A stretch of 64,000 nucleotides of DNA from positions 1,426,001 through 1,490,000 of the forward strand of contig CP071306.1 in assembly GCA_027563145.1 (NCBI GenBank). The letters run 5' to 3'. This document shows positions 1 to 64,000 of the stretch, in pieces. Numbering within the stretch: position 1 is the first letter of the stretch; each line of letters starts with the position of its first letter. The position numbers were made by a program, and so were the translations under genes. The notes below the pieces were generated by a model. It was not told the DNA's origin. It searched no databases and saw only the letters and a list, made by a program, of their open reading frames with translations. The stretch comes from Halocatena halophila (GTDB lineage: Archaea; Halobacteriota; Halobacteria; Halobacteriales; Haloarculaceae).

Positions 1-35
1 ACAACTATCAATTACTACTAGCGTGAAGGGCGGCT

Positions 36-920
36 ATGTCCCGCCTGAAGACAGTTGGTTCCCTCTGTCTCGTCGCGCTGGTCGTCCTGTCTGGCTGTGC
101 TGCCTTCGAGAGCGGTGATTCTGGCACACCAGCAGCCACATCGAGCACTGACGGCCCTGCGACGGGACAATCCAACGGGCAAACTGCCACGGCAACGCAA
201 ACGCCCGAACTGACGCCGGCTTCTATTGACCATCCATCCGGGTGGAATGAATCGGGTATTGCAGACGGCCTGGAGGCGTATCATGCCCATTATGAGGCAC
301 TGTACACCTACAACAGCTTCACGCGTATCGAACGCTCGCCGTATCTAGAGCCCCATCAGACGCTATCCAGCATCGGTCGCTACGACCAGGACGCAAAACT
401 ACTGGACATCGCATACAATGTGACGGAGAACGGCTCGACCATCATGGAGCAGGGCGAGTATCAATCAGAAAAACAGTATTACTTCATGAATGGCACTGAT
501 TCGCGCAACTTCGAGCATGCGGAGCGATACTCGTACGACTCCTATATGAAACACAGGACGAACAAGCCGTATGCGCGCAGCGGTCCGGTGTATTATGCCG
601 TGAGCGACGTCCACTACGACGGTGCCGAACGGATCGTCAGGGATGGCGAGACGATGTTTGAATACCAATCGAACGAGCTGCAACCGAACGGGACGCTCAG
701 TTTCGTTCCGCCGGTGTTAGGCGAGACGACTGCCCAGGAGTTCTCCATGACGACGATCGTCGACGGTGATGGAATGATTCGCCACATCGAATACGAGATC
801 ACCTACACGATTGCGGGTCGTGGAACGTTCACCCGCACTGGCCGCCTCGAATTCACCAAGCTCGATGACACCACCGTGAACGAGCCCGACTGGCTTGAGG
901 ACGCAAAAGCGGCCAGCTAA
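36..920 (+). CDS. Haloarchaeal lipoprotein, first of a tandem pair
   Basis: Secreted, lipid-anchored protein of unknown function (294 aa). The N-terminus is a short positive stretch, a hydrophobic segment and a lipobox (VVLSGCAAF, Cys at residue 21), followed by a Thr/Ser/Gly-rich linker to about residue 60 and a globular domain of about 230 residues. It shares blocks with the next gene, including HPSGWNESGIAD, SGPVYYAVSDVHYDGAERIVRDGETMF (here split by a few substitutions) and FSMTTIVDGDGMIR, so the two are tandem paralogues. The domain looks like the haloarchaeal DUF7537-type lipoproteins, but that family name is from memory. The start is the only ATG giving the signal peptide. Confidence 0.85.
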   Translation: MSRLKTVGSLCLVALVVLSGCAAFESGDSGTPAATSSTDGPATGQSNGQTATATQTPELTPASIDHPSGWNESGIADGLEAYHAHYEALYTYNSFTRIERSPYLEPHQTLSSIGRYDQDAKLLDIAYNVTENGSTIMEQGEYQSEKQYYFMNGTDSRNFEHAERYSYDSYMKHRTNKPYARSGPVYYAVSDVHYDGAERIVRDGETMFEYQSNELQPNGTLSFVPPVLGETTAQEFSMTTIVDGDGMIRHIEYEITYTIAGRGTFTRTGRLEFTKLDDTTVNEPDWLEDAKAAS

Positions 921-1008
921 TCGTCACACGTTCTTCACAGCACACATTTAGACAGCAATCTGGCCGGCGTATCGAAGGATTGTCAGTGGTTCAGAATGAG
1001 TGCCATTT

Positions 1009-1857
1009 ATGCGACGAAATGTGGCGGTTTCGATCGGACTTATCGCCTTGTTGTTGCTCTCTGGCTGTTCCGGACTCGATCTGTCTGGATCGACCGAAAC
1101 AGAGACGACTGCAGGGACAAGCACGCACACAACGACGGGCACAGACACGATGACACCTGCACAGATCGAGCACCCCGATGGGTGGAACGAGACGGGGGTT
1201 GCTGACATAATGGCGGCGTATGAGAGCCATTACCGGGCACTGTTTGCTCACGATAGTTTCACACGGAACGTGTCGATGCAATATCTGTATCCCAATCAAA
1301 CGGTCGAATCGACCGGCGCGTACGATCTCTCTGCGAGTACGTATTATCGTCACGAACGGGGTACGTTGAATGGGTCTCGATCGATCGCCCGTGCCTGGTA
1401 TCAGACCGACAACCAGCTTTACATCGCGAATCTCACGGGACGTCCATCGTACAACAGCTCGGATAGCAATTCGTTCGAGAGCAGCGTCGCCTTTTTCACG
1501 AACACGCCAATTGGACAGAGTGGCCCCATTTATTACACAATCAGCTCCGTTCACTTCTCCGGATCTGAACGGATCGTCCGCGACGGTGAGACGATGTTCA
1601 AATTCGAAGCGACTGCTATCGATGCGAACGACACCACGCATTTTATTCCACCGATGGTGAATGACTCCACCGTCGATTCGTTTTCGATGACGACGATCGT
1701 CGACGGCGAGGGATTGATTCGGTCTGCAGAGTACGACATAACATACACAACATCCGCAGGGAAGACCCACTCTCGGTCCGGTTTCATCAAATTCACCGGA
1801 TTGAACGAAACGAACGTGGCCAAACCGGACTGGCTTGCCGAGGCGAAAGCCAACTGA
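1009..1857 (+). CDS. Haloarchaeal lipoprotein, second of the tandem pair
   Basis: Paralogue of the preceding lipoprotein (282 aa). The ATG at 1009 gives a compact signal peptide (MRRNVAVSIGLIALLLLSGC, lipobox Cys at residue 20). A GTG at 1000 would add three residues and is less likely. After a Thr-rich linker the domain repeats the conserved blocks HPDGWNETGVAD, SGPIYYTISSVHFSGSERIVRDGETMF (short matches only) and FSMTTIVDGEGLIR. Several N-x-S/T sequons suggest an extracellular, possibly glycosylated, domain. The gene ends convergently with the MFS pseudogene a few bases downstream. Function is unknown. Confidence 0.85.
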   Translation: MRRNVAVSIGLIALLLLSGCSGLDLSGSTETETTAGTSTHTTTGTDTMTPAQIEHPDGWNETGVADIMAAYESHYRALFAHDSFTRNVSMQYLYPNQTVESTGAYDLSASTYYRHERGTLNGSRSIARAWYQTDNQLYIANLTGRPSYNSSDSNSFESSVAFFTNTPIGQSGPIYYTISSVHFSGSERIVRDGETMFKFEATAIDANDTTHFIPPMVNDSTVDSFSMTTIVDGEGLIRSAEYDITYTTSAGKTHSRSGFIKFTGLNETNVAKPDWLAEAKAN

Positions 1858-1863
1858 GCAACG

Positions 1864-3076
1864 TTAGGCAGTTTCACGATCTGCACTGGGCAGGCTCCCT
1901 CCAAACTGATTCAGGAGGCCAATGGCGAAAGCACAGCTTCCCAGTAGCAGTCCAGCACCGAGAAATGTGGAGCCAACGCCGAGCGAGGTGCGGAGTGGCT
2001 GAACGACGAGCGGTGAGAGAAACTGCCCGAGAAAAGTGGCACTCGTCAGTGCACTGAGTGCTCGCCCGCGTGCGTGTGTTGGTGCGACCGTCGCGATCCA
2101 GGCGTTAAGATTCGTGATGAGAAACCCACTGCCACAGCCGGCGATTGCGACGCCCGTGACGATACCGAGGAGGATCATTCGTTCCGATCACGGCGTAGCC
2201 AACGCCCATGAGCCCGAACGTGAGCACGACGATATCGAGCACACGGAGCGTTCTGCGGAGTCGGCCGTACAACAACGAGGCGATCCCACCAGCCCCAGCC
2301 GAAACCGCAAGGACGGTACCGATCAGTGATCCGTTTGCACCAGCCTGGGTTTCGAGATAGAACGGGAGCTGTACCGGAATCATATAGAAGAATATCTGGC
2401 CAACCAATCCCAGCGCGACGATGACACCGAGCGTGCCGAGTGGAAACGCCCCTGTTCGCTTGTGGTTGGAATCGACAGCTTCGGGAGTGGACTCATGCGT
2501 TTTTGGTTCCGGTAGTGCAATTGCCATCGCCGGGAGCAACACCAGCGCCAGCGTGTAGACGAGAAAGGGAACCCGCCAGCCAATATCGGCAAGAACGCCA
2601 GCAAGGGGCAAGAGAACGACACCGCCAAGCGACATAAACGCGCCCTGCCGTCCGAGCACGGTTTCTCGCTTGCGTTCGTCGTAGTAGTCGGAGATGAGTG
2701 CCGTCACCGTCACCATCACGCCTGCAACGGCGACACCGAGCACGGCCCGCCCGGCGAGAATACCGATCAGCGAATCCACGACGAGTCCAGATCCACCCGC
2801 GATGGCGTAGACGACGGTCGATCCCAAAAGCACCCACCGACGGCCGTATCGGTCGGCGAGTACCCCCATGATGGGCGAACAAATCGTGATGAACAGCCCA
2901 TGCATCGTGAGCACGAGTCCAACGAGAATCTCGGCGTTCGGTGCGGTTGAGAATCGCTGCTCAATGACTACAAGCGCGGGGGCGATCGTTGCGCCAGCCA
3001 TAATCGTGAGCATGCTGGCGAGCAACAACGTCCCCTGTGCGAGCCGCGGTCGAGAGAGCGCCGTCCGGGTGCTCAT
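1864..3076 (-). pseudogene. MFS transporter broken by a frameshift
   Basis: Major facilitator superfamily efflux-type permease. The N-terminal part (start 3076) carries the MFS motif-A-like GVLADRYGRRWVLLG and runs in one frame to about 2180. The C-terminal part (LGIVTGVAIAGCGSGF, then a loop HARGRALSALTSATFLGQF) continues in another frame from the ATG at 2178 to 1864. Aligned to the intact paralogue at 44008-45207, the two pieces join without residue gain or loss if one extra base near 2179 is removed. It is therefore either a recent frameshift or a sequencing error. The start overlaps the end of the neighbouring luciferase-like gene by four bases, which suggests one transcript. Confidence 0.8.
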
Positions 3077-3477
3077 ATGTCACCGATCGCCTCGAACACG
3101 TTCCTCAGCTCGTCGCTGGGCTCCAGCGAGTCAAGTTCTGCTTCGATATCGATTCGTTCTTTCCACGTTTCGTCTGCCGTCGCGAGCACATGATAGCAAT
3201 ACGAAAGTCGAAGCAGCCAGATCGCCCCCGTACTGTCCTCGTCGTCGTCAATGCGATACGACACCCACCCGGAGTCGGGAACCACGTGGTGTTTTTCGGC
3301 CCGTCCTTCCGAGACGAGGATGGTTCGAATGCGTTTGGTGAACGGAATGTCGAGGAGCGACTCGCCGTGAATGTGACCCAGTTCGCGTTCGTCGAGTGTG
3401 AACTCACGACCACCGCGGTCGTGTTCGCGGATCGTTACGCCAGGCCACTCACGAACTTCTTGTTCGATCGAACTCAT
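3073..3477 (-). CDS. Luciferase-like domain protein (DUF5519 type)
   Basis: Small soluble protein of 134 aa. The pattern GGREFTLDERELGHIHGESLLDIPFTKRIR (cited in part), then AEKHHVVPDSGWVSYRI and a terminal LLRLSY segment, matches the DUF5519/luciferase-like domain that is common as a short stand-alone protein in bacteria and haloarchaea. Light production is not implied, and the biochemical role is unknown. It lies upstream of, and overlaps by four bases, the broken MFS gene on the same strand, so the two were probably co-transcribed. The HTH_10 regulator is divergent from it. Confidence 0.7.
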   Translation of the reverse strand: MSSIEQEVREWPGVTIREHDRGGREFTLDERELGHIHGESLLDIPFTKRIRTILVSEGRAEKHHVVPDSGWVSYRIDDDEDSTGAIWLLRLSYCYHVLATADETWKERIDIEAELDSLEPSDELRNVFEAIGDI

Positions 3478-3693
3478 TGGTCTCCCTCCTGCGGTGAAAC
3501 TGGCGTCGGCTGTCGGTCGAATGGCAGTGCCGTTCGGTGGTTGCTTGCTGTCACCATGAATGAAACGTGGTGCTATTCAGCCGTGTAGATTCTCGTGAAT
3601 ATATTCACCTTCGTGGTCGACGGACGGTGTTGTACTGCGGATTGTCGAGATGTCCGTGAAAGGATTTTGTAGTTCCGCTGAGTGTATCGCACG

Positions 3694-4350
3694 ATGGCCC
3701 GTGTTCGATTTTCGTTCGATGCCACAGCGTGTGCAGATCCGCTGGCAGCACTCTCTGCGAAACTGCCTGATGAGGTGTTCACGATCTGTTCGAGTCACCC
3801 AACCGACGATGGAATTGTTGGTCTCATCGAACTCGATACCACGACACCGGAAATGGTCAAACGGGCGTTCGAGGACGCATCGTCGGTAACCTACGAGTTG
3901 CTGTACGAGGACGGCCAGACGCTCGCAATACAGTATCTCATCCCACCAACGGAGACGAATCGAATCCTTCGGTCTGTGGGTGTCTTGCCACGATTTCCGG
4001 CGACGTTGCAGGATGGCTGGCTGCGTGCCGAACACACCGGCTCCCACGAGCAGCTGGCACAATTACCCGAAGAAATGGCTGCTGCAGGGATTCCTTACGA
4101 AATCGAGTCGATTACACAGACCTACGATCCCCGTGAACTGCTCACGGATCGACAGCACGAGTTCATCACTGCAGCCCTCGAGCAGGGCTACTATGCGAGT
4201 CCACGCGAGTGTACACTCACGGAACTGGCTGATGAATTCGGTGTGAATCCCTCTGCTGCTAGCGGGGTGCTCCACCGAGCAGAAGCGACGCTCATCAAAG
4301 AGAGTTTTTCAGAGTCATTGCCTTTCGACGACCATCACCAGGACGACTAA
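3694..4350 (+). CDS. HTH_10 (bacterio-opsin activator-type) transcription regulator
   Basis: Probable transcription regulator of 218 aa. The first ~140 residues are a haloarchaeal sensor-like domain. The C-terminus is the HTH_10 domain: LTDRQHEFITAALEQGYYASPRECTLTELADEFGV, with the characteristic LT-x-RQ and PRECTLTELA core. The ATG at 3694 (MARVRFSFD) is preferred over 3682 because it aligns with the paralogue MARVEIRID at 45394. It is transcribed away from the luciferase-like/MFS pair, and the paralogue also sits beside an MFS gene, so control of the adjacent transporter is a reasonable inference. Confidence 0.85.
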   Translation: MARVRFSFDATACADPLAALSAKLPDEVFTICSSHPTDDGIVGLIELDTTTPEMVKRAFEDASSVTYELLYEDGQTLAIQYLIPPTETNRILRSVGVLPRFPATLQDGWLRAEHTGSHEQLAQLPEEMAAAGIPYEIESITQTYDPRELLTDRQHEFITAALEQGYYASPRECTLTELADEFGVNPSAASGVLHRAEATLIKESFSESLPFDDHHQDD

Positions 4351-4377
4351 GCTGTCGTTCGGAGCCAGTCGCAGTGC

Positions 4378-6405
4378 TCACTCATCAAGCAGCTCGACAG
4401 CGCCGACGAGTTCGTACGGATCATCGCCCTGTCGGATGCTATCGAGCATCACGAACGCCCGGTGCGGATCCAGAAAGTGCCGACAGATCACTTCACCGAG
4501 CGGCGTCGGACTGATTCCGTCGATGAAATCATACTCCAGAAGCTTTCCGAGCGCGTGTTTGGTCGGTACGTCACCGATCATTCGATCGTTCAGTCGTTTC
4601 GCATTCGTCCCACCGACGACGACGTTGGCGAGCGTCTCTTCGATCGCGCTGGATTCGTCGTAGCGGGTGATCACGGACTCCATCTCTCCTTTCAGGAGTT
4701 TGAACGCCACTTCGTCCTCGGTCATCTCCATCGAGTTGTGATAGACGCCATCCGGTTCGACCAGCAGATAGACGGTTCCCTCGTCGTGGAAATCCGGTCG
4801 GCCAGCGCGGCCCAGCATCTGGCTGAACTCCTGGACGCTGAGCCACTCGATACCCATCGCCAGCGAGTCGAAAATCACCTGTGAGGCCGGAAAGTCGACG
4901 CCGGCTGCCAGCGCTGCCGTGGTGACGACCGCCGCCAGCTCCTGGTCGGCGAACTTCCGTTCGACAGTTTTGCGACGTTTGTAATCGAGTCCGGCGTGAT
5001 ACGGTGCGCTATCATACTCCAGCGATCGACTGATCGAGTGACAGCGCCGGCGGGAGTTGGTGAAGATGATCGTCTGCCCACGGTAATCCTTCGAGGATTT
5101 CGTATCGAAGGCGCGTCTGACGAGCTTGTTTTCGATGTGTGATTTCTCTCTCGCTTCGGCGAAGGTGACGTGGCGCTCGATCGGCACCGGCCGTTCTTCG
5201 AACTCGACGAGCGTCGCCTCAAGTGAGCCAGCAAGCTCGCGGGGATTGCCAACGGTCGCGGAGAGATACACCCATTGGGTGTCGCCACGAGCCCGTTCGC
5301 AGTGGTGTTTCAACCGCGAGATCAACCCATCGAGGCGGTGTCCCCGGTCGGTTTCGCCAAGGGTGTGTACCTCATCGATCACCACTGTCCCAATGTCGCC
5401 GAGCTCTTTGCCGGTCCGAAGCGCGTGATCGATCCCCTCGTACGTCCCAACGATCACGTCGGCATTCGGATGGAACTGCGCTCCCGAATCGCGAATCCGG
5501 CTTGCACCGACACGAATCGTCACGTCGACGATGTCGCCGTATTTCTCGGTGAACTGCTCGTGTTTCTGGTTGGCGAGTGCCACCAGCGGAACGAGAAACA
5601 GCATTTTTCCCTCGCCACGGAGCACGCGATCAATACCGGCCAGTTCGCCGATCAGCGTTTTTCCCGTTGCGGTTGCGCTCACTACGAGCTGATCCGTTCC
5701 ATCGAGTGCGCCGTTGTTCACGGCCAGACTCTGCACCGGTAGCAGTGAGTCGAACTGCCCGGCGATTTTCGGTTGTAGTTCTGAATGGATATCCAGCTCA
5801 TCGGTCGGCACGGGATCAATCGCGTCAACCGTTGCGCTGATTTCGTCGAATTTCGTGAGTTCGGGATCGAGCTGTCCGGAGAGGAGATTGATGATTCGAT
5901 CGAGATCACCGGTTTCGAGCAGTAACTCCTCAAGACGATTGCGAGCACCGGATCGAAGACTCCGATAGTTCAGCTCTGAATCCAGCTCCTTTCTCGCACA
6001 CGAGAGACAGATCTCTTCGTTGTCGGCCCGAATTGCTGTCTCGCTCGTCAGTGGCGAGTAGCGATTGGCGTTCGCACACCGACGGCACGTCCGAACGGCA
6101 GTGGCCTCGAGCTGATAGCCAGCGAGCATCGACGTGAGGCGCTCGCGGGCCGCTTTCGAGGTTTGTTCTGAGATCCGAATTCGTTCGGCCCGACGGGCGA
6201 TATCGACGAATTCCTCGGGCGGGCGGAGGTCCTCGTCGTCGCCCTCTTTGACCCTGAGTCTGGCGGGTCGTGGGCCAGCATTCGTCGATTTTAGTTCGAG
6301 GACAGCCTGAAAGAGCCGTTCGCCATCGCGTTCGACGACGACCGCAAAGTCGTCCGCGCGCTCGTGGAGAAACAGGCATTCGACTGCCGACACCTGTCGT
6401 GACAC
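4378..6405 (-). CDS. DEAD/DEAH-box superfamily 2 helicase with N-terminal zinc finger
   Basis: ATP-dependent nucleic-acid helicase of the Ski2/Hel308-like group (675 aa). Visible motifs are Walker A SATATGKT (about 243-250), DEVH at 344-347, the motif III-like SATVGNP, and the C-terminal QMLGRAGRPDF typical of Ski2-like enzymes. Before the helicase core is a four-Cys site (CRRC at 107-110, CLSC at 133-136) that should bind zinc. A role in DNA repair or RNA turnover is likely but cannot be decided from sequence. The gene is convergent with the HTH_10 regulator. Confidence 0.85.
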   Translation of the reverse strand: MSRQVSAVECLFLHERADDFAVVVERDGERLFQAVLELKSTNAGPRPARLRVKEGDDEDLRPPEEFVDIARRAERIRISEQTSKAARERLTSMLAGYQLEATAVRTCRRCANANRYSPLTSETAIRADNEEICLSCARKELDSELNYRSLRSGARNRLEELLLETGDLDRIINLLSGQLDPELTKFDEISATVDAIDPVPTDELDIHSELQPKIAGQFDSLLPVQSLAVNNGALDGTDQLVVSATATGKTLIGELAGIDRVLRGEGKMLFLVPLVALANQKHEQFTEKYGDIVDVTIRVGASRIRDSGAQFHPNADVIVGTYEGIDHALRTGKELGDIGTVVIDEVHTLGETDRGHRLDGLISRLKHHCERARGDTQWVYLSATVGNPRELAGSLEATLVEFEERPVPIERHVTFAEAREKSHIENKLVRRAFDTKSSKDYRGQTIIFTNSRRRCHSISRSLEYDSAPYHAGLDYKRRKTVERKFADQELAAVVTTAALAAGVDFPASQVIFDSLAMGIEWLSVQEFSQMLGRAGRPDFHDEGTVYLLVEPDGVYHNSMEMTEDEVAFKLLKGEMESVITRYDESSAIEETLANVVVGGTNAKRLNDRMIGDVPTKHALGKLLEYDFIDGISPTPLGEVICRHFLDPHRAFVMLDSIRQGDDPYELVGAVELLDE

Positions 6406-6445
6406 GTTCAGTACTACTTCGTCTGGCTATTTTACTTCCCCGGAC

Positions 6446-7324
6446 TCACACGCCGAGATACGCTTCGAGCGTCAGCAGCTCAGAGGGTGACCTGTCAAAG
6501 GCCGCAAGGTCACCATCGTCAGTCGTGTTGTCCAGCTGTAGCGATTTTGCCTGGTCCGGTCCCATCGGTGCGTATGGAATGTGGCCAAGCACCGACAGGC
6601 CAACGGTGACGAGTGCCATCGGGATCGGGATAATTCGGACGGTTCGACCCTGTGATCTGGCTATCAGTCGCGTCACGTCGGCGAGTGTTTTGACTGCTGG
6701 GCCGCCAATCTCGTAGCTGTCATTCGTCAGCGATTCCGATTCGACGGCCGTAGCAAGGATTTCGACCATGTCCTTCACCCAGATCGGCTGGAATCGTGTG
6801 TGTCCGCCGCCGGGCAGTCCGGTCACGTACGGCGTCATCAGTCGTTCGGTGAACGGGATGAACTCCCCGCCGTCGCCGAAGACGATCGACGGTCGGATGA
6901 TGACATGATCGATCGGGGCCGATTCGACGGCGACTTCGGCGTCGCCTTTCGCCTGGAGATACGCCGTTGGGCCGTGCGGATCAGCACCGAGCGCGCTCAT
7001 CTGGACGATCTTTTCGACGCCGTGCTCGCTGGCAGCGTCGATGACGTTTTCGGTCCCGCCCAGGTGGATGTCGAAGTGTTTGTCGTTGCCGCCGCGCGGT
7101 CGAAAGAGCGGTGAGAGCGCGACGAGGTTCACCACGCAGTCGATACCTTCGAATGCGGGTTTGATCGACTCGTAGGCCGTCACGTCGCCCACGGCGAGTT
7201 CGATCTCGTCGTCGGTGTTGGTTGGCGTTCGCGCCAGTGCCGTCACCGTGTGACCGCGGTCTGCGAGCGCGGTACAAAGCACGCTGCCGATGAAGCCAGT
7301 GCCGCCCGTGACAAGCACGTTCAT
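6446..7324 (-). CDS. NAD(P)-binding epimerase-like protein (complex I NDUFA9-like family)
   Basis: Atypical short-chain dehydrogenase of 292 aa starting MNVLVTGGTGFIGS, the Rossmann GxxGxxG loop. A YLQAK segment occupies the place of the YxxxK catalytic pair. The C-terminal half has one or two hydrophobic segments (IPIPMALVTVGLSVLGHI), as in the NDUFA9-like group that binds NAD(P)H and is often annotated as NAD-dependent epimerase. The internal ATG at 7324 is chosen because the longer form adds 16 residues before the Rossmann fold. Substrate unknown. Confidence 0.85.
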   Translation of the reverse strand: MNVLVTGGTGFIGSVLCTALADRGHTVTALARTPTNTDDEIELAVGDVTAYESIKPAFEGIDCVVNLVALSPLFRPRGGNDKHFDIHLGGTENVIDAASEHGVEKIVQMSALGADPHGPTAYLQAKGDAEVAVESAPIDHVIIRPSIVFGDGGEFIPFTERLMTPYVTGLPGGGHTRFQPIWVKDMVEILATAVESESLTNDSYEIGGPAVKTLADVTRLIARSQGRTVRIIPIPMALVTVGLSVLGHIPYAPMGPDQAKSLQLDNTTDDGDLAAFDRSPSELLTLEAYLGV

Positions 7325-7419
7325 GCCACAGTGTTCGTTCTCGGACGTGGTAAGCCTACAGGCACGGCGCATCGAAATACAATCCCCGGTGCTTTCTATC
7401 TCGCCCGCAAAGCCCGGCC

Positions 7420-7998
7420 ATGCTCATCACGCTCGAAGGGATCGATGGGGCGGGAAAGACGACCGTGTGGGAGGCGCTGCATGACAGCGTCGATGCGGAG
7501 TTCACCCGCGAGCCAACGCAGTCGTGGTACGGCGACTGTGTGCGCGAGTCGGTGGCCGACGATGACGCCGATCCGCTGGCGGAGCTGTTTCTCTACACTG
7601 CCGATCACGCCGCGCATCTCGCCGACATAGTTCGCCCGGCACTCGAAGACGATGAGGTCGTGATCTCCGATCGGTATGCCGATTCGCGCTATGCCTATCA
7701 GGGGGCGGCGCTTGCGGGCGAGATTCGCCGGCCGATGGAGTACATTCGAGGGATTCACAAGCCGTTCACCCGCGAGCCAGACGCAACGATCTATCTCGAG
7801 ATCCCACCAGAACAGGGCGCACAGCGGGCGGGAGCGACCGATAAGTTCGAGAGCGCCGAGTATCTTCGAGCGGTGCAGTCGAACTACGAACAGCTGATTG
7901 AGTACGACGAGGAGCGATTCGTTCGCGTGGATGCAACCCAGCCGCCCGAGGACGTGATCGAACAGACCGAGTGGATCGTCGAGCAGCTAGTGGAGTGA
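7420..7998 (+). CDS. tmk: Thymidylate kinase
   Basis: Phosphorylates dTMP to dTDP for DNA synthesis. It has 192 aa, slightly short but typical for haloarchaeal enzymes. The P-loop GIDGAGKTT lies at residues 7-15, and [12 protein letters not shown] carries the conserved DR(Y/F) and the substrate-binding S-x-x-AYQG. A LID-like region follows around [16 protein letters not shown]. The gene starts at the first ATG and stands alone between a divergent epimerase-like gene and the convergent VapC gene. Confidence 0.93.
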
Positions 7999-8028
7999 GT
8001 TGTGGGGAGGAGATGGCGTTCGGGTTGT

Positions 8029-8451
8029 TTAGGCTGGTTCTGATCGGAACCGCTCGATATCAAATCCATCTTCGATTGGGCCTTCCCAATCATCATCAGC
8101 ACCCACGATCAGGCGCGCATCGAGACTAGCAGCGGTCGCCAGTACAAACGTCTCTCCAAGAGCGATCGAATACTCTGCTTTGATCTCGGCAATGTCCCGT
8201 GGATTGGGAGTGATCTCCTCGAAGTTCGTCCACAGTACCTGCTCGACGTATTCATCAGTCGCTTCGATCGCTACACCTTCAATGTGGCAGATGATATAGC
8301 GAACGTCTGCAGGTGTTGCTGTACGTACGAATCCGGCAATCTCGCCGTTGTATATCTGGTCCAGCCACCCATCGATGATATCTGCACCGGGTTCATCGAA
8401 ATAGTGGACGATAAATGCCTCTGTATCGAAAACGACCCGATTGCTGCTCAC
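8029..8451 (-). CDS. vapC: PIN-domain toxin, VapC-like
   Basis: Putative ribonuclease toxin of 140 aa. PIN-domain acidic residues are visible in VVFDTEAFIVHY (first Asp), in the central Glu/Asp region, and in DARLIVGADDDW near the C-terminus. Its start overlaps the stop of the upstream AbrB-type gene by four bases, the usual VapBC layout in which the antitoxin is translated first. Target RNA unknown. Confidence 0.85.
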   Translation of the reverse strand: MSSNRVVFDTEAFIVHYFDEPGADIIDGWLDQIYNGEIAGFVRTATPADVRYIICHIEGVAIEATDEYVEQVLWTNFEEITPNPRDIAEIKAEYSIALGETFVLATAASLDARLIVGADDDWEGPIEDGFDIERFRSEPA

Positions 8452-8738
8452 TCATCATCACCGAGGAGCCGATCGTCTCGCTCTTTTTCTTTTTGCCGTT
8501 CACTGCGGAGTTCCCGAGTTGCAGCGTACGGCCCCTCCGTTGAATCTGCTCCCATTCCTTTGAATTCTGATGGATGTGGGACCTTCTCTACCGTCAGCTC
8601 CTGATGCTCATCCAGTTTGAAACGGACTTTTCCTGGCGCTGAGATTCCTACCTTCTCCCGTATCTCCCTGGGAATTGTAGCCTGACCGCTCCGTGTGACA
8701 GAGACGGTTTGATCGATTATTTCTTCGGCTACACTCAT
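8448..8738 (-). CDS. vapB: AbrB/MazE/SpoVT-type antitoxin, VapB-like
   Basis: Swapped-hairpin AbrB DNA-binding protein of 96 aa (TVSRSGQATIPREIREKVGISAPGKVRF in part, the diagnostic segment). It is followed by a polar tail that would wrap the toxin. It precedes and overlaps the PIN-domain gene, so it is expected to neutralise VapC and repress the shared promoter. Confidence 0.88.
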   Translation of the reverse strand: MSVAEEIIDQTVSVTRSGQATIPREIREKVGISAPGKVRFKLDEHQELTVEKVPHPSEFKGMGADSTEGPYAATRELRSERQKEKERDDRLLGDDE

Positions 8739-8863
8739 AGTTTGATCTGATTTATAATCAAATCTCGTTCTTACTCAATCAGTTATTGTTTATCAGGAAA
8801 TCTTTAGGTGGCTACTCGAATCATCGTGGGGGTAGGTATTTAATATCACTCCTGGGAATCCCA

Positions 8864-9286
8864 TCAGACTGTAGCTTTTTGACTTGCCGAAGCATCGATC
8901 CGTTCGAGCGGCGACTTCGGATCCGAAGCGAGGGTCAGTTGGTAAATCTCGCCAATGTTCGTTTCGTGATAGCGGACCTTCGCGCCGGTGTCGAAGGTGG
9001 CGGCCACGACGGTTTCTCCAGTCGCGCGATAGCGCGTGATTCGCTCGGTTCCGGGCAAGTGCTCGTAATTCGTCCGTTCGCTCGCGAGATCGGCCATCGT
9101 CAGAATCTGTTCAATACGCGTTGCGTGCGGACAGCCGGTCGATTGACAGGGCCGACACCACGTCCCTTGGCCGATGTCCACCACGTGGTAGAGCTCGGCC
9201 TCCGAGAGCTCAGATCGTGAATCCACCGTCGAGAGATTCACGCAGTTACGATCCTCGTCTCTGAACAAAAATAGGGGAAGCGTCAT
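8864..9286 (-). CDS. Module protein copy 1, C-terminally truncated
   Basis: Unrecognised protein (140 aa) belonging to a family with four members in this window. It starts MTLPLFLFRDEDRN, and its start codon overlaps the stop of the small zinc-finger ORF (ATGA). Conserved features are AELYHVVDIG, then TWCRPCQSTGCPH (three Cys and a His, a likely metal site) and RITRYRATGETV. Compared with the intact copy at 41789 it ends about 35 residues early: after PLERID the sequence changes to an unrelated tail, so the C-terminal region has been lost by recombination. Function unknown. Confidence 0.7.
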   Translation of the reverse strand: MTLPLFLFRDEDRNCVNLSTVDSRSELSEAELYHVVDIGQGTWCRPCQSTGCPHATRIEQILTMADLASERTNYEHLPGTERITRYRATGETVVAATFDTGAKVRYHETNIGEIYQLTLASDPKSPLERIDASASQKATV

Positions 9287-9378
9287 CGTCGCCCCCACAG
9301 CGGACAGCCAAGATGATGATCACGGTGGCCACGAAGCTGGCGCCGACAGACGACACAGCTGTGGCTGTAGTAGTTCAA
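9283..9378 (-). CDS. Small zinc-finger protein, module copy 1
   Basis: A 31-residue ORF that starts at TTG 9378 and contains SCVVCRRQLRGHRDHHLGCP. The spacing C-x2-C-x9-H-x3-C-P-x-W is shared with the diverged copy at 15933. The stop (TGA) overlaps the start of the downstream module gene by four bases. The frame stays open upstream through the leader (ATG at 9420 or 9492), so a longer form is possible. The 31-residue version is preferred because copy 3 has ATG at the equivalent codon and copy 4 has a stop just upstream. Confidence 0.55.
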   Translation of the reverse strand: MNYYSHSCVVCRRQLRGHRDHHLGCPLWGRR

Positions 9379-9549
9379 CGAGTCGGTACAATTACGGTCG
9401 CGTGTGTTCTTCCATGGCATGGGCAATCGCATCTCGTGAGAGCCCAGCGTCGGGTGACCTAACCACCCGGCGCATTCAACACGAATGCACAACGCCCCGT
9501 GGCGCAGCTGTACCCTCGTGTTGCATTGCCTCCCCGATTGCTTATAAAA
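9379..9549 (-). promoter_or_regulatory. Module copy 1 promoter and structured leader
   Basis: On the minus strand a TATA box (TTTTATA, 9543-9549) is followed by about 170 nt before the small ORF. The leader contains a perfect CAACACGA/TCGTGTTG stem around a G+C-rich inner hairpin, then a CGGGTG/CACCCG hairpin followed by ACGCTGGG. The same order and spacing occur in the three other copies. About 35 bp upstream of the TATA box (AACAGTCTTTCACAATTATT) is also identical among copies 1-3. Confidence 0.6.
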
Positions 9550-9614
9550 TTATGTAGGAATAATTGTGAAAGACTGTTTGAACAATAGGTTTCTCGATCC
9601 GTTCGCGGTACGCA

Positions 9615-10367
9615 TCACGCTCTTCGTTCTTCGATCATCGCCGCGTACTCCTCGGTGACACGGTCCAGCAGCAGTTCACCAGCGTCGGCGGTTGCCGGGT
9701 GGGGATCTCCGAGCACGCCGTTTTCGGTGATCGCAGCCATCCCGTCGCTGAGGAGTGTGCTCACTGGTACGTCGCCCTCGTGGCCGACCTCGAACGCGTC
9801 CGTGTTGACCAGTCCAGCATCGATTGCGAGCATGATCGCGGTTTCGATGGCCCCCGCGTGGAGAACGGTCTGCTCGTACTCAATCCCTGCCGCGCTGAAT
9901 TCATCGCAGAGGATCTCCATGTGGGCATCAATATCGGCGATCGGAAGTATGCTCGCGTCGATCGATCGTGAGAGCTCGGGCACAACAGTTTGTATCGGTG
10001 CGAAGTTCCCGCCATGAGTCGGAACGAGAACGATTTCCCCGAATCCGTGCTCATCAAGCGAGCGACAGTAGCCCTCGATCGTTGCCATCAGCGTCTCCGG
10101 TGGAATCGAGATCGTCCCGGGAAAATCCATGTGGTGGCCCGAACAGCCCGGACGAATCACGGGGGCAGCGAGTGCGTCACCGAGTTCCAGCGCAATTCGT
10201 CGGGAAAGCTCGTCGCCGTAGCTGGCATCCATCGAGAGGGGCAACTGTGGGCCGTGCTGTTCGATCGATCCCACTCCAACGATAACTGTTCGAACGCCAT
10301 CGGACAGCGCTCGCTCGATCTCCGTCGTCGTCAGTGACTCCATGCGAACCGTCTCGGAAAATTGCAT
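9615..10367 (-). CDS. Creatininase-family amidohydrolase
   Basis: Metal-dependent amidohydrolase of about 250 aa. Family signatures: GSIEQHGPQLPLSMDA near the N-terminus, GCSGHHMDFPGTISI, and VPTHGGNFAPIQ, which together supply the metal-binding His/Glu/Asp set. The family includes creatininase, the archaeal ArfB deformylase of riboflavin/F420 synthesis, and mycofactocin peptidases, so the substrate is open. The ATG at 10367 (MQFSETVRM) is preferred over the upstream starts. It is the last gene of a same-strand group with the TIM-barrel and ComB-like genes. Confidence 0.8.
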   Translation of the reverse strand: MQFSETVRMESLTTTEIERALSDGVRTVIVGVGSIEQHGPQLPLSMDASYGDELSRRIALELGDALAAPVIRPGCSGHHMDFPGTISIPPETLMATIEGYCRSLDEHGFGEIVLVPTHGGNFAPIQTVVPELSRSIDASILPIADIDAHMEILCDEFSAAGIEYEQTVLHAGAIETAIMLAIDAGLVNTDAFEVGHEGDVPVSTLLSDGMAAITENGVLGDPHPATADAGELLLDRVTEEYAAMIEERRA

Positions 10368-10445
10368 AGCTGACACGTCGGTACACAGGATACTATTCGT
10401 TTCCCAACAGAGCCCAACGGTACCAACTGACACGATATCGGTGCC

Positions 10446-11216
10446 CTACGCTACGCACGCAGCTATGTCTGAAAGTGCTTTCATCTCGAGAACGTTGTAC
10501 GTAGCGCCCACGTGGGCTGCAATCTCCCTGTATCCTGAAAGTGGCTCGTGATCGTCGGCCGTGCCGTCGTTATCGTGAAGATGTAGAACGTGAATCCGAT
10601 CACCGAACCGATCCACGAAGCGTTCGTAGGGAACGCCGCTGGCCTTGGCATGTCCAACATCGAGCGTCAATCGCAGATACTCCGAATCAATATCGAGATC
10701 TGAAAGAAACGCAGCCATCCGATCCGGTGTCGCCGTGTGACGCCGTTCAGATGACTTATCCCGGCTATTTTCCAGACAGAGCGGAACACCAACGTCGGCC
10801 GCATACCGCGTGCACTCCTCGATCGACCTGAGCGCCTGCTCTCGGCTGCGTGCTTGAACGTGTGCAGGATACCGGACACGAGAGCTGCCACCGTGAACCA
10901 CCACGCCACCTGCATCCACCGCTGTGGCCATATCGAGGGTGTGTTTGACCCCCTCCACTGCGGCGTTTCGAAGTCGTTCGTTGCGATTTCCCATCGCACA
11001 GTCGATGTGAGGCGCGTGAAACGTCACTGAAAAATCTCGCGACGCCAAAACGTTTTCAAGGGGGGCCAGCACATCGCCATCCTGAACATCGACGTATCCC
11101 TGGCGCACCTCGATATGGTTCAATCCATGATGCTCGAGAAACGAGGCAAACTCCGCTATTGACTCCTCAAATCGGACATCGAGCGACGCTCCGAAGCGAG
11201 GGGACTCAGCACTCAT
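10446..11216 (-). CDS. Xylose isomerase-like TIM-barrel protein
   Basis: Sugar phosphate isomerase/epimerase-type (AP endonuclease 2 superfamily) protein of 256 aa. Visible are VTFHAPHIDCAMGN, VVHGGSS, LCLENSRDKS, LTLDVGHAKASGVPYE and VLHLHDNDG, the ordered His/Glu/Asp residues that bind metal in this fold. The start at 11216 overlaps the end of the ComB-like gene by 11 bases, so they are co-translated. The substrate is not predictable. A sugar or sugar-phosphate intermediate fits the family. Confidence 0.8.
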   Translation of the reverse strand: MSAESPRFGASLDVRFEESIAEFASFLEHHGLNHIEVRQGYVDVQDGDVLAPLENVLASRDFSVTFHAPHIDCAMGNRNERLRNAAVEGVKHTLDMATAVDAGGVVVHGGSSRVRYPAHVQARSREQALRSIEECTRYAADVGVPLCLENSRDKSSERRHTATPDRMAAFLSDLDIDSEYLRLTLDVGHAKASGVPYERFVDRFGDRIHVLHLHDNDGTADDHEPLSGYREIAAHVGATYNVLEMKALSDIAACVA

Positions 11217-11955
11217 CCTCACTGCAGTCCGTGGCATCGACGAGGCGGTCATCTCGAAGGACCGGAACGACATCCCGACGGTTGATGTCGGTCGCAAACT
11301 CGTGCAGGTCGCGCTGGCGCGTCTCGTGTTTCTCGGCGTACCCTGGTCCCTTGCTCGTCACCAGCAGTGAGGCAAAGTGCTCTCGTTGGACTGCTGATAA
11401 CGGTTCGTCGTTGAGAAATCGATCGATCACCACGGCCCCGAGTAGATCGTCCATCGTCTGATGGCCACTCGAACCACAGCTAACTAGGAAGGTCGGTCGG
11501 TCACGGTCACGGAGATGCTCGGCAACTGCCTGCGCGTTCGTGTATCCGCCGACGAACACGGATACGTCGTCACCGCCCCGGCGTCGCAATCGTGCGACGG
11601 CTGTGCCGCCGTTCTTCGAGGTCATGCTCACTGGCCGATTGGAAACTGGGAGATCCTGTACGTAGCTCGGCGAATTGAAAAAATCGTATCCGTCATCCGG
11701 TTCGTACGCTTCAGTCTTTCCACCGCCGATAAGCGCCTCTGGATGGCGAGCCTGATACGCGAACTCGTCGCCACGCTCGTCAGTGATGTGTACGTATTCA
11801 GCACCGTTGGCCAGCAATTCGGTGACCGTCGTCGAAAAGTGAGTGACATCGATGACAACGTAGTCACCAGGTTCAGGGACACCCGGAATGTGTGACCGAC
11901 CGTCGATGAGCTTCGACTTGAATGAGGACTGGTGGAGACTACCTGTTTCCATCAA
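11206..11955 (-). CDS. ComB-like 2-phosphosulfolactate phosphatase family protein
   Basis: 249 aa, resembling ComB, the Mg-dependent phosphatase that makes sulfolactate in coenzyme M synthesis. Supporting segments: VVIDVTHFSTTVTELLANGA, LIGGGKTEAYEPDDGYDFFNSP, and TSKNGGTAV, where ComB has the N-G-T loop. Haloarchaea are not known to make coenzyme M, so the real substrate is probably another phosphorylated acid. First gene of the operon with the TIM-barrel and creatininase-like genes, divergent from an ECF transporter. Confidence 0.75.
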   Translation of the reverse strand: MMETGSLHQSSFKSKLIDGRSHIPGVPEPGDYVVIDVTHFSTTVTELLANGAEYVHITDERGDEFAYQARHPEALIGGGKTEAYEPDDGYDFFNSPSYVQDLPVSNRPVSMTSKNGGTAVARLRRRGGDDVSVFVGGYTNAQAVAEHLRDRDRPTFLVSCGSSGHQTMDDLLGAVVIDRFLNDEPLSAVQREHFASLLVTSKGPGYAEKHETRQRDLHEFATDINRRDVVPVLRDDRLVDATDCSEDEC

Positions 11956-12122
11956 ACAATCGTCCGATAGTGTTCTTGTTAATCACTCCTATGAGATGTA
12001 TTGATGAATATTTCATATAATTATGAATATTGCTCTATAAATACATATACATGCGAGGTTCGTGGGACATATACATCTCATATAAATGCTCTATTTGATC
12101 ACTTCTGAATCCTCCGCTGTAG
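11956..12122 (+). promoter_or_regulatory. Divergent control region with two sets of direct repeats
   Basis: The 167-bp A+T-rich gap between the ComB-like operon and the ECF transporter operon. It contains ATGAATATT at 12004-12012 and again at 12023-12031, and ACATATACAT at 12043-12052 and again at 12067-12076 (24 bp apart, about two helical turns). TATA-like boxes lie near 12035 and 12080. Paired direct repeats in phase are typical of operator sites. The binding protein is unknown. Confidence 0.5.
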
Positions 12123-12980
12123 ATGGCTACAGCAACCTGGACCGGATTCAAGGGAGTTTCATTCGATCGACAGGACATGATGGTGTTCATTCTGATCATG
12201 TCTCTATCGGGACTGCAAAATGCGTTTACAGAGATACTCCCCGAGTTCACGGTTGGGCCACTCGAGCTCGGTGTTGGTGAGTTCCTGTTTATTCCCATCG
12301 TGTTGGTGCTTCTCTTCCGGACAGTGTGGTCGGCACTGGCCGTTCCGGTTGGCGAAATCGTCTTTGGTGAGATACTCCTCGGAGAGTTTAACGGACTGGG
12401 AGCAATCGAAGGGCTGTTGCTGATCACTGCCGCGTACTACTTCGCCACAACATTGCTGCAGGACCCCGAGAACCGGACTCAGTTGGCAATCGTTGTCTTT
12501 CTCGCCGAGGCGATCGAGGAATTTTTCGCGATGTTCATCGATATGGGAAAAGTCTGGATTGGGGTCGAGGAACTAGAAGCCGTTCCAGGACTGCCAGAGA
12601 GCATCGTTATCCTTGAGGTAGTTGATTTTGCCACCCAGATGCTCATCACTGGAATCATCTTTGGCGTTATACCTGCACTGTACCTGTATCCGAAACTCCA
12701 CGGAAAGATCGAACCATTACTCGGAATGGAGCCATACGAGGGAGAGCGTGGGGCATCGATCTGGCGAGGTATTAGTATACAAAAGTTGTCGCTCATCCTG
12801 TTGGCGTTTCCGATCGCATTCGTGGCCGAAGCGGCCAGTGAAACCGGGAGCTTCATCAACGTGGTGTGGAGCCCGGAGTTTCTCGAACTGTACGGTCAGA
12901 ATTTCATCGTCGTTCCGATTATCGTCACCACCATCGTTGCCATTGTCGTCTGGTATCGCGCCAGCCGTCAGGACGCCTGA
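12123..12980 (+). CDS. Probable ECF transporter substrate-binding (S) membrane component
   Basis: Integral membrane protein of 285 aa with about six to seven hydrophobic segments. It is followed nine bases later by the energizing ATPase and then by EcfT, so it is the best candidate for the substrate-capturing S-component. It has a large acidic interhelical part (EILPEFTVGPLELGVGEF) and an Arg-rich C-terminus. It is longer than typical S-components (about 180-220 aa), and I cannot assign a substrate. Confidence 0.65.
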   Translation: MATATWTGFKGVSFDRQDMMVFILIMSLSGLQNAFTEILPEFTVGPLELGVGEFLFIPIVLVLLFRTVWSALAVPVGEIVFGEILLGEFNGLGAIEGLLLITAAYYFATTLLQDPENRTQLAIVVFLAEAIEEFFAMFIDMGKVWIGVEELEAVPGLPESIVILEVVDFATQMLITGIIFGVIPALYLYPKLHGKIEPLLGMEPYEGERGASIWRGISIQKLSLILLAFPIAFVAEAASETGSFINVVWSPEFLELYGQNFIVVPIIVTTIVAIVVWYRASRQDA

Positions 12981-12989
12981 ACACCACCA

Positions 12990-14750
12990 ATGAACACCCA
13001 AAACGACGCCAGCATATCCGTTGACAATCTCTCCGTTCGGTATCCAGGCAGCGACGAATACGTCCTGGACGGAGCGACTGTCGAGATCGATGCTGGTGAG
13101 TTTGTTGCAGTGATCGGGAAAAATGGATCCGGGAAAACAACGCTCTGTAAGTCATTCAACGGTCTCATTCCGCATTTCTACGACGGCTCATTTGACGGGC
13201 GTGTCACCGTTGGGGGGATCGATACCGCCGACGCGACGGTTTCCCAGCTCTCCGAGCACGTGGGCTACGTGTTCCAGGAGTTCGACAATCAGCTTGTCAG
13301 TCCAACGGTCTCCGACGAAGTGGCCTTCGGACCAATCAATCACGGACTTGAGGATTATCGCGAGCGAGTTGCTCGAGCGCTCTCACTGCTCAATCTCGAT
13401 GGGATTGAAGACCGGTTTCTCTGGGAACTCTCTGGGGGACAAAAACATCTCGTCGCACTAGCCGCCGTGTTGTCGCTCGATCCTTCCATTCTCGTGGTTG
13501 ACGAGCCGGCTGCACAACTGGATCCGGTCCATGCTGGTGAGACCTACGATCATCTTGCTGCCCTCAACCACGAACAGGGCATGACCATCGTCGCGATTGA
13601 ACACCAGACGGAGTTCATCGCCGAATACTGTGACAGCGTGGTGCTCGTCGAAGATGGCCGAGTAGCGTGGAAAGCGCCGGTCGAGAGAGCACTCAATCGC
13701 CTCGAAGATCTTCGCAGAAACGATATCCAGCCACCACAGATCACCCGGACGGCTGCGAAGATTAGTGATACGAACGAACGGTTGCCGATTGGATTCGACG
13801 AGGGGTGTCGCTGGTTCAGGAATGTGCTCGATTCGACCACTATGCACTCACCATCAGTGACGGTGGCCGATGCTGGAGAAAACCTGCCAGTTCGGGACAA
13901 TAAAAGAACTCCACTCATCAGACTCTCGTCCGTATCGCACACGTATCCAACGCTCCGTGGAGAAGACAAGCAGGTCCTTGATGCGCTGGATCTGGCGGTG
14001 TATTCGGGTGATCGCGTCGCACTGGTTGGGAGTAACGGTGCCGGCAAATCGACGATTCTCGAACTGCTAACTGGTCTAAAAACGCCCACAGAAGGGACAG
14101 TGTCGATTACCGACACAGACACAGCCACGACGCTCCCCGAGCGGATAGCAGATGACGTGGTGTACGTGCCACAGAATCCCGAATCGATGTTCGTCAAAGA
14201 CTCGATCCGGGCAGATATCGCCCACTACCTGCAATCGCGAGATCTGGAGGATGTGGCTGCTCGAACCGACGACGTCGTCTCATTTCTTGATCTGGAGGCG
14301 CTTGAAGATCGGGACGGGCGGTTGTTGAGTGTCGGCCAGCAGCGTCGGGCGTCGCTTGCGATCGGAGTGGCCACCGCTCCCTCGATCATTCTTCTCGATG
14401 AACCAACTGGGAGCCTCGATCTTGCGAGCCGAATGGAAATCGGTCGAACAATCTCTAGAGCCGGTGAGCGCGTCGAAACCGTCATTATGGCAACCCACGA
14501 TCTTGAGCTGGCCGCCGAGTGGGCCAATCGCATACTCGTCCTCGACAATGGAGAGATTCTCATGGACGGACCGCCAAAAACAGTGTTCGCGGCGACAGAC
14601 GTACTGGCGGAGGCAAATCTCGAACCACCGCAAGTGGTGCGACTGAGCGAGGAGCTCGGTTGTACATCCGTCGCTCTCTCAACTGATGAACTGGTCAGTC
14701 ACCTGACTTCAGAGCGACCCACTGCCTCTACAGGAGCGAGCCATCAATGA
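12990..14750 (+). CDS. ECF transporter ATPase, two ABC domains in one chain
   Basis: 586-aa fusion equivalent to EcfA plus EcfA'. Domain 1 (about 1-250): Walker A GKNGSGKTT, Q-loop VFQEFDNQ, signature LSGGQKHLVAL, Walker B LVVDEPAAQLD. Domain 2 (about 300-560): GSNGAGKST, signature LSVGQQRRASL, Walker B ILLDEPTGSLD, switch His in ATHDLELA. The linker around 250-300 is variable. Both sites look catalytically complete. The stop overlaps the start of ecfT by four bases. Confidence 0.92.
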   Translation: MNTQNDASISVDNLSVRYPGSDEYVLDGATVEIDAGEFVAVIGKNGSGKTTLCKSFNGLIPHFYDGSFDGRVTVGGIDTADATVSQLSEHVGYVFQEFDNQLVSPTVSDEVAFGPINHGLEDYRERVARALSLLNLDGIEDRFLWELSGGQKHLVALAAVLSLDPSILVVDEPAAQLDPVHAGETYDHLAALNHEQGMTIVAIEHQTEFIAEYCDSVVLVEDGRVAWKAPVERALNRLEDLRRNDIQPPQITRTAAKISDTNERLPIGFDEGCRWFRNVLDSTTMHSPSVTVADAGENLPVRDNKRTPLIRLSSVSHTYPTLRGEDKQVLDALDLAVYSGDRVALVGSNGAGKSTILELLTGLKTPTEGTVSITDTDTATTLPERIADDVVYVPQNPESMFVKDSIRADIAHYLQSRDLEDVAARTDDVVSFLDLEALEDRDGRLLSVGQQRRASLAIGVATAPSIILLDEPTGSLDLASRMEIGRTISRAGERVETVIMATHDLELAAEWANRILVLDNGEILMDGPPKTVFAATDVLAEANLEPPQVVRLSEELGCTSVALSTDELVSHLTSERPTASTGASHQ

Positions 14751-15556
14751 CCGCACTCGATTCCCTTCGGGATGCTGCGTCAGTTGATGCGGTCACGACC
14801 GATCTCCTGCGGACTGCCTACGACAACGACGGATCGTTCCTCCATCGACTTGATCCGAGAGTGCTGTTGCTATGGTACGTCGTGTTTCTGTTCGTGCCGT
14901 GGCTGTTCTACGAGATGGACGTATTGCTCGCCCTGTTCGTTTTCGTCTCCGTCCTCGCCGTTCTGTCCCGTGTCAGCGTGTATCTAATCGCCATCATGGC
15001 GTTCAGCGTCGTGACGAGTCTCACATCCTATGCGATTGTGACGGCGTTCACAGGCGATCCGATTGCGGCGATCCAAGCCCTGCTGCCGTTCACGGTCAAG
15101 GTGACGATCATCTCGATATCGAGTCTCGCAGTGTTCTCAAGCATGAGCCCGAAAACGTTGGCTCGTGGGCTCTTGAGTCTCGGAGTCCCTCGGCAGTTCA
15201 CGTTTGTCATCGCCTATGGATATCGCATGTTACCGGTGTTGTTCCAGGAGTATCACGAACTCGTGAATGCGTTACGACTCCGAAGTGCCGTTCCAGATTC
15301 ACCGGGACGATTCCGGTGGCGGTACTACCGGTACTTGCTCAAACTCTCGATGAAAGCGTTCTATCCGATGATATTCAACGTTGCAAAGCGGAGTCGAGTT
15401 ACCGTCGAAGCAATGGAAGCCCGCGGATTCTCGAGCTCACTCGACAGCGATGCGAGTCGGGAGCTGCAACTGGAAGGGATGGAAATTCGACCGGGAGATG
15501 TCGTGTTTTTCTGTGGATCGCTCATCTACGTTGCAATCGTTGCGAGCGTCCTCTGA
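14747..15556 (+). CDS. ecfT: ECF transporter transmembrane (T) component
   Basis: Membrane scaffold protein of 269 aa joining the S-component to the ATPases. About five hydrophobic segments are visible. The coupling-helix signature MEARGF (in VTVEAMEARGFSSSL) is the EcfT A-R-G motif that contacts the ATPase. It overlaps the ATPase gene by ATGA, showing translational coupling. It ends three bases before the first CRISPR-repeat-like 30-mer. Confidence 0.9.
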   Translation: MTALDSLRDAASVDAVTTDLLRTAYDNDGSFLHRLDPRVLLLWYVVFLFVPWLFYEMDVLLALFVFVSVLAVLSRVSVYLIAIMAFSVVTSLTSYAIVTAFTGDPIAAIQALLPFTVKVTIISISSLAVFSSMSPKTLARGLLSLGVPRQFTFVIAYGYRMLPVLFQEYHELVNALRLRSAVPDSPGRFRWRYYRYLLKLSMKAFYPMIFNVAKRSRVTVEAMEARGFSSSLDSDASRELQLEGMEIRPGDVVFFCGSLIYVAIVASVL

Positions 15557-15558
15557 AC

Positions 15559-15588
15559 GTTTCAATCCTACTACGGTGGTACTGCAAC
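15559..15588 (+). repeat. CRISPR-repeat-like 30-mer, left of module copy 4
   Basis: A 30-nt element beginning GTTTCAATCC and ending CTGCAAC. It matches the element at 16678-16707 at 25 of 30 positions in the same orientation. Read on the minus strand it has the frame of haloarchaeal CRISPR repeats (GTT-x-CAG, a central ACC, and GATTGAA near the end). No second repeat or spacer array lies next to it, so it is a solitary unit. Confidence 0.5.
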
Positions 15589-15764
15589 AAGAGTTGCGTA
15601 GCTCCAGTGAATCTGCGGACGAACACTCGTTTACCAGAATTAGTTAGATAGTAGTCACTTTCAGTACTGATCCGCAGCCAAAAGTGTGTCACCACTGGAA
15701 TGAAGATCATTGGGACGGTTCTGATTGATCACACAACGCCATTGAAATCCAACACATACGAAAC

Positions 15765-15932
15765 TTTATAACCCAGTGGGTTGGCACAATCAATTGGGAA
15801 TGCCAGCCCGAGATGTGGTCGCGCGTATCAAATCGCGCCGGGTGGTCATAACACCCGACGCTGGGGTTCCCATGCGGACAGAAACCCATGAAGGGAAATG
15901 CACCGCGGTACTGTAATCCTGTCGTATCGTCA
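15765..15932 (+). promoter_or_regulatory. Module copy 4 promoter and structured leader
   Basis: TATA box TTTATAA at 15765-15771, then 161 nt to the small ORF start. An outer stem pairs GGGAATGCCAGC (15796-15807) with GCTGGGGTTCCC (15860-15871), with one wobble and one mismatch. It encloses a GCG/CGC hairpin and the CGGGTG/CACCCG hairpin (15839-15857). The segment from GCCGGGTGGT through ACGCTGGG is identical to copies 1 and 3 except for about five loop positions, although the encoded proteins have diverged strongly. This argues for a selected RNA or DNA element. Confidence 0.6.
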
Positions 15933-16025
15933 ATGACTAGCACACGGTGTGCTCGCTGTGGCCAGCCGGTGGCTCGCCAACGGGCGCACGCAACGGGCTG
16001 TCCGTCGTGGAGGGTTGGCTCGTGA
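15933..16025 (+). CDS. Small zinc-finger protein, module copy 4
   Basis: A 30-residue micro-protein, MTSTRCARCGQPVARQRAHA followed by TGCPSW. Cys and His spacing is C-x2-C-x9-H-x3-C-P-x-W, exactly as in the other copies although other residues differ. An in-frame TAA lies 18-20 bases upstream of the ATG, which fixes the start near 15933. The TGA stop overlaps the GTG start of the next gene (GTGA). Zinc-finger micro-proteins under 70 residues are established in haloarchaea. The role here is unknown. Confidence 0.6.
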   Translation: MTSTRCARCGQPVARQRAHATGCPSWRVGS

Positions 16026-16546
16026 GTCTTCCCCAGTTCAGTTTCCGGACGGTCGATGGGCAGATCAGCACGTTGGAGGGGATCGAGGATCGTGCGGAGC
16101 TTTCCTCTGCTGAGTTGCATCACGTTGTGGATATCGCCGAGAACTGCTGGTGTCGGCCCTGTCAGTCAACCGAGTGCCGGCACAGTCGTCAGGTGGAGGA
16201 GGTGCTCGCGATTGCTGATCTGAGCGAGCGCTCGGGCGGGGGGGTTGATGCGCTTCCGTCGCTCGATCGGATCACGCGGTTTCGCTCGCAGGGCGAGACG
16301 ATCTACACCGCCTGGTTCGATAATGATGCTCGGTTGCGGGCGCACGAGCAACGAAGCGGTGACGTTACGCTGTTGGCGTTTTCTCCAGATCGGCCGGAGG
16401 ATCCGGCACGGGCGCAGACGCAGGATGAAGCTGTGTCTGCTGCAAGCTGTTTGCTAGAGGCTGTTGTTCCGTTCTGTGAGGCTCGGTCGACCGAGGAACT
16501 TCCCGTGATCCTCCAGCTGTTGGTCTCTCCAGCCCACGACGACTAA
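16022..16546 (+). CDS. Module protein copy 4 (diverged)
   Basis: 174-aa protein of the four-copy unknown family, starting at GTG 16022 by overlap with the small zinc-finger ORF. It aligns with the copy at 41789 through LPQFSFR, AELHHVVDI, CWCRPCQSTECRH, IADL, LDRITRFRSQGET and the WFDNDARLRAHE block. The C-terminal part (after about residue 110) has diverged, with a helical region ending LQLLVSPAHDD. The CxxC-x4-C-x-H cluster suggests metal binding. It sits between two CRISPR-repeat-like elements. Confidence 0.7.
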   Translation: MSLPQFSFRTVDGQISTLEGIEDRAELSSAELHHVVDIAENCWCRPCQSTECRHSRQVEEVLAIADLSERSGGGVDALPSLDRITRFRSQGETIYTAWFDNDARLRAHEQRSGDVTLLAFSPDRPEDPARAQTQDEAVSAASCLLEAVVPFCEARSTEELPVILQLLVSPAHDD

Positions 16547-16580
16547 CCCCAACTACGGAATTTTTTGAATCCGTATGTGG

Positions 16581-16621
16581 TTAGAATTATTCGCCACGAG
16601 TGAGTCACTAAATAATTCTAA
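16581..16621. repeat. Inverted repeat downstream of module copy 4
   Basis: TTAGAATTATT (16581-16591) and AATAATTCTAA (16611-16621) form a perfect 11-bp inverted repeat around 19 bases. It lies 35 bp after the stop of the module gene and may be a terminator hairpin or an operator. A T-run (TTTTTT) at about 16561-16566 precedes it. Confidence 0.5.
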
Positions 16622-17152
16622 ATCGGACGGGTGGAGCATCTTCAAATCATCCATCGCGATAGCATTGGAGTAAGTCTGCTTCAATCGTACTAGGGTGGTT
16701 CTGTAACGTTGTCAATCATCGGTATACAGAGACTATACTTAGTACTAACAGGACAGTCTAACCAGAGACCCTGGGGGTACAGTAGCTATTTGAGGTCTGT
16801 GGTAAACGGCCGATAGATGAACAAATGATTTTCCTGTAGATTCCCACCGACCCAGATCGATCGAAATACTGTTCAGCGTCTGTTGCGTCGACGTTGGTAA
16901 ACATAACAGAATTTAAATAGATTGAGAAATAGACCAGAAGGAGATCAGAGCACCCAGCAGCTCTGGCATGAGCGCAACCACAGATTACAACTAGTACGAC
17001 AGTAATCTCCTCTAACACTTCTATAGGAATTCCATCACATACTAATAGTGGTAATTCGATGTGGTAGGTATACACATCCGACTGGGACAAAACCGGTCGC
17101 CCGGTTTTCCCCAGACGTGTTGACCCACGTCCGAGGATGGGTTGGACTGAAA
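16622..17152. other. Intergenic region, A+T-rich
   Basis: About 530 bp holding the second CRISPR-like 30-mer and no gene I can support. An open frame on the minus strand (16758-17090) has no recognisable features and atypical composition. A+T content is higher than in the flanking genes, consistent with an integration or recombination zone. Confidence 0.5.
16678..16707 (+). repeat. CRISPR-repeat-like 30-mer, right of module copy 4
   Basis: Same-orientation partner of the element at 15559. It begins GCTTCAATCG and ends CTGTAAC. The two lie about 1.1 kb apart and enclose module copy 4. On the minus strand it ends GATTGAAGC, the terminus common to haloarchaeal type I-B repeats. No cas gene or further repeat is visible. 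Confidence 0.5.
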
Positions 17153-17914
17153 ATGAAGTTCAAACCCAACGAAATCGACGGACGGAGTATAGTTAACTGT
17201 GATGGAACCAGCGATGTCATCGAGATTGTCTCAAAGCTCTGCGATCAGCAGACAGAGTTGCTTGAGACGATTGCTCAGCAGGGAGAGCGAATCACCCATT
17301 TGGAAGCAGAGATCACGGAGAAAGACGAGACAATCGAGCAGGTACACGAACGGGTTACCGATCTCGAAGACGAGCTAGAATCCTATCGCGAATCGAACGA
17401 ACGGGACAAGGCCGATATCAGACAGGACGTGACGGAGAACGCACGCCAGACGGAGGCCTCAGAGAAACACACAGAAGCAGTTGCGCGGAAGGTCGAGACG
17501 CTTGATGGAAGCGAGCAACGAACCCCACTGGAGCAGATCGTCCGATTGCCGGAGGAAATTATCCACAAGGCAAAACTAACGGCCAACCAGCGACGAGCGC
17601 GAGCCATCGCCTCCGAAATCGGCGGACTGGCCACGACAGTGCCGAAAGGAAAGCGACTGGATTCAACGACGATCAAACAGGAGCTCAAACAAGTGTATGG
17701 ATCGGCTCACGACCAGACGGTCGCCCGAGTCATGTCGTTCCTTGATCGCCTCGGTGGTGATCGAACGGAGGTCGTCCACACCGGCCAAGGAAAAGCCGTG
17801 ATATTCGACGACTGGCTCGCGAGACGACTTCAGACGGCTGAACAGTTCACTGCTGAGGCCGTCGATAGCGTCCTCACGAATGTTGTGAGCGTCACTCCCA
17901 GAACGGGCAGCTAA
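17153..17914 (+). CDS. Coiled-coil protein with C-terminal winged-helix-like domain
   Basis: 253-aa protein I do not recognise. Residues about 28-118 are a strongly charged heptad-like coiled coil (ITHLEAEITEKDETIEQVHE). Residues about 140-220 (KLTANQRRARAIASEIGGLA, then TTIKQELKQVYGSAHDQTVARV) look like a basic helical DNA-binding domain. Proteins with this build occur near plasmid and integrated-element genes in haloarchaea. The ATG at 17153 is preferred over a 17048 start that adds 35 unrelated residues. Solitary, flanked by long spacers. Confidence 0.65.
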   Translation: MKFKPNEIDGRSIVNCDGTSDVIEIVSKLCDQQTELLETIAQQGERITHLEAEITEKDETIEQVHERVTDLEDELESYRESNERDKADIRQDVTENARQTEASEKHTEAVARKVETLDGSEQRTPLEQIVRLPEEIIHKAKLTANQRRARAIASEIGGLATTVPKGKRLDSTTIKQELKQVYGSAHDQTVARVMSFLDRLGGDRTEVVHTGQGKAVIFDDWLARRLQTAEQFTAEAVDSVLTNVVSVTPRTGS

Positions 17915-18370
17915 GGTGTGAGCAAGCGCCCTCCGATAGGGATCTATACAGGACACACATTTCAGCACGAATGACGGTCGGAGGAGTGGTAGCAGCAGGT
18001 GTGAGCAAACGTCCTTCCTTTCAGAAGTCGTACGCTGGATATTGCTAGCTATTGCTGGTCGAATAACGACCATCTAGATTCTAGCTCACGACGATCGTGA
18101 GCGAACTACTGGTGAGATCTCAATAGGATGTAGCACGAGACAGAGTCTGCTGCCAGCTGTTTGCTAGATACCATCGTTTATGAAATATGATCAATAACGG
18201 TACTTCCCACGATCCTTGTTTTCCTTGTTTCATCCGTGCACTCCGACTATTCACGACGACGGGATTTTTTGAAACCATATATGACTATGATAACCCACCG
18301 CGAGCGGAGCGAGCGGTCTTTTTTTCATCAACGTTTTTTCGACGAGTGGTGAGCGGAGCGAACCCGAGTC
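17915..18370. other. Intergenic region with direct repeats and a palindrome
   Basis: No gene supported. It contains two related segments beginning GGTGTGAGCAA at about 17915 and 17999, and a perfect 8-bp hairpin GCTCACGA-CGA-TCGTGAGC at 18084-18102. Near 18300-18360 are GAGCGGAGCGA-type low-complexity stretches and long T runs. The right end serves as the tRNA terminator zone. Confidence 0.55.
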
Positions 18371-18377
18371 TAAAAAA
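18371..18377 (-). terminator. T-run terminator of tRNA-Pro
   Basis: On the minus strand the tRNA is followed after about 13 bases by CCTTTTTTAGA, the T-rich stretch that ends archaeal transcription. Confidence 0.6.
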
Positions 18378-18390
18378 GGTTGGCGGGAAG

Positions 18391-18463
18391 TGGGCCGGCG
18401 CAGATTCGAACTGCGGTTACGGCCACCCGAAGGCCGAAGGATGCCAAGCTACCCCACCGGCCC
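18391..18463 (-). tRNA. tRNA-Pro (anticodon CGG)
   Basis: 73 nt on the minus strand. Acceptor stem GGGCCGG/CCGGCCC with discriminator A; anticodon stem CGGCC/GGCCG around loop TTCGGGT (anticodon CGG); T stem CGCAG/CTGCG around TTCGAAT. No CCA is encoded, as usual in haloarchaea. It reads the CCG codon. Confidence 0.93.
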
Positions 18464-18522
18464 GCAGTTCCTAGTGCGGGCACGAACCTGTTAACGCTTC
18501 CGGGTTCGATTGACCTGATGGC

Positions 18523-19119
18523 TCAGTATCGCGTGAAGCCGTCGGTGTCCAGATAGTTGTGCGCGACCGTGATCGAGTGATCGGCGTGCAATCGCTCAGG
18601 AGAAAGTGACACTCGCACGCTCGATAGCTCCGCAAGCAGATCGACCTCCGCGTCGGTGAAATCCAGATGATCGGAGAGAACGAACACCGGATCGTCGGGG
18701 AGTGAAGCCGACGCTAACGGCTCGCCGTCCTCGTGCAACTCGACGATCGATCCGTTCTCAGCAGCCGATCGCAGGGTCGCCTCGGTGTCGCGCCGGAACA
18801 GCGATACCCCGGGCGAAGGCGTGGCCGGAATCGCACCGATAGCGCGGTCGCGATCCTCGAGGGTGCTCCGGATTCGTGCCGCCGTAGAGCGTTCGTCTGG
18901 ATGCAACCCGCGAAGCTCGCTGCCGTCGAACCGAATCGTCAACTCGTCGGCGAGCACGATATCGATGCGAACGGCCGACCGAATCCCATGGGAGCGAAAC
19001 AACGCGGCGTTGCAACACCGACAGACGAGATCAAGCCGACCGGCACCGCCAGCGAGATCCGCAAGCGAAAATGACGGCGTCGTCGGCGCCTCGTGAGCGA
19101 GCACGATGAACTGGCGCAT
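18523..19119 (-). CDS. trmY: tRNA pseudouridine(54) N1-methyltransferase TrmY
   Basis: SPOUT-class methyltransferase that makes N1-methylpseudouridine at tRNA position 54 in archaea. 198 aa, the usual length. The N-terminus MRQFIVLAHEAPTTPSFSL and the segment GRLDLVCRCCNAALFRSHGIR are characteristic, and the C-terminal DDPVFVLSDHLDFTDAE supplies the knot that binds S-adenosylmethionine. It lies beside tRNA-Pro by chance or by function. Confidence 0.93.
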   Translation of the reverse strand: MRQFIVLAHEAPTTPSFSLADLAGGAGRLDLVCRCCNAALFRSHGIRSAVRIDIVLADELTIRFDGSELRGLHPDERSTAARIRSTLEDRDRAIGAIPATPSPGVSLFRRDTEATLRSAAENGSIVELHEDGEPLASASLPDDPVFVLSDHLDFTDAEVDLLAELSSVRVSLSPERLHADHSITVAHNYLDTDGFTRY

Positions 19120-19166
19120 ACTCGCTTTGTGAGAGCAAGCGCCTTCACCACGTCGATGGCGGGCGC

Positions 19167-20183
19167 TCAGAGCACCTCGGCGATAGCGGCCTTATAGTTG
19201 GATATCGGGACCGTCCCCGTCACCTTCGTCGCCGCATTCGTCTCCCGATTGTACACGTAGAATATCGGCGTTCCCGGCGGATGCCATTTCTTGCGAGCGG
19301 CCGCTTTTGCGGCCTTGATGTCGTTCCAGAGCGACTGCGTGTTGCGATTGTAATGGCGCTGTACGCGCTGCATATTGATGCCGACCGCCCTGGCGTGTGC
19401 AGAAAGCTTCTCGATCGATGCCCAGCCACTGTCGGGCTTTTTTTGGTGTTCGAACACCCGATGATGCCACTGCCAGAACTGTGATGGCGAACGCCCTTTC
19501 ACCGTCTGCCAGATCGCACCTGCCAACATTGATGCCGGCTTGGAGTTGTCACCCTTGAACGGAAACGGCAAGAAGACGAATCGTACCGTCCCTGGAGCAA
19601 CGTATTGCTTGATCAGCTTCGGATGTGTCCGCAACGAGAACGTCGAACAGAATGTACAGAGATAATCGCTCCAGTAGAGAATCTCCACTGGTGCCTCTGG
19701 AGCACCCATCACCGGATACCCAGACCGGTCGACACCAAGGGCAGCCGTCCCCGAACCCGCAGAAAGATACGGGTGAGCGAAATCGGACGGCGTCTGTGGC
19801 GTCTCCGTGGCCGTCTCAGTAGCAGTTTCCGTTGGTGTCTCACCCGCCGTCTCGGAATCCGTCGAAGGCGATGCCTCCGTCGGAGTCGCCGTCGACTCTG
19901 GCGTTGTGGTGGCAGAAGCCGTCTCGGTAGACTGCTGTGTAGTGGCTGTCGATGTCTTCCCGCCCTGCCCTTGAGCCGTCCGCGTCCACCCCGACTGCGG
20001 CGGTGGACCGCCGGCGGGCCCAACATCGAGCGTCGATGGAACGTACGTCTCATTTCCCGACGGACCCGGTGCTCGTGCAACGTTCTCCGAATCGCTGAGA
20101 CACCCTGCAGTCGCTCCCAACAACGTAGCCGTGGTCGCCGCCAACAACGATCGACGAGTCGTCGTCCGCCTATTATCACTCAT
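19167..20183 (-). CDS. Exported DsbA-like thioredoxin-fold lipoprotein
   Basis: 338-aa secreted disulfide oxidoreductase candidate. The start at 20183 gives a Tat signal (RRSLLAATTATLLGATAGC) whose Cys is a lipobox. Then comes a long Thr/Ser/Glu/Pro-rich spacer (to about residue 135) that would cross the S-layer. The thioredoxin domain has SDYLCTFCSTFS with active site CTFC, and a cis-Pro-type PPGTPIFYVYN. It belongs to the DsbA/thioredoxin_4 group and probably acts on cell-surface proteins. Confidence 0.85.
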   Translation of the reverse strand: MSDNRRTTTRRSLLAATTATLLGATAGCLSDSENVARAPGPSGNETYVPSTLDVGPAGGPPPQSGWTRTAQGQGGKTSTATTQQSTETASATTTPESTATPTEASPSTDSETAGETPTETATETATETPQTPSDFAHPYLSAGSGTAALGVDRSGYPVMGAPEAPVEILYWSDYLCTFCSTFSLRTHPKLIKQYVAPGTVRFVFLPFPFKGDNSKPASMLAGAIWQTVKGRSPSQFWQWHHRVFEHQKKPDSGWASIEKLSAHARAVGINMQRVQRHYNRNTQSLWNDIKAAKAAARKKWHPPGTPIFYVYNRETNAATKVTGTVPISNYKAAIAEVL

Positions 20184-20306
20184 CTTACATCCACCCACTC
20201 TCCATTCCACAGCCGGAATGGCCAGTCATACGTGTACATACTACATACTTCATTACGAGAGCAGGGCTTAGTAGTTACGAAGCACGGGGCCACTCTGGCG
20301 AGAAAC

Positions 20307-21272
20307 TCACCGATCGAACGCGGCGACAACGGACTCGCGCAGGCTGTGCTGTGGTTCCCAGCCGAGCGTTTCTGTCACTTTTCTTGTATCTACGGTGAAC
20401 GTGTCGGTGAGCGTCTCCGCGCTGCGTGGATTCTCGACGAGTTCGATCGGCACGTCGTGACCGAGCTGTTCGGCTGCGACCGACTGAACGAGCTCTGCGA
20501 TTGCCATGACGGAGGGATCTTCATCGGAGCCAACGGCAAATCGAGTCGCGCCGGTCTTTCCGGCCGCTTGCTTTTCGAGCAATCGCTCGGTGCTGCGAAC
20601 ATAGAGACGTGCGATGTCGCTGACGTGGACGTAGTTTCGCGCCTGGGTTCCCGGTTCGTACACCGTCAGTGGCTTTCCAGCGAGCGCTCGCTCGACGAAG
20701 AAGTTGAGAACGACCGACTTCGAAACCGTCCGATCGGGCAGCTGGTGTGTGCCATACACGTTGGAGATCATGAACAGATGCGCGGGAAACGCTCCATCAG
20801 CGAAGGTTGCGACGGCGCGTTCGCCCAGCACTTTCGATTTGCCATACCAGTTCAACGGCGTCCGCACCGCGTCGCTGGTAATGGGGAACGTGGTTGGATC
20901 ACCGAGAACGGCCATCGAGAACGGAAACGCAAGCGCAGCGCCGTGGTTCTGACACCACCGTGCGATGGTGTTGGTGGCCTGAACGTTGACGCTGAAACTT
21001 CGGTCGGGATCATCATCGCAGTCTTCAACACCGCTGATGGCAGCGAGATGAATCACGACATCCACACCGTCAAGCGCACGGGCGAGTGATTCAGACTGTC
21101 GAATGTCAACGTGCTCGACCGGACAGTCGCCGATCTGTCGAACGGTCCCGCGATAGAAGTTGTCGATTGCAGTCAGTTCGTACTCCGGATGAATCGTCTG
21201 TAGCTGATCGATGACGCAGCTGCCAATATAGCCTGCCGCGCCGGTCACAGCGATCTGTGGGTGTGAACTCAT
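20307..21272 (-). CDS. NAD-dependent sugar epimerase/dehydratase, third in operon
   Basis: Extended SDR of 321 aa: VTGAAGYIGS Rossmann loop, IHLAAISG, and the catalytic YxxxK in WYGKSKV, with RNYVHVSDIARLYV near the C-terminus. Acts on a nucleotide-activated sugar; specificity not readable. The start overlaps the stop of the upstream epimerase by four bases. Confidence 0.88.
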   Translation of the reverse strand: MSSHPQIAVTGAAGYIGSCVIDQLQTIHPEYELTAIDNFYRGTVRQIGDCPVEHVDIRQSESLARALDGVDVVIHLAAISGVEDCDDDPDRSFSVNVQATNTIARWCQNHGAALAFPFSMAVLGDPTTFPITSDAVRTPLNWYGKSKVLGERAVATFADGAFPAHLFMISNVYGTHQLPDRTVSKSVVLNFFVERALAGKPLTVYEPGTQARNYVHVSDIARLYVRSTERLLEKQAAGKTGATRFAVGSDEDPSVMAIAELVQSVAAEQLGHDVPIELVENPRSAETLTDTFTVDTRKVTETLGWEPQHSLRESVVAAFDR

Positions 21273-22222
21273 TGTGGGGTTGGATGATGGGTCCTGGGTG
21301 TGGCTTGAAACGCTGTGGCGAGTTCTGCAATGCCATCACGTAGCGTCCGCTTCGGCACAAAGCCTGTCGACTGGAGCTGATCGAAGCGAACGTTGTACGA
21401 CGGACCGGGCTGTTTGTCCTCGAGATACGTCACGTTACAGCCACCGATTGCGGTATCAACGAGCGAGGCGATCTCTTTGATCTGGTAGTTCTCGTCTGGA
21501 TCGCCAACGTTGTAGACTGGCTGCTCCCAGTCGTCGGGATGGATCGCGGCGTGGGCGTACGCACGAGCAGCATCTTCGACGTGAATGAACGGCCGCCAGT
21601 TCGTTCCGTCGCCGTAGACGGTGATCGGACTCCCAGTCAACGCCTGAAACACGAACCGATTGACGACGAGATTGAACCGGATGCCCGGTGCGAGCCCGTA
21701 GTTGGTGGCAAGCCGGAGTGCTGTCGTCTCGAAACCATGGGTGTCGCCGGCTTCAACCAGCAACGATTCGCTTTCGAGTTTCGATTCCGCATAGGGATTC
21801 AGTGGGTTTGGCGTCGTTCGCTCATCAACTGCTCCCTCGATGGCACCATACACGTTACACGACGAAGCAAGCACGAACGACGACACGTTGTGGGCACCAC
21901 TGGCCGCAAGGACAGTCTCGGTGCCGTCGCGATTGATCGAAAGGGTGTGTTCGCGCCGATCGTTCGAGCGTTCTGCGCCAGTCACGGCGGCCAGATGGAT
22001 CACCGTCTCACAGCCCTCGATCGCACGATCGACCACAGCACGGTCGCGAACGTCACCACGAACGAACGACACTGTCGAGTCGAGCGAACCGAGCAGCGCG
22101 CGCGGAGAGCCCGACGAACAGTCGTCGAGCACGACGATCCGCTCGATTTCGGGCGCTGTGCGGAGCTGCTCGAGCAGGACGCTCCCGATGTATCCACAGC
22201 CTCCGGTAACCAGGACGTTCAT
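21269..22222 (-). CDS. NAD-dependent sugar epimerase/dehydratase, second in operon
   Basis: Extended SDR of 317 aa: MNVLVTGGCGYIGS, VIHLAAVTG, the catalytic segment PYAESKLESE, and WRPFIHVEDAARAY. It overlaps both neighbours by four bases (21269-21272 and 22219-22222), so the three epimerases are one translationally coupled unit, probably making a modified sugar nucleotide for surface glycan or glycolipid. Confidence 0.88.
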   Translation of the reverse strand: MNVLVTGGCGYIGSVLLEQLRTAPEIERIVVLDDCSSGSPRALLGSLDSTVSFVRGDVRDRAVVDRAIEGCETVIHLAAVTGAERSNDRREHTLSINRDGTETVLAASGAHNVSSFVLASSCNVYGAIEGAVDERTTPNPLNPYAESKLESESLLVEAGDTHGFETTALRLATNYGLAPGIRFNLVVNRFVFQALTGSPITVYGDGTNWRPFIHVEDAARAYAHAAIHPDDWEQPVYNVGDPDENYQIKEIASLVDTAIGGCNVTYLEDKQPGPSYNVRFDQLQSTGFVPKRTLRDGIAELATAFQATPRTHHPTPQ

Positions 22223-23388
22223 TCTTCGAGAACGTCTGGCAGGAACCGATCCTCGTGTCCGACGATCGTTTCGCGGTGCTCGATGAGCGTTGCTACGATA
22301 TCGCGGACGCCGCTTTCGAACGACTGGCGCTGTTCGCCGATGAGCGACATGTAGCGGTCGTTCTCGATCTCCATCTGGTGGGTTTCGTCCTCCTGTCGTG
22401 GATTTTCCACGTGAGTAACGTCCACGTCGAGGTCGAACTCGTCGGCCACGTTCGCGATCGTATCGGCCATTTCGACGATGCTGATCGGACGGGTTGTCTG
22501 GTTGTACACCACGTGCTCGTCCGGTCGGGTTTCGGAATCTTCCAGCGCGAGTCGAGAGAGGCCCTCGACGGCATCCTCAAGACTCACAAACGGCTTTCGC
22601 TGCTCGCCTTTGCCGTACACCGTCAGCGGATAGCCAGCGATTGCCTGGGCGCAAAAGCGGTGTGCCACGACGCCGAAGTAGTAATCGAAGTCGAATCGCG
22701 TCCGGAGCCGTTCGTCCGCGCTCGTTTCGGTCGTTTCGGTGCCGTAGGTGATCGCTGTCCGAACGTCACTGATCGGGAGCCCAAACTGCGTGTTCGCAAG
22801 GCGGAGATTCGCCGCGTCGTGGCTTTTCGTCAGATGATACCACGACCCAGCCATCGCCGGGAACGGAACCGAATCACGTTCGCCCTCGTGTTCCATCACT
22901 GCCCCGCCTTCGGGGATCGGAAACTCCGGTGCGCCGTAGACGCCAGTGGTTGTCGTCTCGATGAAATGCGTCTCCGTGAGCCCAGCCTCGTGGAGTCCCC
23001 AGACGAGATTCCGAGTCGCCTGCATGTTGTTGTGCTGGGTGTAGTTCGCACGCTCGCCGTTGAGCTGCGAATACGGCGCAGAGGGCTGTGCAGCCGTATG
23101 AACGACGGTGGAGGGCTCGTGAACCGCGAGCAACTCGTCGACGAACGACCGCTCTGTCAGATCGCCTTCAACGAACGAGAGATTCTCAACGCCGTGAACG
23201 TCTCGCGCCGCCGCCAATCGCTCGTCGATGCTCACGATGGGCTGTGCGCTCGTCGAGCCAACCGATTCCACCCACTCTCGACGGGCGAAGTTATCGACCA
23301 GTACGACTCGCTCATCAGTCTGTGTCGCGATACGAAGCCCAGTCGGCCAGCCAATGTACCCGTCGCCACCAGTTACGAGGATGCTCAT
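22219..23388 (-). CDS. UDP-sulfoquinovose synthase-like epimerase (SQD1/Agl3 type)
   Basis: 389-aa extended SDR with the long insert of SQD1. Matching segments: VTGGDGYIGWPTGL, the substrate loop QPSAPYSQ, YTQHNNMQATRN, SWYHLTKSHDAANL (YxxxK) and YGKGEQRKPFVSLEDAVEG. SQD1/Agl3 converts UDP-glucose and sulfite to UDP-sulfoquinovose, used for sulfolipid or archaeal N-glycan. It is the first gene of the operon. That it makes a sulfonated sugar here is an inference from similarity. Confidence 0.82.
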   Translation of the reverse strand: MSILVTGGDGYIGWPTGLRIATQTDERVVLVDNFARREWVESVGSTSAQPIVSIDERLAAARDVHGVENLSFVEGDLTERSFVDELLAVHEPSTVVHTAAQPSAPYSQLNGERANYTQHNNMQATRNLVWGLHEAGLTETHFIETTTTGVYGAPEFPIPEGGAVMEHEGERDSVPFPAMAGSWYHLTKSHDAANLRLANTQFGLPISDVRTAITYGTETTETSADERLRTRFDFDYYFGVVAHRFCAQAIAGYPLTVYGKGEQRKPFVSLEDAVEGLSRLALEDSETRPDEHVVYNQTTRPISIVEMADTIANVADEFDLDVDVTHVENPRQEDETHQMEIENDRYMSLIGEQRQSFESGVRDIVATLIEHRETIVGHEDRFLPDVLEE

Positions 23389-23390
23389 TA

Positions 23391-23411
23391 GTTACTCAGA
23401 TAGCGAGTAAC
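23391..23411. promoter_or_regulatory. Inverted repeat upstream of the epimerase operon
   Basis: GTTACTC (23391-23397) and GAGTAAC (23405-23411) form a perfect 7-bp inverted repeat around seven bases. It starts two bases upstream of the SQD1-like start codon and lies in the gap shared with the divergent acetyltransferase. Operator or 5' UTR hairpin; undecided. Confidence 0.45.
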
Positions 23412-23482
23412 TCTCGCGATGAAAATAGCTTTCCATTCGGCTCCGCTGGCGTTTTCCTGCTCGCCGTGGTGGTGTGTGATCG

Positions 23483-23977
23483 ATGGTAACGATCCGACCG
23501 GCAACGACACACGACGTTCCTGCTATCCGTGCGGTGGCGCGTCGCTCCTGGCGGGCCGCACACGCTCCGCTGCTCGGTGGGGACCGCGGTGAGTCGTTTT
23601 TCGAATCCGAGTACGACCGTCGGACGATTCAAAAGAAAGTAGTGGCCGATCGATCCCGATTCATCGTGGCGGTCACGATGACGGGCGTGGCCGGATTTGC
23701 GGTAGTCGCTCCGGTGAACGACGCCGCTGACGTGTACGGATTGAGCTGGCTGTATGTCGATCCGGACCACTGGCGGCGTGGTATTGGAACGCGCCTGCTC
23801 GCTCGCATCAAGCGAGCGGTCCAAAGACAAAACGGTCGCCGAATCCGACTCGGCGTGCTCGCCGGAAACCAGCGCGCCATCGACTTTTACGAACGGATGG
23901 GATTTTGGCGACACAGCACCTATTTTGACGACCGGATCGACGCGCGTGGCTACATCTACGTCACGGACGTTCCCTAG
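23483..23977 (+). CDS. GNAT-family N-acetyltransferase
   Basis: 164-aa acetyl-CoA-dependent acetyltransferase. The acetyl-CoA loop is WRRGIGTRLLARI (R-x-x-G-x-G), preceded by the beta-strand LSWLYVDPDH and followed by NQRAIDFYERMGF, the classic C-terminal GNAT motif. Substrate unknown. Convergent with argF, whose stop it overlaps by four bases. Confidence 0.88.
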   Translation: MVTIRPATTHDVPAIRAVARRSWRAAHAPLLGGDRGESFFESEYDRRTIQKKVVADRSRFIVAVTMTGVAGFAVVAPVNDAADVYGLSWLYVDPDHWRRGIGTRLLARIKRAVQRQNGRRIRLGVLAGNQRAIDFYERMGFWRHSTYFDDRIDARGYIYVTDVP

Positions 23978-24861
23978 TCGATCACCGTGGTCAACAGCGC
24001 GTTCTGTGCATGCAGGCGGTTTTCTGCTTGCTCGAAGACGAGCGCGCGCTCGCTTTCGAGCACGTTATTGGTGATCTCCTCGCCACGATGGGCGGGTAAA
24101 CAGTGTAACACGCGCTGGTCGTCAAGCAACGTGTCATTCACCTGAAAGCCATCGAACGCTTCGAGCTTCTGTTCGCGCTGGGCTTCCTCTCCCATGCTCA
24201 CCCACACGTCAGTCGCGACGACATCAGCGTTTGCGACGGCCTCGTGTGGCGTCGTGGTGGTGGTGATCGTTCCGTCGAACGCAGCCGTCCGATCGAGCAC
24301 GGACTCGTCGATCCCGTATTCGTGGGGCGTGGCCACTGCACAGTCGATTCCGACCATCGCACAGCCCAGCACGAACGACTGGGCAACGTTGTTCCCATCA
24401 CCGACCCATGCCGCTTTCACGTCGAACGAGTCGAACGCCTCGCGAATCGTGAGGAGATCGGCAAGCGTCTGACAGGGATGAGAAACGTCAGTGAGTCCGT
24501 TTATCACGGGGACGCTTGCGTGTTCGGCGATCGTTCGGGCGTCCTCGTGGTCAAAGACACGAACCATGATCGCATCGACATAGCGACTGACCGTCCGGGC
24601 CGTGTCTTTGAGTGGCTCGCCGCGACCGAGCTGTGTGTCGTCCGGACTGACGAAGATGGCGTGTCCGCCGAGCTGAGTCATGCCGGTCTCGAACGAGAGT
24701 CGCGTTCGCGTGCTCTCCTTTTCGAACAGCATGGCCAGCGTTCGGTTCGCGAGCGCCGTCGACGGTGTCGAGGCTTTCAACGAGGCTGCCCGATCGAGCA
24801 GCTCGGTGAGCGCGGTTGGCGTGCGGTCGTCGATGTGGAGGAAGTGGTCTGGTGATGTCAT
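23974..24861 (-). CDS. argF: Ornithine carbamoyltransferase
   Basis: Makes citrulline from ornithine and carbamoyl phosphate. 295 aa. Motifs: FEKESTRTRLSFE (carbamoyl-phosphate site S-T-R-T-R), MVRVFDH, HPCQTLADL, and the ornithine loop HCLPAHRGEEI. Last gene of the argW-X-C-B-D-E-F run, one base after argE. Confidence 0.95.
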   Translation of the reverse strand: MTSPDHFLHIDDRTPTALTELLDRAASLKASTPSTALANRTLAMLFEKESTRTRLSFETGMTQLGGHAIFVSPDDTQLGRGEPLKDTARTVSRYVDAIMVRVFDHEDARTIAEHASVPVINGLTDVSHPCQTLADLLTIREAFDSFDVKAAWVGDGNNVAQSFVLGCAMVGIDCAVATPHEYGIDESVLDRTAAFDGTITTTTTPHEAVANADVVATDVWVSMGEEAQREQKLEAFDGFQVNDTLLDDQRVLHCLPAHRGEEITNNVLESERALVFEQAENRLHAQNALLTTVID

Positions 24862-24862
24862 C

Positions 24863-25927
24863 TCAGTCGCTTATGAGGGCAGTGCAGACGGATTCGAGCA
24901 CTGCAATGGCGTTGTCGAACGATTCCAGTGGAAGGTGTTCGGTTGGCGTATGATCCAGTTCGGAGTTACCGGGTCCGTAGGTGACCATCGGACAGTCCCA
25001 GGCGTCGGCGAACAGGTTCATGTCGCTCGTCCCGGTTTTCCGAAGGAGTCGTGGCTCACCACCCTGCTCGCGAATGGCAACCCGGAACGCACGTGCGACT
25101 GGCGTCCGTGGATTGGTCATCACGGGTGGCACGTCGTCGTACCAGTGGATGGTTCCGCCGTTGAGCTGTGCGTCGGCGAGCTCGCGGATTGCTTCGGTCG
25201 TCTGTGCGGGTGGCACCCGAAACTGCACGTCCATCGTCGCCTCGACGGAAAGCCCATCGTCGGTGGTGCCGCCCTCAACCGCGATCGGCTTGGTGGTGAC
25301 GCGCTCGAAGACAGGCGTCCACTCATCGGGCGCTAACGCGTCGCCAACGGCCTGATACCAGTCCATTGCGTCCTGGATGGCGTTATTCTCGGGCCGAGAG
25401 GTGTGACCAGATTCGCTCGTGGCCACGTATGTGCCCGCGAGCAGCCCACGATAGCCAAGCGTCACACCGTCCCAGCCGCTTGGCTCGCCGTTGATAACGG
25501 CTCCGGGCTCCTCCCGGTTCTCGATCAGATGGCGCGCGCCCCTGGAGTCCACCTCTTCGCCGACAACGCCAACGAAGCTCACGCCGGTCGAAACGGCCGC
25601 GACGGCCATCGCGACGAGCGGCCCCTTAGCGTCGACGCTCCCCCGACCCCACAGGGCGGGCACGTCATCCTCAGCGGCCGGCTCGATTCTGACTGGGATC
25701 TCGCCGGGCACCGTGTCGACGTGTGAGGTGAGTAACACGCTATCGTCGGCTGGCGCGCGCACGTTGCCGACATCGTCGATCCAGGCCTCCCGGTCGTGTT
25801 CGGCGAAGTACTCACACAGTCGCTGTGCACACTCGCGTTCCTCGCCACTCACCGAGGGGATCGAAACGATCGATTGCAACAGCTCGCGCGGCGTGGTTTT
25901 CGTTGTGGTGTCGGCGTGCTGGTTCAT
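24863..25927 (-). CDS. argE: [LysW]-ornithine hydrolase (LysK/ArgE type)
   Basis: Zinc peptidase of the M20 family, 354 aa, that releases ornithine from the ArgW carrier. Motifs: LLTSHVDTVPG (metal His and Asp), GRGSVDAKGPL, VGEEVDSRGARH (catalytic Glu pair), and the terminal TYGPGNSELDHTPTEHLPL. Stop-start overlap with argD shows coupling. The family also includes LysK of lysine synthesis; the context favours arginine. Confidence 0.9.
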   Translation of the reverse strand: MNQHADTTTKTTPRELLQSIVSIPSVSGEERECAQRLCEYFAEHDREAWIDDVGNVRAPADDSVLLTSHVDTVPGEIPVRIEPAAEDDVPALWGRGSVDAKGPLVAMAVAAVSTGVSFVGVVGEEVDSRGARHLIENREEPGAVINGEPSGWDGVTLGYRGLLAGTYVATSESGHTSRPENNAIQDAMDWYQAVGDALAPDEWTPVFERVTTKPIAVEGGTTDDGLSVEATMDVQFRVPPAQTTEAIRELADAQLNGGTIHWYDDVPPVMTNPRTPVARAFRVAIREQGGEPRLLRKTGTSDMNLFADAWDCPMVTYGPGNSELDHTPTEHLPLESFDNAIAVLESVCTALISD

Positions 25928-27054
25928 GTGATCACCGCCGTTATGGCCTCTGTGATCCGCTCTGCGTGGTGCTTCTCGATGATCAGCGGCGGGAGCAACC
26001 GCACCACCGACCGGCCGGCCGGGAGCGCAAGCACACCCTCTTCGAGTGCGAGCGTCGGCAACAACCGATTCGCGCCGCGTTTTACCTCGATTCCGATCAT
26101 GAGCCCCTCACCACGAACGTCGCGCACGTCATCGCCAATCGCGTCGACCAACCCCTCCTGGAGCGTCGTGCCGACCTCGGCTGCGTGGTCATCAAGCGCC
26201 TGCTCGGTCAGGACGTCAATCGTGGCGCTCGCAGCTGCACAAACCACGGGCGTTCCGCTGAACGTCGAGCCGTGATTGCCTGGGGCATCCGCAATCCACT
26301 CCCGACAGAGGGTTGCTCCCATCGGGAACCCACTGGCGAGTCCTTTCGCCGTGGTGAGGATGTCCGGAACGACATCGGCCTGCTCGGTCGCCCAGATCGA
26401 TCCGGTGCGACCGAGCCCCGTCTGAATCTCATCAAGGACGAGCGCTGCACCGGTGTCAGTCGTTAGCTCGCGTGCGCGTTCGAGATAGCCGTCCGGCGCA
26501 GGGTTGATGCCGCCTTCACCCTGCACGGGTTCGAGCAACACGGCCGCCGTCTCCTCGTCGATCGCGGCTTCAAGCGCTGCCTCGTCGCCGTACGGAACGA
26601 ACTCGAAGTCTCCGGCCAGCGGTTCGAATGACTGTTTATACTTCTGTTTCCACGTTGCGGCGAGCGCACCGAGCGTCCGCCCGTGGAAACTCCGCTGGGC
26701 AGCGATGATCTTCGAGCGGCCGGTTGCGCTCCGGGCGAACTTGATGGCGGCCTCGTTGGCCTCGGTGCCCGAATTACAGAGCCACACCTTCGAGATATCG
26801 CCCGGTGCGAGCGCCGAAAGCTGTGCGTACAGCCGATCCCGAACGTCCATGGGATAGGACCCCTGCACGTAGGTGAGCGACTGTGCCTGCTCGGTCACTG
26901 CATCGACGACTGCCGGATGACTGTGGCCGATCGGCGTGACAGCGTAGCTTGCGCCAGCGTCGAGATACTCCGTGCCGTCCTCGCCGTAGAGATACGGCCC
27001 CTCGCCGCTGTCGATCCGCAGTGGCTTCTCGTTGAAGACGAATCCAGCCGTCAT
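25924..27054 (-). CDS. argD: [LysW]-aminoadipate/glutamate semialdehyde aminotransferase (ArgD/LysJ)
   Basis: PLP-dependent class III aminotransferase of 376 aa. Motifs: SGTEANEAAIKFAR, RSFHGRTLGALAAT, ALVLDEIQTGLGRTG (Asp holding the PLP ring nitrogen) and TTAKGLASGFPMGA (Schiff-base Lys). Converts the carrier-bound semialdehyde to carrier-bound ornithine. Overlaps argB and argE by four bases each. Confidence 0.93.
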   Translation of the reverse strand: MTAGFVFNEKPLRIDSGEGPYLYGEDGTEYLDAGASYAVTPIGHSHPAVVDAVTEQAQSLTYVQGSYPMDVRDRLYAQLSALAPGDISKVWLCNSGTEANEAAIKFARSATGRSKIIAAQRSFHGRTLGALAATWKQKYKQSFEPLAGDFEFVPYGDEAALEAAIDEETAAVLLEPVQGEGGINPAPDGYLERARELTTDTGAALVLDEIQTGLGRTGSIWATEQADVVPDILTTAKGLASGFPMGATLCREWIADAPGNHGSTFSGTPVVCAAASATIDVLTEQALDDHAAEVGTTLQEGLVDAIGDDVRDVRGEGLMIGIEVKRGANRLLPTLALEEGVLALPAGRSVVRLLPPLIIEKHHAERITEAITAVIT

Positions 27055-27872
27055 ACTGCCTCCGGGAAGATTGTTGTTCCAGTCGCACGCTTCAGCGCAT
27101 CACCGACCGGTGCGTCACTGTTCGCACTCGAAATCGTCGCACTGCGAGCGCCGCCATCCAGCGCCTCGGTCGCGGCCATCACTTTCCGGGTCATGAACCC
27201 CTCGGCGGCCTCGGTGAGCCGTTCGTAGCCGGCTGGCGTTTCGACCGTCTCGATCACCGAGGACGTATCGTCGATATCTTCGAGGACGCCGGGCACGTCG
27301 GTGAGCAAGATGAGCTCACCACCGAGTGCGCCAGCGATCGCTGCAGCCGCACGGTCGGCGTCGGCGTTGACCGCCACGCCGTCATCCGCGAGCATCGGAA
27401 CGGTCACCACCGGCGTGTAGCCATCGTCGAGCAGTGTGGTGAGCAGCGTATCGTTGACCGAGTCGATCCGCCCCGAGTGATCGCCACGGCGAATCTTCTT
27501 TTTCCCGTCTTCGAGCACGCGAACCGCTGACTTTCGCGGTCCGGTCAGCAGTCCGCCATCGACGCCCGAGAGCCCGACTGCATCTACACCGGCGTCGGTG
27601 AGCTCCGTCACCAGCGACGTGTTGAGCTTGCCGGGAAGCACCATCGAAAACACCTCCATCGTCCGCTCGTCGGTGAACCGACCGACGACGCCGGATGGCG
27701 TTTCGACGTACTCCGGGGACTCCCCGAGCGCCTCGAGCGTGTCATCGACCGCGGTGGAGCCACCGTGAACGACGACGATATCGGTTCCGTCCTCGGTGAG
27801 CCCTGCGATATCGGAGAGCGCGCCAGCCGGATCGACCGCCCGCGCACCACCGATTTTCACGACAACCGTCAT
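27051..27872 (-). CDS. argB: [LysW]-glutamate kinase (ArgB/LysZ)
   Basis: Amino-acid kinase family, 273 aa. Motifs: MTVVVKIGGARA at the N-terminus (phosphate-binding Lys and Gly), VVHGGSTAVDD, VPMLADDGVAVNADADRAAAAIA, LLTDVPGVL. Phosphorylates the glutamate attached to the ArgW carrier. Overlaps argC and argD by four bases each. Confidence 0.93.
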   Translation of the reverse strand: MTVVVKIGGARAVDPAGALSDIAGLTEDGTDIVVVHGGSTAVDDTLEALGESPEYVETPSGVVGRFTDERTMEVFSMVLPGKLNTSLVTELTDAGVDAVGLSGVDGGLLTGPRKSAVRVLEDGKKKIRRGDHSGRIDSVNDTLLTTLLDDGYTPVVTVPMLADDGVAVNADADRAAAAIAGALGGELILLTDVPGVLEDIDDTSSVIETVETPAGYERLTEAAEGFMTRKVMAATEALDGGARSATISSANSDAPVGDALKRATGTTIFPEAV

Positions 27873-28906
27873 GGTGCCCCCACGGGGTGAAGCCCCTGGA
27901 ACTGTAATCCTGCACGCTCTTCGAAGCCGAGCGCGATATTCGTCGCGTGGATCGCCTGCCCGGCCGAACCCTTCATCATGTTATCGATCGCGGAAAACAC
28001 CACGATCCGGCCATTCGACGGATCGATTTCAAAGCCAACCTCCGCGATGTTCGTTCCGGCGACAGCCTTTGGCTCCGGATAGCGGTAGACGCCACCACCA
28101 CCGGAAACGAGCCGAACGAATGGCTCATCGTCGTACGCCTCGCGGAAGGCACCCCAGAGATCGCCCGTCGTCACCGGCTCGTCGGGAAAGACGTGACAGG
28201 TCGCGCTTGCACCACGCACCATCTCCACCGCGTGAACGGTGAAGCTGACCGGACCGACAAACTGCTCGATCTCGGCCTCGTGGCGGTGGCCGGTCGGGGC
28301 GTACGGCCTGACAACCCCCGACCGCTCGGGGTGTGATGAGCTTTCCCCACCACCGGCACCGCCCTCCGAAGAGCCGACTTTCACGTCAACGACGATCCGT
28401 TCGTCGTTGCCGAGAATTCCCGCATCGACCAGGGGCTTCAGCCCGAGGATCGTGGCCGTCGCATTACACCCACCCGACGCGATCAGCGACGCACCGGGAA
28501 GTGCTTCGCGCGTCAGTTCGGGGAGTCCGTACACCGACTCAGAGAGCAGTTCCGGCCGACTGTGGCCGTCGTAAAACTGCTCGTACTGTTCCTCGGTGTT
28601 CAGCCGGAAATCAGCGCTCAGATCAACCACCGTGTCCGCAACGTCGCGGAACCGATCGATCCGGTCCATCGAAACGCCGTGTGGTGTCGCCGCGAACAGC
28701 ACATCGACAGATTCGAGCTCGTCGGGCGGGCTAAAGCGCAGCTCCATCCCCCGCAGATTCGGGTGGACGTGGCCAACCGTTTTGCGGCTGTACTGTCGAC
28801 TGGTGGCCTGTGTGAGTGACAGCTCCGGATGGCCGGCGAGTAACCTGCAGAGCTCGCCACCGGTAAAGCCGCTCGCGCCGACGACACTCGCAGTCTGGGC
28901 TGCCAT
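27869..28906 (-). CDS. argC: [LysW]-glutamyl-phosphate reductase (ArgC/LysY)
   Basis: NADPH-dependent semialdehyde dehydrogenase, 345 aa. Motifs: VVGASGFTGGELCRLLAGHP (dinucleotide loop), catalytic Cys in SGGCNATATILGLKPL, and HRHEAEIEQFVG with the conserved His and Glu. Reduces the carrier-bound acyl phosphate. The start abuts argX (shared base at 28906). Confidence 0.93.
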   Translation of the reverse strand: MAAQTASVVGASGFTGGELCRLLAGHPELSLTQATSRQYSRKTVGHVHPNLRGMELRFSPPDELESVDVLFAATPHGVSMDRIDRFRDVADTVVDLSADFRLNTEEQYEQFYDGHSRPELLSESVYGLPELTREALPGASLIASGGCNATATILGLKPLVDAGILGNDERIVVDVKVGSSEGGAGGGESSSHPERSGVVRPYAPTGHRHEAEIEQFVGPVSFTVHAVEMVRGASATCHVFPDEPVTTGDLWGAFREAYDDEPFVRLVSGGGGVYRYPEPKAVAGTNIAEVGFEIDPSNGRIVVFSAIDNMMKGSAGQAIHATNIALGFEERAGLQFQGLHPVGAP

Positions 28907-29769
28907 CAGGCAATCACCTCCGCAGTGACCTGCTGCTCAAGCCAATCGACAACCCTGGCTGGCACGTCAACGTCGGTTGTCTCCGCGAGCGCCTTGAACT
29001 CGACCGTGTGGTTCACCTCGTGGACGGTGTAGTCTCCGTCTGCGGTCTCCATCAGATCGATACCGAGCAACCCACCACCGACCGCGTCGCTCGCCGCGGC
29101 CACTAGCTCACGAGCGCGCTCGTCAGGCTCGAATGTGGCCGTCTCGGCACCCTGTGCCGCGTTGGTCAGCCAGTGGTCCGACGAACGAACCATGCCCGCG
29201 ATCGGCTCGCCGTCCGTGGCGAGCACCCGCACGTCACGGTCTGGCTTTGCAACGAACTCCTGGATGTAGAACACCTTGTGTTCGTAGTGACCAAGCGTTG
29301 CCTTGTGCTCGAGAATCGCTTCGGCCGCCGACCGGGAGTCGATCTTCGCCATCAACCGACCCCAGGAGCCGACAACCGGCTTGAGCACGCAGGGATAGCC
29401 GAACGACTCGATGATCTCGAGTGCGCTCTCTTTTGTAAATGCTACCTCTGTCCGTGGCGTCGGGACGCCCGCCTCAGCGAGGGCGAGGCTGTTTTTGGCC
29501 TTATCGGCACACACAGCCGCAGTCTCGGGACCGTTGACGACCGGAATCCCGTAGCTGTCAATAAACCGACTCGCGTAGATGCTTCGCGACGTGGCCAGAC
29601 ACCGATCAACCACGAGATCACACTCCGAAAGCGGTGGTTCTGGCGTTTCCACGTCGAATCGGAGACTGCGAACATCCAGCTTGACCACATCGTGGTCGCG
29701 GTCACGCAGTTCGTTCAACAGCAGCTTCTCGTCGTGGCGTATCCGTGAGTAGAGCACTCCAATGGTCAT
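28906..29769 (-). CDS. argX: Glutamate-[LysW] ligase (ArgX/LysX)
   Basis: ATP-grasp ligase of 287 aa that joins glutamate to the C-terminal Glu of ArgW. Motifs: GYPCVLKPVVGSWGRLMAK (ATP-grasp lysine and glycine loop), YIQEFVAKPDRDVRV, GIDLMETADGDYTVHEVNHTVEF. The internal ATG at 29769 is used because the upstream extension overlaps argW and lacks homology. In haloarchaea lysine is made by the DAP route, so arginine is the likely product. Confidence 0.92.
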   Translation of the reverse strand: MTIGVLYSRIRHDEKLLLNELRDRDHDVVKLDVRSLRFDVETPEPPLSECDLVVDRCLATSRSIYASRFIDSYGIPVVNGPETAAVCADKAKNSLALAEAGVPTPRTEVAFTKESALEIIESFGYPCVLKPVVGSWGRLMAKIDSRSAAEAILEHKATLGHYEHKVFYIQEFVAKPDRDVRVLATDGEPIAGMVRSSDHWLTNAAQGAETATFEPDERARELVAAASDAVGGGLLGIDLMETADGDYTVHEVNHTVEFKALAETTDVDVPARVVDWLEQQVTAEVIA

Positions 29770-29797
29770 GGATTCTGGTGTGTGCCGGGTCGACACC

Positions 29798-29962
29798 TTA
29801 CTCGCCCCAGTCCTCTTCGAGCTCGGGCGCGGTGTCAAGCGAAACGGGTTCGGTCTCGATGATCTCGAGCTCGCTCCCGCACGTTCCGCAGTCGATGATT
29901 TCGCCGTTCTCTACGTCGTCGTGGAGCTGGACAGTTGCCCCACACTCGATGCATTCTGCCAT
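29798..29962 (-). CDS. argW: LysW-type amino-group carrier protein (ArgW)
   Basis: 54-residue acidic carrier. It has the zinc ribbon C-x2-C (ECIECG) and C-x2-C (DCGTCG), a stretch of acidic residues, and the diagnostic C-terminus EDWGE whose terminal Glu is the attachment site. First gene of the argW-X-C-B-D-E-F unit. Confidence 0.95.
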   Translation of the reverse strand: MAECIECGATVQLHDDVENGEIIDCGTCGSELEIIETEPVSLDTAPELEEDWGE

Positions 29963-29983
29963 GTGACACACAGTCGATTGTCG

Positions 29984-29994
29984 ATTTACTTAAA
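29984..29994 (-). promoter_or_regulatory. TATA box for argW operon
   Basis: Minus-strand TTTAAGTAAAT centred about 27 bases upstream of the argW ATG, so the mRNA is expected to be leaderless or nearly so. Confidence 0.55.
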
Positions 29995-30136
29995 CCCATC
30001 GAACTTATCAGGAAACAAATATATTGCAGACGCTATGCTAACGGTGTGTTAGGGCATATTAGCGCCAGTCTCGAATTGAATATCACGAGTTTGTTATATG
30101 TCCCCGAGGGGGGACGGGATCGGTGGTCGTCGCGGT

Positions 30137-31612
30137 TCAGACATACTGGTGGGTCACCTCTGCGAGCTGTTCGTGGGCACTCACAAGCGATTGATTCCGG
30201 GCTTCGAGTTCGTTTTCGTGCTCGGTCAGTTCGGTCGTGAGCAGTTCGAGTTGGCTGTCGATCGCCGCGGGTGCGGGGCCGCCACGCGAACTCCGATCGG
30301 CGACGCTCTGGCTTGGATCGAGACGTTTCTCGATCGTGTTCTCGCTGCAGTAGGTCTCGAGCGGTTCCTCGAGGATTTCGTCTGCAGCGTCGCGGATGGC
30401 CTCGAGATCGCTCCCGTGCTGGGCCGCCTGAGCGACGATTTCGTGGGCAGTTCTGAATGGGAGACCGCCCATGGCAAGCTGATCAGCCACACCGGTCGCA
30501 GTGGTAAAGCCCTCTCCAGCCGCCGCCTCGAGTGTCTCTACCTGAAATGTGGCCGTGGCGATCGCTCCAGCAGTGACAGTTGTTGCCTCGGTCACCGCAT
30601 CAACGGTGTCCCAGGCGTGGGGCGTCGCGTTCTGGAGATCGATGTTGTACGCCCGTGGGAGTCCCTTCAGCGTGTTCAACAGTCCAGTGACGCCGGCGTG
30701 GGCAATTCCAGCAGTCGATCGCACGAGCTCGATCGAGTCCGGATTTTTCTTCTGTGGCATGATCGAGGATGTCGAGGCATAATCGTCGTCGAGTTCAACG
30801 AAGCCACGATTCGCATAGATGACGAGATCCTCTGCGATGCCCGACAGCGTGGTCGCCAGGCCGGCAAGTGCGGTCGTCGCCTCGAGCAGGAAGTCGCGAC
30901 TCGAGGCCCCGTCCATCGCGTTCTCGACGAGTCCGTCGAATCCAAGGAGTGTGGCCGTCCGCTCGCGATCGATCGGAAACGGCGTCCCACCGAACGCACA
31001 CGATCCGAGCGGCGACTGGTTCGTCCGGTCGAACGCCTCGAAGAGCCGCTCGGTATCGCGCGTAAGCGCGCGTTCGTATGACACTGCCCAGTGGGCAAGC
31101 GTCGTCGGCTGTGCCGGCTGGAGGTGGGTGAACCCACACATGACGGTCTCGCGGTGGTCGGTTGCCACCGCGGCGAACGCTTCGCGGAGCCCGATCGCGG
31201 CGTCGATCGCCTCCAGCAGATCCTCACGCAGCCGGTAGCGAATGCAGGTCGCCACCTCGTCGTTCCGTGAGCGTGCCGTGTGCATCTTTCCACCCTCTGG
31301 TCCGACCTGCTCGATCACCGCGGATTCGATCGCTTCGTGCACGTCTTCACCTCCCTCGAGCGCATCGTGGCCCTCGATGGCGATCGTATCCAGTGCCTGT
31401 AAGATTGTTCCGGCCGCTGTGGCGTCGATGATCTCCGTTTCTGCCAGCATCACCACGTGCGCACGATCGACGGCGATATCCGCTTCAAAGATCCGGGCGT
31501 CGGCCCCCAGTGACGAGAGAAACCCACGGGCAGGTCCGCCACTGAACCGATCACCACGAACGGCGGTGCCGTCGGTGTGGGCTGTCGACTCCGCGCCGGT
31601 GGGGTCAGTCAT
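30137..31612 (-). CDS. argH: Argininosuccinate lyase
   Basis: Final arginine-synthesis step, splitting argininosuccinate to arginine and fumarate. 491 aa with start at 31612 (MTDPTGAEST). Family markers: EGGKMHTARSRNDEVAT, GFTHLQPAQPTTLAHW, and the signature STSSIMPQKKNPDSIEL with the catalytic Ser. It overlaps argG by eight bases. Confidence 0.95.
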   Translation of the reverse strand: MTDPTGAESTAHTDGTAVRGDRFSGGPARGFLSSLGADARIFEADIAVDRAHVVMLAETEIIDATAAGTILQALDTIAIEGHDALEGGEDVHEAIESAVIEQVGPEGGKMHTARSRNDEVATCIRYRLREDLLEAIDAAIGLREAFAAVATDHRETVMCGFTHLQPAQPTTLAHWAVSYERALTRDTERLFEAFDRTNQSPLGSCAFGGTPFPIDRERTATLLGFDGLVENAMDGASSRDFLLEATTALAGLATTLSGIAEDLVIYANRGFVELDDDYASTSSIMPQKKNPDSIELVRSTAGIAHAGVTGLLNTLKGLPRAYNIDLQNATPHAWDTVDAVTEATTVTAGAIATATFQVETLEAAAGEGFTTATGVADQLAMGGLPFRTAHEIVAQAAQHGSDLEAIRDAADEILEEPLETYCSENTIEKRLDPSQSVADRSSRGGPAPAAIDSQLELLTTELTEHENELEARNQSLVSAHEQLAEVTHQYV

Positions 31613-32843
31613 CGTCAGAGTGGGTGGGTGAAACGACTGCGTCCTGATCGTCACTCGCAATCGCCCCGCGTGCGAGGCGGTCCTGATAGCCGTGATATTT
31701 GGCAACGCCGGTGGCGTCTGCCTGTTCGATCCCATCAACGGTCTCGGTGTTGAACGACGCTGCCGACTCGGAGTAGACGGCGTACTCGCTTTCGCGGGCG
31801 ACCGCGCGTGCGTGGCCGCCTTCGAGCTTGACCGTGACAGAACCGGTTACTCGGGTCTGGGTGGTGTCGATGAATCCCTCAAGTGCGTCCACGAGTGGTG
31901 CGGACAACAGCCCCTGGTAGGCGTTTTCTGACCACTCCTGATCGATCGTCGTTTTCGTGGCGCGCTCGTTGGCGGTCAACACCAGCCCTTCGAGTGCCTC
32001 GTGCGCAACGCCGAGCACGGTCGCCGCGGGGTGTTCGTAGTTTTCGCGCACTTTCAGCCCGAGCATGCGATCTTCCATCATGTCGGTCCGACCGATGCCG
32101 TGTGCGCCAGCGAGTTCGTTCAACGTCTCGATCAGCGCAACGGGCTCAATCTGCTCGCCGTCGATGCTCGTCGCGTAGCCGTCTTCGAAGCCGATTTCGA
32201 CGAGTTCGGTCTCGACACCGCCCGGCGAGCTGGTCCACTCATAAATCGACTCCGGTGGCACGTAGCTCGGATCCTCAAGGTCGTCACCCTCGATCGAGCG
32301 ACTCCAGAGGTTCGTGTCGATCGACCAGGCACCCTCATTGCCGCCCTCGACCGGAAGATCGCGTTCGGCAGCGTACTCCATTTCGTACTCGCGGGTGAGT
32401 CCCAGCTCACGGACTGGCGCGATCACGTCGAGTTCGCTGGCCCGCCAGACCGCCTCAAAGCGCAGCTGATCGTTCCCTTTGCCGGTGCAGCCGTGCGCGA
32501 TCGCCGTACAGCCCTCGCGCTGGGCCACTTCGAGGATGGCGTCTGCGATCACTGGCCTGGCAAGCGCCGTTCCAAGCGGGTAGCCCTGGTAGTCCGCGTT
32601 CGCACGCACGGCCGACAGACAGAGCTCTGCGAACTCCTCGCGAGCGTCAACAACGTAATGGTCGAGCCCGAGCGCGTCTGCGGTCTCTCTGGCTTCTGAA
32701 AACTCCTCGTCTGGCTGGCCAACGTCGACGGTAACGCCGATAACCTCGTCGTAATCGTATTCCGATTCGAGCAGCGGCACGCAAACGGTCGTATCGAGCC
32801 CCCCAGAGAAGGCGAGCGCGACAGTTTCTGTGTTTTCTGACAT
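31605..32843 (-). CDS. argG: Argininosuccinate synthase
   Basis: Joins citrulline and aspartate using ATP. 412 aa. N-type ATP pyrophosphatase loop VALAFSGGLDTTVCV; AHGCTGKGNDQLRFE binds citrulline/aspartate; NEGAWSIDTNLWSRSIEG is typical of the family. First gene of the argGH unit, divergent in time and promoter from argW. Confidence 0.95.
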   Translation of the reverse strand: MSENTETVALAFSGGLDTTVCVPLLESEYDYDEVIGVTVDVGQPDEEFSEARETADALGLDHYVVDAREEFAELCLSAVRANADYQGYPLGTALARPVIADAILEVAQREGCTAIAHGCTGKGNDQLRFEAVWRASELDVIAPVRELGLTREYEMEYAAERDLPVEGGNEGAWSIDTNLWSRSIEGDDLEDPSYVPPESIYEWTSSPGGVETELVEIGFEDGYATSIDGEQIEPVALIETLNELAGAHGIGRTDMMEDRMLGLKVRENYEHPAATVLGVAHEALEGLVLTANERATKTTIDQEWSENAYQGLLSAPLVDALEGFIDTTQTRVTGSVTVKLEGGHARAVARESEYAVYSESAASFNTETVDGIEQADATGVAKYHGYQDRLARGAIASDDQDAVVSPTHSDDD

Positions 32844-33060
32844 TATTGCTGTGGTGGAGATGAGACTGACGATGCTCGTCAGTGGTCGATTTCAGTGCAA
32901 ATTCTGTGAGGAAAGTGTAGAGTCGGGCCTAACGGCCCGGTCGTCGTCGTCGGAGAACGAGCGTCGAGAGCCCACGGCTCACGGTGGCGTCGGCGTGAGT
33001 GGTGGGCGCTGTGAGCATGTACTTCCGTCTACTACGAGCGTGCTATTAAACGCTTTTGGC
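32844..33060 (-). promoter_or_regulatory. argGH promoter and structured leader
   Basis: TATA-like TTTAATAGCA on the minus strand at about 33041-33050, about 200 bases upstream of the argG start. The intervening segment holds a perfect ACTGACGA-TGC-TCGTCAGT hairpin (32865-32883) and CGGGCC-TAAC-GGCCCG (32924-32939). A long structured leader is unusual for haloarchaeal mRNAs and could control expression. Confidence 0.4.
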
Positions 33061-33105
33061 CCGGCAACTTTTCTGTGATGTGGGTTTGCGTACCACTCGT
33101 TTTGC

Positions 33106-35292
33106 TCACGGCGTTGGTGGTCCTTCGACCCAGCCATCCATGTCGGTGTAGAAGTTCAGCAGGCCGAATTTGAGCTTCTTCGGTTCGATGTCGATCATTT
33201 CGCGTCGTTCTTCGGTAGGGAAGGTTTCCAAGACGCTGTACTGTGTCATCTCCTTGTAGCCCCGAGCAGTGTATCGTTCGTCAACGAGCAGTCGCGCCCC
33301 GAAATCCTCTGGCGAGCGAACGACGCGGCCGAGCGCCTGGCGCGTTTTCCTGACGGTAGGCACTTCGATGGCATACTCCCAGCCGGCATCGGTATCATCC
33401 TCGCCAAAGGCGTTCTGGTAGGCCACTTGAACGCCGTCCATTCGATCGTCAAGCCGTGGATACGGGACGCCAACCACGACCACGGTTCGGGCGTCGTCCC
33501 CATCGAAGCTGACACCCTCGGTGAGGGTTCCCCAGAGCGAACTGAACAGCACACCGTTGTCGTCGCTGGTAAACGACTGTTTCAGCGTTTCGACGGCCGT
33601 TCCCGGCTCATCACAGTAGCACGTGGCATCAACGTGATCGACGAGTCGGTCGTGATACCGGCGTGCTTCCCGATAGCTCGGGAAAAAGCAGAGGACGTTT
33701 CCGGGCGTGAACTCGATCGCATCCTCCAGAATGCCGCTGAGCAACACCTGGAGCTCGTGTTCGTCACGCCGTCGCGCAAACAGGGCCGGGGTGTCCACGG
33801 CGTACGTCCGACGTCTGTCTTTTGGGAACTGTGGTCCGTATGCTAGCGTCGCCACGTCATCATCAGATTCGAGCCCGAGTACAGCCGCGATCACGTCGAA
33901 CGGACGCAGGGTCGCGCTCATCAGCACGCTCGCGTGGAGCTCCGCAAACAGCGGTTCGGTCACTTCTCTTGGAAGACAGGTGTATAGTTCGGCACGCCCA
34001 TACACCCCCGTGTCGGAGCCATCGTCACGGACGCTCAGCAGTGGGTAGGTTCCCTCAGCACCTCCCTCGAGCAGCCACTCGTCGATGAACGAGGCCGCCT
34101 GGAGGATGCGACACTCCTTTCGCGACTGATTTTCCCCGTTCTTGTAGGCGTCTTCGTACGCCTGATCGAGCGTTTCGCCGAGTTCGACGGCCGCTTCGAG
34201 ATCGGAGTGGATTCCGTTGCCGCTGTAGGTGTCCAGAAACGCAAGCGTTAGCGCATCGCGGCGGTCATCGTTGGCTATTGAGAGGTCGTACCACTCATCG
34301 CCAACGGATTCCGTTTCGCCAAAGCCGAGCGTTTCGTCGTAGGTCTCACGGAGGGCTCGCAGAAAGGCTTCAAGCACGTTTCGGGTGGGCTCGACGCGAG
34401 AGTCTTCGAATTCGGCGAGTTCATTCAGCGCGCTGTCAACAGTATGCTCGGTGAGCGTCCGTGTTGCGTGGTCTCTGGCCGCCGATTCGATGTTGTGGGC
34501 CTCATCGAACACCACCACCACGTCTTCTGGGTCACGACCCAGCCAGCGAAAGAAGTGCTCTCGGATCATCGGATCGAGCACGTGGTGATAGTTACAGATG
34601 ACGAGATCGACGCCTTCGATTCCCTCTTTTAACAGTTCGTAGCCACAGAGGCCAGCCTGTTCGGCGTAGTCGTAGATTTGATCTGGCGTGCGGACATCAT
34701 CGAACAGCCACTCGTAGAACGCATCAGTTTCTTCGGTGAGATTCGCGTAGTATCGCTCACAGATCGTCTGCTCTTCGAGGTGGTCGATCGTCTCCTCAAG
34801 TGCGTCGAGTTCGTCGGCGACCGCGTCCTGTCCGTCGACGACGGCTGGTGCGTTCTCATCGGTGGCTTCTTCGATCAGCACGCGCTGGGTTTCGAGCAGT
34901 TCCTGGCGCTCCTGTTCGGTTTCGGCCAGTTCCCGCGTCGTATCACGGAGTGCCTGACACTCCTCATAGCCCACGTCGATGTGACACATGTCGAGTTTCC
35001 CTCGAAACACGACCGCTCGAATCGGTTCGGCATCCACGATCGCCCTGGCTTCTTCGATGAACTGGCGGGTTTGCTGGTGGACGTTCGTCGTGATGACGAC
35101 GGTTTTGTCGTCGTCTCTGGCCCGTTCCAGTGCGGGGGCCAGGGCAGCCAGCGTTTTGCCGGTTCCACACGCCCCCTCGAACAGCACGTCCGATCCCGAC
35201 GCGATCGCGTCGTCGATCGTTTCCATCGCTTCCAGCTGGTGGTCGTACGGCGTCTCGTATGGAAAGAACCGGAGATACGATGGCGTTGCCAC
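33106..35292 (-). CDS. XPD/Rad3-type iron-sulfur DNA helicase (DinG-like)
   Basis: 728-aa superfamily 2 helicase. Walker A EGACGTGKTLAA (39-50), DEAH in VVVFDEAHNIES, C-terminal QALGRVVRSPEDFG. Between Walker A and DEAH four cysteines (in LDMC, EEC, TIC and GLCGYE) are placed as in the XPD 4Fe-4S domain. Likely a 5'-to-3' DNA repair helicase. Start at the first ATG. Confidence 0.9.
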   Translation of the reverse strand: MATPSYLRFFPYETPYDHQLEAMETIDDAIASGSDVLFEGACGTGKTLAALAPALERARDDDKTVVITTNVHQQTRQFIEEARAIVDAEPIRAVVFRGKLDMCHIDVGYEECQALRDTTRELAETEQERQELLETQRVLIEEATDENAPAVVDGQDAVADELDALEETIDHLEEQTICERYYANLTEETDAFYEWLFDDVRTPDQIYDYAEQAGLCGYELLKEGIEGVDLVICNYHHVLDPMIREHFFRWLGRDPEDVVVVFDEAHNIESAARDHATRTLTEHTVDSALNELAEFEDSRVEPTRNVLEAFLRALRETYDETLGFGETESVGDEWYDLSIANDDRRDALTLAFLDTYSGNGIHSDLEAAVELGETLDQAYEDAYKNGENQSRKECRILQAASFIDEWLLEGGAEGTYPLLSVRDDGSDTGVYGRAELYTCLPREVTEPLFAELHASVLMSATLRPFDVIAAVLGLESDDDVATLAYGPQFPKDRRRTYAVDTPALFARRRDEHELQVLLSGILEDAIEFTPGNVLCFFPSYREARRYHDRLVDHVDATCYCDEPGTAVETLKQSFTSDDNGVLFSSLWGTLTEGVSFDGDDARTVVVVGVPYPRLDDRMDGVQVAYQNAFGEDDTDAGWEYAIEVPTVRKTRQALGRVVRSPEDFGARLLVDERYTARGYKEMTQYSVLETFPTEERREMIDIEPKKLKFGLLNFYTDMDGWVEGPPTP

Positions 35293-35449
35293 GATCCACC
35301 CTTGTTCATTCTGGGTGAAAAACGTTCGCGGTTTTTCTCACCGGTTTCTCGGGGGACAGTGGCTGGCCCGCTCTCACGCGCCGGATGGGTGGATAGCCCG
35401 GTGGCTGATCGGTTGGTTCTCCGAAAAATCGGCCGAAATTTGATCGACG

Positions 35450-35911
35450 TTACAGGATTCCAAGCGGAACGATTCCCAGGAGATCACCAAGGATTCCCAG
35501 CGGAACGCTCTCCAGGAGACCACCGAGGAGACCTAGCGGAAGGCTTCCCAGGAGACCACCGAGGAGACCTAGCGGAAGGCTTCCCAGGAGACCACCGAGG
35601 AGACCTAGCGGAATGATCCCCAGAATACTACCGAGGGGGCCCAGCGGAACACTTCCCAGGAGACCACCAAGGAGACCTAGCGGAAGGCTTCCCAAGAGGT
35701 CACCCATGAGACCCAACGGTGCGATCCCGAGGAGGCCGCCAAGAAGTCCAATCGGCGTTACCGTGATTGCCTCAGTGACTGGCAGGCTGAGCTCACCCAT
35801 TCCCAGCGCAAGCGGGAACAGTCCCACAACGCCGAAAACCGGAGAGCTTGACACCTGATCGTCAGTGTCGATGTCCAGCTGCTCGTTATCGAGCGTGTCT
35901 GATTGTGACAT
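35450..35911 (-). CDS. Leu/Gly/Pro 12-residue repeat protein
   Basis: 153-aa low-complexity protein. After an acidic N-terminus (about 1-22) and a hydrophobic patch, residues 53-153 are eight full and one partial copies of a 12-residue unit with consensus PLGLLGGLLGSL. Units 5 and 6 are identical. No Cys, few charges in the repeat block, so it is probably membrane-associated or self-assembling. No family recognised. Start at ATG 35911. Confidence 0.75.
   Translation of the reverse strand: MSQSDTLDNEQLDIDTDDQVSSSPVFGVVGLFPLALGMGELSLPVTEAITVTPIGLLGGLLGIAPLGLMGDLLGSLPLGLLGGLLGSVPLGPLGSILGIIPLGLLGGLLGSLPLGLLGGLLGSLPLGLLGGLLESVPLGILGDLLGIVPLGIL
35453..35755. repeat. 36-bp tandem repeat inside the Leu/Gly/Pro protein
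   Basis: Eight full and one partial 36-bp units (plus-strand core GGAGACCACCGAGGAGACCT), in frame with the 12-residue protein repeat. Some adjacent units are nearly identical, pointing to recent slippage or unequal exchange. Confidence 0.85.
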
Positions 35912-36016
35912 CTTCCCTTGTTGCTGGGATGGATTAATATATATTGTCTTCGATCTATCTGTAGAGTGATATTAGAATATGCATTCAAATCACACAATAC
36001 ACCCTCTCTACCAGAA

Positions 36017-36991
36017 CTATTGATATGTGTTTGAGTTTTTACTCGTTGTTCGTCCAGGATGCGAAATGAGATTCGGATAATCACAGATGAGTCCATCGAC
36101 GCCAGCGTTGGCAAGTTGTGTGGCCTGATACCAGTCAGTGATGGTGTAGACGTTGACCACGCGCTGTTCTTCTCGTGCGACATCGATGAGATCGATGTTG
36201 GCGAAAGGGCCATCGGTGTAGTACTCATCGCCGAAAAACGGCGTGTTCTTGATCATATTTCTCGGTGGATGAATCGCCTCACAATCATAGCGACGAACCA
36301 CCTCGAGTCCGTCCACGATGGAGTCCCAGAGGAGAAAGCCGACCGGCAGCCCCGGTGCCTGCTCGCGAATTTCGGCTATTGCAGCCTCGTAGAACGAGGA
36401 GACGAGCACCGGATTGTCAACCCCCGAGCAGATTTCGAGAACGCGCTCGGTGAACGGTCGCCAGATCGCACGCTGATTCTCTAATGCATCACCTGCAGGT
36501 CCAAAGACCACGTCGTGTGAGCCTGGATTTTTGAACTCGATGTTGACGCCGACGTGTGGTGGAATTTCTGCGAGAACGTCGGATAACAGTGGGACGGTCT
36601 CGTTGCTGTCGAGCACGCTGGCGCTGGTGACCACATCCGTCGGTGTCTCCCAGACGACACCCGATTCGTCTGTGAGACCACGCTCTCCGCCATCCCGACT
36701 TGAGAGCCGATCGTCGTGGAAGACAACCACGTCACCGTCACGAGTGGGCATCACGTCGATTTCTATCATCGCCGCGCGCGAGTAGTGTGGTCCACGGGAG
36801 GCCCGGCGTGCGGCCAGCGCCGTGTTTTCGGGATAGATCCCTGCGAAACCACGGTGGGCGACAATCGATGGCCTCCAGTGCGATGGCGAATCGGGATCGT
36901 CGGGTCGGGCGTTTGCAGTTCCGAGCGCGCCGAACAGCGTCATGCCTGTGCCAGCTACGAACTCCCGTCGGTTCAGTCTGGGTGTCCTCAT
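36017..36991 (-). CDS. Exported glycerophosphodiester phosphodiesterase
   Basis: 324-aa secreted enzyme that hydrolyses glycerophosphodiesters. Tat signal RRREFVAGTGMTLFGALG-like (twin Arg at 8-9). Catalytic motifs: VAHRGFAGIYPENT (His and Arg), IEIDVMPTRDGDVVVFHDD (Glu, Asp, His). C-terminal half carries the TIM-barrel NAGVDGLICDYP. Substrate may be archaeal lipid headgroups or exogenous material. Confidence 0.92.
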   Translation of the reverse strand: MRTPRLNRREFVAGTGMTLFGALGTANARPDDPDSPSHWRPSIVAHRGFAGIYPENTALAARRASRGPHYSRAAMIEIDVMPTRDGDVVVFHDDRLSSRDGGERGLTDESGVVWETPTDVVTSASVLDSNETVPLLSDVLAEIPPHVGVNIEFKNPGSHDVVFGPAGDALENQRAIWRPFTERVLEICSGVDNPVLVSSFYEAAIAEIREQAPGLPVGFLLWDSIVDGLEVVRRYDCEAIHPPRNMIKNTPFFGDEYYTDGPFANIDLIDVAREEQRVVNVYTITDWYQATQLANAGVDGLICDYPNLISHPGRTTSKNSNTYQ

Positions 36992-37070
36992 CGACAGCTA
37001 ACCCACTATCACATATTGATTCAAGGGTTGCTAATGGAGATATATAGTGGCATATACGGATGGGTTGCAC

Positions 37071-37852
37071 TCATTCGTCCTCTGGATACTGGTTGTTGAG
37101 CCAGTGCTTCCAGGTGACCGTCCCAGCGGCGTGATCCGGACAGGTAGCATGGCCGGCTCGAAATCCACGCAATGTCGCCCCAAGGGCCGGAACAGGAATA
37201 ATCGGGCGACGAAGTCCGCGATGGTCTTTGAACGTTGCAGCCAGTTCACTGATAGTACTGATCGTCGGGCCTCCAACGGTGACAGTCCGATCACAGCTGT
37301 TGTCGGTCGCCAGCCCACCGATCGTGTCGGCGAGCGTGGCAGCGGCGATCGGCTGTAGTGACACCCTGGATGGGATCGGCCACACCGACAGTTTCGAAAG
37401 TGATTCGAAAAGTGTCCCAAGAAACGAGTAGAACTGCGTTGAGCGAACGATGACCGAGGAAACAGGGCTTTCGGCGACCACTGTCTCCGCAGTCCGTTTG
37501 TGTTCGTAGTATGAAAGCGGAATTTGCGTTACGCCAACGATCGACGGATAGACAACTCTGCTGACACCAGCCCCATGGGCTGCATCAAGAAGTCGTTCGG
37601 TCCCTTCCACATCGACCGATGCAGTCGCACCCATTGGTGCGGTAGCCGCATGGATCACTCCCGTGACACCGGTCAGGGCGGCCTCAATTCCCTCATTCGA
37701 ACGAAGATCGAGTTGGATTCACTCACAGCCGCCGATGGCCGTGTCCGGGGGTGAACGACTCGCCGATCGGACGGTGTGGCCCATTGCAGTGAGTTTCTTC
37801 ACGAGTGCAGTTCCGAGCGTTCCCGTCGCCCCGGTCACAAGCGTGTTGTCAT
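37071..37852 (-). pseudogene. Decayed NAD(P)H-binding SDR-type protein
   Basis: Atypical SDR (NmrA/NDUFA9-like). The Rossmann start LVTGATGTLGTALVKKL is readable in frame from about 37850, but no start codon lies in that frame; the ATG present is one base out of phase. An in-frame TGA at 37719-37721 interrupts the frame after residue CE. Downstream the frame is open and normal (SYYEHKRTAETVV, TVGGPTISTISELAATF) to 37071. Two independent lesions make real decay more likely than sequencing error. Confidence 0.75.
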
Positions 37853-38017
37853 GGCATAGAATTGGACTGCGCACCGAGTACGGTTGCCGAACACCTTCGA
37901 AAGGCCGAATCCAAAATTCTGCAGGCGCTGTTCTCCCGGTAAGTGGATGAAAAAGACAGTGACACCGATTCGCACCGGACCGCTTTGCTTATGCGTCCCA
38001 TGGAATAAGAGCCGACA

Positions 38018-39265
38018 ATGACCAACCTTGCGCTCACCGAGCGAGTGCCCGATGTCGCCACGGATGGGGTCTGGCTCGAATGCATCGAGACGGGAGAAAC
38101 GTACGCGCCGTTCGAGGAGATTCGATACACCTCAGAGGAAGACCATCTGCTCGAGGTCCGCTACGCGGAGTATCCGGGATTCGAGGCGTTTTCGGGCCGT
38201 GGCGTCTGGCGATACGCCGAGGCGTTGCCGTTCGATTCGGGGGTGTCAATTCCGGAGGGTGACACGCCGCTGTATCACGTCCCCCGGTTAGAAGACGAAA
38301 TTGGCGTCCAAAACCTTCGAATCAAACACGAAGGGATGAATCCCACCGGGAGTTTCAAGGATCGAGGCATGACCGTCGGCGTCGGTGTCGCACAGCGACT
38401 CGGCGTCGACCGGCTCGTCTGTGCAAGCACGGGCAACACGAGTGCTGCACTAGCAGCGTACGGCGGCCGCGCCGGGCTCGAAACGCTCGTGTTGCTCCCA
38501 GCCGGAAAGGTCGCCGCCGGGAAGGTTGCCCAGGCCAGCCTCCACGGCGCACGCATTCTGGAGGTGGACGGCAACTTTGACGACTGTCTCGATATCGTTC
38601 GCGAACTGGCCGATCGAGGTGAGGCGTATCTGCTCAACTCGCTCAATCCGTTCCGACTTGAGGGCCAGAAAACGATCGGCTTCGAAATCCTAGAGCGGTT
38701 CTATGCCGACGAAGGACGATTCCCAGACCGGATCGTGTTGCCGGTCGGCAACGCCGGAAACACGGCCGCGCTGTACAAGGCGTTCCGGGAGCTGGTTGCC
38801 GCCGGCGAACTCGATGCAGACTCTGTTCCAAAGCTCACGGGGGTGCAGGCTGAAGGAGCCGCACCGATGGTCGAGGCGATCAAAACTGATAGCGACACCG
38901 TCACGCGCTGGGAGTCGGTCGAAACCCGCGCCACGGCAATCAGAATCGGCAATCCCGTCAACGCACCGAAGGCACTCCCCGGCATTCGCGAAACCGGCGG
39001 CACTGCCGTCGCCGTGAGCGACGAGCAGATCACGGACGCCCAGCGCTCGCTTGCTCAGGAAGGTATCGGCGTTGAGCCCGCCAGCGCTGCCAGCGTCGCC
39101 GGACTCCGGCAGTTGCGTGCCGATGGAGTCGTCGAATCCGAGGAGGATGTGGTCTGTCTGACGACCGGCCATCTACTGAAAGACCCGGACGCTGCAGCCA
39201 CAGCCGGCAACGACCCCGAACCGGTCGCTAACGACGCGGATGCCGTGCTGGAACTGCTGGAGTGA
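38018..39265 (+). CDS. thrC: Threonine synthase
   Basis: PLP enzyme of 415 aa converting O-phosphohomoserine to threonine. PLP-lysine motif HEGMNPTGSFKDRGM, phosphate-binding VLPVGNAGNTAALYKAF. The N-terminus lacks the zinc ribbon of some archaeal forms but has the Cys of LECIETGETYAPFEE. Solitary gene. Confidence 0.93.
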   Translation: MTNLALTERVPDVATDGVWLECIETGETYAPFEEIRYTSEEDHLLEVRYAEYPGFEAFSGRGVWRYAEALPFDSGVSIPEGDTPLYHVPRLEDEIGVQNLRIKHEGMNPTGSFKDRGMTVGVGVAQRLGVDRLVCASTGNTSAALAAYGGRAGLETLVLLPAGKVAAGKVAQASLHGARILEVDGNFDDCLDIVRELADRGEAYLLNSLNPFRLEGQKTIGFEILERFYADEGRFPDRIVLPVGNAGNTAALYKAFRELVAAGELDADSVPKLTGVQAEGAAPMVEAIKTDSDTVTRWESVETRATAIRIGNPVNAPKALPGIRETGGTAVAVSDEQITDAQRSLAQEGIGVEPASAASVAGLRQLRADGVVESEEDVVCLTTGHLLKDPDAAATAGNDPEPVANDADAVLELLE

Positions 39266-39331
39266 GTCAGTTTCAGCAGTCAAGTGATAGTATAGAAACT
39301 CTTTTTTGCAGACCGATCCGTAATTGTGGAG

Positions 39332-39931
39332 ATGGCTGCGATATTTTTCGATCTCGATGGAACCCTGCTAGAGTTCGATCGGGCGTATAGTTCGATTCTC
39401 TCGGCTGCGTTCCGATCAGTTGGTGGTGAGTCGCGACGGGCCTGGGTTGATGGCTACAGCGAGGCCTTTTTCGAGGCGTTTGAGGCGTGCGAGCCCGAAC
39501 CGTATCGGCGTGCGTTCGACGCGATCGACGTTGCACATGAAACCGAACTGCTTGTGGAGGCGCTACAGAACCAGGAGGTATCGGCCTGTCAGCCGTCTCC
39601 AGACGTCCATTCGGCACTGGACCGGTTGGCTGGCGAGTTCGAGCTTGGCGTGGTAACGAATGGAGTTCCCGATTGGCAGCGCGAGAAGCTTCGTGCCTAC
39701 GATCTTGAAGAGCGGTTTGACGTGATCGTTGCCTCGTATGCGGCCGGCGCGCACAAACCAGATCCTGCGCCGTTTCGGCTCGCAGAACAGCGCTTACCAA
39801 CAGAAAAATACACGATGGTCGGTGACGACGATGCGGATATCGCTGGTGCCAACGCTGTTGGCTGGTCGTCAATTCGATACACTGGTGGGGGATTCGCGAC
39901 GATCGCCGAGGAGTTGTTAGCCGAGCGCTGA
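39332..39931 (+). CDS. HAD-superfamily hydrolase
   Basis: 199-aa phosphatase-like protein. Motif I FFDLDGTLLEF with the nucleophile Asp, motif II VVTNGVP, and motif III/IV HKPDPAPF with MVGDDDADIAGANAVGW. An all-helical cap lies between motif I and II. Start at ATG 39332 (MAAIFFD). Confidence 0.9.
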   Translation: MAAIFFDLDGTLLEFDRAYSSILSAAFRSVGGESRRAWVDGYSEAFFEAFEACEPEPYRRAFDAIDVAHETELLVEALQNQEVSACQPSPDVHSALDRLAGEFELGVVTNGVPDWQREKLRAYDLEERFDVIVASYAAGAHKPDPAPFRLAEQRLPTEKYTMVGDDDADIAGANAVGWSSIRYTGGGFATIAEELLAER

Positions 39932-40032
39932 TCGGACACGCTGTTACGGTCGAATCCCGGCTGATCTGCGACGGAAACAACACGTCAGCACTGGTTTCAC
40001 AGCTGCTCATCGCCGCGAGTTTCCGCCATCCG

Positions 40033-40039
40033 TTTATAG
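40033..40039 (+). promoter_or_regulatory. TATA box for DUF6498-like gene 1
   Basis: TTTATAG 30 bases before the ATG at 40063. The same box and the following AGAGAGAATCATGCAAGAGTG recur at 42466 upstream of gene 2, so the promoter was duplicated with the gene and the mRNA is probably leaderless. Confidence 0.6.
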
Positions 40040-40062
40040 CAGAGAGAATCATGCAAGAGTGA

Positions 40063-41484
40063 ATGTCAGCTTCGCAGATTGGCCGTATCCCGCCGCAATC
40101 AGTACGCCACCTCCCCGTGCTGGCCGGCAATCTGGTCCCACTCGTTGGCATTCTCCAGTTTGGGTGGGATCCCAGAACGCTCGCCGTGATATATGGAATC
40201 GAATTTCTGCTGTTGTTCCCACTCGCTGCGGTGAAAGCACTGTTCGCCCAGCAGCCACCGGGAGAAGATCCAGGCGATGATGATGAGGGGATTGAGCTTC
40301 GAAGCGATCTCAACGAAAAACGCGGATGCGTAAGAATTCATGACCGGCTCCCGCCGATCTATTTACGAACTGTTCCGTTTTCGCTGCAAATACTTGAACT
40401 GGGTGTGATTGGAAGCTCATTTTTATTGGCTGGTATCGGTAGCATCGTTCCTCTCGCGACGACACTCGCCCAGCCAGCAGTGTTCGCAGGAGGCCTTTCG
40501 CTCGTTGTCGGACAGTTGATCGACACCGGCTACAGCTACTTTCACCGAAAACAGTACGTCGAAGCCTCCCCGTACGCCGTCGTCGAACGTCCGTTCCGGT
40601 TGGTGTTATTTCACTTTTTAGTTTATATGCTGATCGAAAATTTTGATTCGAACGGGACACTGTTGGTAGCGAGTTTCGTGATCGTAAAGATGGCTGCGGA
40701 CTGGTCAGGCATCCGTGCAGAAGATGATGGTGGGAGCCGACTCACAAGGTGGCTCGCGGGATTAGACGAAACCGAGTCGATTGCGCCAATGGAACCACCC
40801 GTTGGCACACCCACCGCAACGTTTGACGTGGACAAACGAGCAGCGGTTGCCACCGCACTCTGGCGGACAACCACGAAGTCAGCAATCGGATATGTGATAT
40901 TAGTTTTTATTAGCTGGTTATGCTGGATAACCATTATTTTCGGCAGAATACCATCACGCAGAATTTTGCTTATGAGCGCAATCGTCGCGGTAACGTTGTT
41001 TACCGTACTGTTCTGTGGGAATCTGATCGAACGACTACTCGCAACGGGCTGGTTGCGATATGGACGGTTCGAGGACCGAATCGTTGCAATCGATCGACTG
41101 ACGGGTGAGCCACAGTGGAGCGCCCCGATTGAGTCCCTCCGAAACGTCGCGGCTGATGAGTATGCATTCCCGGATCGGCTGTTGGGTACACGAACGATTG
41201 ACGTAACCGTGGGGTGGGACGACGAGAATGAGCGGGCGATCGGCCCGATCAATCAGCCGGACGCCTTCATTCGGGCATTCGACTTCTCCGACGATGTGAT
41301 CGAACTCCAGGAACTCAATCGATGGGTCGCTGGCACTGCCGTCGTGGCGGCTATCGGCATCATCCTGGCTATCGTCGGTGGGGCATGGATGGTAGAATCA
41401 CTTCGTAGCGTTGAATTTTTCGTGGCTGGCACACTACTGCTGGTCATCGTTCCGAATGTTCTCTGGGATTTTGCTCATGGGTAA
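40063..41484 (+). CDS. Multi-pass membrane protein, DUF6498-like, paralogue 1
   Basis: 473-aa integral membrane protein. N-terminal NLVPLVGILQFGWDPRTLAVIYGIEF and the following segments match the haloarchaeal DUF6498 family. About ten hydrophobic segments plus a soluble C-terminal part (DDENERAIGPINQPDAFIRA). Function unknown. About 75 percent similar by eye to the gene at 42496. Its TAA stop lies at the left edge of module copy 2. Confidence 0.8.
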   Translation: MSASQIGRIPPQSVRHLPVLAGNLVPLVGILQFGWDPRTLAVIYGIEFLLLFPLAAVKALFAQQPPGEDPGDDDEGIELRSDLNEKRGCVRIHDRLPPIYLRTVPFSLQILELGVIGSSFLLAGIGSIVPLATTLAQPAVFAGGLSLVVGQLIDTGYSYFHRKQYVEASPYAVVERPFRLVLFHFLVYMLIENFDSNGTLLVASFVIVKMAADWSGIRAEDDGGSRLTRWLAGLDETESIAPMEPPVGTPTATFDVDKRAAVATALWRTTTKSAIGYVILVFISWLCWITIIFGRIPSRRILLMSAIVAVTLFTVLFCGNLIERLLATGWLRYGRFEDRIVAIDRLTGEPQWSAPIESLRNVAADEYAFPDRLLGTRTIDVTVGWDDENERAIGPINQPDAFIRAFDFSDDVIELQELNRWVAGTAVVAAIGIILAIVGGAWMVESLRSVEFFVAGTLLLVIVPNVLWDFAHG

Positions 41485-41525
41485 CCTATTGTTCAAACAG
41501 TCTTTCACAATTATTCCTAAATAAC

Positions 41526-41696
41526 TTTATAAGCGATCGGGAAGGCAATGCAACACGAGAGCACAGATGCGCCACGGGGCGTTGTGCGTTCGTGTATGAA
41601 CGCGCCGGGTGTGCACACCACCCGACGCTGGGCTCTCGTCAAGGCGATTTGCCCATGCAATGGGAGAACACACGCGACCGTAATTGTACCGACTCA
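41526..41696 (+). promoter_or_regulatory. Module copy 2 promoter and structured leader
   Basis: TATA box TTTATAA (41526-41532), then about 165 nt. The ACACGA/TCGTGT stem and the CGGGTG/CACCCG hairpin with following ACGCTGGG are kept, while the loop between the latter (TGCACAC) differs from copies 1 and 3. The preceding 35 bp match copies 1 and 3. Confidence 0.6.
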
Positions 41697-41792
41697 CTAA
41701 CCTACTACAGCCACAGCTGTGTCGTCTGTCGGCGCCAGCTTCGTGGCCACCGTGATCATCATCTTGCCTGTCCACTCTGGGGGCGACGATGA
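41655..41792 (+). CDS. Small zinc-finger protein, module copy 2
   Basis: Contains SCVVCRRQLRGHRDHHLACP with the shared C-x2-C-x9-H-x3-C spacing. Unlike copies 1, 3 and 4, the codon at the expected short-form start (41697) is CTA, so the nearest usable start is ATG 41655 (MQWENTRDRN), giving 45 residues. Its stop overlaps the next start (ATGA). The start assignment is uncertain. Confidence 0.5.
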   Translation: MQWENTRDRNCTDSLTYYSHSCVVCRRQLRGHRDHHLACPLWGRR

Positions 41793-42319
41793 CGCTTCCC
41801 CTATTTTTGTTCAGAGACGAGGATCGCAACTGCGTGAACCTCTCGACGGTGGATTCACGATCTGAGCTCTCGGAGGCCGAGCTCTACCACGTGGTGGACA
41901 TCGGCACCGGAACATGGTGTCGGCCATGTCAGTCCACGAACTGTCCGCACGCCACCAGAATTGAGCAGATTCTGACGATGGCAGATCTGGCGAGCGAACG
42001 GACGAACTTTGAGCACTTGCCTGGGATCGAGCGGATCACACGCTATCGCGCGACTGGGGAGACGGTCGTGGCCGCGACGTTCGACACTGGCGCGAAGGTC
42101 CGATATCACGAGACGAACACCGGCGAAATTCATCAGCTCACCTTCCCCGCTGACGATCCAAAATCACCACTCGAACGGATCGACCGACCGGGCTGTTCCA
42201 GTGCAGCAGACGGGTTGATCGACCTGCTCGATGCGTACGGCCGGTATCGCAGTCTCGGCTGTCCAACCGGCCTCAAAGATCAACATCCCGCAGTTGCTCG
42301 GATCACCACTGAGCGCTAG
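41789..42319 (+). CDS. Module protein copy 2, intact
   Basis: 176-aa reference copy of the family. MTLPLFLFRDEDRN start; AELYHVVDIGTGTWCRPCQS with downstream C-x-H (probable metal site, residues about 41-54); RITRYRATGETVVAATFD; and a C-terminal helical segment GLIDLLDAYGRYRSLGCPTG present only here and, decayed, in copy 3. No family recognised. Inserted between two tandem DUF6498-like paralogues. Confidence 0.75.
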   Translation: MTLPLFLFRDEDRNCVNLSTVDSRSELSEAELYHVVDIGTGTWCRPCQSTNCPHATRIEQILTMADLASERTNFEHLPGIERITRYRATGETVVAATFDTGAKVRYHETNTGEIHQLTFPADDPKSPLERIDRPGCSSAADGLIDLLDAYGRYRSLGCPTGLKDQHPAVARITTER

Positions 42320-42465
42320 CAAGCAGGGCAGGCCGGCGAGCGGATCGTTCAGTCGTGAGGCCCCCTCACAGTGATTTCCTGGTCAGAATCGGCAATCGAA
42401 TCTCGACTGATCTGCGACGAAAACAGCACGACAGCGTTGGCTTCACTATGCGTTTCCGTCACCCG

Positions 42466-42472
42466 TTTATAG
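42466..42472 (+). promoter_or_regulatory. TATA box for DUF6498-like gene 2
   Basis: TTTATAG 30 bases before the ATG at 42496, identical in spacing to the promoter of gene 1. Confidence 0.6.
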
Positions 42473-42495
42473 CAGAGAGAATCATGCAAGAGTGA

Positions 42496-43914
42496 ATGTC
42501 AGCGCTGCAGAATGGCCGAGCCCTTCCCCAGTCGATACGGCACCTCCCCGTGCTGACTGGCAATTTAGTTCCACTCGTTGGTGTCCTCCAATTCGGCTGG
42601 GATCCTAGAACGCTCGCCGTCATCTACGGAATTGAATTTCTGCTGTTGTTCCCACTCGCTGCGGTGAAAGCGCTGTTCGCCCAGCAGCCACCGGAAGAAG
42701 ACCGTGACGACGATGCAGAGACAGACTTCCAAAGCGGTCTCAAAGACAAACGCGGAAGCGTGAGAATTCATGACCGGCTCCCGCCGATCCATTTGCGAAC
42801 CGTTCCATTTTCACTGGAAATACTTGAACGGGGCACGTTTGGCAGCGTCTTTTTGCTGGTCGGTATCGCTAGCGTTGTTCCTCTTGAGTCGACACTCACC
42901 CAACCAGCAGTACTCACTGGCGGCCTTTCGCTCGTTGCCGGACAGCTGATAGACACCGGCTACAGCTACTTTCACCGAAAACAGTACGTCGAAGCCTCCC
43001 CGTACGCCGTCGTCGAGCGGCCATTCCGGATGGTGTTCGTTCTCTTTATCGTCTTGACCTTCGTCGCAGACATTGACAGTACCGGTACGCTGGTGGTAGC
43101 GGGCTTTGTGGGCGTAAAAACGCTCTCAGATTGGGCTGCCGTCCGCGCAGAAGACAACGGTGGTGGCCGACTCATCAGCTGGCTCGCTGGACCGGATGAA
43201 GCCGTTTCGCCTGCGCCAATTGATGTGCCCGATGGCGCACCCACAGCAACGTTTGACGTGGACAAACGAGCAGCGGTCGCCACCGCACTCTGGCGGACGA
43301 TCACGAAGACAGGACTCGGTTATGCCAGTACCGTTTCTGTGAGTTGGTTCTGCTGGACAGTCTTTATTGTCGGTGAAATTCCACCCCGAAATATTTTGCT
43401 TATGAGTGTCATTGTTGCGGTAACGCTGTTCGGCGTGCTGTTCTGTGGTAATTTGATCGAGCGCGTGCTTGCAACCGGCTGGATGCGATATCAGCGTCTT
43501 GAGGACCGAATCGTTGCGATCGATCGACTGACAGGCGAGCCACAGTGGTGCGCCTCGATTGAGACGCTCCGGAACGCTGCGGCCGATAACTCCGCACTGG
43601 CGGATCGGCTGTTGGGAACACGAACGATCGACGTAACCGTGGGCTGGGACGATGAGAGCGAGCGGACGATCGGCCCGATCAATCAGCCGGAAGCCTTCGT
43701 TCGGGCATTTGACTTCTCCGACGACGTGACCGAACTCCAGGAGCTTAATCGCTGGATTGTCGGCGCGACGACCGTTTCGGTTATCGGTATTCTTGTGGCC
43801 ATCGCCGGTGGAGTACGGATGGTGGAGTCACTTCGAGGCGTTGGATATCTAGCGTTTGGCGGACCAATGCTCTTTATCGTACCGAAGATTCTCTGGTATT
43901 TCGCTCATCGGTAG
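42496..43914 (+). CDS. Multi-pass membrane protein, DUF6498-like, paralogue 2
   Basis: 472 aa, paralogue of the gene at 40063 with the same order of hydrophobic segments. The invariant IDTGYSYFHRKQYVEASPYA block (20 residues) is identical in both. C-terminal soluble part again contains FDFSDDVTELQELNRW. The duplication includes the promoter and leaderless start, so both genes are probably expressed alike. Confidence 0.8.
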   Translation: MSALQNGRALPQSIRHLPVLTGNLVPLVGVLQFGWDPRTLAVIYGIEFLLLFPLAAVKALFAQQPPEEDRDDDAETDFQSGLKDKRGSVRIHDRLPPIHLRTVPFSLEILERGTFGSVFLLVGIASVVPLESTLTQPAVLTGGLSLVAGQLIDTGYSYFHRKQYVEASPYAVVERPFRMVFVLFIVLTFVADIDSTGTLVVAGFVGVKTLSDWAAVRAEDNGGGRLISWLAGPDEAVSPAPIDVPDGAPTATFDVDKRAAVATALWRTITKTGLGYASTVSVSWFCWTVFIVGEIPPRNILLMSVIVAVTLFGVLFCGNLIERVLATGWMRYQRLEDRIVAIDRLTGEPQWCASIETLRNAAADNSALADRLLGTRTIDVTVGWDDESERTIGPINQPEAFVRAFDFSDDVTELQELNRWIVGATTVSVIGILVAIAGGVRMVESLRGVGYLAFGGPMLFIVPKILWYFAHR

Positions 43915-44007
43915 TTGAACTCACCCTGCGTTCTATTTGCAATCTCGGTGTCGTCATTCTAGAGCGGAGCAACAAAACCGCGTCTTCAGCAGCCATAGCT
44001 GAAAATA

Positions 44008-45207
44008 TCACACCGTATCCGTTGCCAGCGTCTCGACGGTTCCCTGTGAGAGTCGGCGACCCCAGAGCACCACCACAGCTCCCACGAGGACTCCGAGCCC
44101 ACCAGCGAGCGAAAACGTCGTGGCGTAGCCGAGCCGCTCGATCAGCGGTTGGCTCACCAGCGGCGTGCTGAACTGCCCCAGATACAGCGTCATTGTGACG
44201 CCACTCATTGCCCGTCCGCGAATTCGTTCGGGAGCCAGCCGGGCGATCCAGAGATTGGCCGTCGGGAGCATCAGCCCCCATCCAAGGCCGGCAACGACCA
44301 GTCCGGTGAGAATAACGGCGATGCTGGAGGACTCCCCGATGATGAGATAGCCAGTACCCATCAGTCCGAACACCGAGACAAATAATCCAGTCGGACCAAC
44401 CCGGCGTTTGATCCAGCTCACCCTGAGCGCGACGACCATAGCGACGAGGTTGTACGATCCAATGAGGAGTCCCGACCCGGTGGCCGTCATCGCGCCAGCG
44501 CCCTGGAGATAGAACGGTAACTGCACCGTGAGCAAATAGAAAACGGTTGCACAGAGATACGTGAGCAGATACACCCCACTCAGCAGCCCCACCGGTGTGG
44601 ACTCTAGCAGATCAAATGAGAGTGCATCCGAACTCGATGTCGTCTCCGGTTCGTCGATGATGACGAACACGAGTGGAACGAGCACGATAGCGGCCCCATA
44701 CACCAAAAACGGAACCCGCCAGCCCAGCGCCGCAAGCGAGCCCCCACCCGCGAGCGAGAGAAAGCCGGTGATGTTGAACGTCGCTCCCTGCCAGCCGAGC
44801 ACCGTATCGCGCCGGTCACCGCTGAAGTAATCCGCGATGAGCGTCGTCGTTGCCACCGTCAGCGCTCCAACACCGACGCCCTGAATCGCCCGAACAACCA
44901 GAAGATGCCACAGTTCCGTTCCCAGATAGCCAGCCGTTCCCCCAGCGGCGTACACCACGATTGCGCCACAGAGCACCGACCGCCGGCCAAGCCGATCGAC
45001 CAGGGTTCCAGCAATCGGTGCAGAGACGACGATCAGCGCGGCCGGCAACGTCAGCACCAACCGCGACAACGTCGCCACGTTTGGCGTCGCATGAAACGTC
45101 GATTCGATCGCCGGCAACGCTGGCGACAGCAGCGTCGAACTGAGGACCGTGAGCGAACTGGCGAGCAACAACGACATCGTCACCCGACGAGTGGGCTGGT
45201 GGCTCAT
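44008..45207 (-). CDS. MFS transporter
   Basis: 399-aa major facilitator permease with 12 predicted hydrophobic segments. Motif A GTLVDRLGRRSVLCG between TM2 and TM3, and a related RIRGRAMSGVTMTLYLGQF in the second half. Intact paralogue of the frameshifted gene at 1864-3076. Divergent from an HTH_10 regulator. Substrate unknown. Confidence 0.9.
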   Translation of the reverse strand: MSHQPTRRVTMSLLLASSLTVLSSTLLSPALPAIESTFHATPNVATLSRLVLTLPAALIVVSAPIAGTLVDRLGRRSVLCGAIVVYAAGGTAGYLGTELWHLLVVRAIQGVGVGALTVATTTLIADYFSGDRRDTVLGWQGATFNITGFLSLAGGGSLAALGWRVPFLVYGAAIVLVPLVFVIIDEPETTSSSDALSFDLLESTPVGLLSGVYLLTYLCATVFYLLTVQLPFYLQGAGAMTATGSGLLIGSYNLVAMVVALRVSWIKRRVGPTGLFVSVFGLMGTGYLIIGESSSIAVILTGLVVAGLGWGLMLPTANLWIARLAPERIRGRAMSGVTMTLYLGQFSTPLVSQPLIERLGYATTFSLAGGLGVLVGAVVVLWGRRLSQGTVETLATDTV

Positions 45208-45393
45208 GCGTGGATCGCTCCCCCAATGTGTGACCGTAAGTGATAGTCCATACCAAACTGTCTTGCTGGAGAGCAGTATATAACAGCGTGTAGATGATTA
45301 CACGTTTATCATATGGTGGAAATAGCGCTGCAGAATGGCACTAGCGAACAGCCGAGGATAAGCTAGTTGTGGCAGTGTCCTCGAAGAGGACCA

Positions 45394-46032
45394 ATGGCTC
45401 GTGTGGAAATTCGTATCGACGGGCGTCCAGTCGAGGACTGGCTTGCCGGTCTCTCCGAGTCGATGGCGAACGCCCAGTTCACGCTGCTTGCCAGCCAGGA
45501 TTCCGGCGATACGCTCAGGGAGATCATCGACGTTCGAACCGAGTCGCCGGCGACGATCGTCGAGCGACTCTGTGCAGATGCACACGTCACGTCGCATGAT
45601 GTCCTTCACCGGGAGCGACGGCGGTTGCTAGTGCAGTTTCAGATTCCAATCTCGGAGACGTACGCCGTTCTCAGACGGGCCGGCATCCCACCACATTATC
45701 CAGTCCATCTTGAGGCCGGCTGGTACACCCACGAGTTCAGTGCTGACCAGGACCGGATCGACGAGTATGTAGCTGGCCTCAGGGAGGCGAACATTCCGTT
45801 TGAGGTGCTCTCGGTCAGGGATTCACCTGAACAGGCGACGGTGCTCACCGATCGACAGCAGGAGTTTCTCGCAGTAGCGATCGAGCACGGATTCTACGAA
45901 ACGCCACGGGAGTGTACGCTCACTGAGCTCGCCGAGGCGTTGGAGATCAACGCCTCCGCGCTGAGTCGGCTGCGCCATCGGACCGAAAGCCGGCTCGTTC
46001 ACGCGTTCATGGCGTCCGGTGGCGGCTCCTGA
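45394..46032 (+). CDS. HTH_10 (bacterio-opsin activator-type) transcription regulator
   Basis: 212-aa paralogue of the regulator at 3694. The C-terminal domain LTDRQQEFLAVAIEHGFYETP with RECTLTELAEALEI is diagnostic of HTH_10. Start at ATG 45394 (MARVEIRID), matching the paralogue. It reads divergently from the MFS gene, the arrangement also seen at 2-4 kb. Confidence 0.87.
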   Translation: MARVEIRIDGRPVEDWLAGLSESMANAQFTLLASQDSGDTLREIIDVRTESPATIVERLCADAHVTSHDVLHRERRRLLVQFQIPISETYAVLRRAGIPPHYPVHLEAGWYTHEFSADQDRIDEYVAGLREANIPFEVLSVRDSPEQATVLTDRQQEFLAVAIEHGFYETPRECTLTELAEALEINASALSRLRHRTESRLVHAFMASGGGS

Positions 46033-46052
46033 GCGAATCTAACTCGCGTGAT

Positions 46053-46706
46053 TTATGCCTCTTCGATTTCGTCGTATCTCAGCGTCGCCGTCAGTTGCAT
46101 TGTGTGGGTTCCATACACCAGCTTTGGAACCGGAACTTCGGCCGTAACATCGAGGAGCGGCGTTCGGGCGGTCACATCCGCTGGTCGTTCGAACGTGGTC
46201 GCGAAGGTGTAGGAGGTCGTGCTTTTCTGGCCAGACCGCAGACGCACACGCCAGAAGCTGGTCGTCTCCGTGTGGTCTTCATTCAACAGCGCCGTGTGGG
46301 AGTCTCTCTCGTCGGTGGGAACGACCGTCGAGCGCCGCGTTGGATTCGGTGGAACGCGATCCAGTTCGCCCAGCAGGGTGTGTTTCAGATCGACCCCTGC
46401 GTGTCCCTTTCCAGACGAACAGCCAGAACGACCGGTGATCACCCGCACTTCTGTGGTGCACGCCAGTAATCGTTGGTCGCCACGGTCATACTCCTGGACA
46501 CGAGTTTCGACTCCCAGATTTCCGTAGGGACAGTCCTCGGACGATCGTCTGACGAATGCAGCCGTGGGCGCAACGCTTGCGGGCAGACGCTGGATGGAGC
46601 CTCCAAAATTCGCTGGCGTTCCAGCGCCGTTGCTCGTGAGTGCGCTCCCAACGAGTCCCCCAGCCGCGAAGCAGCCGAGCTGTAACACACGGCGACGCGT
46701 TGGCAT
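46053..46706 (-). CDS. Tat-exported protein of unknown function
   Basis: 217 aa. Twin-Arg type N-terminus MPTRRRVLQLGCFAAGGLVG implies export. The body is beta-rich with several cysteines (SEDCPYG, LLACTTEV, GRSGCSSGKG), compatible with disulfides outside the cell. No family recognised. Convergent with the HTH_10 regulator. Confidence 0.7.
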   Translation of the reverse strand: MPTRRRVLQLGCFAAGGLVGSALTSNGAGTPANFGGSIQRLPASVAPTAAFVRRSSEDCPYGNLGVETRVQEYDRGDQRLLACTTEVRVITGRSGCSSGKGHAGVDLKHTLLGELDRVPPNPTRRSTVVPTDERDSHTALLNEDHTETTSFWRVRLRSGQKSTTSYTFATTFERPADVTARTPLLDVTAEVPVPKLVYGTHTMQLTATLRYDEIEEA

Positions 46707-46822
46707 ACTCGTTCGGTGTGCTATCTCCTGAAGTGTTTTTTGGATATTAGCTTGGAAGCTGGTGGATCACCGCAGCGATAATCTGTAATCTGAACAGTCT
46801 TTCACAATTATTCCTACATAAC

Positions 46823-46992
46823 TTTATAAGCAATCGGGAAGGCAATGCAACACGAGGGTACAGCTGCGCCACGGGGCGTTGCGCGTTCGTGTTGAATGTG
46901 CCGGGTGGTTAGGTCACCCGACGCTGGGCTCTCACGAGATGCGATTGCCCATGCCATGGGAGAACACACGCGACCGTAATTGTACCGACTCG
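46823..46992 (+). promoter_or_regulatory. Module copy 3 promoter and structured leader
   Basis: TATA box TTTATAA (46823-46829). Stem CAACACGA (46848-46855) with TCGTGTTG (46887-46894); hairpin CGGGTG (46902-46907) with CACCCG (46915-46920); GGCAAT (46841-46846) can pair with ATTGCC (46944-46949) to close the whole. The leader is intact although the protein gene downstream is decayed. Confidence 0.6.
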
Positions 46993-47088
46993 ATGAACGT
47001 CTATAGCCACAGCTGTGTCGTCTGTCGCCGCCAGCTTCGTGGCCACCGTGATCATCATCTTGGCTGTCCGCTGTGGGGGCGACGATGA
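46993..47088 (+). CDS. Small zinc-finger protein, module copy 3
   Basis: 31 residues from ATG 46993: MNVYSHSCVVCRRQLRGHRD followed by HHLGCPLWGRR. This copy shows ATG at the proposed short-form start. C-x2-C-x9-H-x3-C is conserved. Stop overlaps the start of the decayed module gene (ATGA). Confidence 0.6.
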   Translation: MNVYSHSCVVCRRQLRGHRDHHLGCPLWGRR

Positions 47089-47548
47089 CGCTTCCCCTAT
47101 TTTTGTTCAGAGACGAGGATCGTAACTGCGTGAACCCCTCGACGGTCGATTCACGATCTGAGCTCTCGGAGGCCGAGCTCTATCACGTGGTGGACATCGG
47201 CACCAGAACCTGGTGTCGGCCCTGTCAATCGACGGGCTGTCCACACGCCACCAGAATCGAACAGATCCTCACAATGGCCGATCTCGCAAGCGAGCGGACT
47301 AGCTACGAGCACTGCCCGGAATCGAGCGAATCACGCGCTATCACGCCACCGGCGAGATTCATCAGCTCACCTTCCCCACTGAAGATCCAAAATCACCACT
47401 CGAACGGATCGACCGGCCGGGCTGTGCGAGTGCGGCTGATGGACTGATCGAGCTTCTCGATTCCTATGGGCGCTATCGCAGCCTTGGTTGCCCAACCGGG
47501 CTCGAGGATCAACATCCCGCCGTTGGGCGGATTACGACCGACAACTAG
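47085..47548 (+). pseudogene. Module protein copy 3, decayed
   Basis: Starts normally (MTLPLFLFRDEDRN, WCRPCQST). It then has a one-base loss near 47312 (after YEH), so the frame shifts. About 40 bases later (near 47355) 66 bp are missing relative to copy 2, between short GGCGA repeats. The remaining sequence returns to homology with QLTFPTEDPKSPLERIDRPG and ends DQHPAVGRITT at 47548 in the shifted frame. Confidence 0.75.
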
Positions 47549-47569
47549 GACGGAAAGACCGACAGCAGC

Positions 47570-48337
47570 CTACGGACGATACATAACCGTCCCCTCCCAG
47601 CGACCGTAGAGATCGTCCGATTTCTTGTCCGGATCGAACAGCAACACGGTCACCGCCAGCTGGCCGGATTCGAACTGCTTGAGCGCCCCGGTTGGAATGT
47701 CGATATTGTAGGTGACGTCTGGGATGTCATCGAGTTCTCTGGTACGAGCGACGAGCACGCCATCGAGCTTCACCGCGAACGTTGGCTCACCCGGCTCGTC
47801 CGGCGAGGGATCGACATCCTCCATTACAGTGTTTCCATGCACGCGAATGTCGAAATCTGCGTAGCCGTCGCCGTTCTCGACCGTGTTGATGAACTCCACA
47901 TCATCGATCCGGTCGTCGTATTTCGGATCGGGATTGTTGATCGGCTCTGGCGCTTCCCACGATTCGTCCGGTACAGATGGTCCATCAGATTGTGTCGACG
48001 ACGGCATGTCCGTGGCCGTGTCAGTTGCCGTCGCATCTTCGGGCGTCGTCACATCTGCAGGCGTCGTTGAGTCTGCAGGCGTCGATGTCGGCGTCGGTTT
48101 CTCGCCACCACCGGATGAACCACCACTGTCTGAATCACCATCACCCGAGCCGCCACCACCTGACGACTGTCCACCACCGCTCGAACCGTCATCACCGGAG
48201 TGTTGACCACCACTCCCACCAGTATCGCTCGATGCACCGATCTCCCGATAGAGATCCGTACATCCCGCAAATACGCTCACTACACCTGCTGAAACCACAC
48301 CAAGCAACGTCCGTCGAGAACAATATTGGTCTGTCAT
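47570..48337 (-). CDS. Tat lipoprotein with Gly/Ser-rich linker, paralogue 1
   Basis: 255 aa from ATG 48337 (MTDQYCSRR). Twin-Arg-like signal with lipobox FAGC, a Gly/Ser linker, a Thr/Pro-rich linker, then a C-terminal beta domain of about 115 residues starting near WEAPEPINNPDPKYDDRI. The domain is shared with the gene at 48510. Function unknown; cell-surface location predicted. Confidence 0.75.
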   Translation of the reverse strand: MTDQYCSRRTLLGVVSAGVVSVFAGCTDLYREIGASSDTGGSGGQHSGDDGSSGGGQSSGGGGSGDGDSDSGGSSGGGEKPTPTSTPADSTTPADVTTPEDATATDTATDMPSSTQSDGPSVPDESWEAPEPINNPDPKYDDRIDDVEFINTVENGDGYADFDIRVHGNTVMEDVDPSPDEPGEPTFAVKLDGVLVARTRELDDIPDVTYNIDIPTGALKQFESGQLAVTVLLFDPDKKSDDLYGRWEGTVMYRP

Positions 48338-48509
48338 ACACTGATCGCTCAATCGCGAAAATCGAACGGAGCGATTCCCGTTCGTTACCAGTTACATGTG
48401 ATACTGATAGTATTATAATCCGATCGCTTTCGATCCCCGCAGGCAGTGCTCCAGGAGAGACTCCAGGTATTGCGTATTCAGCGGTTTGTTTGATAAAAAC
48501 GTTGGGCGC

Positions 48510-49169
48510 TCAGGGCTGATAGGTGACGGTTCCAGTCCATCTGCCGAACAGATCGTCACGCGATTTATCCGCCTCTAGCAGTAGGATTTTGACCTCTAGC
48601 TCGCCAGCATCAAACTGCTCAAGCGCCCCCGTGGGGATGTCGAGTTCCCAGGAGCCCTGTTTTCGATAGGCCACAGTGTCCGACCGCGTCACGAGAACGT
48701 CATTGATCTTCACGGCGAAATACGGCTCGCCCGGTTCATCCGGTTCGGGATCAACATCCTTCATCCAGCTGTTGGCACCAACCTGTACGTCGAAATCTGC
48801 GTAGCCATCGCCATTTTCGATCGTGTTGATGATGTCAACGTCGTTAATCCGATCGTCGAAATCACCCTCATCGATCGGACCGTTGATCGGTTCGGGCTCT
48901 TCCCATGGCTCATCCGGTACCGATGGGTCTGAGCCGCCATTGCCACCATCATTGGAGCCATCACCACCGCCGTTGTTGGAACCACCACCATCATTTCCAC
49001 CGGAACCACCATTGTCACCCTGGCCCTCCCCTCCTGAGGAAGCGTCGTCCGAGTCGCCCGTGCTTGCACCGATATCGCGGTAGATGTCCGTGCAGCCGGC
49101 AAGCGAACTCCCGATTCCAATGGACGCAATACCAACAACCGCCCGTCGTGTGTATTGTTTGTCAGTCAT
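48510..49169 (-). CDS. Tat lipoprotein with Gly/Ser/Asn-rich linker, paralogue 2
   Basis: 219 aa. Starts MTDKQYTRRAVVGIASIGIG with lipobox LAGC. Gly/Asn/Ser linker, then the same C-terminal domain as its neighbour: WEEPEPINGPIDEGDFDDRI, then NTIENGDGYADFDVQV. Both domains end with a RWTGTVTYQP-like strand. Tandem duplication; linker length and composition differ. Confidence 0.78.
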   Translation of the reverse strand: MTDKQYTRRAVVGIASIGIGSSLAGCTDIYRDIGASTGDSDDASSGGEGQGDNGGSGGNDGGGSNNGGGDGSNDGGNGGSDPSVPDEPWEEPEPINGPIDEGDFDDRINDVDIINTIENGDGYADFDVQVGANSWMKDVDPEPDEPGEPYFAVKINDVLVTRSDTVAYRKQGSWELDIPTGALEQFDAGELEVKILLLEADKSRDDLFGRWTGTVTYQP

Positions 49170-49757
49170 AGAACGTTCGGTGTGTCGATGTATCGAACGA
49201 GTAGTGCGACACGCTCGTCCGTTAGGAAAACATCTCCGGAGATAAGTTATACGAAATCAAGGAGAAGACCTGCCCCTTCGCCAGAAATGCTTTGCATTTC
49301 TGGCTGATCAGCAGAACTTCGTTCAGCCACTTCGCCAGAAACGCTTCGTGTTTCTGGTTAGTAGCCAGACGTAGTCTGGCGACACAGTCCAGAGTTTACC
49401 TTCATGACTTGTTCTGTGGATTCTCACCGAGGGAACAAGTGGTAGACTGCAAACCCTAATATCCCAACGCTGAGCAAACCGAAGGTTTGCGAGGTTCACA
49501 AATCCTCAATTCGCTTGACTCGAGTTTCCCGCACCAGAATGCGCAGGGTAATATCAACACACCCATCATATTCATTTCTCCAAAGAGACATAACGTTCTA
49601 TTGGTAGCCACTCGAGTCACAGTTTGTATCGTGTACGGCTACTTTCGTGGGCCCTCATTCCATCTGTATCTATCCCAGTAATATTTATTTTTTAATATAT
49701 TGTACTAATTTTAGCCTTGGTAATCGATATTAATTAGTCGTGGATTTTAGTACAATA
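49170..49757. other. Intergenic region rich in short-loop palindromes
   Basis: About 590 bp without a supported gene. It holds the palindrome cluster listed separately and, at the right end, an A+T-rich promoter region (TTATTTTTTAATATATTG near 49685) for the following exported protein. Confidence 0.6.
49280..49490. repeat. Cluster of palindromes with three-base loops
   Basis: Four perfect or near-perfect hairpins: GCCAGAAATGC-TTT-GCATTTCTGGC (49280-49304); CCAGAAACGC-TTC-GTGTTTCTGG (49335-49357); GCCAGAC-GTA-GTCTGGC (49364-49380); GCAAACC-GAA-GGTTTGC (49474-49490). The first two are homologous with covarying changes (T-A to C-G, G-C to G-T), so pairing is being maintained. Confidence 0.6.
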
Positions 49758-50615
49758 ATGCAGGTGTTGGGACTATCGAGTCGATCGAGTCGGCGATCGT
49801 TTATGAAAGCAATCAGTACAGGCGTTATCGGGCTCTGTACCGCTGGGAAGGGAGCTGCTACGCGGACAAAGCCTAGCGTGGTGCTCCGAAAAGGAACAAA
49901 ACAGGCGACACCAATTTTTCAAAACTCCGCGAGGGAACCAGGACCGACCGCGTTGATCATCGGTGGTGTCCACGGCAATGAACGCGCCGGGTATCTCGCA
50001 GCCGAACGACTCGCTCGCTGGAAGCCGACTCGGGGCGAGACGATCGTTGTCCCCCGAGCTAACACAGTTGCGGTCGCAAACGAGACACGAGAGGCAAACG
50101 GCGATCTGAACCGCCAATTTCCAATCGGCGAACGCCCGACAACGCCGTTAGCACGAGCACTCTGGGGGCTCATCGAGCGATCACAGCCCGACGTGATCAT
50201 CGATCTCCACGAATCGTCCGGACGCTATATCGACGGCAAGCTCGGCCAGTCGATCGCATATCCGCCATTCGAAGGGGTTCGATCGAGAGTCAGTCAACTC
50301 GTCAGTCGCCAGAACCGATCGATCGATCGGGCCGAAAATCGGTTCCATCCACGGTCACTCCCCAGACCGAGCGAGCGCCCATCCGGTGTGCTTGTAAAAC
50401 GGGCCGCCTTCGAGCAGCGGATTCCCGCGTTTCTCATCGAAACGTACAGCGAACTCGAGCTCACAGACCGGCAGCGATACCACGAATCGCTCACGAAAGG
50501 GGTGATTCAGGAACTGTCCACCAGACGAGGGCCACACGATGGCATCCCCACGAACAACGGGTGGTCGCCGTACGATAGCCGACGGATGAGCACGCTGATC
50601 GACCAGCTCCCCTAA
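49758..50615 (+). CDS. Exported aspartoacylase/succinylglutamate desuccinylase-like protein
   Basis: 285-aa zinc carboxypeptidase-fold enzyme. Tat-like signal SRRSFMKAIST. Metal site GGVHGNERAG (His and Glu) and IDLHESSG (second His region). ANGDLNRQFP is the Asn-Arg substrate loop of the AstE/AspA group. Start at ATG 49758 in preference to GTG 49740. Paralogue at 58681. Substrate unknown. Confidence 0.8.
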   Translation: MQVLGLSSRSSRRSFMKAISTGVIGLCTAGKGAATRTKPSVVLRKGTKQATPIFQNSAREPGPTALIIGGVHGNERAGYLAAERLARWKPTRGETIVVPRANTVAVANETREANGDLNRQFPIGERPTTPLARALWGLIERSQPDVIIDLHESSGRYIDGKLGQSIAYPPFEGVRSRVSQLVSRQNRSIDRAENRFHPRSLPRPSERPSGVLVKRAAFEQRIPAFLIETYSELELTDRQRYHESLTKGVIQELSTRRGPHDGIPTNNGWSPYDSRRMSTLIDQLP

Positions 50616-50670
50616 TCCATCGGCGGAAAAACAGCGCAACCACCTTGTACGAGCACCGTGAGATCCGACT

Positions 50671-51258
50671 ATGAGCGATCGGAACGCAGCAATTTCGCGG
50701 TCTACTTCAGAAACCGAGATCGACCTGACGCTCGATCTCGACGGGAACGGTGATGCGACCGTCGATACGGGAATCGGATTTTTCGATCACATGCTCGCGT
50801 CGTTCGCCAAACACGGACTGTTCGATCTCACTGTCCGTGTAGAGGGCGATCTGGAGGTCGACGACCACCACACGATCGAGGATGTTGGAATCGCCCTTGG
50901 TTCGGCTATCGATACGGCGCTCGACGACCGACGTGGAATCAACCGGTTTGCAGACCGACGAATTCCCCTGGACGAAGCCGTCGCATCGGTCGTGGTCGAT
51001 CTGAGCGGGCGTCCACTGTGTGCGTTCGAGGGAACGTTCTCCCAGGAGCAGGTTGGTGAGATGACGAGCCAGCTGGCTGCCCACTGGCTGCGGTCGGTCG
51101 CAATGAATGGCGGGTTCACGGTCCACGCAGACGTTACAGGCGAGAACGCCCACCACGAGATCGAAGCGCTGTTCAAGTGCGTTGCCCGCACGCTCGACGA
51201 CGCCACGCGGATCGATGACCGTCGGTCTGATACGCCATCGACGAAGGGAGCGCTCTGA
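50671..51258 (+). CDS. hisB: Imidazoleglycerol-phosphate dehydratase
   Basis: Histidine synthesis enzyme of 195 aa. Metal-binding motifs [14 protein letters not shown] and [26 protein letters not shown] is also diagnostic. One base separates it from the ACT-domain regulator, forming a two-gene unit. Confidence 0.95.
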
Positions 51259-51259
51259 G

Positions 51260-51763
51260 ATGTTCGACGAGATCATGCAGAAATTCGAGAACAGTCCGAG
51301 CCAGCAGGCCGTCGTGCGGCTGTTGCTCGAACGAGGATTTTCTGTCAACGACGACGGGCGTGTTGTTTCGGGCGGAATCGAAATCCCAAACACCGGGATC
51401 GCCCGTGAAATCGACGTTGACCGGCGGGTTGTCGATGCAACAACCGACGAGCTGTTGGATGATGAAACGCTGCGACGGATTTTTCAGAACATCTCTGCCG
51501 TGCCGTCGCTCAAAGATCTCGCACCCGTGCTGGATCTGACGGTCCTCACTGTCTACGTCGATGATGCCAGCGAGTCGGGGATCGCAGCTGACATGATCGA
51601 CCACATTGCGAGCCACGACATCTCGATCAGACAGCTGTTTACCGAAGATCCGGAGTTTGCCGACATGCCCTCGTTGACCGTAATCATCGACACGCAGCTG
51701 CCAGGAGAGCTGCTCAACGAGTTACAGTCGCTCGAATTCGTCCGTCGAATCGAGATCGAGTAG
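51260..51763 (+). CDS. ACT-domain amino-acid-binding regulator
   Basis: 167 aa. N-terminal segment PSQQAVVRLLLERGFSVNDDGRV looks like a winged-helix DNA-binding region. The C-terminal half (LTVLTVYVDDASESGIAADM, then DMPSLTVIIDTQLPG) is an ACT fold that binds an amino acid. Position directly after hisB suggests regulation of amino-acid metabolism, perhaps by histidine. Confidence 0.8.
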   Translation: MFDEIMQKFENSPSQQAVVRLLLERGFSVNDDGRVVSGGIEIPNTGIAREIDVDRRVVDATTDELLDDETLRRIFQNISAVPSLKDLAPVLDLTVLTVYVDDASESGIAADMIDHIASHDISIRQLFTEDPEFADMPSLTVIIDTQLPGELLNELQSLEFVRRIEIE

Positions 51764-51764
51764 C

Positions 51765-52874
51765 TCAATCGAGATCCATCCCTTCGACGATTTCGAACTC
51801 TTCGTCGCCGTCGAACCGCGTCGGTGAAAACGGTCCAGACGGTGTGCCATCACAGATGGCCTCGGCGAGACGTTCACCCATCGCTGGCGCGCGCATAAAG
51901 CCATGTCCCTGCCAGCCAGCGCCAACGTAGACAGTGTCGGTGAGCGCACCAACGAGCGGATCGCCGTCAGGGGTGGCCGTACACAGCCCAGCCCATGACC
52001 GTTCTACAGGGAGCGTTCGATCGATCGCCGTTTCGAGATACCCATCGACGGCCGACAAAAACCAGTCGTCGGCCGCTCGGTCGTACGTCTCCGGATCGCG
52101 CTCGATCGGTTCGGTGCCATCACCAACGAATAACCCATCGCCGTTTGGACGGAGATAGTAGCCACCCGTTGCATCGAACAGCATCGGAACGTCGCCGTCG
52201 ATTGCGTCGGTGGTGAGCGCCTGGACGCGGTAGGGCTTGATCGGAACTGGCAGGCCGGCATCAGCCAGTAGCGAGGGCGTGTGTGCACCGGCCGTTACCA
52301 GTACCACATCGAATGATTCTCGGCCGGCCGGCGTGCTGACCGTCCCGTTGGGATCGATACCCACAGGCGTCTTCTCGAAAATCGTCGCACCACGGTCGGC
52401 CGCCAGCGACCCCATCGCACGCGTGTATGCACCCGGATCGGTGTAGCCGGCGTTTTCCACCCAGGCTGTGAGTGCAACGTCCTCAACGGCCAGCGTGTCA
52501 AAGCGCTCGCCCAGTGTTTCACCGTCGATCGTTGATACGGCCAGCCCGTTCGAACGCATCCGATCGACGCCATCACGAAGGGCATCACGCCCCTCGGTAT
52601 CTCCCGCACGGACGAGCCAGACATACGGACAGTCGGTGAATTCGATTCTGCCAGCTCCGTCGAGCTCTCGAAACCGCTCCATCGACCGGCTACCGAGACG
52701 GGCATCGAGCGGGTCAGTGTAGGCGTCATAACAGAGCCCAGCTGCCCGACCGCTGCTTGCAGCGTCGTCTCCGATCTCGGTCCGGTCGTACAGCGTCACT
52801 GAAACGCCGCGGTCGGCGAGTGCTGCAGCCGTGGTCGTGCCTACCGCACCGGCACCAACGATTGCAACTCTCAC
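51765..52874 (-). CDS. FAD-dependent oxidoreductase (DAO family)
   Basis: 369-aa flavoprotein of the D-amino acid/glycine oxidase family. FAD-binding N-terminus VAIVGAGAVGTTTAAALADRG; C-terminal GLCTATPDGDPLVG and VYVGAGWQGHGFMRAPAMG. Substrate amine unknown. The start overlaps the nob1 stop by four bases. Confidence 0.87.
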   Translation of the reverse strand: MRVAIVGAGAVGTTTAAALADRGVSVTLYDRTEIGDDAASSGRAAGLCYDAYTDPLDARLGSRSMERFRELDGAGRIEFTDCPYVWLVRAGDTEGRDALRDGVDRMRSNGLAVSTIDGETLGERFDTLAVEDVALTAWVENAGYTDPGAYTRAMGSLAADRGATIFEKTPVGIDPNGTVSTPAGRESFDVVLVTAGAHTPSLLADAGLPVPIKPYRVQALTTDAIDGDVPMLFDATGGYYLRPNGDGLFVGDGTEPIERDPETYDRAADDWFLSAVDGYLETAIDRTLPVERSWAGLCTATPDGDPLVGALTDTVYVGAGWQGHGFMRAPAMGERLAEAICDGTPSGPFSPTRFDGDEEFEIVEGMDLD

Positions 52875-53350
52875 GGTCGTTTTCTCGAAAGTTCGCTCCC
52901 ACAGATGGGACAGCGACCGGGGTTCTCATCGAACTCACGCCCACAGCCGACACACATGAACTGCCAGTCGCGCTCTTCGGTAATTCCCTCCTGGTCGATC
53001 CCATCGATGGCGATCGAGAGCCGTTCTGCGACGTTTTGCATGGCGTAATCGTCGGTAACAAGGGTACCATCAAGCTCGACAGCAGCGGCCAACAGCCGAA
53101 TGTCGGTCTCCGAAAGCGTGCCGAAATCACCCGTCTGGCGCGCCGTCCGCTCGACGTGCTCAATAGCAGCCTGTTCGGGCACGTGGACGTGCATCCCGCT
53201 GCCCTCCAGGGCATCGAACCGATAGCCGTTTTCGTCGGTAAGCTCTTCACGGACACGTGGAACAGTCGCTGTCCTGTCAGTCGTGTCGTACCCTTTAATG
53301 AACGCAGAAGCGTCGAGAACGTGCATTTCGTTATCGTCGGACGATGACAT
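52871..53350 (-). CDS. nob1: Nob1-family rRNA-processing endonuclease
   Basis: 159 aa. PIN domain MHVLDASAFIKGY with the catalytic Asp, VTDDYAMQNVA, and a C-terminal zinc ribbon CVGCGREF plus CPICGSEL. Cleaves the 3' end of pre-16S rRNA. A later ATG at 53326 (MHVLDAS) is an alternative start. The gene overlaps the upstream PRC-barrel gene by 20 bases. Confidence 0.9.
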   Translation of the reverse strand: MSSSDDNEMHVLDASAFIKGYDTTDRTATVPRVREELTDENGYRFDALEGSGMHVHVPEQAAIEHVERTARQTGDFGTLSETDIRLLAAAVELDGTLVTDDYAMQNVAERLSIAIDGIDQEGITEERDWQFMCVGCGREFDENPGRCPICGSELSRKRP

Positions 53351-53567
53351 GATCTTTCACAGCAGTGACGCGATCGACCGGAATGAGATAGTGGCCGTAA
53401 TCGTTCGTCGCGAAGTTCTCATTCCCCCCGTCTTTTGGATCGACGATGAGGTTCTCGAGTTTCCCATTATCGACGTTCATCGTGATGTTGTGCAGAATGC
53501 CGATGTACGTGCCGTCAGAACCCGTAATTGCCTTCTCCGAAAGGTTCTCGGCGAGGATCGTGGGCAT
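53331..53567 (-). CDS. PRC-barrel domain protein
   Basis: 78 aa from ATG 53567 (MPTILAENLSEK). GSDGTYIGILHNITMNVDNG and YLIPVDRVTAVKDHVIV are the PRC-barrel pattern. In archaea these small proteins are common beside RNA-processing and translation genes, as here (nob1, infB). Confidence 0.88.
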   Translation of the reverse strand: MPTILAENLSEKAITGSDGTYIGILHNITMNVDNGKLENLIVDPKDGGNENFATNDYGHYLIPVDRVTAVKDHVIVRR

Positions 53568-53698
53568 ATATTCGACATACCAGAGGGTAGTATATAAAGG
53601 CGGGGGAACGTCCGGAGGAACCACGTAGACGCTGGTGTCTTAAGACTTAACCCGGCAGGCGGCTACTGGCCTGTAAGGAGTTTCTCTCCGGGTGAGTT

Positions 53699-55507
53699 AT
53701 GTCTGATACGGATACCAATACCGACGCCCAGGGTGGCGACCTCCGCACGCCAATCGTCGCCGTTCTGGGACACGTCGATCACGGAAAAACGAGTTTGTTA
53801 GACGAAATACGTGGGTCTGCGGTGACACAGGGTGAATCCGGTGCGATCACCCAGCACATCGGTGCGACGGCGGTGCCCCTTGACATCATCTCCGACATCG
53901 CCGGTCAGCTCGTCAATCCGGACGATTTCGATCTCCCAGGCCTATTGTTCATCGACACGCCGGGGCATCACTCGTTTTCGACACTACGCTCTCGTGGTGG
54001 TGCACTGGCCGATATCGCAATTCTCGTCGTCGACGTAAACGACGGCTTTCAACCACAGACGATCGAGGCGCTCGACATTCTAAAGCGCACACAGACGCCC
54101 TTCGTCGTCGCAGCCAACAAGATCGACACCACACCTGGCTGGAACACACAGGAGCCCGGCCCCGTACAGGAGAGTCTCGAGGCCCAGTCCGACCGAACGA
54201 GCCAGCGGCTCAACGAATCGCTCTATGAGTTGATCGGCGAGCTCAGCGATCACGACATCTCGGCCGACATGTACTGGCAGGTCAGGGATTTCCAGCAGAA
54301 CGCAGGACTCGTTCCCCTGAGCGCGCTCACTGGCGAAGGGATTCCGGATCTGCTCACGGTGTTGATGGGACTCTCCCAGCGCTATATGAAAAACGAGATG
54401 GCGATAGACACCACCGGACCGGGATCGGGAACCGTCCTTGAGGTGACCGACGAACGCGGCTTTGGCACGACGCTCGATGTGGTCCTCTACGACGGAACGA
54501 TCCGGACCGATGATACGATCGTCGTTGGGGGATCACACAAACCGATCGTCACCGACGTTCGAGCGCTGTTGCAACCGCGCGAGCTCAGCGAAATCCGGAC
54601 GGAAAAGCAATTTGAGAAAACTGATGAAGTCACGGCCGCCGCGGGTGTGAAGATCGCTGCCCCAGACCTTGGGGACGCGATTGCAGGTGCACCGGTGCGT
54701 GTCGTTCGCGATCAGTCACAGGCGGCCGTCCTTGAGGCAGTCGAAGCCGAACTCGCCGAGTTTGCCGTTTCGACAGACGAAAGCGGTGTCGTCGTCAAAG
54801 CCGACACACTCGGTAGTCTCGAGGCAATAGCCAACACGCTCCAGGAGGTGGAGATTCCCATCGTTCGCGCGGAGGTCGGCGACGTGGCTTCACGCGACGT
54901 AGCCGTCGCATCAACCGCCGAAGAGCCCACCAATCGGGCAATTCTGGCGTTCAACGTCGACATCCTCGACGATGCGCTGGACCGCGCCGACGAACAGGAG
55001 ATCCGTCTGTTTTCTGACGACGTGATCTACCAGCTCGTCGAGGAGTATGAGGAGTTCGTCGATGAGATCGAGCGGGCACAACAAGACACCGTTCTCGAGA
55101 ACATTTTGCATCCCTGTACGTTCCGAATCCTCGACGATCACACGTTCAGACAATCCGATCCGGCCGTCGTTGGCGTCGAAATCATGTCTGGTACGCTCTA
55201 TCGAAACTCACCTGTCGTTCGCTTCGATGGCAATGAGCCCACCCGGGTTGGCATTCTCAAAGGGATTCAATCACAGGGCGAAGACATCGACTCCGCACGC
55301 GCTGGAGAACGCGTCAGCGTCTCCATCGATGGCCCGACTGTCGGCAGGCAGATCGAAGAGGGCGACGATCTGTGGACGGAGATTCCGGAGAAACACGCCA
55401 AAATCCTCGAACAGGAGCTCAAAGACGAGATTCCAGCCGACGAACGCGAGGCACTCGGGCGCTATCTCGACAACCGGCGGACCGTCGACCCGTTCTGGGG
55501 GAAGTGA
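53699..55507 (+). CDS. infB: Translation initiation factor aIF5B/IF-2
   Basis: 602-aa GTPase that joins ribosomal subunits at initiation. G1 AVLGHVDHGKTSLLD (22-36), G2 region GAITQHIGAT, G3 FIDTPGHHSF, G4 VVAANKIDTT. Length and motif order fit archaeal IF5B. Divergent from the PRC/nob1 group. Confidence 0.96.
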   Translation: MSDTDTNTDAQGGDLRTPIVAVLGHVDHGKTSLLDEIRGSAVTQGESGAITQHIGATAVPLDIISDIAGQLVNPDDFDLPGLLFIDTPGHHSFSTLRSRGGALADIAILVVDVNDGFQPQTIEALDILKRTQTPFVVAANKIDTTPGWNTQEPGPVQESLEAQSDRTSQRLNESLYELIGELSDHDISADMYWQVRDFQQNAGLVPLSALTGEGIPDLLTVLMGLSQRYMKNEMAIDTTGPGSGTVLEVTDERGFGTTLDVVLYDGTIRTDDTIVVGGSHKPIVTDVRALLQPRELSEIRTEKQFEKTDEVTAAAGVKIAAPDLGDAIAGAPVRVVRDQSQAAVLEAVEAELAEFAVSTDESGVVVKADTLGSLEAIANTLQEVEIPIVRAEVGDVASRDVAVASTAEEPTNRAILAFNVDILDDALDRADEQEIRLFSDDVIYQLVEEYEEFVDEIERAQQDTVLENILHPCTFRILDDHTFRQSDPAVVGVEIMSGTLYRNSPVVRFDGNEPTRVGILKGIQSQGEDIDSARAGERVSVSIDGPTVGRQIEEGDDLWTEIPEKHAKILEQELKDEIPADEREALGRYLDNRRTVDPFWGK

Positions 55508-55572
55508 ACTCGCGGACCACAACAGTTTGAGGTAATAACTATTAATTAGGTGGGTGCCGTCGTTTCATCCAG

Positions 55573-55758
55573 ATGATCAGCGCCTTCGTGAGTTCCTACG
55601 ATGTGGTGCTTGCCGCGATGGCGTTGCCAGTGGTGATAGGACTACTGATAAGTGCGATAACAGGTGTATCAGCGACGGTAGGGCTCGTAATTGGTGGGAT
55701 TCCGTCATTGCTGGTGCTGGGATACGCGTTGTTCGTCGCGCCGCCGCCGAAAGGATAG
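55573..55758 (+). CDS. Small hydrophobic membrane protein
   Basis: 61 aa. Two transmembrane segments are visible (VVLAAMALPVVIGLLISAI and TVGLVIGGIPSLLVLGYALF), with a short PPPKG cytoplasmic tail. Similar small proteins are frequent in haloarchaea. Function unknown. Confidence 0.65.
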   Translation: MISAFVSSYDVVLAAMALPVVIGLLISAITGVSATVGLVIGGIPSLLVLGYALFVAPPPKG

Positions 55759-55764
55759 GTCAGA

Positions 55765-56097
55765 CTAACAGGCTGTCGGCTCGACATCCGAGAGCGCGCG
55801 TTTGACCTGGAGTGCAGCACCGGCCGCAAGTTCGTGTGCGAGCGTGTCGTGTTCCTGTTCGCTGGCGTCGATCGGAATTCCCGTGGAGATTGCCTGTCCA
55901 ACGGGAGGCTGGACGCTCACAGCCCCGTGCGTACCGTCGGGATTCGCTCTGAGTTCCGAGCCGACGACGAACTCATCGGGCAACAGCGCGCGCGTCCGTT
56001 CGCTTACCGTTGCCACATCTTCGCGCAGTGTGGTGATCTGCTCCGAAGAAAGTTCCTCCTCGTCGGCAAAATCTGCATAGGGTGCATTGCCGTGCAT
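55765..56097 (-). CDS. DUF5811-like protein
   Basis: 110 aa from ATG 56097 (MHGNAPYADF). RTRALLPDEFVVGSEL and VSVQPPVGQAIS are the recognisable core of the haloarchaeal DUF5811 family, to which I assign it from memory. Function unknown. Convergent with the small membrane protein. Confidence 0.75.
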   Translation of the reverse strand: MHGNAPYADFADEEELSSEQITTLREDVATVSERTRALLPDEFVVGSELRANPDGTHGAVSVQPPVGQAISTGIPIDASEQEHDTLAHELAAGAALQVKRALSDVEPTAC

Positions 56098-56168
56098 TCG
56101 ACCGGTAAATGGGAACGAGACATATAAATGATGCTGATTCGCCAGGTTGTCAACCACGTTTCAATAGT

Positions 56169-56642
56169 TCAGAGAATCGGTCGAGCGTTGCCATAGACCG
56201 CACAAACGACGGTAGTGGTGTAGGTGTCACCCGGTTGTGCTGGTGCGCCAACGATTTTCTGTCCGGTATCGGAAAAATCCCAGTCCCGGAGTTCGCGACC
56301 GGCCGCTATGCCATCGGCAAGTTTCGTGGTGACGGCATCTGGATCAGTGCCGCTCGCTTCATAGAAGATACCGCGGCCGTTGCCTTCGGTCGCCCAGCTG
56401 AGACCGGCGACCGCATCACCAGTTGTGACGGTTTCACGCGCCTGCACGACGGTGAGCTGTGTTCCGGTTGGGCCAAGATCGGGTGCAGCGCCGACAACTT
56501 CGAGTGTGCCACTCCGTGGGATGACCGATGATAGCTGAACGAGATTGTAGTTGTGGATATTCGCCTCCGCAAGCGCCCCATCGTAGGAGGCCTTTTCTGT
56601 CGGGGCCGTCGCTGTTCCCCAGACGATTCTAATCAGACCCAT
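56169..56642 (-). CDS. pdaD: Pyruvoyl-dependent arginine decarboxylase
   Basis: 157 aa. Self-cleaving enzyme: NLVQLSSVIPRSG contains the Ser that becomes the pyruvoyl group. The C-terminal DTYTTTVVCAVYG is typical. Makes agmatine from arginine, needed for polyamines and for agmatidine in tRNA-Ile. The ATG at 56642 (MGLIRIVWGTATAP) is used; a longer open frame upstream is not homologous. Confidence 0.92.
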   Translation of the reverse strand: MGLIRIVWGTATAPTEKASYDGALAEANIHNYNLVQLSSVIPRSGTLEVVGAAPDLGPTGTQLTVVQARETVTTGDAVAGLSWATEGNGRGIFYEASGTDPDAVTTKLADGIAAGRELRDWDFSDTGQKIVGAPAQPGDTYTTTVVCAVYGNARPIL

Positions 56643-56731
56643 TGACTGAACAGAGGTGATCAGCCCGCTAAGGGGTTTGGTTTTGCCGAGAGAGCAGAAC
56701 GTGGAAAAACTTCGACAGCAGATGGACACGC

Positions 56732-57394
56732 ATGGACAGCTTCTGGTCGCTTGAATACACACACGACAGCGAGCTTCCGGTGGACGAATACGATCTCCGG
56801 ACGCCACACGAGCTGGCTCGTCGCGCCCTCGATCGGTGGAGTGAGCCGGGAGATCGCGTGCTCGATCCGTTCGCTGGCTATGGCACGACGCTGTCGGTAG
56901 CCGAATCGATGGATCGCGTACCCTTCGGTGTCGAGTACGAGCCCAAACGGGTGGCCTACGCCCGTAACCATCTCGACGATCCGACACGGATCCGACAGGG
57001 TGATCTCCGAACGATTGATCCGAGCTCGCTCGGACGAATTGATTGTTGTTTCACATCGCCGCCATTTATGGAGAAAACAGACAGTCGGAACCCGTTCGAG
57101 AACTATGGAGGTACGAGCAGTTATGCTTCGTATCTCGACGACATCGAGAACATCTTCGAACGGCTTCGATCAGTGTTCGTTCCCGGAGCACGGGTGATTC
57201 TCGACATCGTGAATATGAAACACGAAGGGCGGGTGACGACGCTCGCCTGGGACGTGGCTGATCGGTTGTCGAATCAGTACTCGTTCGATGGCGAGCAGGT
57301 GATCGTCTGGGAAGACACCGAGGACGCGACCGATGGACGGTACGGCTATGGGTTTGATCACTCCTACTGTCTGGTGTTTTCCGTTCCGGAGTGA
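56732..57394 (+). CDS. DNA methyltransferase family protein (N4/N6 type)
   Basis: 220 aa. AdoMet loop DPFAGYGTTLSVAE and catalytic motif IDCCFTSPPFM (TSPPF). This order fits amino-methyltransferases that modify cytosine N4 or adenine N6; guanine N2 tRNA methyltransferases are related. No restriction gene adjoins it, so an orphan role is likely. It overlaps the convergent membrane gene by 31 bases. Confidence 0.8.
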   Translation: MDSFWSLEYTHDSELPVDEYDLRTPHELARRALDRWSEPGDRVLDPFAGYGTTLSVAESMDRVPFGVEYEPKRVAYARNHLDDPTRIRQGDLRTIDPSSLGRIDCCFTSPPFMEKTDSRNPFENYGGTSSYASYLDDIENIFERLRSVFVPGARVILDIVNMKHEGRVTTLAWDVADRLSNQYSFDGEQVIVWEDTEDATDGRYGYGFDHSYCLVFSVPE

Positions 57395-58125
57395 GCAGTC
57401 CGTTCGAGAATCACACCGATTGAGCCGCCATGAATCGACACGATCAGTCCACTGCCAACGGGCCCAACCAGTGGAACGCTCAACAGTAGGTGGTGGCACA
57501 ATCCAAGAACGATAAAAATGGCCAGAATCGTCCGGCCATATCCTCGTGTTCGACGCCAGCTCTTCTGAATCGCTTCCACAATCGTCGCTCCATCCACGAT
57601 CAATCCAGAAACGAGAAACAGCCGAACGAACACGAACATCCCGATAACAAACAGAGGGATTACGATCCACACACTCCTGATTTCGAACAGCACGGACAGC
57701 AACGACACAAGGAAGGCAAACACCACGTAGCGACCGGCAGTTCGATTCGTGAGTGGCCGCGCTCGAACCCTGGACAGTACAAACAGGCCAGCACCAACGC
57801 TGGCGAGAAAGCCAGCGAGCTGGAGAACGAACAGCCACGCAACCCACTGCGCTCGCAAGCCACCGACCGCATTCAGCTGTGTCGTCGTGGTTCCGGTGAT
57901 GGTCACCGGAACATCAAGTGAAATCGCAAATCGGAGCTCCCGAACGCCGACGTAGTCGGTCACCGGGATCGGATCGCCACGCCTGAGATGATCGACAGCG
58001 GCGACGACCGCCCCAGCAGCCATCGGAACGAGGACTGCCATTTTGTCGTCCCTGAGTCCGTGAATGGCCTGCATGAGTACTCGAAGAAAGCCGATTCGTG
58101 ATCGTTCGGCGGACTGCTCGCTCAT
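57364..58125 (-). CDS. Multi-pass membrane protein
   Basis: 253 aa from ATG 58125. About six hydrophobic segments, with a soluble insertion between TM1 and TM2 (RGDPIPVTDYVGVRELRFAI). The pattern resembles haloarchaeal DUF7847-type membrane proteins, assigned tentatively. Function unknown. Confidence 0.68.
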   Translation of the reverse strand: MSEQSAERSRIGFLRVLMQAIHGLRDDKMAVLVPMAAGAVVAAVDHLRRGDPIPVTDYVGVRELRFAISLDVPVTITGTTTTQLNAVGGLRAQWVAWLFVLQLAGFLASVGAGLFVLSRVRARPLTNRTAGRYVVFAFLVSLLSVLFEIRSVWIVIPLFVIGMFVFVRLFLVSGLIVDGATIVEAIQKSWRRTRGYGRTILAIFIVLGLCHHLLLSVPLVGPVGSGLIVSIHGGSIGVILERTAHSGTENTRQ

Positions 58126-58154
58126 GAAACCTCCAGGACGTAGAAATGGCCGTT

Positions 58155-58436
58155 TCAAGCGGTGAACAGCGTCGAACCGGCGATTGCGACGGCGGAGAAT
58201 GACCCCAATCCCGTTCGAGGTGAGAACGACCACCGGCGCGTCCCTGTTTGGGCGTCAAGTGCCACAATGCCACGGTGGAGCGTGTCGCTCTCAGACACCG
58301 GAACATAAACAGTGTCGTTCGCAACAGCTGGCTGGGAAAGTGCGCTTCCCATCGGATTCGTCACGACAGCCGTAAGCAGTCCACCGACACCAGCACAGAA
58401 ATCGAGAAACTGCCGTCGAGTCGAACGATCAGACAC
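58155..58436 (-). pseudogene. Truncated PQQ beta-propeller exported protein
   Basis: 93 aa with a Tat signal (RRQFLDFCAGVGGLLT) followed by one propeller blade: VYVPVSESDTLHRGIVALDA, then QTGTRRWSF. A full PQQ propeller needs six to eight blades, so this is a remnant of a longer gene. No further blades are readable downstream in any frame. Confidence 0.6.
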
Positions 58437-58574
58437 AATTGTCTGTTGTTGGACTGATAGATGATAAGCGTGCCCCTGCCAACAGATCCGACCGAACAGT
58501 ATCCATGACCGAACTGTTTATTCCGCCACCCAGCCACTACCGGACGGCGACCGACTACTACACGAAGAACAAAT

Positions 58575-58598
58575 AGTCTAGTATAAACAAATTAGACT
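58575..58598 (+). promoter_or_regulatory. TATA-spanning inverted repeat upstream of exported protein
   Basis: AGTCTA (58575-58580) and TAGACT (58593-58598) flank GTATAAACAAAT. The repeat encloses the TATA-like box about 90-100 bases before the gene at 58681, so a repressor site is plausible. The adjacent 58505-58576 holds a 23-codon ORF (MTELFIPPPSHYRTATDYYT start) of unknown status. Confidence 0.4.
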
Positions 58599-58680
58599 GT
58601 CATATCTGCAGTGTAATCGTATTCAACTCCAACGCAACGGTCTTCTGGCTTTATCTGTTCAGTTGCTGTCAAAAGAGGAT

Positions 58681-59469
58681 ATGGCAGAGACAGTCATGCG
58701 ACGGCGGGCCGTACTACGAGCAATCGCAGGGACGGGCCTTGGAGCGGTCTCTGTCAGCGCTTCACACCCTGCAAGGGCACACACTCCCGGGCAGATGGCA
58801 ACGCGGGAGTTGTCCGTTCCGGGCTCAGAGTACACGCTAGAAGTGATGACGACCGAAGCTAGGACGAGTGGGCTGACAGCGCTGGTTGTTGGGGGAGTCC
58901 ACGGTGACGAGATCGCTGGCTATCAAGCGGCAGAATCGTTCGTCAACTGGACGCCAGAAGCCGGAAAGCTGGTGTTGCTTCCGCGGGCGAATCCGGGCGC
59001 AATCGCAGACGACAGTCGGTCGACGGACACTGGCGACCTGAATCGGAAATTCGTTCCAGACGACACACCAACGACGCCACTCGCACGAACGATCTGGAAT
59101 TTCGTCCAGAGGATCGATCCAGACGCCCTGGTGAGTTTACACGAATCGCGTGGCATCTACGGTGGAGAGCCATCTGGTGTGGGCCAGACCGTGTTTTGTT
59201 CGCCACGAAAAGAAGGGTACGATGCAGCACGAATGGCGGTACGGCGTGCGAATAGATTGGTATCCCAGCCCAAACTTGCATTTAAAAGCGGGACGATCGG
59301 TCCACCCGATGATGAACCAATCGGCCTCCTGACGGAAAAGGCGACATACGACGCGAACATTCCGTCGTTCATCGTCGAGACGTACTGGAACAATCCCCTC
59401 GAGAAGCGAATCGACTGGCATCAGGCTACGGTGCGTGGGGTACTCGATTACTTCGATCTCATCGACTGA
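58681..59469 (+). CDS. Exported aspartoacylase/succinylglutamate desuccinylase-like protein, paralogue 2
   Basis: 262 aa. Signal RRRAVLRAIAG; metal site GGVHGDEIAG and LVSLHESRG; TGDLNRKFVP substrate loop. Paralogue of 49758, about 9 kb apart. The export signals and shared loops suggest extracellular hydrolysis of an amide. Start at ATG 58681. Confidence 0.8.
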   Translation: MAETVMRRRAVLRAIAGTGLGAVSVSASHPARAHTPGQMATRELSVPGSEYTLEVMTTEARTSGLTALVVGGVHGDEIAGYQAAESFVNWTPEAGKLVLLPRANPGAIADDSRSTDTGDLNRKFVPDDTPTTPLARTIWNFVQRIDPDALVSLHESRGIYGGEPSGVGQTVFCSPRKEGYDAARMAVRRANRLVSQPKLAFKSGTIGPPDDEPIGLLTEKATYDANIPSFIVETYWNNPLEKRIDWHQATVRGVLDYFDLID

Positions 59470-59510
59470 GTCGTCGTGAAAAAGGCGATCCAACGATCGC
59501 ATTCGCGAGA

Positions 59511-60671
59511 TCAGTGGACTGGTTCGGACGTGAGAACCGCGAACGTATCGAACCGTGTTAGCAATACGAACGCCCCAGTGAGCACCACAACTGTAGCGAA
59601 CACGAATGGAACGGTTTCGCCGTACGTCTGGCCAAGCAAGCCTGCCGTGATCGGCGCGAACGCACCACCGATGAATCGCAAGCTGTTGAACGCGCCTGAC
59701 CCAACGGATCGGCCGTGGTCGGAAACGCCCATCGCGAGCGTCGTGAGATTTGCGTTTAGCATCCCACAGAGAAGACCACCAAGGACGACAAGCACCGAGA
59801 GGGCCATACTGTTGGTCGAAGCCCCCATGAGCGCCAACAGGGCACCAAACAGCACGAGCGAGAAGCTGGTGACCTTCGTAATTCCGTACCGCGGATTAAG
59901 TCTCGGTGAGACGGTGGTCGAGCCGACAACCAACAGCAGACCCCACAAGAAGAACACAAGACCGATTTTGACCGTTCCAATTCCCAGAATCAGTGGGGTG
60001 TAGGCAAACAGCGTGAAATATCCGAACGTGTACAGCATTCCAACGATTGCGGCCGTGCGCACGCCGGGATGGCGGTAGGTCACAACGACATCACGAATGC
60101 CCTGTTTCCGTTCTGTGGCTGGCTCGCGAACAGTCATCCCCACGAAAGCGATTGCGAGGATCATGATGACACTGGCACCGACAAACGGGAGTCGCCACGA
60201 GTTTGCACCCAGAACCCCACCGAGCAGTGGCCCACAGGCAATGCCAAACCCGAGCGACGCTTCGTAGAATCCAATTGCCCGCTCTGTGTTTTTGCCGGCC
60301 ACACCAACGATGATCGAAAGCGCCGTTGTCGTGAACAACGCGTTGCCGAGCCCCCAGAACCCTCGAAGCACGGTCAGCGACTCGACCGTCGAAACGAGTG
60401 CACACGCACCAGAAAACACGGCAACGATGGCGAGTCCGAGTATCAATGTCTGTTTGTTACCAATCCGCGTGGCAAGCGCGCCCGCCACCAGATTAGCAAG
60501 TCCCATAATCAGCAGATAGCTCGTGAACAAGAACATCACCATGAAATGTGACGCGCCCAGCTCGCGGGCAATACTTGGCAAAATCGGATCGACAATTCCG
60601 ATACCGAGAAAGGAACCAAACGTTGCAACCGCCGTTGCCAAAACCGCTGGGTGAGTCCCCCTAATTCTCAT
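59511..60671 (-). CDS. MFS transporter
   Basis: 386-aa permease with about 12 TM segments. Motif A is ALATRIGNKQTLILG; a drug:H+ antiporter-like GPLLGGVLG motif (motif C) is visible in TM5. Start at ATG 60671 (MRIRG). Substrate unknown, and it is not close to the other two MFS genes in sequence. Confidence 0.88.
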   Translation of the reverse strand: MRIRGTHPAVLATAVATFGSFLGIGIVDPILPSIARELGASHFMVMFLFTSYLLIMGLANLVAGALATRIGNKQTLILGLAIVAVFSGACALVSTVESLTVLRGFWGLGNALFTTTALSIIVGVAGKNTERAIGFYEASLGFGIACGPLLGGVLGANSWRLPFVGASVIMILAIAFVGMTVREPATERKQGIRDVVVTYRHPGVRTAAIVGMLYTFGYFTLFAYTPLILGIGTVKIGLVFFLWGLLLVVGSTTVSPRLNPRYGITKVTSFSLVLFGALLALMGASTNSMALSVLVVLGGLLCGMLNANLTTLAMGVSDHGRSVGSGAFNSLRFIGGAFAPITAGLLGQTYGETVPFVFATVVVLTGAFVLLTRFDTFAVLTSEPVH

Positions 60672-60909
60672 ACAGTAACAAATTCTGAGTCGCTCAAATA
60701 TGTGTTGATTATGAGACAGTATGTCGAAGTGATACCATGGTATATAATTCACAACCAATGCAAAATTCGTTCGCACTCAGTCATTTTCGGCGCTCGAACC
60801 AACCGAATGAGATCATTATATAATAATTCAAACAATTATGATCGAATGTGAACATGCCAAAAGATAGCTGTTTTGAGACATAAAATGTTGAACAGTATTG
60901 AGAAACCGT
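60672..60909. other. A+T-rich intergenic region
   Basis: About 240 bp with low G+C, containing the palindrome at 60732 and TATA-like TATATAATT at 60741 and ATTATATAATAATT at 60813. Holds promoters in both directions. Confidence 0.5.
60732..60743. promoter_or_regulatory. 12-bp palindrome beside TATA box
   Basis: Perfect palindrome ATACCATGGTAT directly followed by TATAATT. About 65 bp upstream of the MFS start, where a repressor could block the promoter. Confidence 0.45.
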
Positions 60910-61083
60910 TCAGAGGTCGATATTGAAGTCACCACTGCCGATCGAGAGCGCATCCTCCATCGATTCGGTAAACCTGTCGAGACCCCTGATCGTGAACTCG
61001 TTCGTGATGGCAGATTCACCACCAACCACCGATTTGGCGGCGTCCAGAAGACTCTCACCGCTCGTTCGCGTGTCGATCGTCAC
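60910..61083 (-). CDS. Possible small protein of unknown function
   Basis: 57-residue open frame from GTG 61083, reading MTIDTRTSGESLLDAAKSVV and ending SMEDALSIGSGDFNIDL. The acidic, protein-like composition fits haloarchaeal proteins, but no family is recognised, and the frame extends upstream into non-protein-like sequence. It may be a remnant. Confidence 0.35.
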   Translation of the reverse strand: MTIDTRTSGESLLDAAKSVVGGESAITNEFTIRGLDRFTESMEDALSIGSGDFNIDL

Positions 61084-61242
61084 AGCGGTGAGTGATGTCG
61101 AACTGCATGCATTGTTGATGTCGTGACTCTGGCCATACCCATTTCCCAAATTGCCTCTGATGGTTCCATAGCAACAATTGCTTGCCCGCTTCGAAGCACA
61201 CCCAAACACCCTTGCCATCACCCGATCGATCACATACAGAGA

Positions 61243-62700
61243 GTGACACCATCGATCTTCGATCCAGGCCTGACTGCGACGGCAATCGCAGAGACGAGCT
61301 GTAGCGATATCGACGCCGACGGCGGGACGTTCCACGTTCGGGGCTATCCGATCGAAGCGATCGCTACAAAAGCCAGCTACGAGGAGGCCACGTGGCTACT
61401 CCGCAACGGTCGGCTCCCAACGACCGACGCACTCGAATCGTTTCGGACAGAGCTAGCGAATCGGCGGTCGATTTCTGAGCCAGTGCACTCAGTGCTCGAA
61501 ACGGCTGCTCAAGAGAACCGGTCGGTGATGGAGGCACTCCGAATGGGACTCGCCACAGCGACCGTGAACAGTGACGATACGCTGATCGCAACCAGCCGCG
61601 TCGTTGCGATCTGTCCGACGATCGTTACAGCGTACTGGCAATATCGCGAGGGAGGCACACCCATTCAACCACACGCTGCGTTCTCACACACCGCAAATAT
61701 CTGGTATATGCTCACCGGGATGGAACCGGATGACGCTACCGTCGCCGGCCTTGAGACGTATCTAACGACGATCATCGAGCACGGCGTTACACCCTCGACA
61801 TTCGCCGCTCGAATCGTTGGATCGACGGGCGCAGATCCGTTCTCCGCGGCGACCGCGGCGGTCGGTGCGCTCACGGGACCACGCCACGGTGGCGCACTCA
61901 CGCGAATTCACGCGATGTTCCAGCACGTGGGTGCTGTGGAATCTCCGACAACGTTCGTCGAACGGCGACTAACAGCTGGTGAGTCGATCCCCGGCTTCGG
62001 ACACAGCGTCTACACCGGTTGCGATCAACGGACGGAGATACTGAAACAATGCGCCAAAACGGTACTCGAGGGACACAGCGACACGTCGCTTCTCGAAGCC
62101 GCCACAGCACTCGAAACGGCCGTTCACAACCAGGTGGGTGCGGGAGCCGAGCATCCGCGGACTCCCAACGTGGATTTCTACGCCGTCGTCTTGCTCGATG
62201 CGCTTGCGGTGTCACCACCGCTGTTTCCAGCCATGTTCGCAATCGGACGGACGGCCGGCTGGATGGCACACTATCTCGAACAGCTCGAAAGCGAGACCCT
62301 GCTCAGGCCACGGTCGCAATACGATGGTCCTAAACCCCGATCCTGGGTGTCTCGAGCCGATCGTGATGCTGCCATTTCGGATGAGGAGCTCAATCCCGAC
62401 ACGCTCGCCGAGCTTGCAAACGCCTTCGAACTGCTTTCCGAACCCAGCCGTCTCGAACTGCTCGCAATTCTCGATCAGGCAAGCAAACCGCTCTCGTATT
62501 CGGCGTTTCGCGAACGGAGCTCAATCCAGGACAAGGGGCGGTTCAACTACCATCTCAGACGGCTTCGGGGAACGCTCATCGCAAACGTTGGGGCAACGTA
62601 CACCTTGCGGGCTCCTGGCCAACGGATCGTCGAACGATTGCTGGATGGCGATATCACATCGTCAGTCGGGCAGACGACCGACTGTGATGGGGAAGCGTGA
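61243..62700 (+). CDS. Citrate synthase-like protein fused to a C-terminal winged helix
   Basis: 485-aa fusion. Residues about 1-370 are a citrate-synthase fold: GPRHGGAL and GFGHSVY carry the two catalytic His, and NVDFYAVV the catalytic Asp. The Arg that usually follows the second His (GHRVY) is Ser, and the next conserved segment is CDQR. Residues about 378-470 are an ArsR-like winged helix: AFELLSEPSRLELLAILDQA, then GRFNYHLRRLRGTL. The GTG at 61243 is used because homology to the paralogue begins there; GTG 61123 would add 40 residues without homology. Confidence 0.8.
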   Translation: MTPSIFDPGLTATAIAETSCSDIDADGGTFHVRGYPIEAIATKASYEEATWLLRNGRLPTTDALESFRTELANRRSISEPVHSVLETAAQENRSVMEALRMGLATATVNSDDTLIATSRVVAICPTIVTAYWQYREGGTPIQPHAAFSHTANIWYMLTGMEPDDATVAGLETYLTTIIEHGVTPSTFAARIVGSTGADPFSAATAAVGALTGPRHGGALTRIHAMFQHVGAVESPTTFVERRLTAGESIPGFGHSVYTGCDQRTEILKQCAKTVLEGHSDTSLLEAATALETAVHNQVGAGAEHPRTPNVDFYAVVLLDALAVSPPLFPAMFAIGRTAGWMAHYLEQLESETLLRPRSQYDGPKPRSWVSRADRDAAISDEELNPDTLAELANAFELLSEPSRLELLAILDQASKPLSYSAFRERSSIQDKGRFNYHLRRLRGTLIANVGATYTLRAPGQRIVERLLDGDITSSVGQTTDCDGEA

Positions 62701-62855
62701 TTCTCCTCACGTTGTGAGCGTTTCGAGAAGATTACCACCGAGAGGAGCCCTCTGAACTGATTTCACGATGTAGCCTCAAAGCGTGCAATGTGCCTAGAGA
62801 ATCTACGTTCTCCAAACCATTATTTCTCGCCTCCCCGTCCGCCAAATAGATATAG

Positions 62856-63983
62856 ATGGTTGACAACTCACTGCATCGTGGAGTCGAAGACATTGCGGTC
62901 ACAGAGACTGAGTTGAGCGATATCGATGGTGAGAACGGGTCGCTCATCATCAGGGGCATTCCGATCAAGGTGCTGGCGAACAATGCGACCTTCGAAGAGT
63001 GCTGTTATCTGCTGTTCAACGATCGCCTGCCGACTGAAACCCAGCTTGCGACGTTTCAGAAGAGGCTTTCCGAGCATCGACAACTTCCGGACCGAGTATC
63101 GACATTGCTGTCTCGGGCAGCCGCCGAGGCGGTCCATCCGATGGATGCCGTCCGTATGGGCGTGGCCGCACTCGATCTTGATGGCAAACCACCAGCCGAA
63201 CAGGCCGTTCGACTGGTGGCGGTGTTACCGACGATCGTCGCAGCGTACTGGCGATATCGAGCGGGAGAGGCTCCTGTCGAGCCGCGGACGGAGCTTCGCC
63301 ACGCCGAGAACTATCTATACATGCACACCGGAACGGAACCCGAACCGGCGGTCGTCGACGCGCTTGAGGCGTATCTGATCGCAGTGATCGACCACGGGCT
63401 CAACGCCTCAACCTTTGTCGCCAGGTCGATCGTCTCGACGGAGTCGGATCTGGTGTCGGCGATAACGGGGGCCGTTGGCGCGCTCAAAGGACCGCGTCAC
63501 GGTGGTGCGCCTGGTCCAGTCCTTGAAACCCTACGGACGGTGGCAACAACAGGGTCGCCCACAGCGTCTGTCGAGTCCGTCCTCGAGTCTGGAAATCGGC
63601 TGATGGGCTTTGGCCACCGGGTGTATCGAACCCGCGATCCGCGTGCGGCCGTGCTCGCCAGCGTGGCAGAACGGCTGGATACACACACCGACGGCTCGAC
63701 GCTGTTCGAAACCGCCAGTTCGTTCGAGGCGGTCGCCCGCGAGAAACTTGCCGCACACCATCCGGATCGGCGACTGGAAACGAACGTGGAGTTTTACACG
63801 GCGGTCGTGCTGGACGGGATCGACATTCCGCCGGCGCTGTTTACCCCCACGTTCGCTGTCTCCCGCGTTGTCGGCTGGACGACACACTGTCTGGAGGAAC
63901 TCGAAGATCCAAAGCTCGTCCGTCCCACTGCACGGTACACTGGAAAACGAGATCGAGGGTGGACCCCACGATCGGATCGATAG
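62856..63983 (+). CDS. Citrate synthase-like protein
   Basis: 375-aa paralogue of the upstream CS domain, lacking the winged helix. GPRHGGAP, GFGHRVYRTRDPRA and NVEFYTAVV are present. The usual catalytic Asp (NVDFY) is Glu here, which should weaken normal citrate synthesis. It could be a methylcitrate-type or non-catalytic enzyme. Start at ATG 62856. About 155 bp after the fusion gene, same strand. Confidence 0.88.
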   Translation: MVDNSLHRGVEDIAVTETELSDIDGENGSLIIRGIPIKVLANNATFEECCYLLFNDRLPTETQLATFQKRLSEHRQLPDRVSTLLSRAAAEAVHPMDAVRMGVAALDLDGKPPAEQAVRLVAVLPTIVAAYWRYRAGEAPVEPRTELRHAENYLYMHTGTEPEPAVVDALEAYLIAVIDHGLNASTFVARSIVSTESDLVSAITGAVGALKGPRHGGAPGPVLETLRTVATTGSPTASVESVLESGNRLMGFGHRVYRTRDPRAAVLASVAERLDTHTDGSTLFETASSFEAVAREKLAAHHPDRRLETNVEFYTAVVLDGIDIPPALFTPTFAVSRVVGWTTHCLEELEDPKLVRPTARYTGKRDRGWTPRSDR

Positions 63984-64000
63984 CGAGCGCCTCTGGACCC

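What the first reader, a model, noticed from the sequence alone, without database searches (positions are those of the whole stretch)
9283..9549. Four-copy module: structured leader, zinc micro-protein and overlapping unknown gene
Copies at about 9.5-8.9, 41.5-42.3, 46.8-47.5 and 15.8-16.5 kb share a TATA box, a leader (168-171 nt from TATA box to small ORF), a 30-31-residue C-x2-C-x9-H-x3-C protein and an ATGA/GTGA overlap with a WCRPCQST-x-C-x-H protein. I know no described system with this layout.
Basis: partly seen in the sequence, partly recalled or inferred. Interest (0 to 1): 0.85.

Follow-up and report, generated by a model that had tools for sequence, protein, structure and literature searches.

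The report
RNA switch with hypervariable address loop
Salt-loving archaea carry, in some genomes in tens of copies, a folded messenger-RNA leader that looks like an on/off switch and whose copies differ most in one exposed loop of six or seven bases, as if each had its own address; what reads the address is not yet known.

Summary
A covariance model from 33 leaders matches 7 of 7 genomes of the genus and 130 of 392 sampled genomes of the order (46 of 95 genera). The leader has an outer stem P1 (all 11 pairs covary between lineages), an inner stem and a hairpin CGGGTG-N6/7-CACCCG. In four of eight groups a helix P4 clearly uses P1's 3' strand and ends at the start codon, a possible two-state switch; in the window's own genus P4 is weaker. 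The hairpin stem is almost invariant; its loop is hypervariable (78 loops in 90 copies, 31 of 31 in one genome) yet rule-bound. Near-identical copies can carry unrelated loops. The micro-protein usually has 45-48 residues, not 30-31; it and the ATGA/GTGA overlap persist in over 80 of 90 copies. Other genera put the leader before other proteins, many with zinc motifs. Best reading: an RNA switch addressed by loop pairing, perhaps with an antisense RNA whose promoter is convincing mainly in one family. Partner and protein functions are unproved.

The parts
9542..9548 (-). TATA box TTTATAA of copy 1
9418..9520 (-). structured leader RNA of copy 1, to and including the AUG
   Evidence: R1 match 69.8 bits, E 5.4e-15
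9457..9463 (-). hypervariable loop GTTAGGT of copy 1 (stem CGGGTG 9464-9469 / CACCCG 9451-9456)
9283..9420 (-). ORF1 of copy 1, 45-aa C2HC micro-protein
8864..9286 (-). ORF2 of copy 1, 140 aa with altered C-terminus; ATGA overlap with ORF1
15765..15771 (+). TATA box TTTATAA of copy 2
15793..15890 (+). structured leader RNA of copy 2
   Evidence: R1 match 77.1 bits, E 8.6e-17
15845..15851 (+). hypervariable loop GTCATAA of copy 2
15888..16025 (+). ORF1 of copy 2, 45 aa
16022..16546 (+). ORF2 of copy 2, 174 aa, GTGA overlap
41526..41532 (+). TATA box TTTATAA of copy 3
   Evidence: position mended
41554..41657 (+). structured leader RNA of copy 3
   Evidence: R1 match 69.6 bits, E 5.9e-15
41612..41618 (+). 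hypervariable loop TGCACAC of copy 3
41655..41792 (+). ORF1 of copy 3, 45 aa
41789..42319 (+). ORF2 of copy 3, 176 aa, ATGA overlap; the AlphaFold model is of this one
46823..46829 (+). TATA box TTTATAA of copy 4
46851..46953 (+). structured leader RNA of copy 4
   Evidence: R1 match 66.0 bits, E 4.5e-14
46908..46914 (+). loop GTTAGGT of copy 4, the same as in copy 1
46951..47088 (+). ORF1 of copy 4, 45 aa
47085..47447 (+). ORF2 of copy 4, frame broken by a deletion (120 aa)

Best explanation
Each unit is an mRNA with a cis-acting RNA switch in its leader. Transcription probably starts just upstream of P1. In one state P1 holds the leader in a branched fold that displays the hairpin CGGGTG-N6/7-CACCCG and leaves the AUG free; in the other the 3' strand of P1 pairs with the bases just before the AUG (P4) and hides it. 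ORF2 overlaps ORF1 and is probably translated by coupling, so the switch would set both. The 6-7 nt loop is an address read by base pairing, so that copies can be switched one by one; the favoured partner is an antisense RNA from the same locus that starts near the AUG and covers the leader, with loop-loop contact as first step, as in plasmid copy control and some type I toxin-antitoxin loci. Shown by sequence: P1, inner stem and hairpin, P4 in four of eight groups, near-invariant stem with variable but rule-bound loop, ORF overlap, wide distribution. Inferred: direction of the switch, its working in the window's genus, pairing partner, independent control. Unknown: what the proteins do.
For: P1, inner stem and hairpin over 33 distinct sequences, most from outside the genus: 94.5% of cells paired, 18 of 24 pairs with changes on both sides, covariation score 0.527 against 0.181 for shuffles and at most 0.140 when slid (alignment fitted to the model). 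P4 abuts the AUG with different letters in different lineages (GCTGTTTCA/TGAAACAGC, GGTTGTC/GACAACC, GGTCTTC/GAAGACC, GGCTTC/GAAGCC, GGGTTCT/AGAACCC). Loops: 78 different in 90 genus copies; 19/20, 10/11, 19/19, 9/9, 31/31 per genome. The 16 pairs of copies that differ by 5-10% overall have loops at 0.49 edits per site, against about 0.6 for distant pairs. Two copies 4.3 kb apart differ at 1 of 114 bases before the loop and 23 of 600 after it but carry CCACAAA and TTGGCG. In family f7 three leaders 3-5 edits apart carry TCACAG, CAAGGA, ATGCAC. Of 20 further genus leaders not chosen by the exact pattern, 19 keep the hairpin stem, two of them by paired changes, CAGGTG/CACCTG and CGCGTG/CACGCG. 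Loop rules: first and last base could Watson-Crick pair in 1 of 119; pos2 Y 66 and pos6 R 72 of 76 7-nt loops; linked positions; YUNR in excess on both strands. Synonymous codons frozen at codons 9-15 of ORF1 in 50 copies (TGT 47, AAC 50, GGT 49, GTC 50) and free further on. Antisense TATA 24 nt inside the first ORF, rank 1 of 300 positions in 6 of 9 groups.
Against: No transcript data. P4 passes z 1.5 in most members of four of eight groups only; in the genus groups in 15%, 11% and 34%, in one f7 group in none. The antisense TATA is convincing in the f7 peptide types and in L203 and L308; in the genus it is a weak TTAC (rank 2, 7, 4 of 300). Of 18 further loci, six with f7-type peptides rank 1 or 2, but of the other 12 only one ranks first. 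The three f7 peptide types share K at codon 10 and may be related; the motif is nearly palindromic and the sense strand also peaks there. No complement of the loop in the same locus nor between loops of a genome. Loops of one genome are closer to each other than expected. In other families 12 pairs with leaders 8-15 edits apart have loops 2.2 edits apart, more distant pairs 3.4, so loops partly follow descent. Some matched leaders of close species have the same loop (L020/L076, L022/L322). The same loops recur in distant genera, 11 of 52, which may point to a conserved partner. Between close species the loop (0.42 per site) changes only a little faster than fourfold sites of ORF2 (0.31, 11 of 20 pairs). 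Loop ends can often form a U-G wobble (T...G first-last in 12 of 65 and 14 of 25).
Confidence: 0.42

Rival explanations
1. A riboswitch-like or autoregulatory leader: P1/P4 respond to a small molecule, an ion such as zinc, or the encoded protein bound to the invariant hairpin stem; the loop is only the free end of the hairpin and pairs with nothing.
For: P1/P4 and the invariant stem need no partner RNA. Leaders stand before proteins with zinc motifs in several families. Loops of close species change at a rate not far above fourfold sites. No loop partner was found.
Against: A loop without function should not follow strict rules (1 of 119 with Watson-Crick pairable ends, linked positions), nor be replaced whole in copies that are otherwise nearly identical, nor should identical loops recur in distant genera (11 of 52).
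Confidence: 0.27
2. The loop pairs with a conserved cellular RNA or a set of them, as a T-box specifier pairs with tRNA, so that copies read different members of the set.
For: Loops resemble anticodon loops (N-Y-N-N-N-R-N) and recur in distant genera; the estimated repertoire is about 140-470. Slight excess of complementarity to the 16S 3' end (2.83 against 2.57, 0 of 300 shuffles; the 16S letters were recalled).
Against: Neither complementarity nor likeness to anticodon loops exceeds shuffled loops (P 0.76 and 0.30), though only 30 of 45 tRNA genes were used. Fast change fits a conserved partner badly.
Confidence: 0.11
3. A DNA element: arms CGGGTG/CACCCG around a 6-7 bp spacer are a recombination core, and the spacer varies by strand exchange or imprecise repair; the units spread as mobile elements.
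For: Copies are dispersed, differ in number between species (one copy of the gene pair in G001, 31 exact leaders in G005) and lie at rearrangement breakpoints: upstream and downstream flanks of several copies match different copies in G003.
Against: P1 and the inner stem covary as RNA. The unit holds no gene recognised as a recombinase. Plain homologous recombination between repeats explains the breakpoints and makes no new spacers.
Confidence: 0.1
4. Only a recent local duplication, with drift in an unconstrained loop.
For: Copies 1 and 4 share a loop, and the window's A-group copies are close in sequence.
Against: 20 leaders in the genome, one copy of the pair with the same leader type in G001, matches in 46 of 95 sampled genera; loops near saturation where the rest is not.
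Confidence: 0.03

Closest known systems
Ibs/Sib and SymE/SymR type I toxin-antitoxin loci (Escherichia coli)
   Same: Five copies of ibs/sib in one genome, recognition domains in Sib, antisense RNA over the start of a small gene (passages of PMC4147584). Proposed here: antisense RNA starting at the AUG.
   Different: The toxin type usual there is small and hydrophobic (abstracts); here conserved proteins with zinc motifs, toxicity untested. A branched leader with invariant hairpin and variable loop is not in the passages I saw. Antisense RNA not shown here.
Plasmid antisense control: ColE1 RNAI/RNAII, and CopA/CopT of R1 (the latter recalled)
   Same: Loop-loop contact starts pairing; point mutations change incompatibility; diversified loops gave compatible plasmids (passages of PMC9458437). 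Leader reading frame coupled to the controlled gene in R1 (recalled).
   Different: Those control plasmid replication; here units mostly on an archaeal main chromosome, with no replication gene recognised.
T-box and metabolite riboswitches (recalled)
   Same: Leader with mutually exclusive helices next to the start codon; anticodon-like loop.
   Different: No tRNA match, no Rfam family, loop differs from copy to copy.
Haloarchaeal SWIM zinc finger proteins
   Same: The same leader precedes such proteins in Haladaptatus and others. Pfam SWIM is above cut-off for L203, below it for L220 and L208.
   Different: ORF2 has C-x2-C-x4-C-x-H instead of CxC...CxH; no Pfam match and no profile similarity.

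Membership tests
Type I toxin-antitoxin system | antisense RNA encoded opposite the protein gene's mRNA | tested here: inconclusive
   Antisense TATA at a fixed place in f7 peptide types, weak or absent in most other contexts; no RNA data
Type I toxin-antitoxin system | the small protein is toxic when overproduced | not testable with these tools
   needs expression experiments
Type I toxin-antitoxin system | paralogues with divergent recognition sequences (as in Ibs/Sib) | tested here: inconclusive
   Loops diverge, 78 different in 90 copies, but that they are recognition sequences is inferred
Antisense copy-control leader (ColE1, CopT type) | hairpin loop exposed for kissing with an antisense RNA | tested here: inconclusive
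   Loop ends avoid Watson-Crick pairs and YUNR is in excess on both strands; partner not shown
T-box riboswitch | specifier complementary to tRNA anticodon | tested here: not met
   P 0.76 against position-shuffled loops, 30 of 45 tRNA genes used
Known Rfam RNA family | score at or above gathering threshold | tested here: not met
   0 matches in the window and in 11 loci that hold leaders
SWIM zinc finger (ORF2) | CxC-x(n)-CxH finger recognised by profile | tested here: not met
   No Pfam match; hhalign probability 0.3% against six SWIM proteins. Motif and predicted strand-helix order only resemble it
C2HC zinc micro-protein (ORF1) | C-x2-C-x9-H-x3-C | tested here: met
   C22, C25, H35, C39 invariant in 22 aligned (spacing longer in G001); 83 of 90 copies with x(8-14). 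Metal binding not tested
ORF2 and a known fold | match to a solved structure | tested here: inconclusive
Transposable element | transposase, or precise ends with target duplication | tested here: inconclusive
   No transposase recognised in the unit; one site compared in the genus without finding precise ends

The most novel reading that the evidence does not exclude
Haloarchaeal genomes hold a repertoire of RNA switches with diversified address loops, each wired to a small operon, which together sense foreign RNA or the RNA of rival elements: an immune-like set of natural toehold switches shaped by an arms race, the recurring loops marking recurring invaders.
Probability: 0.1. Interest if true: 0.95.

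Novelty: new variant of a known kind. Interest (0 to 1): 0.82.

Why it matters
If right, an archaeal class has a widespread structured mRNA leader, not in Rfam, in which a near-invariant hairpin carries a copy-specific loop. That would be loop-addressed RNA control on chromosomes, with tens of natural loop variants in one cell, a ready test of how RNA-RNA orthogonality evolves. It also gives a handle on proteins of unknown function in the hypha- and spore-forming haloarchaea and in Haladaptatus. Eight paper searches listed no title or abstract start that describes it; these searches cover open-licence PMC papers only and I saw listings, so earlier description elsewhere is not excluded.

Tried and rejected
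Rfam: none at gathering score; the weak CRISPR-repeat and IRES hits are far below threshold. Cis pairing of the loop with leader, ORFs or flanks, both senses: 14 tests, two at about P 0.04 (both ORF2), none convincing. Loop-loop pairing between copies: 4.0% of pairs within and 5.1% between genomes. Palindromic loops for homodimers: P 0.008 in other genera, 0.22 in the genus, 0.03 together; not general. tRNA anticodon pairing or mimicry: rejected. A closing stem P0 between leader 5' end and ORF1: several 5' changes without compensation (by eye). RNAalifold on MAFFT alignments missed P1 in the pooled set and in groups A and C and found it in B; one G of the 3' strand is present or absent, which shifts the columns. 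P1 by a shuffle test on single sequences is not significant in the genus groups (mean z 0.45-0.83); its support is covariation between lineages. ORF2 as SWIM protein: rejected by profile. PDB fold matches for ORF2 (EspG, KhtT) not significant. Viral contigs: no confirmed relative of ORF2. Phage records: none for the SWIM protein. PADLOC: nothing for ORF1 or ORF2. The SWIM gene of two plasmids (Haloferax alexandrinus, Halorubrum lacusprofundi) goes with no R1 match in the record, and two Haladaptatus plasmids with 24 and 23 SWIM places have only 5 and 6 R1 matches, so leader and SWIM gene are not tied.

Rows dropped or doubtful: the leader analysis used 90 copies (89 by regular expression, plus the 46.9 kb copy). 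R1 finds 117 in the genus; 20 of the others were read later for stem and loop only. Since asked for the stem, its invariance there is partly built in; one search is the fairer test (19 of 20 paired, L334 not). One of the 20 pairs (L017/L083) was matched by group, not by flank; a closer G003 leader, L320, has the same loop as L017. Fourfold sites were counted in 11 of the 20 pairs. In one search one of 11 Haladaptatus loci gave no hairpin, two no ORF, and three of the 12 in the group (L240, L241, L243) were read from a wrong or shifted start. In one search, 18 of 30 loci were parsed, 12 had no hairpin by the regular expression, and some of the 18 (L312, L316, perhaps L293, L303) have a shifted start. 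G001 and G006 give identical coordinates and count as one observation. My note wrongly lists L318 among loci with the TDRHHAS gene; there are three. Best-explanation confidence was lowered from 0.45 to 0.42 when the P4 counts were rechecked.

Full report
What is there. The four units of the finding exist at the stated places. They are part of a larger set. A pattern for the WCRPCQ motif gives 19 places in the window's genome. A covariance model (R1) built from 33 leaders gives 20 leaders there and 117 in the seven genomes of the genus: G000 20, G001 2, G002 17, G003 23, G004 14, G005 38, G006 3. The window's contig has 2,676,592 bases, the length of the major chromosome of Actinoarchaeum halophilum YIM 93972 in PMC10067837, a hypha- and spore-forming haloarchaeon (section 7 and passages seen; contig length).

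The proteins. Read from the ATG that closes the leader, ORF1 has 45 residues in the window's copies and mostly 48 in the third group; C-x2-C-x(8-14)-H-x3-C is present in 83 of 90 copies. It overlaps ORF2 by ATGA (60) or GTGA (24) in 84 of 90 copies; 62 of 90 have in that overlap an ORF2 of 170-190 residues with the WC motif. The rest are broken, cut by a contig end, longer or start elsewhere. ORF2 has an invariant C-x2-C-x4-C-x-H in 30 aligned copies and no known family above cut-off. Its model (pLDDT 76.5) has no trustworthy match among solved structures, and it is not a SWIM protein by profile. Copies 1 and 4 of the window have damaged ORF2 genes.

The leader RNA. Outer stem P1 encloses a variable region, an inner stem and a hairpin CGGGTG-N6/7-CACCCG. 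Over 33 distinct sequences, most from outside the genus, 94.5% of cells pair and all 11 P1 pairs show changes on both sides; shuffles and slid partners stay far below. That alignment was fitted to the model, which favours the structure. The hairpin stem hardly varies: in 20 genus leaders not chosen by the exact pattern it pairs in 19, in two of them through changes on both sides. The 3' strand of P1 is also complementary to the bases just before the AUG (P4): in L184 GCTGTTTCA/TGAAACAGC, L207 GGTTGTC/GACAACC, L210 GGTCTTC/GAAGACC, L202 GGCTTC/GAAGCC, G002_L054 GGGTTCT/AGAACCC. The two helices share that strand, so both cannot form fully at once. P4 exceeds shuffles in most members of four of eight groups; in the three genus groups in 15%, 11% and 34%, and in one f7 group in none. 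For the window's own copies the switch is thus a reading by homology.

The loop. Among 90 copies of five genomes there are 78 different loops, nearly all different within a genome: 19 of 20, 10 of 11, 19 of 19, 9 of 9, 31 of 31. The 16 pairs of copies that differ by 5-10% elsewhere have loops at 0.49 edits per site, against about 0.6 for distant pairs. Two copies 4.3 kb apart differ at 1 of 114 bases before the loop and 23 of 600 after it, but carry CCACAAA and TTGGCG. In family f7 three leaders 3-5 edits apart carry TCACAG, CAAGGA and ATGCAC; the next 12 closest pairs of the other families have loops 2.2 edits apart and more distant pairs 3.4, so there loops partly follow descent. In 20 pairs between close species, 19 matched by flank and one by group, the loop differs at 0.42 per site, the rest of the leader at 0.08, fourfold sites of ORF2 at 0.31 (11 pairs) and upstream sequence at 0.22, the last inflated by misaligned pairs. 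Two matched leaders have identical loops (L020/L076; L022/L322). So the loop changes about five times faster than the leader around it and a little faster than fourfold sites; that it exceeds the neutral rate between species is not proved, but its replacement in otherwise near-identical copies needs selection or a targeted process.

The loop is not free. Its first and last base could Watson-Crick pair in 1 of 119 different loops, though U-G ends are common; in 76 loops of 7 nt position 2 is a pyrimidine in 66 and position 6 a purine in 72; positions are linked; YUNR, recalled as the U-turn motif of antisense RNA loops, is in excess on both strands against composition shuffles (40 and 47 of 108 against 19 and 27). 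Eleven of 52 loops from other genera are also among the 78 of the genus, against 0.5 by permutation within loops. This asks for a restricted repertoire, which I cannot explain fully. Loops of one genome are closer to each other than expected, so selection for maximal distance is not seen.

Distribution. In a sample of 392 genomes of the order, 130 have an R1 match at E 0.01 or better per genome, in 46 of 95 genera; about four would be expected by chance, and E-values are rough. Five of eight genomes searched more fully have 11-21 matches. In family f7 the leader is followed by a short ORF, often with an ATGA overlap to a second small protein, in many loci with CPxCG-like zinc motifs, in one type (L217, L222, L226) a protein without them and near Pfam HalOD1 but below its cut-off. 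Haladaptatus and some others have the leader before a SWIM-like protein. In f12 a 64-residue C2HC protein follows the leader (L308), much like ORF1 here, and three loci (L207, L300, L307) have a further gene with a TDRHHAS motif. G001, of the window's genus, has one copy of the gene pair, with leader loop CAGGGA, so the pair may be ancestral to the genus and was multiplied later.

What reads the loop. No complement lies in the same locus, loops of a genome do not pair with each other more than loops of different genomes, and tRNA anticodon loops are not matched. The natural cognate would be an antisense RNA of the same locus. On the antisense strand a TATA-like box lies 24 nt inside the first ORF, the best of 300 positions in 6 of 9 groups and rank 2, 7 and 4 in the three genus groups; a transcript from it would start near the AUG. 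In 18 further loci the average peaks again at 24 (z 5.1), but through six f7-type loci and L308; of the 12 that are not f7-type only L308 ranks first. In the window's genus the box is only TTAC. What is firm there is that codons 9-15 of ORF1 have frozen synonymous sites in the 50 copies of the third group (G002, G004, G005) while later codons vary, so something at nucleic-acid level overlaps the start of ORF1. Haloarchaeal promoters have been given the elements TTWT, CGAAA and WW, and antisense starts are common in Haloferax volcanii (passages of PMC4983044).

Other observations. Upstream and downstream flanks of several copies match different copies in G003, so the units sit at rearrangement breakpoints, most simply by homologous recombination. 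Copies are nearly confined to the main chromosome: 20 of 20 R1 matches in G000, 22 of 23 in G003, 31 of 31 exact leaders in G005, which has weaker matches on other contigs.

Verdict. The conserved thing is a structured RNA leader with a near-invariant hairpin, a copy-specific loop and, clearly in some lineages, a start-codon switch. Control by pairing at the loop is the best reading (0.42), with an antisense RNA as the favoured but unproved partner. It works like plasmid antisense control or multi-copy type I toxin-antitoxin loci; membership in either is not established.

Noticed in passing
window copies 1 and 4 and L088, compared with L084, L085, L086: Upstream and downstream flanks of these three copies match different copies in G003: the units are breakpoints of chromosome rearrangement.
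   Followed up: partly
L207, L300, L307: The same leader stands before an operon with a later gene that has a TDRHHAS motif; PADLOC gives only a weak Csm3 match for the L207 one (E 0.03), so a Cas7-like protein is possible but not shown. L318 shares only the first protein type.
   Followed up: partly
L210, L220, L230, L237-L246 (Haladaptatus): Leader before SWIM-like genes, with an inverted repeat beside the TATA box in several (by eye); L220 has a divergent ORF that resembles helix-turn-helix regulators below cut-off. SWIM places reach 24 in one plasmid record.
   Followed up: partly
L203 and L308: A C2HC motif like ORF1 of this finding is the C-terminus of a SWIM protein in L203 and a separate 64-residue protein behind the leader in L308.
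   Followed up: no
window 8029-8738, minus strand: Two small ORFs that look by eye like an AbrB-type antitoxin and a PIN-domain toxin lie directly downstream of copy 1.
   Followed up: no
L022 downstream flank; G003:C1:2125325-2125525: Fragments of the ORF2 3' end lie near whole copies, signs of partial duplication and decay.
   Followed up: no
G001 and G006: Two genomes of the genus give identical coordinates for their shared matches on C1; one may contain the other.
   Followed up: no
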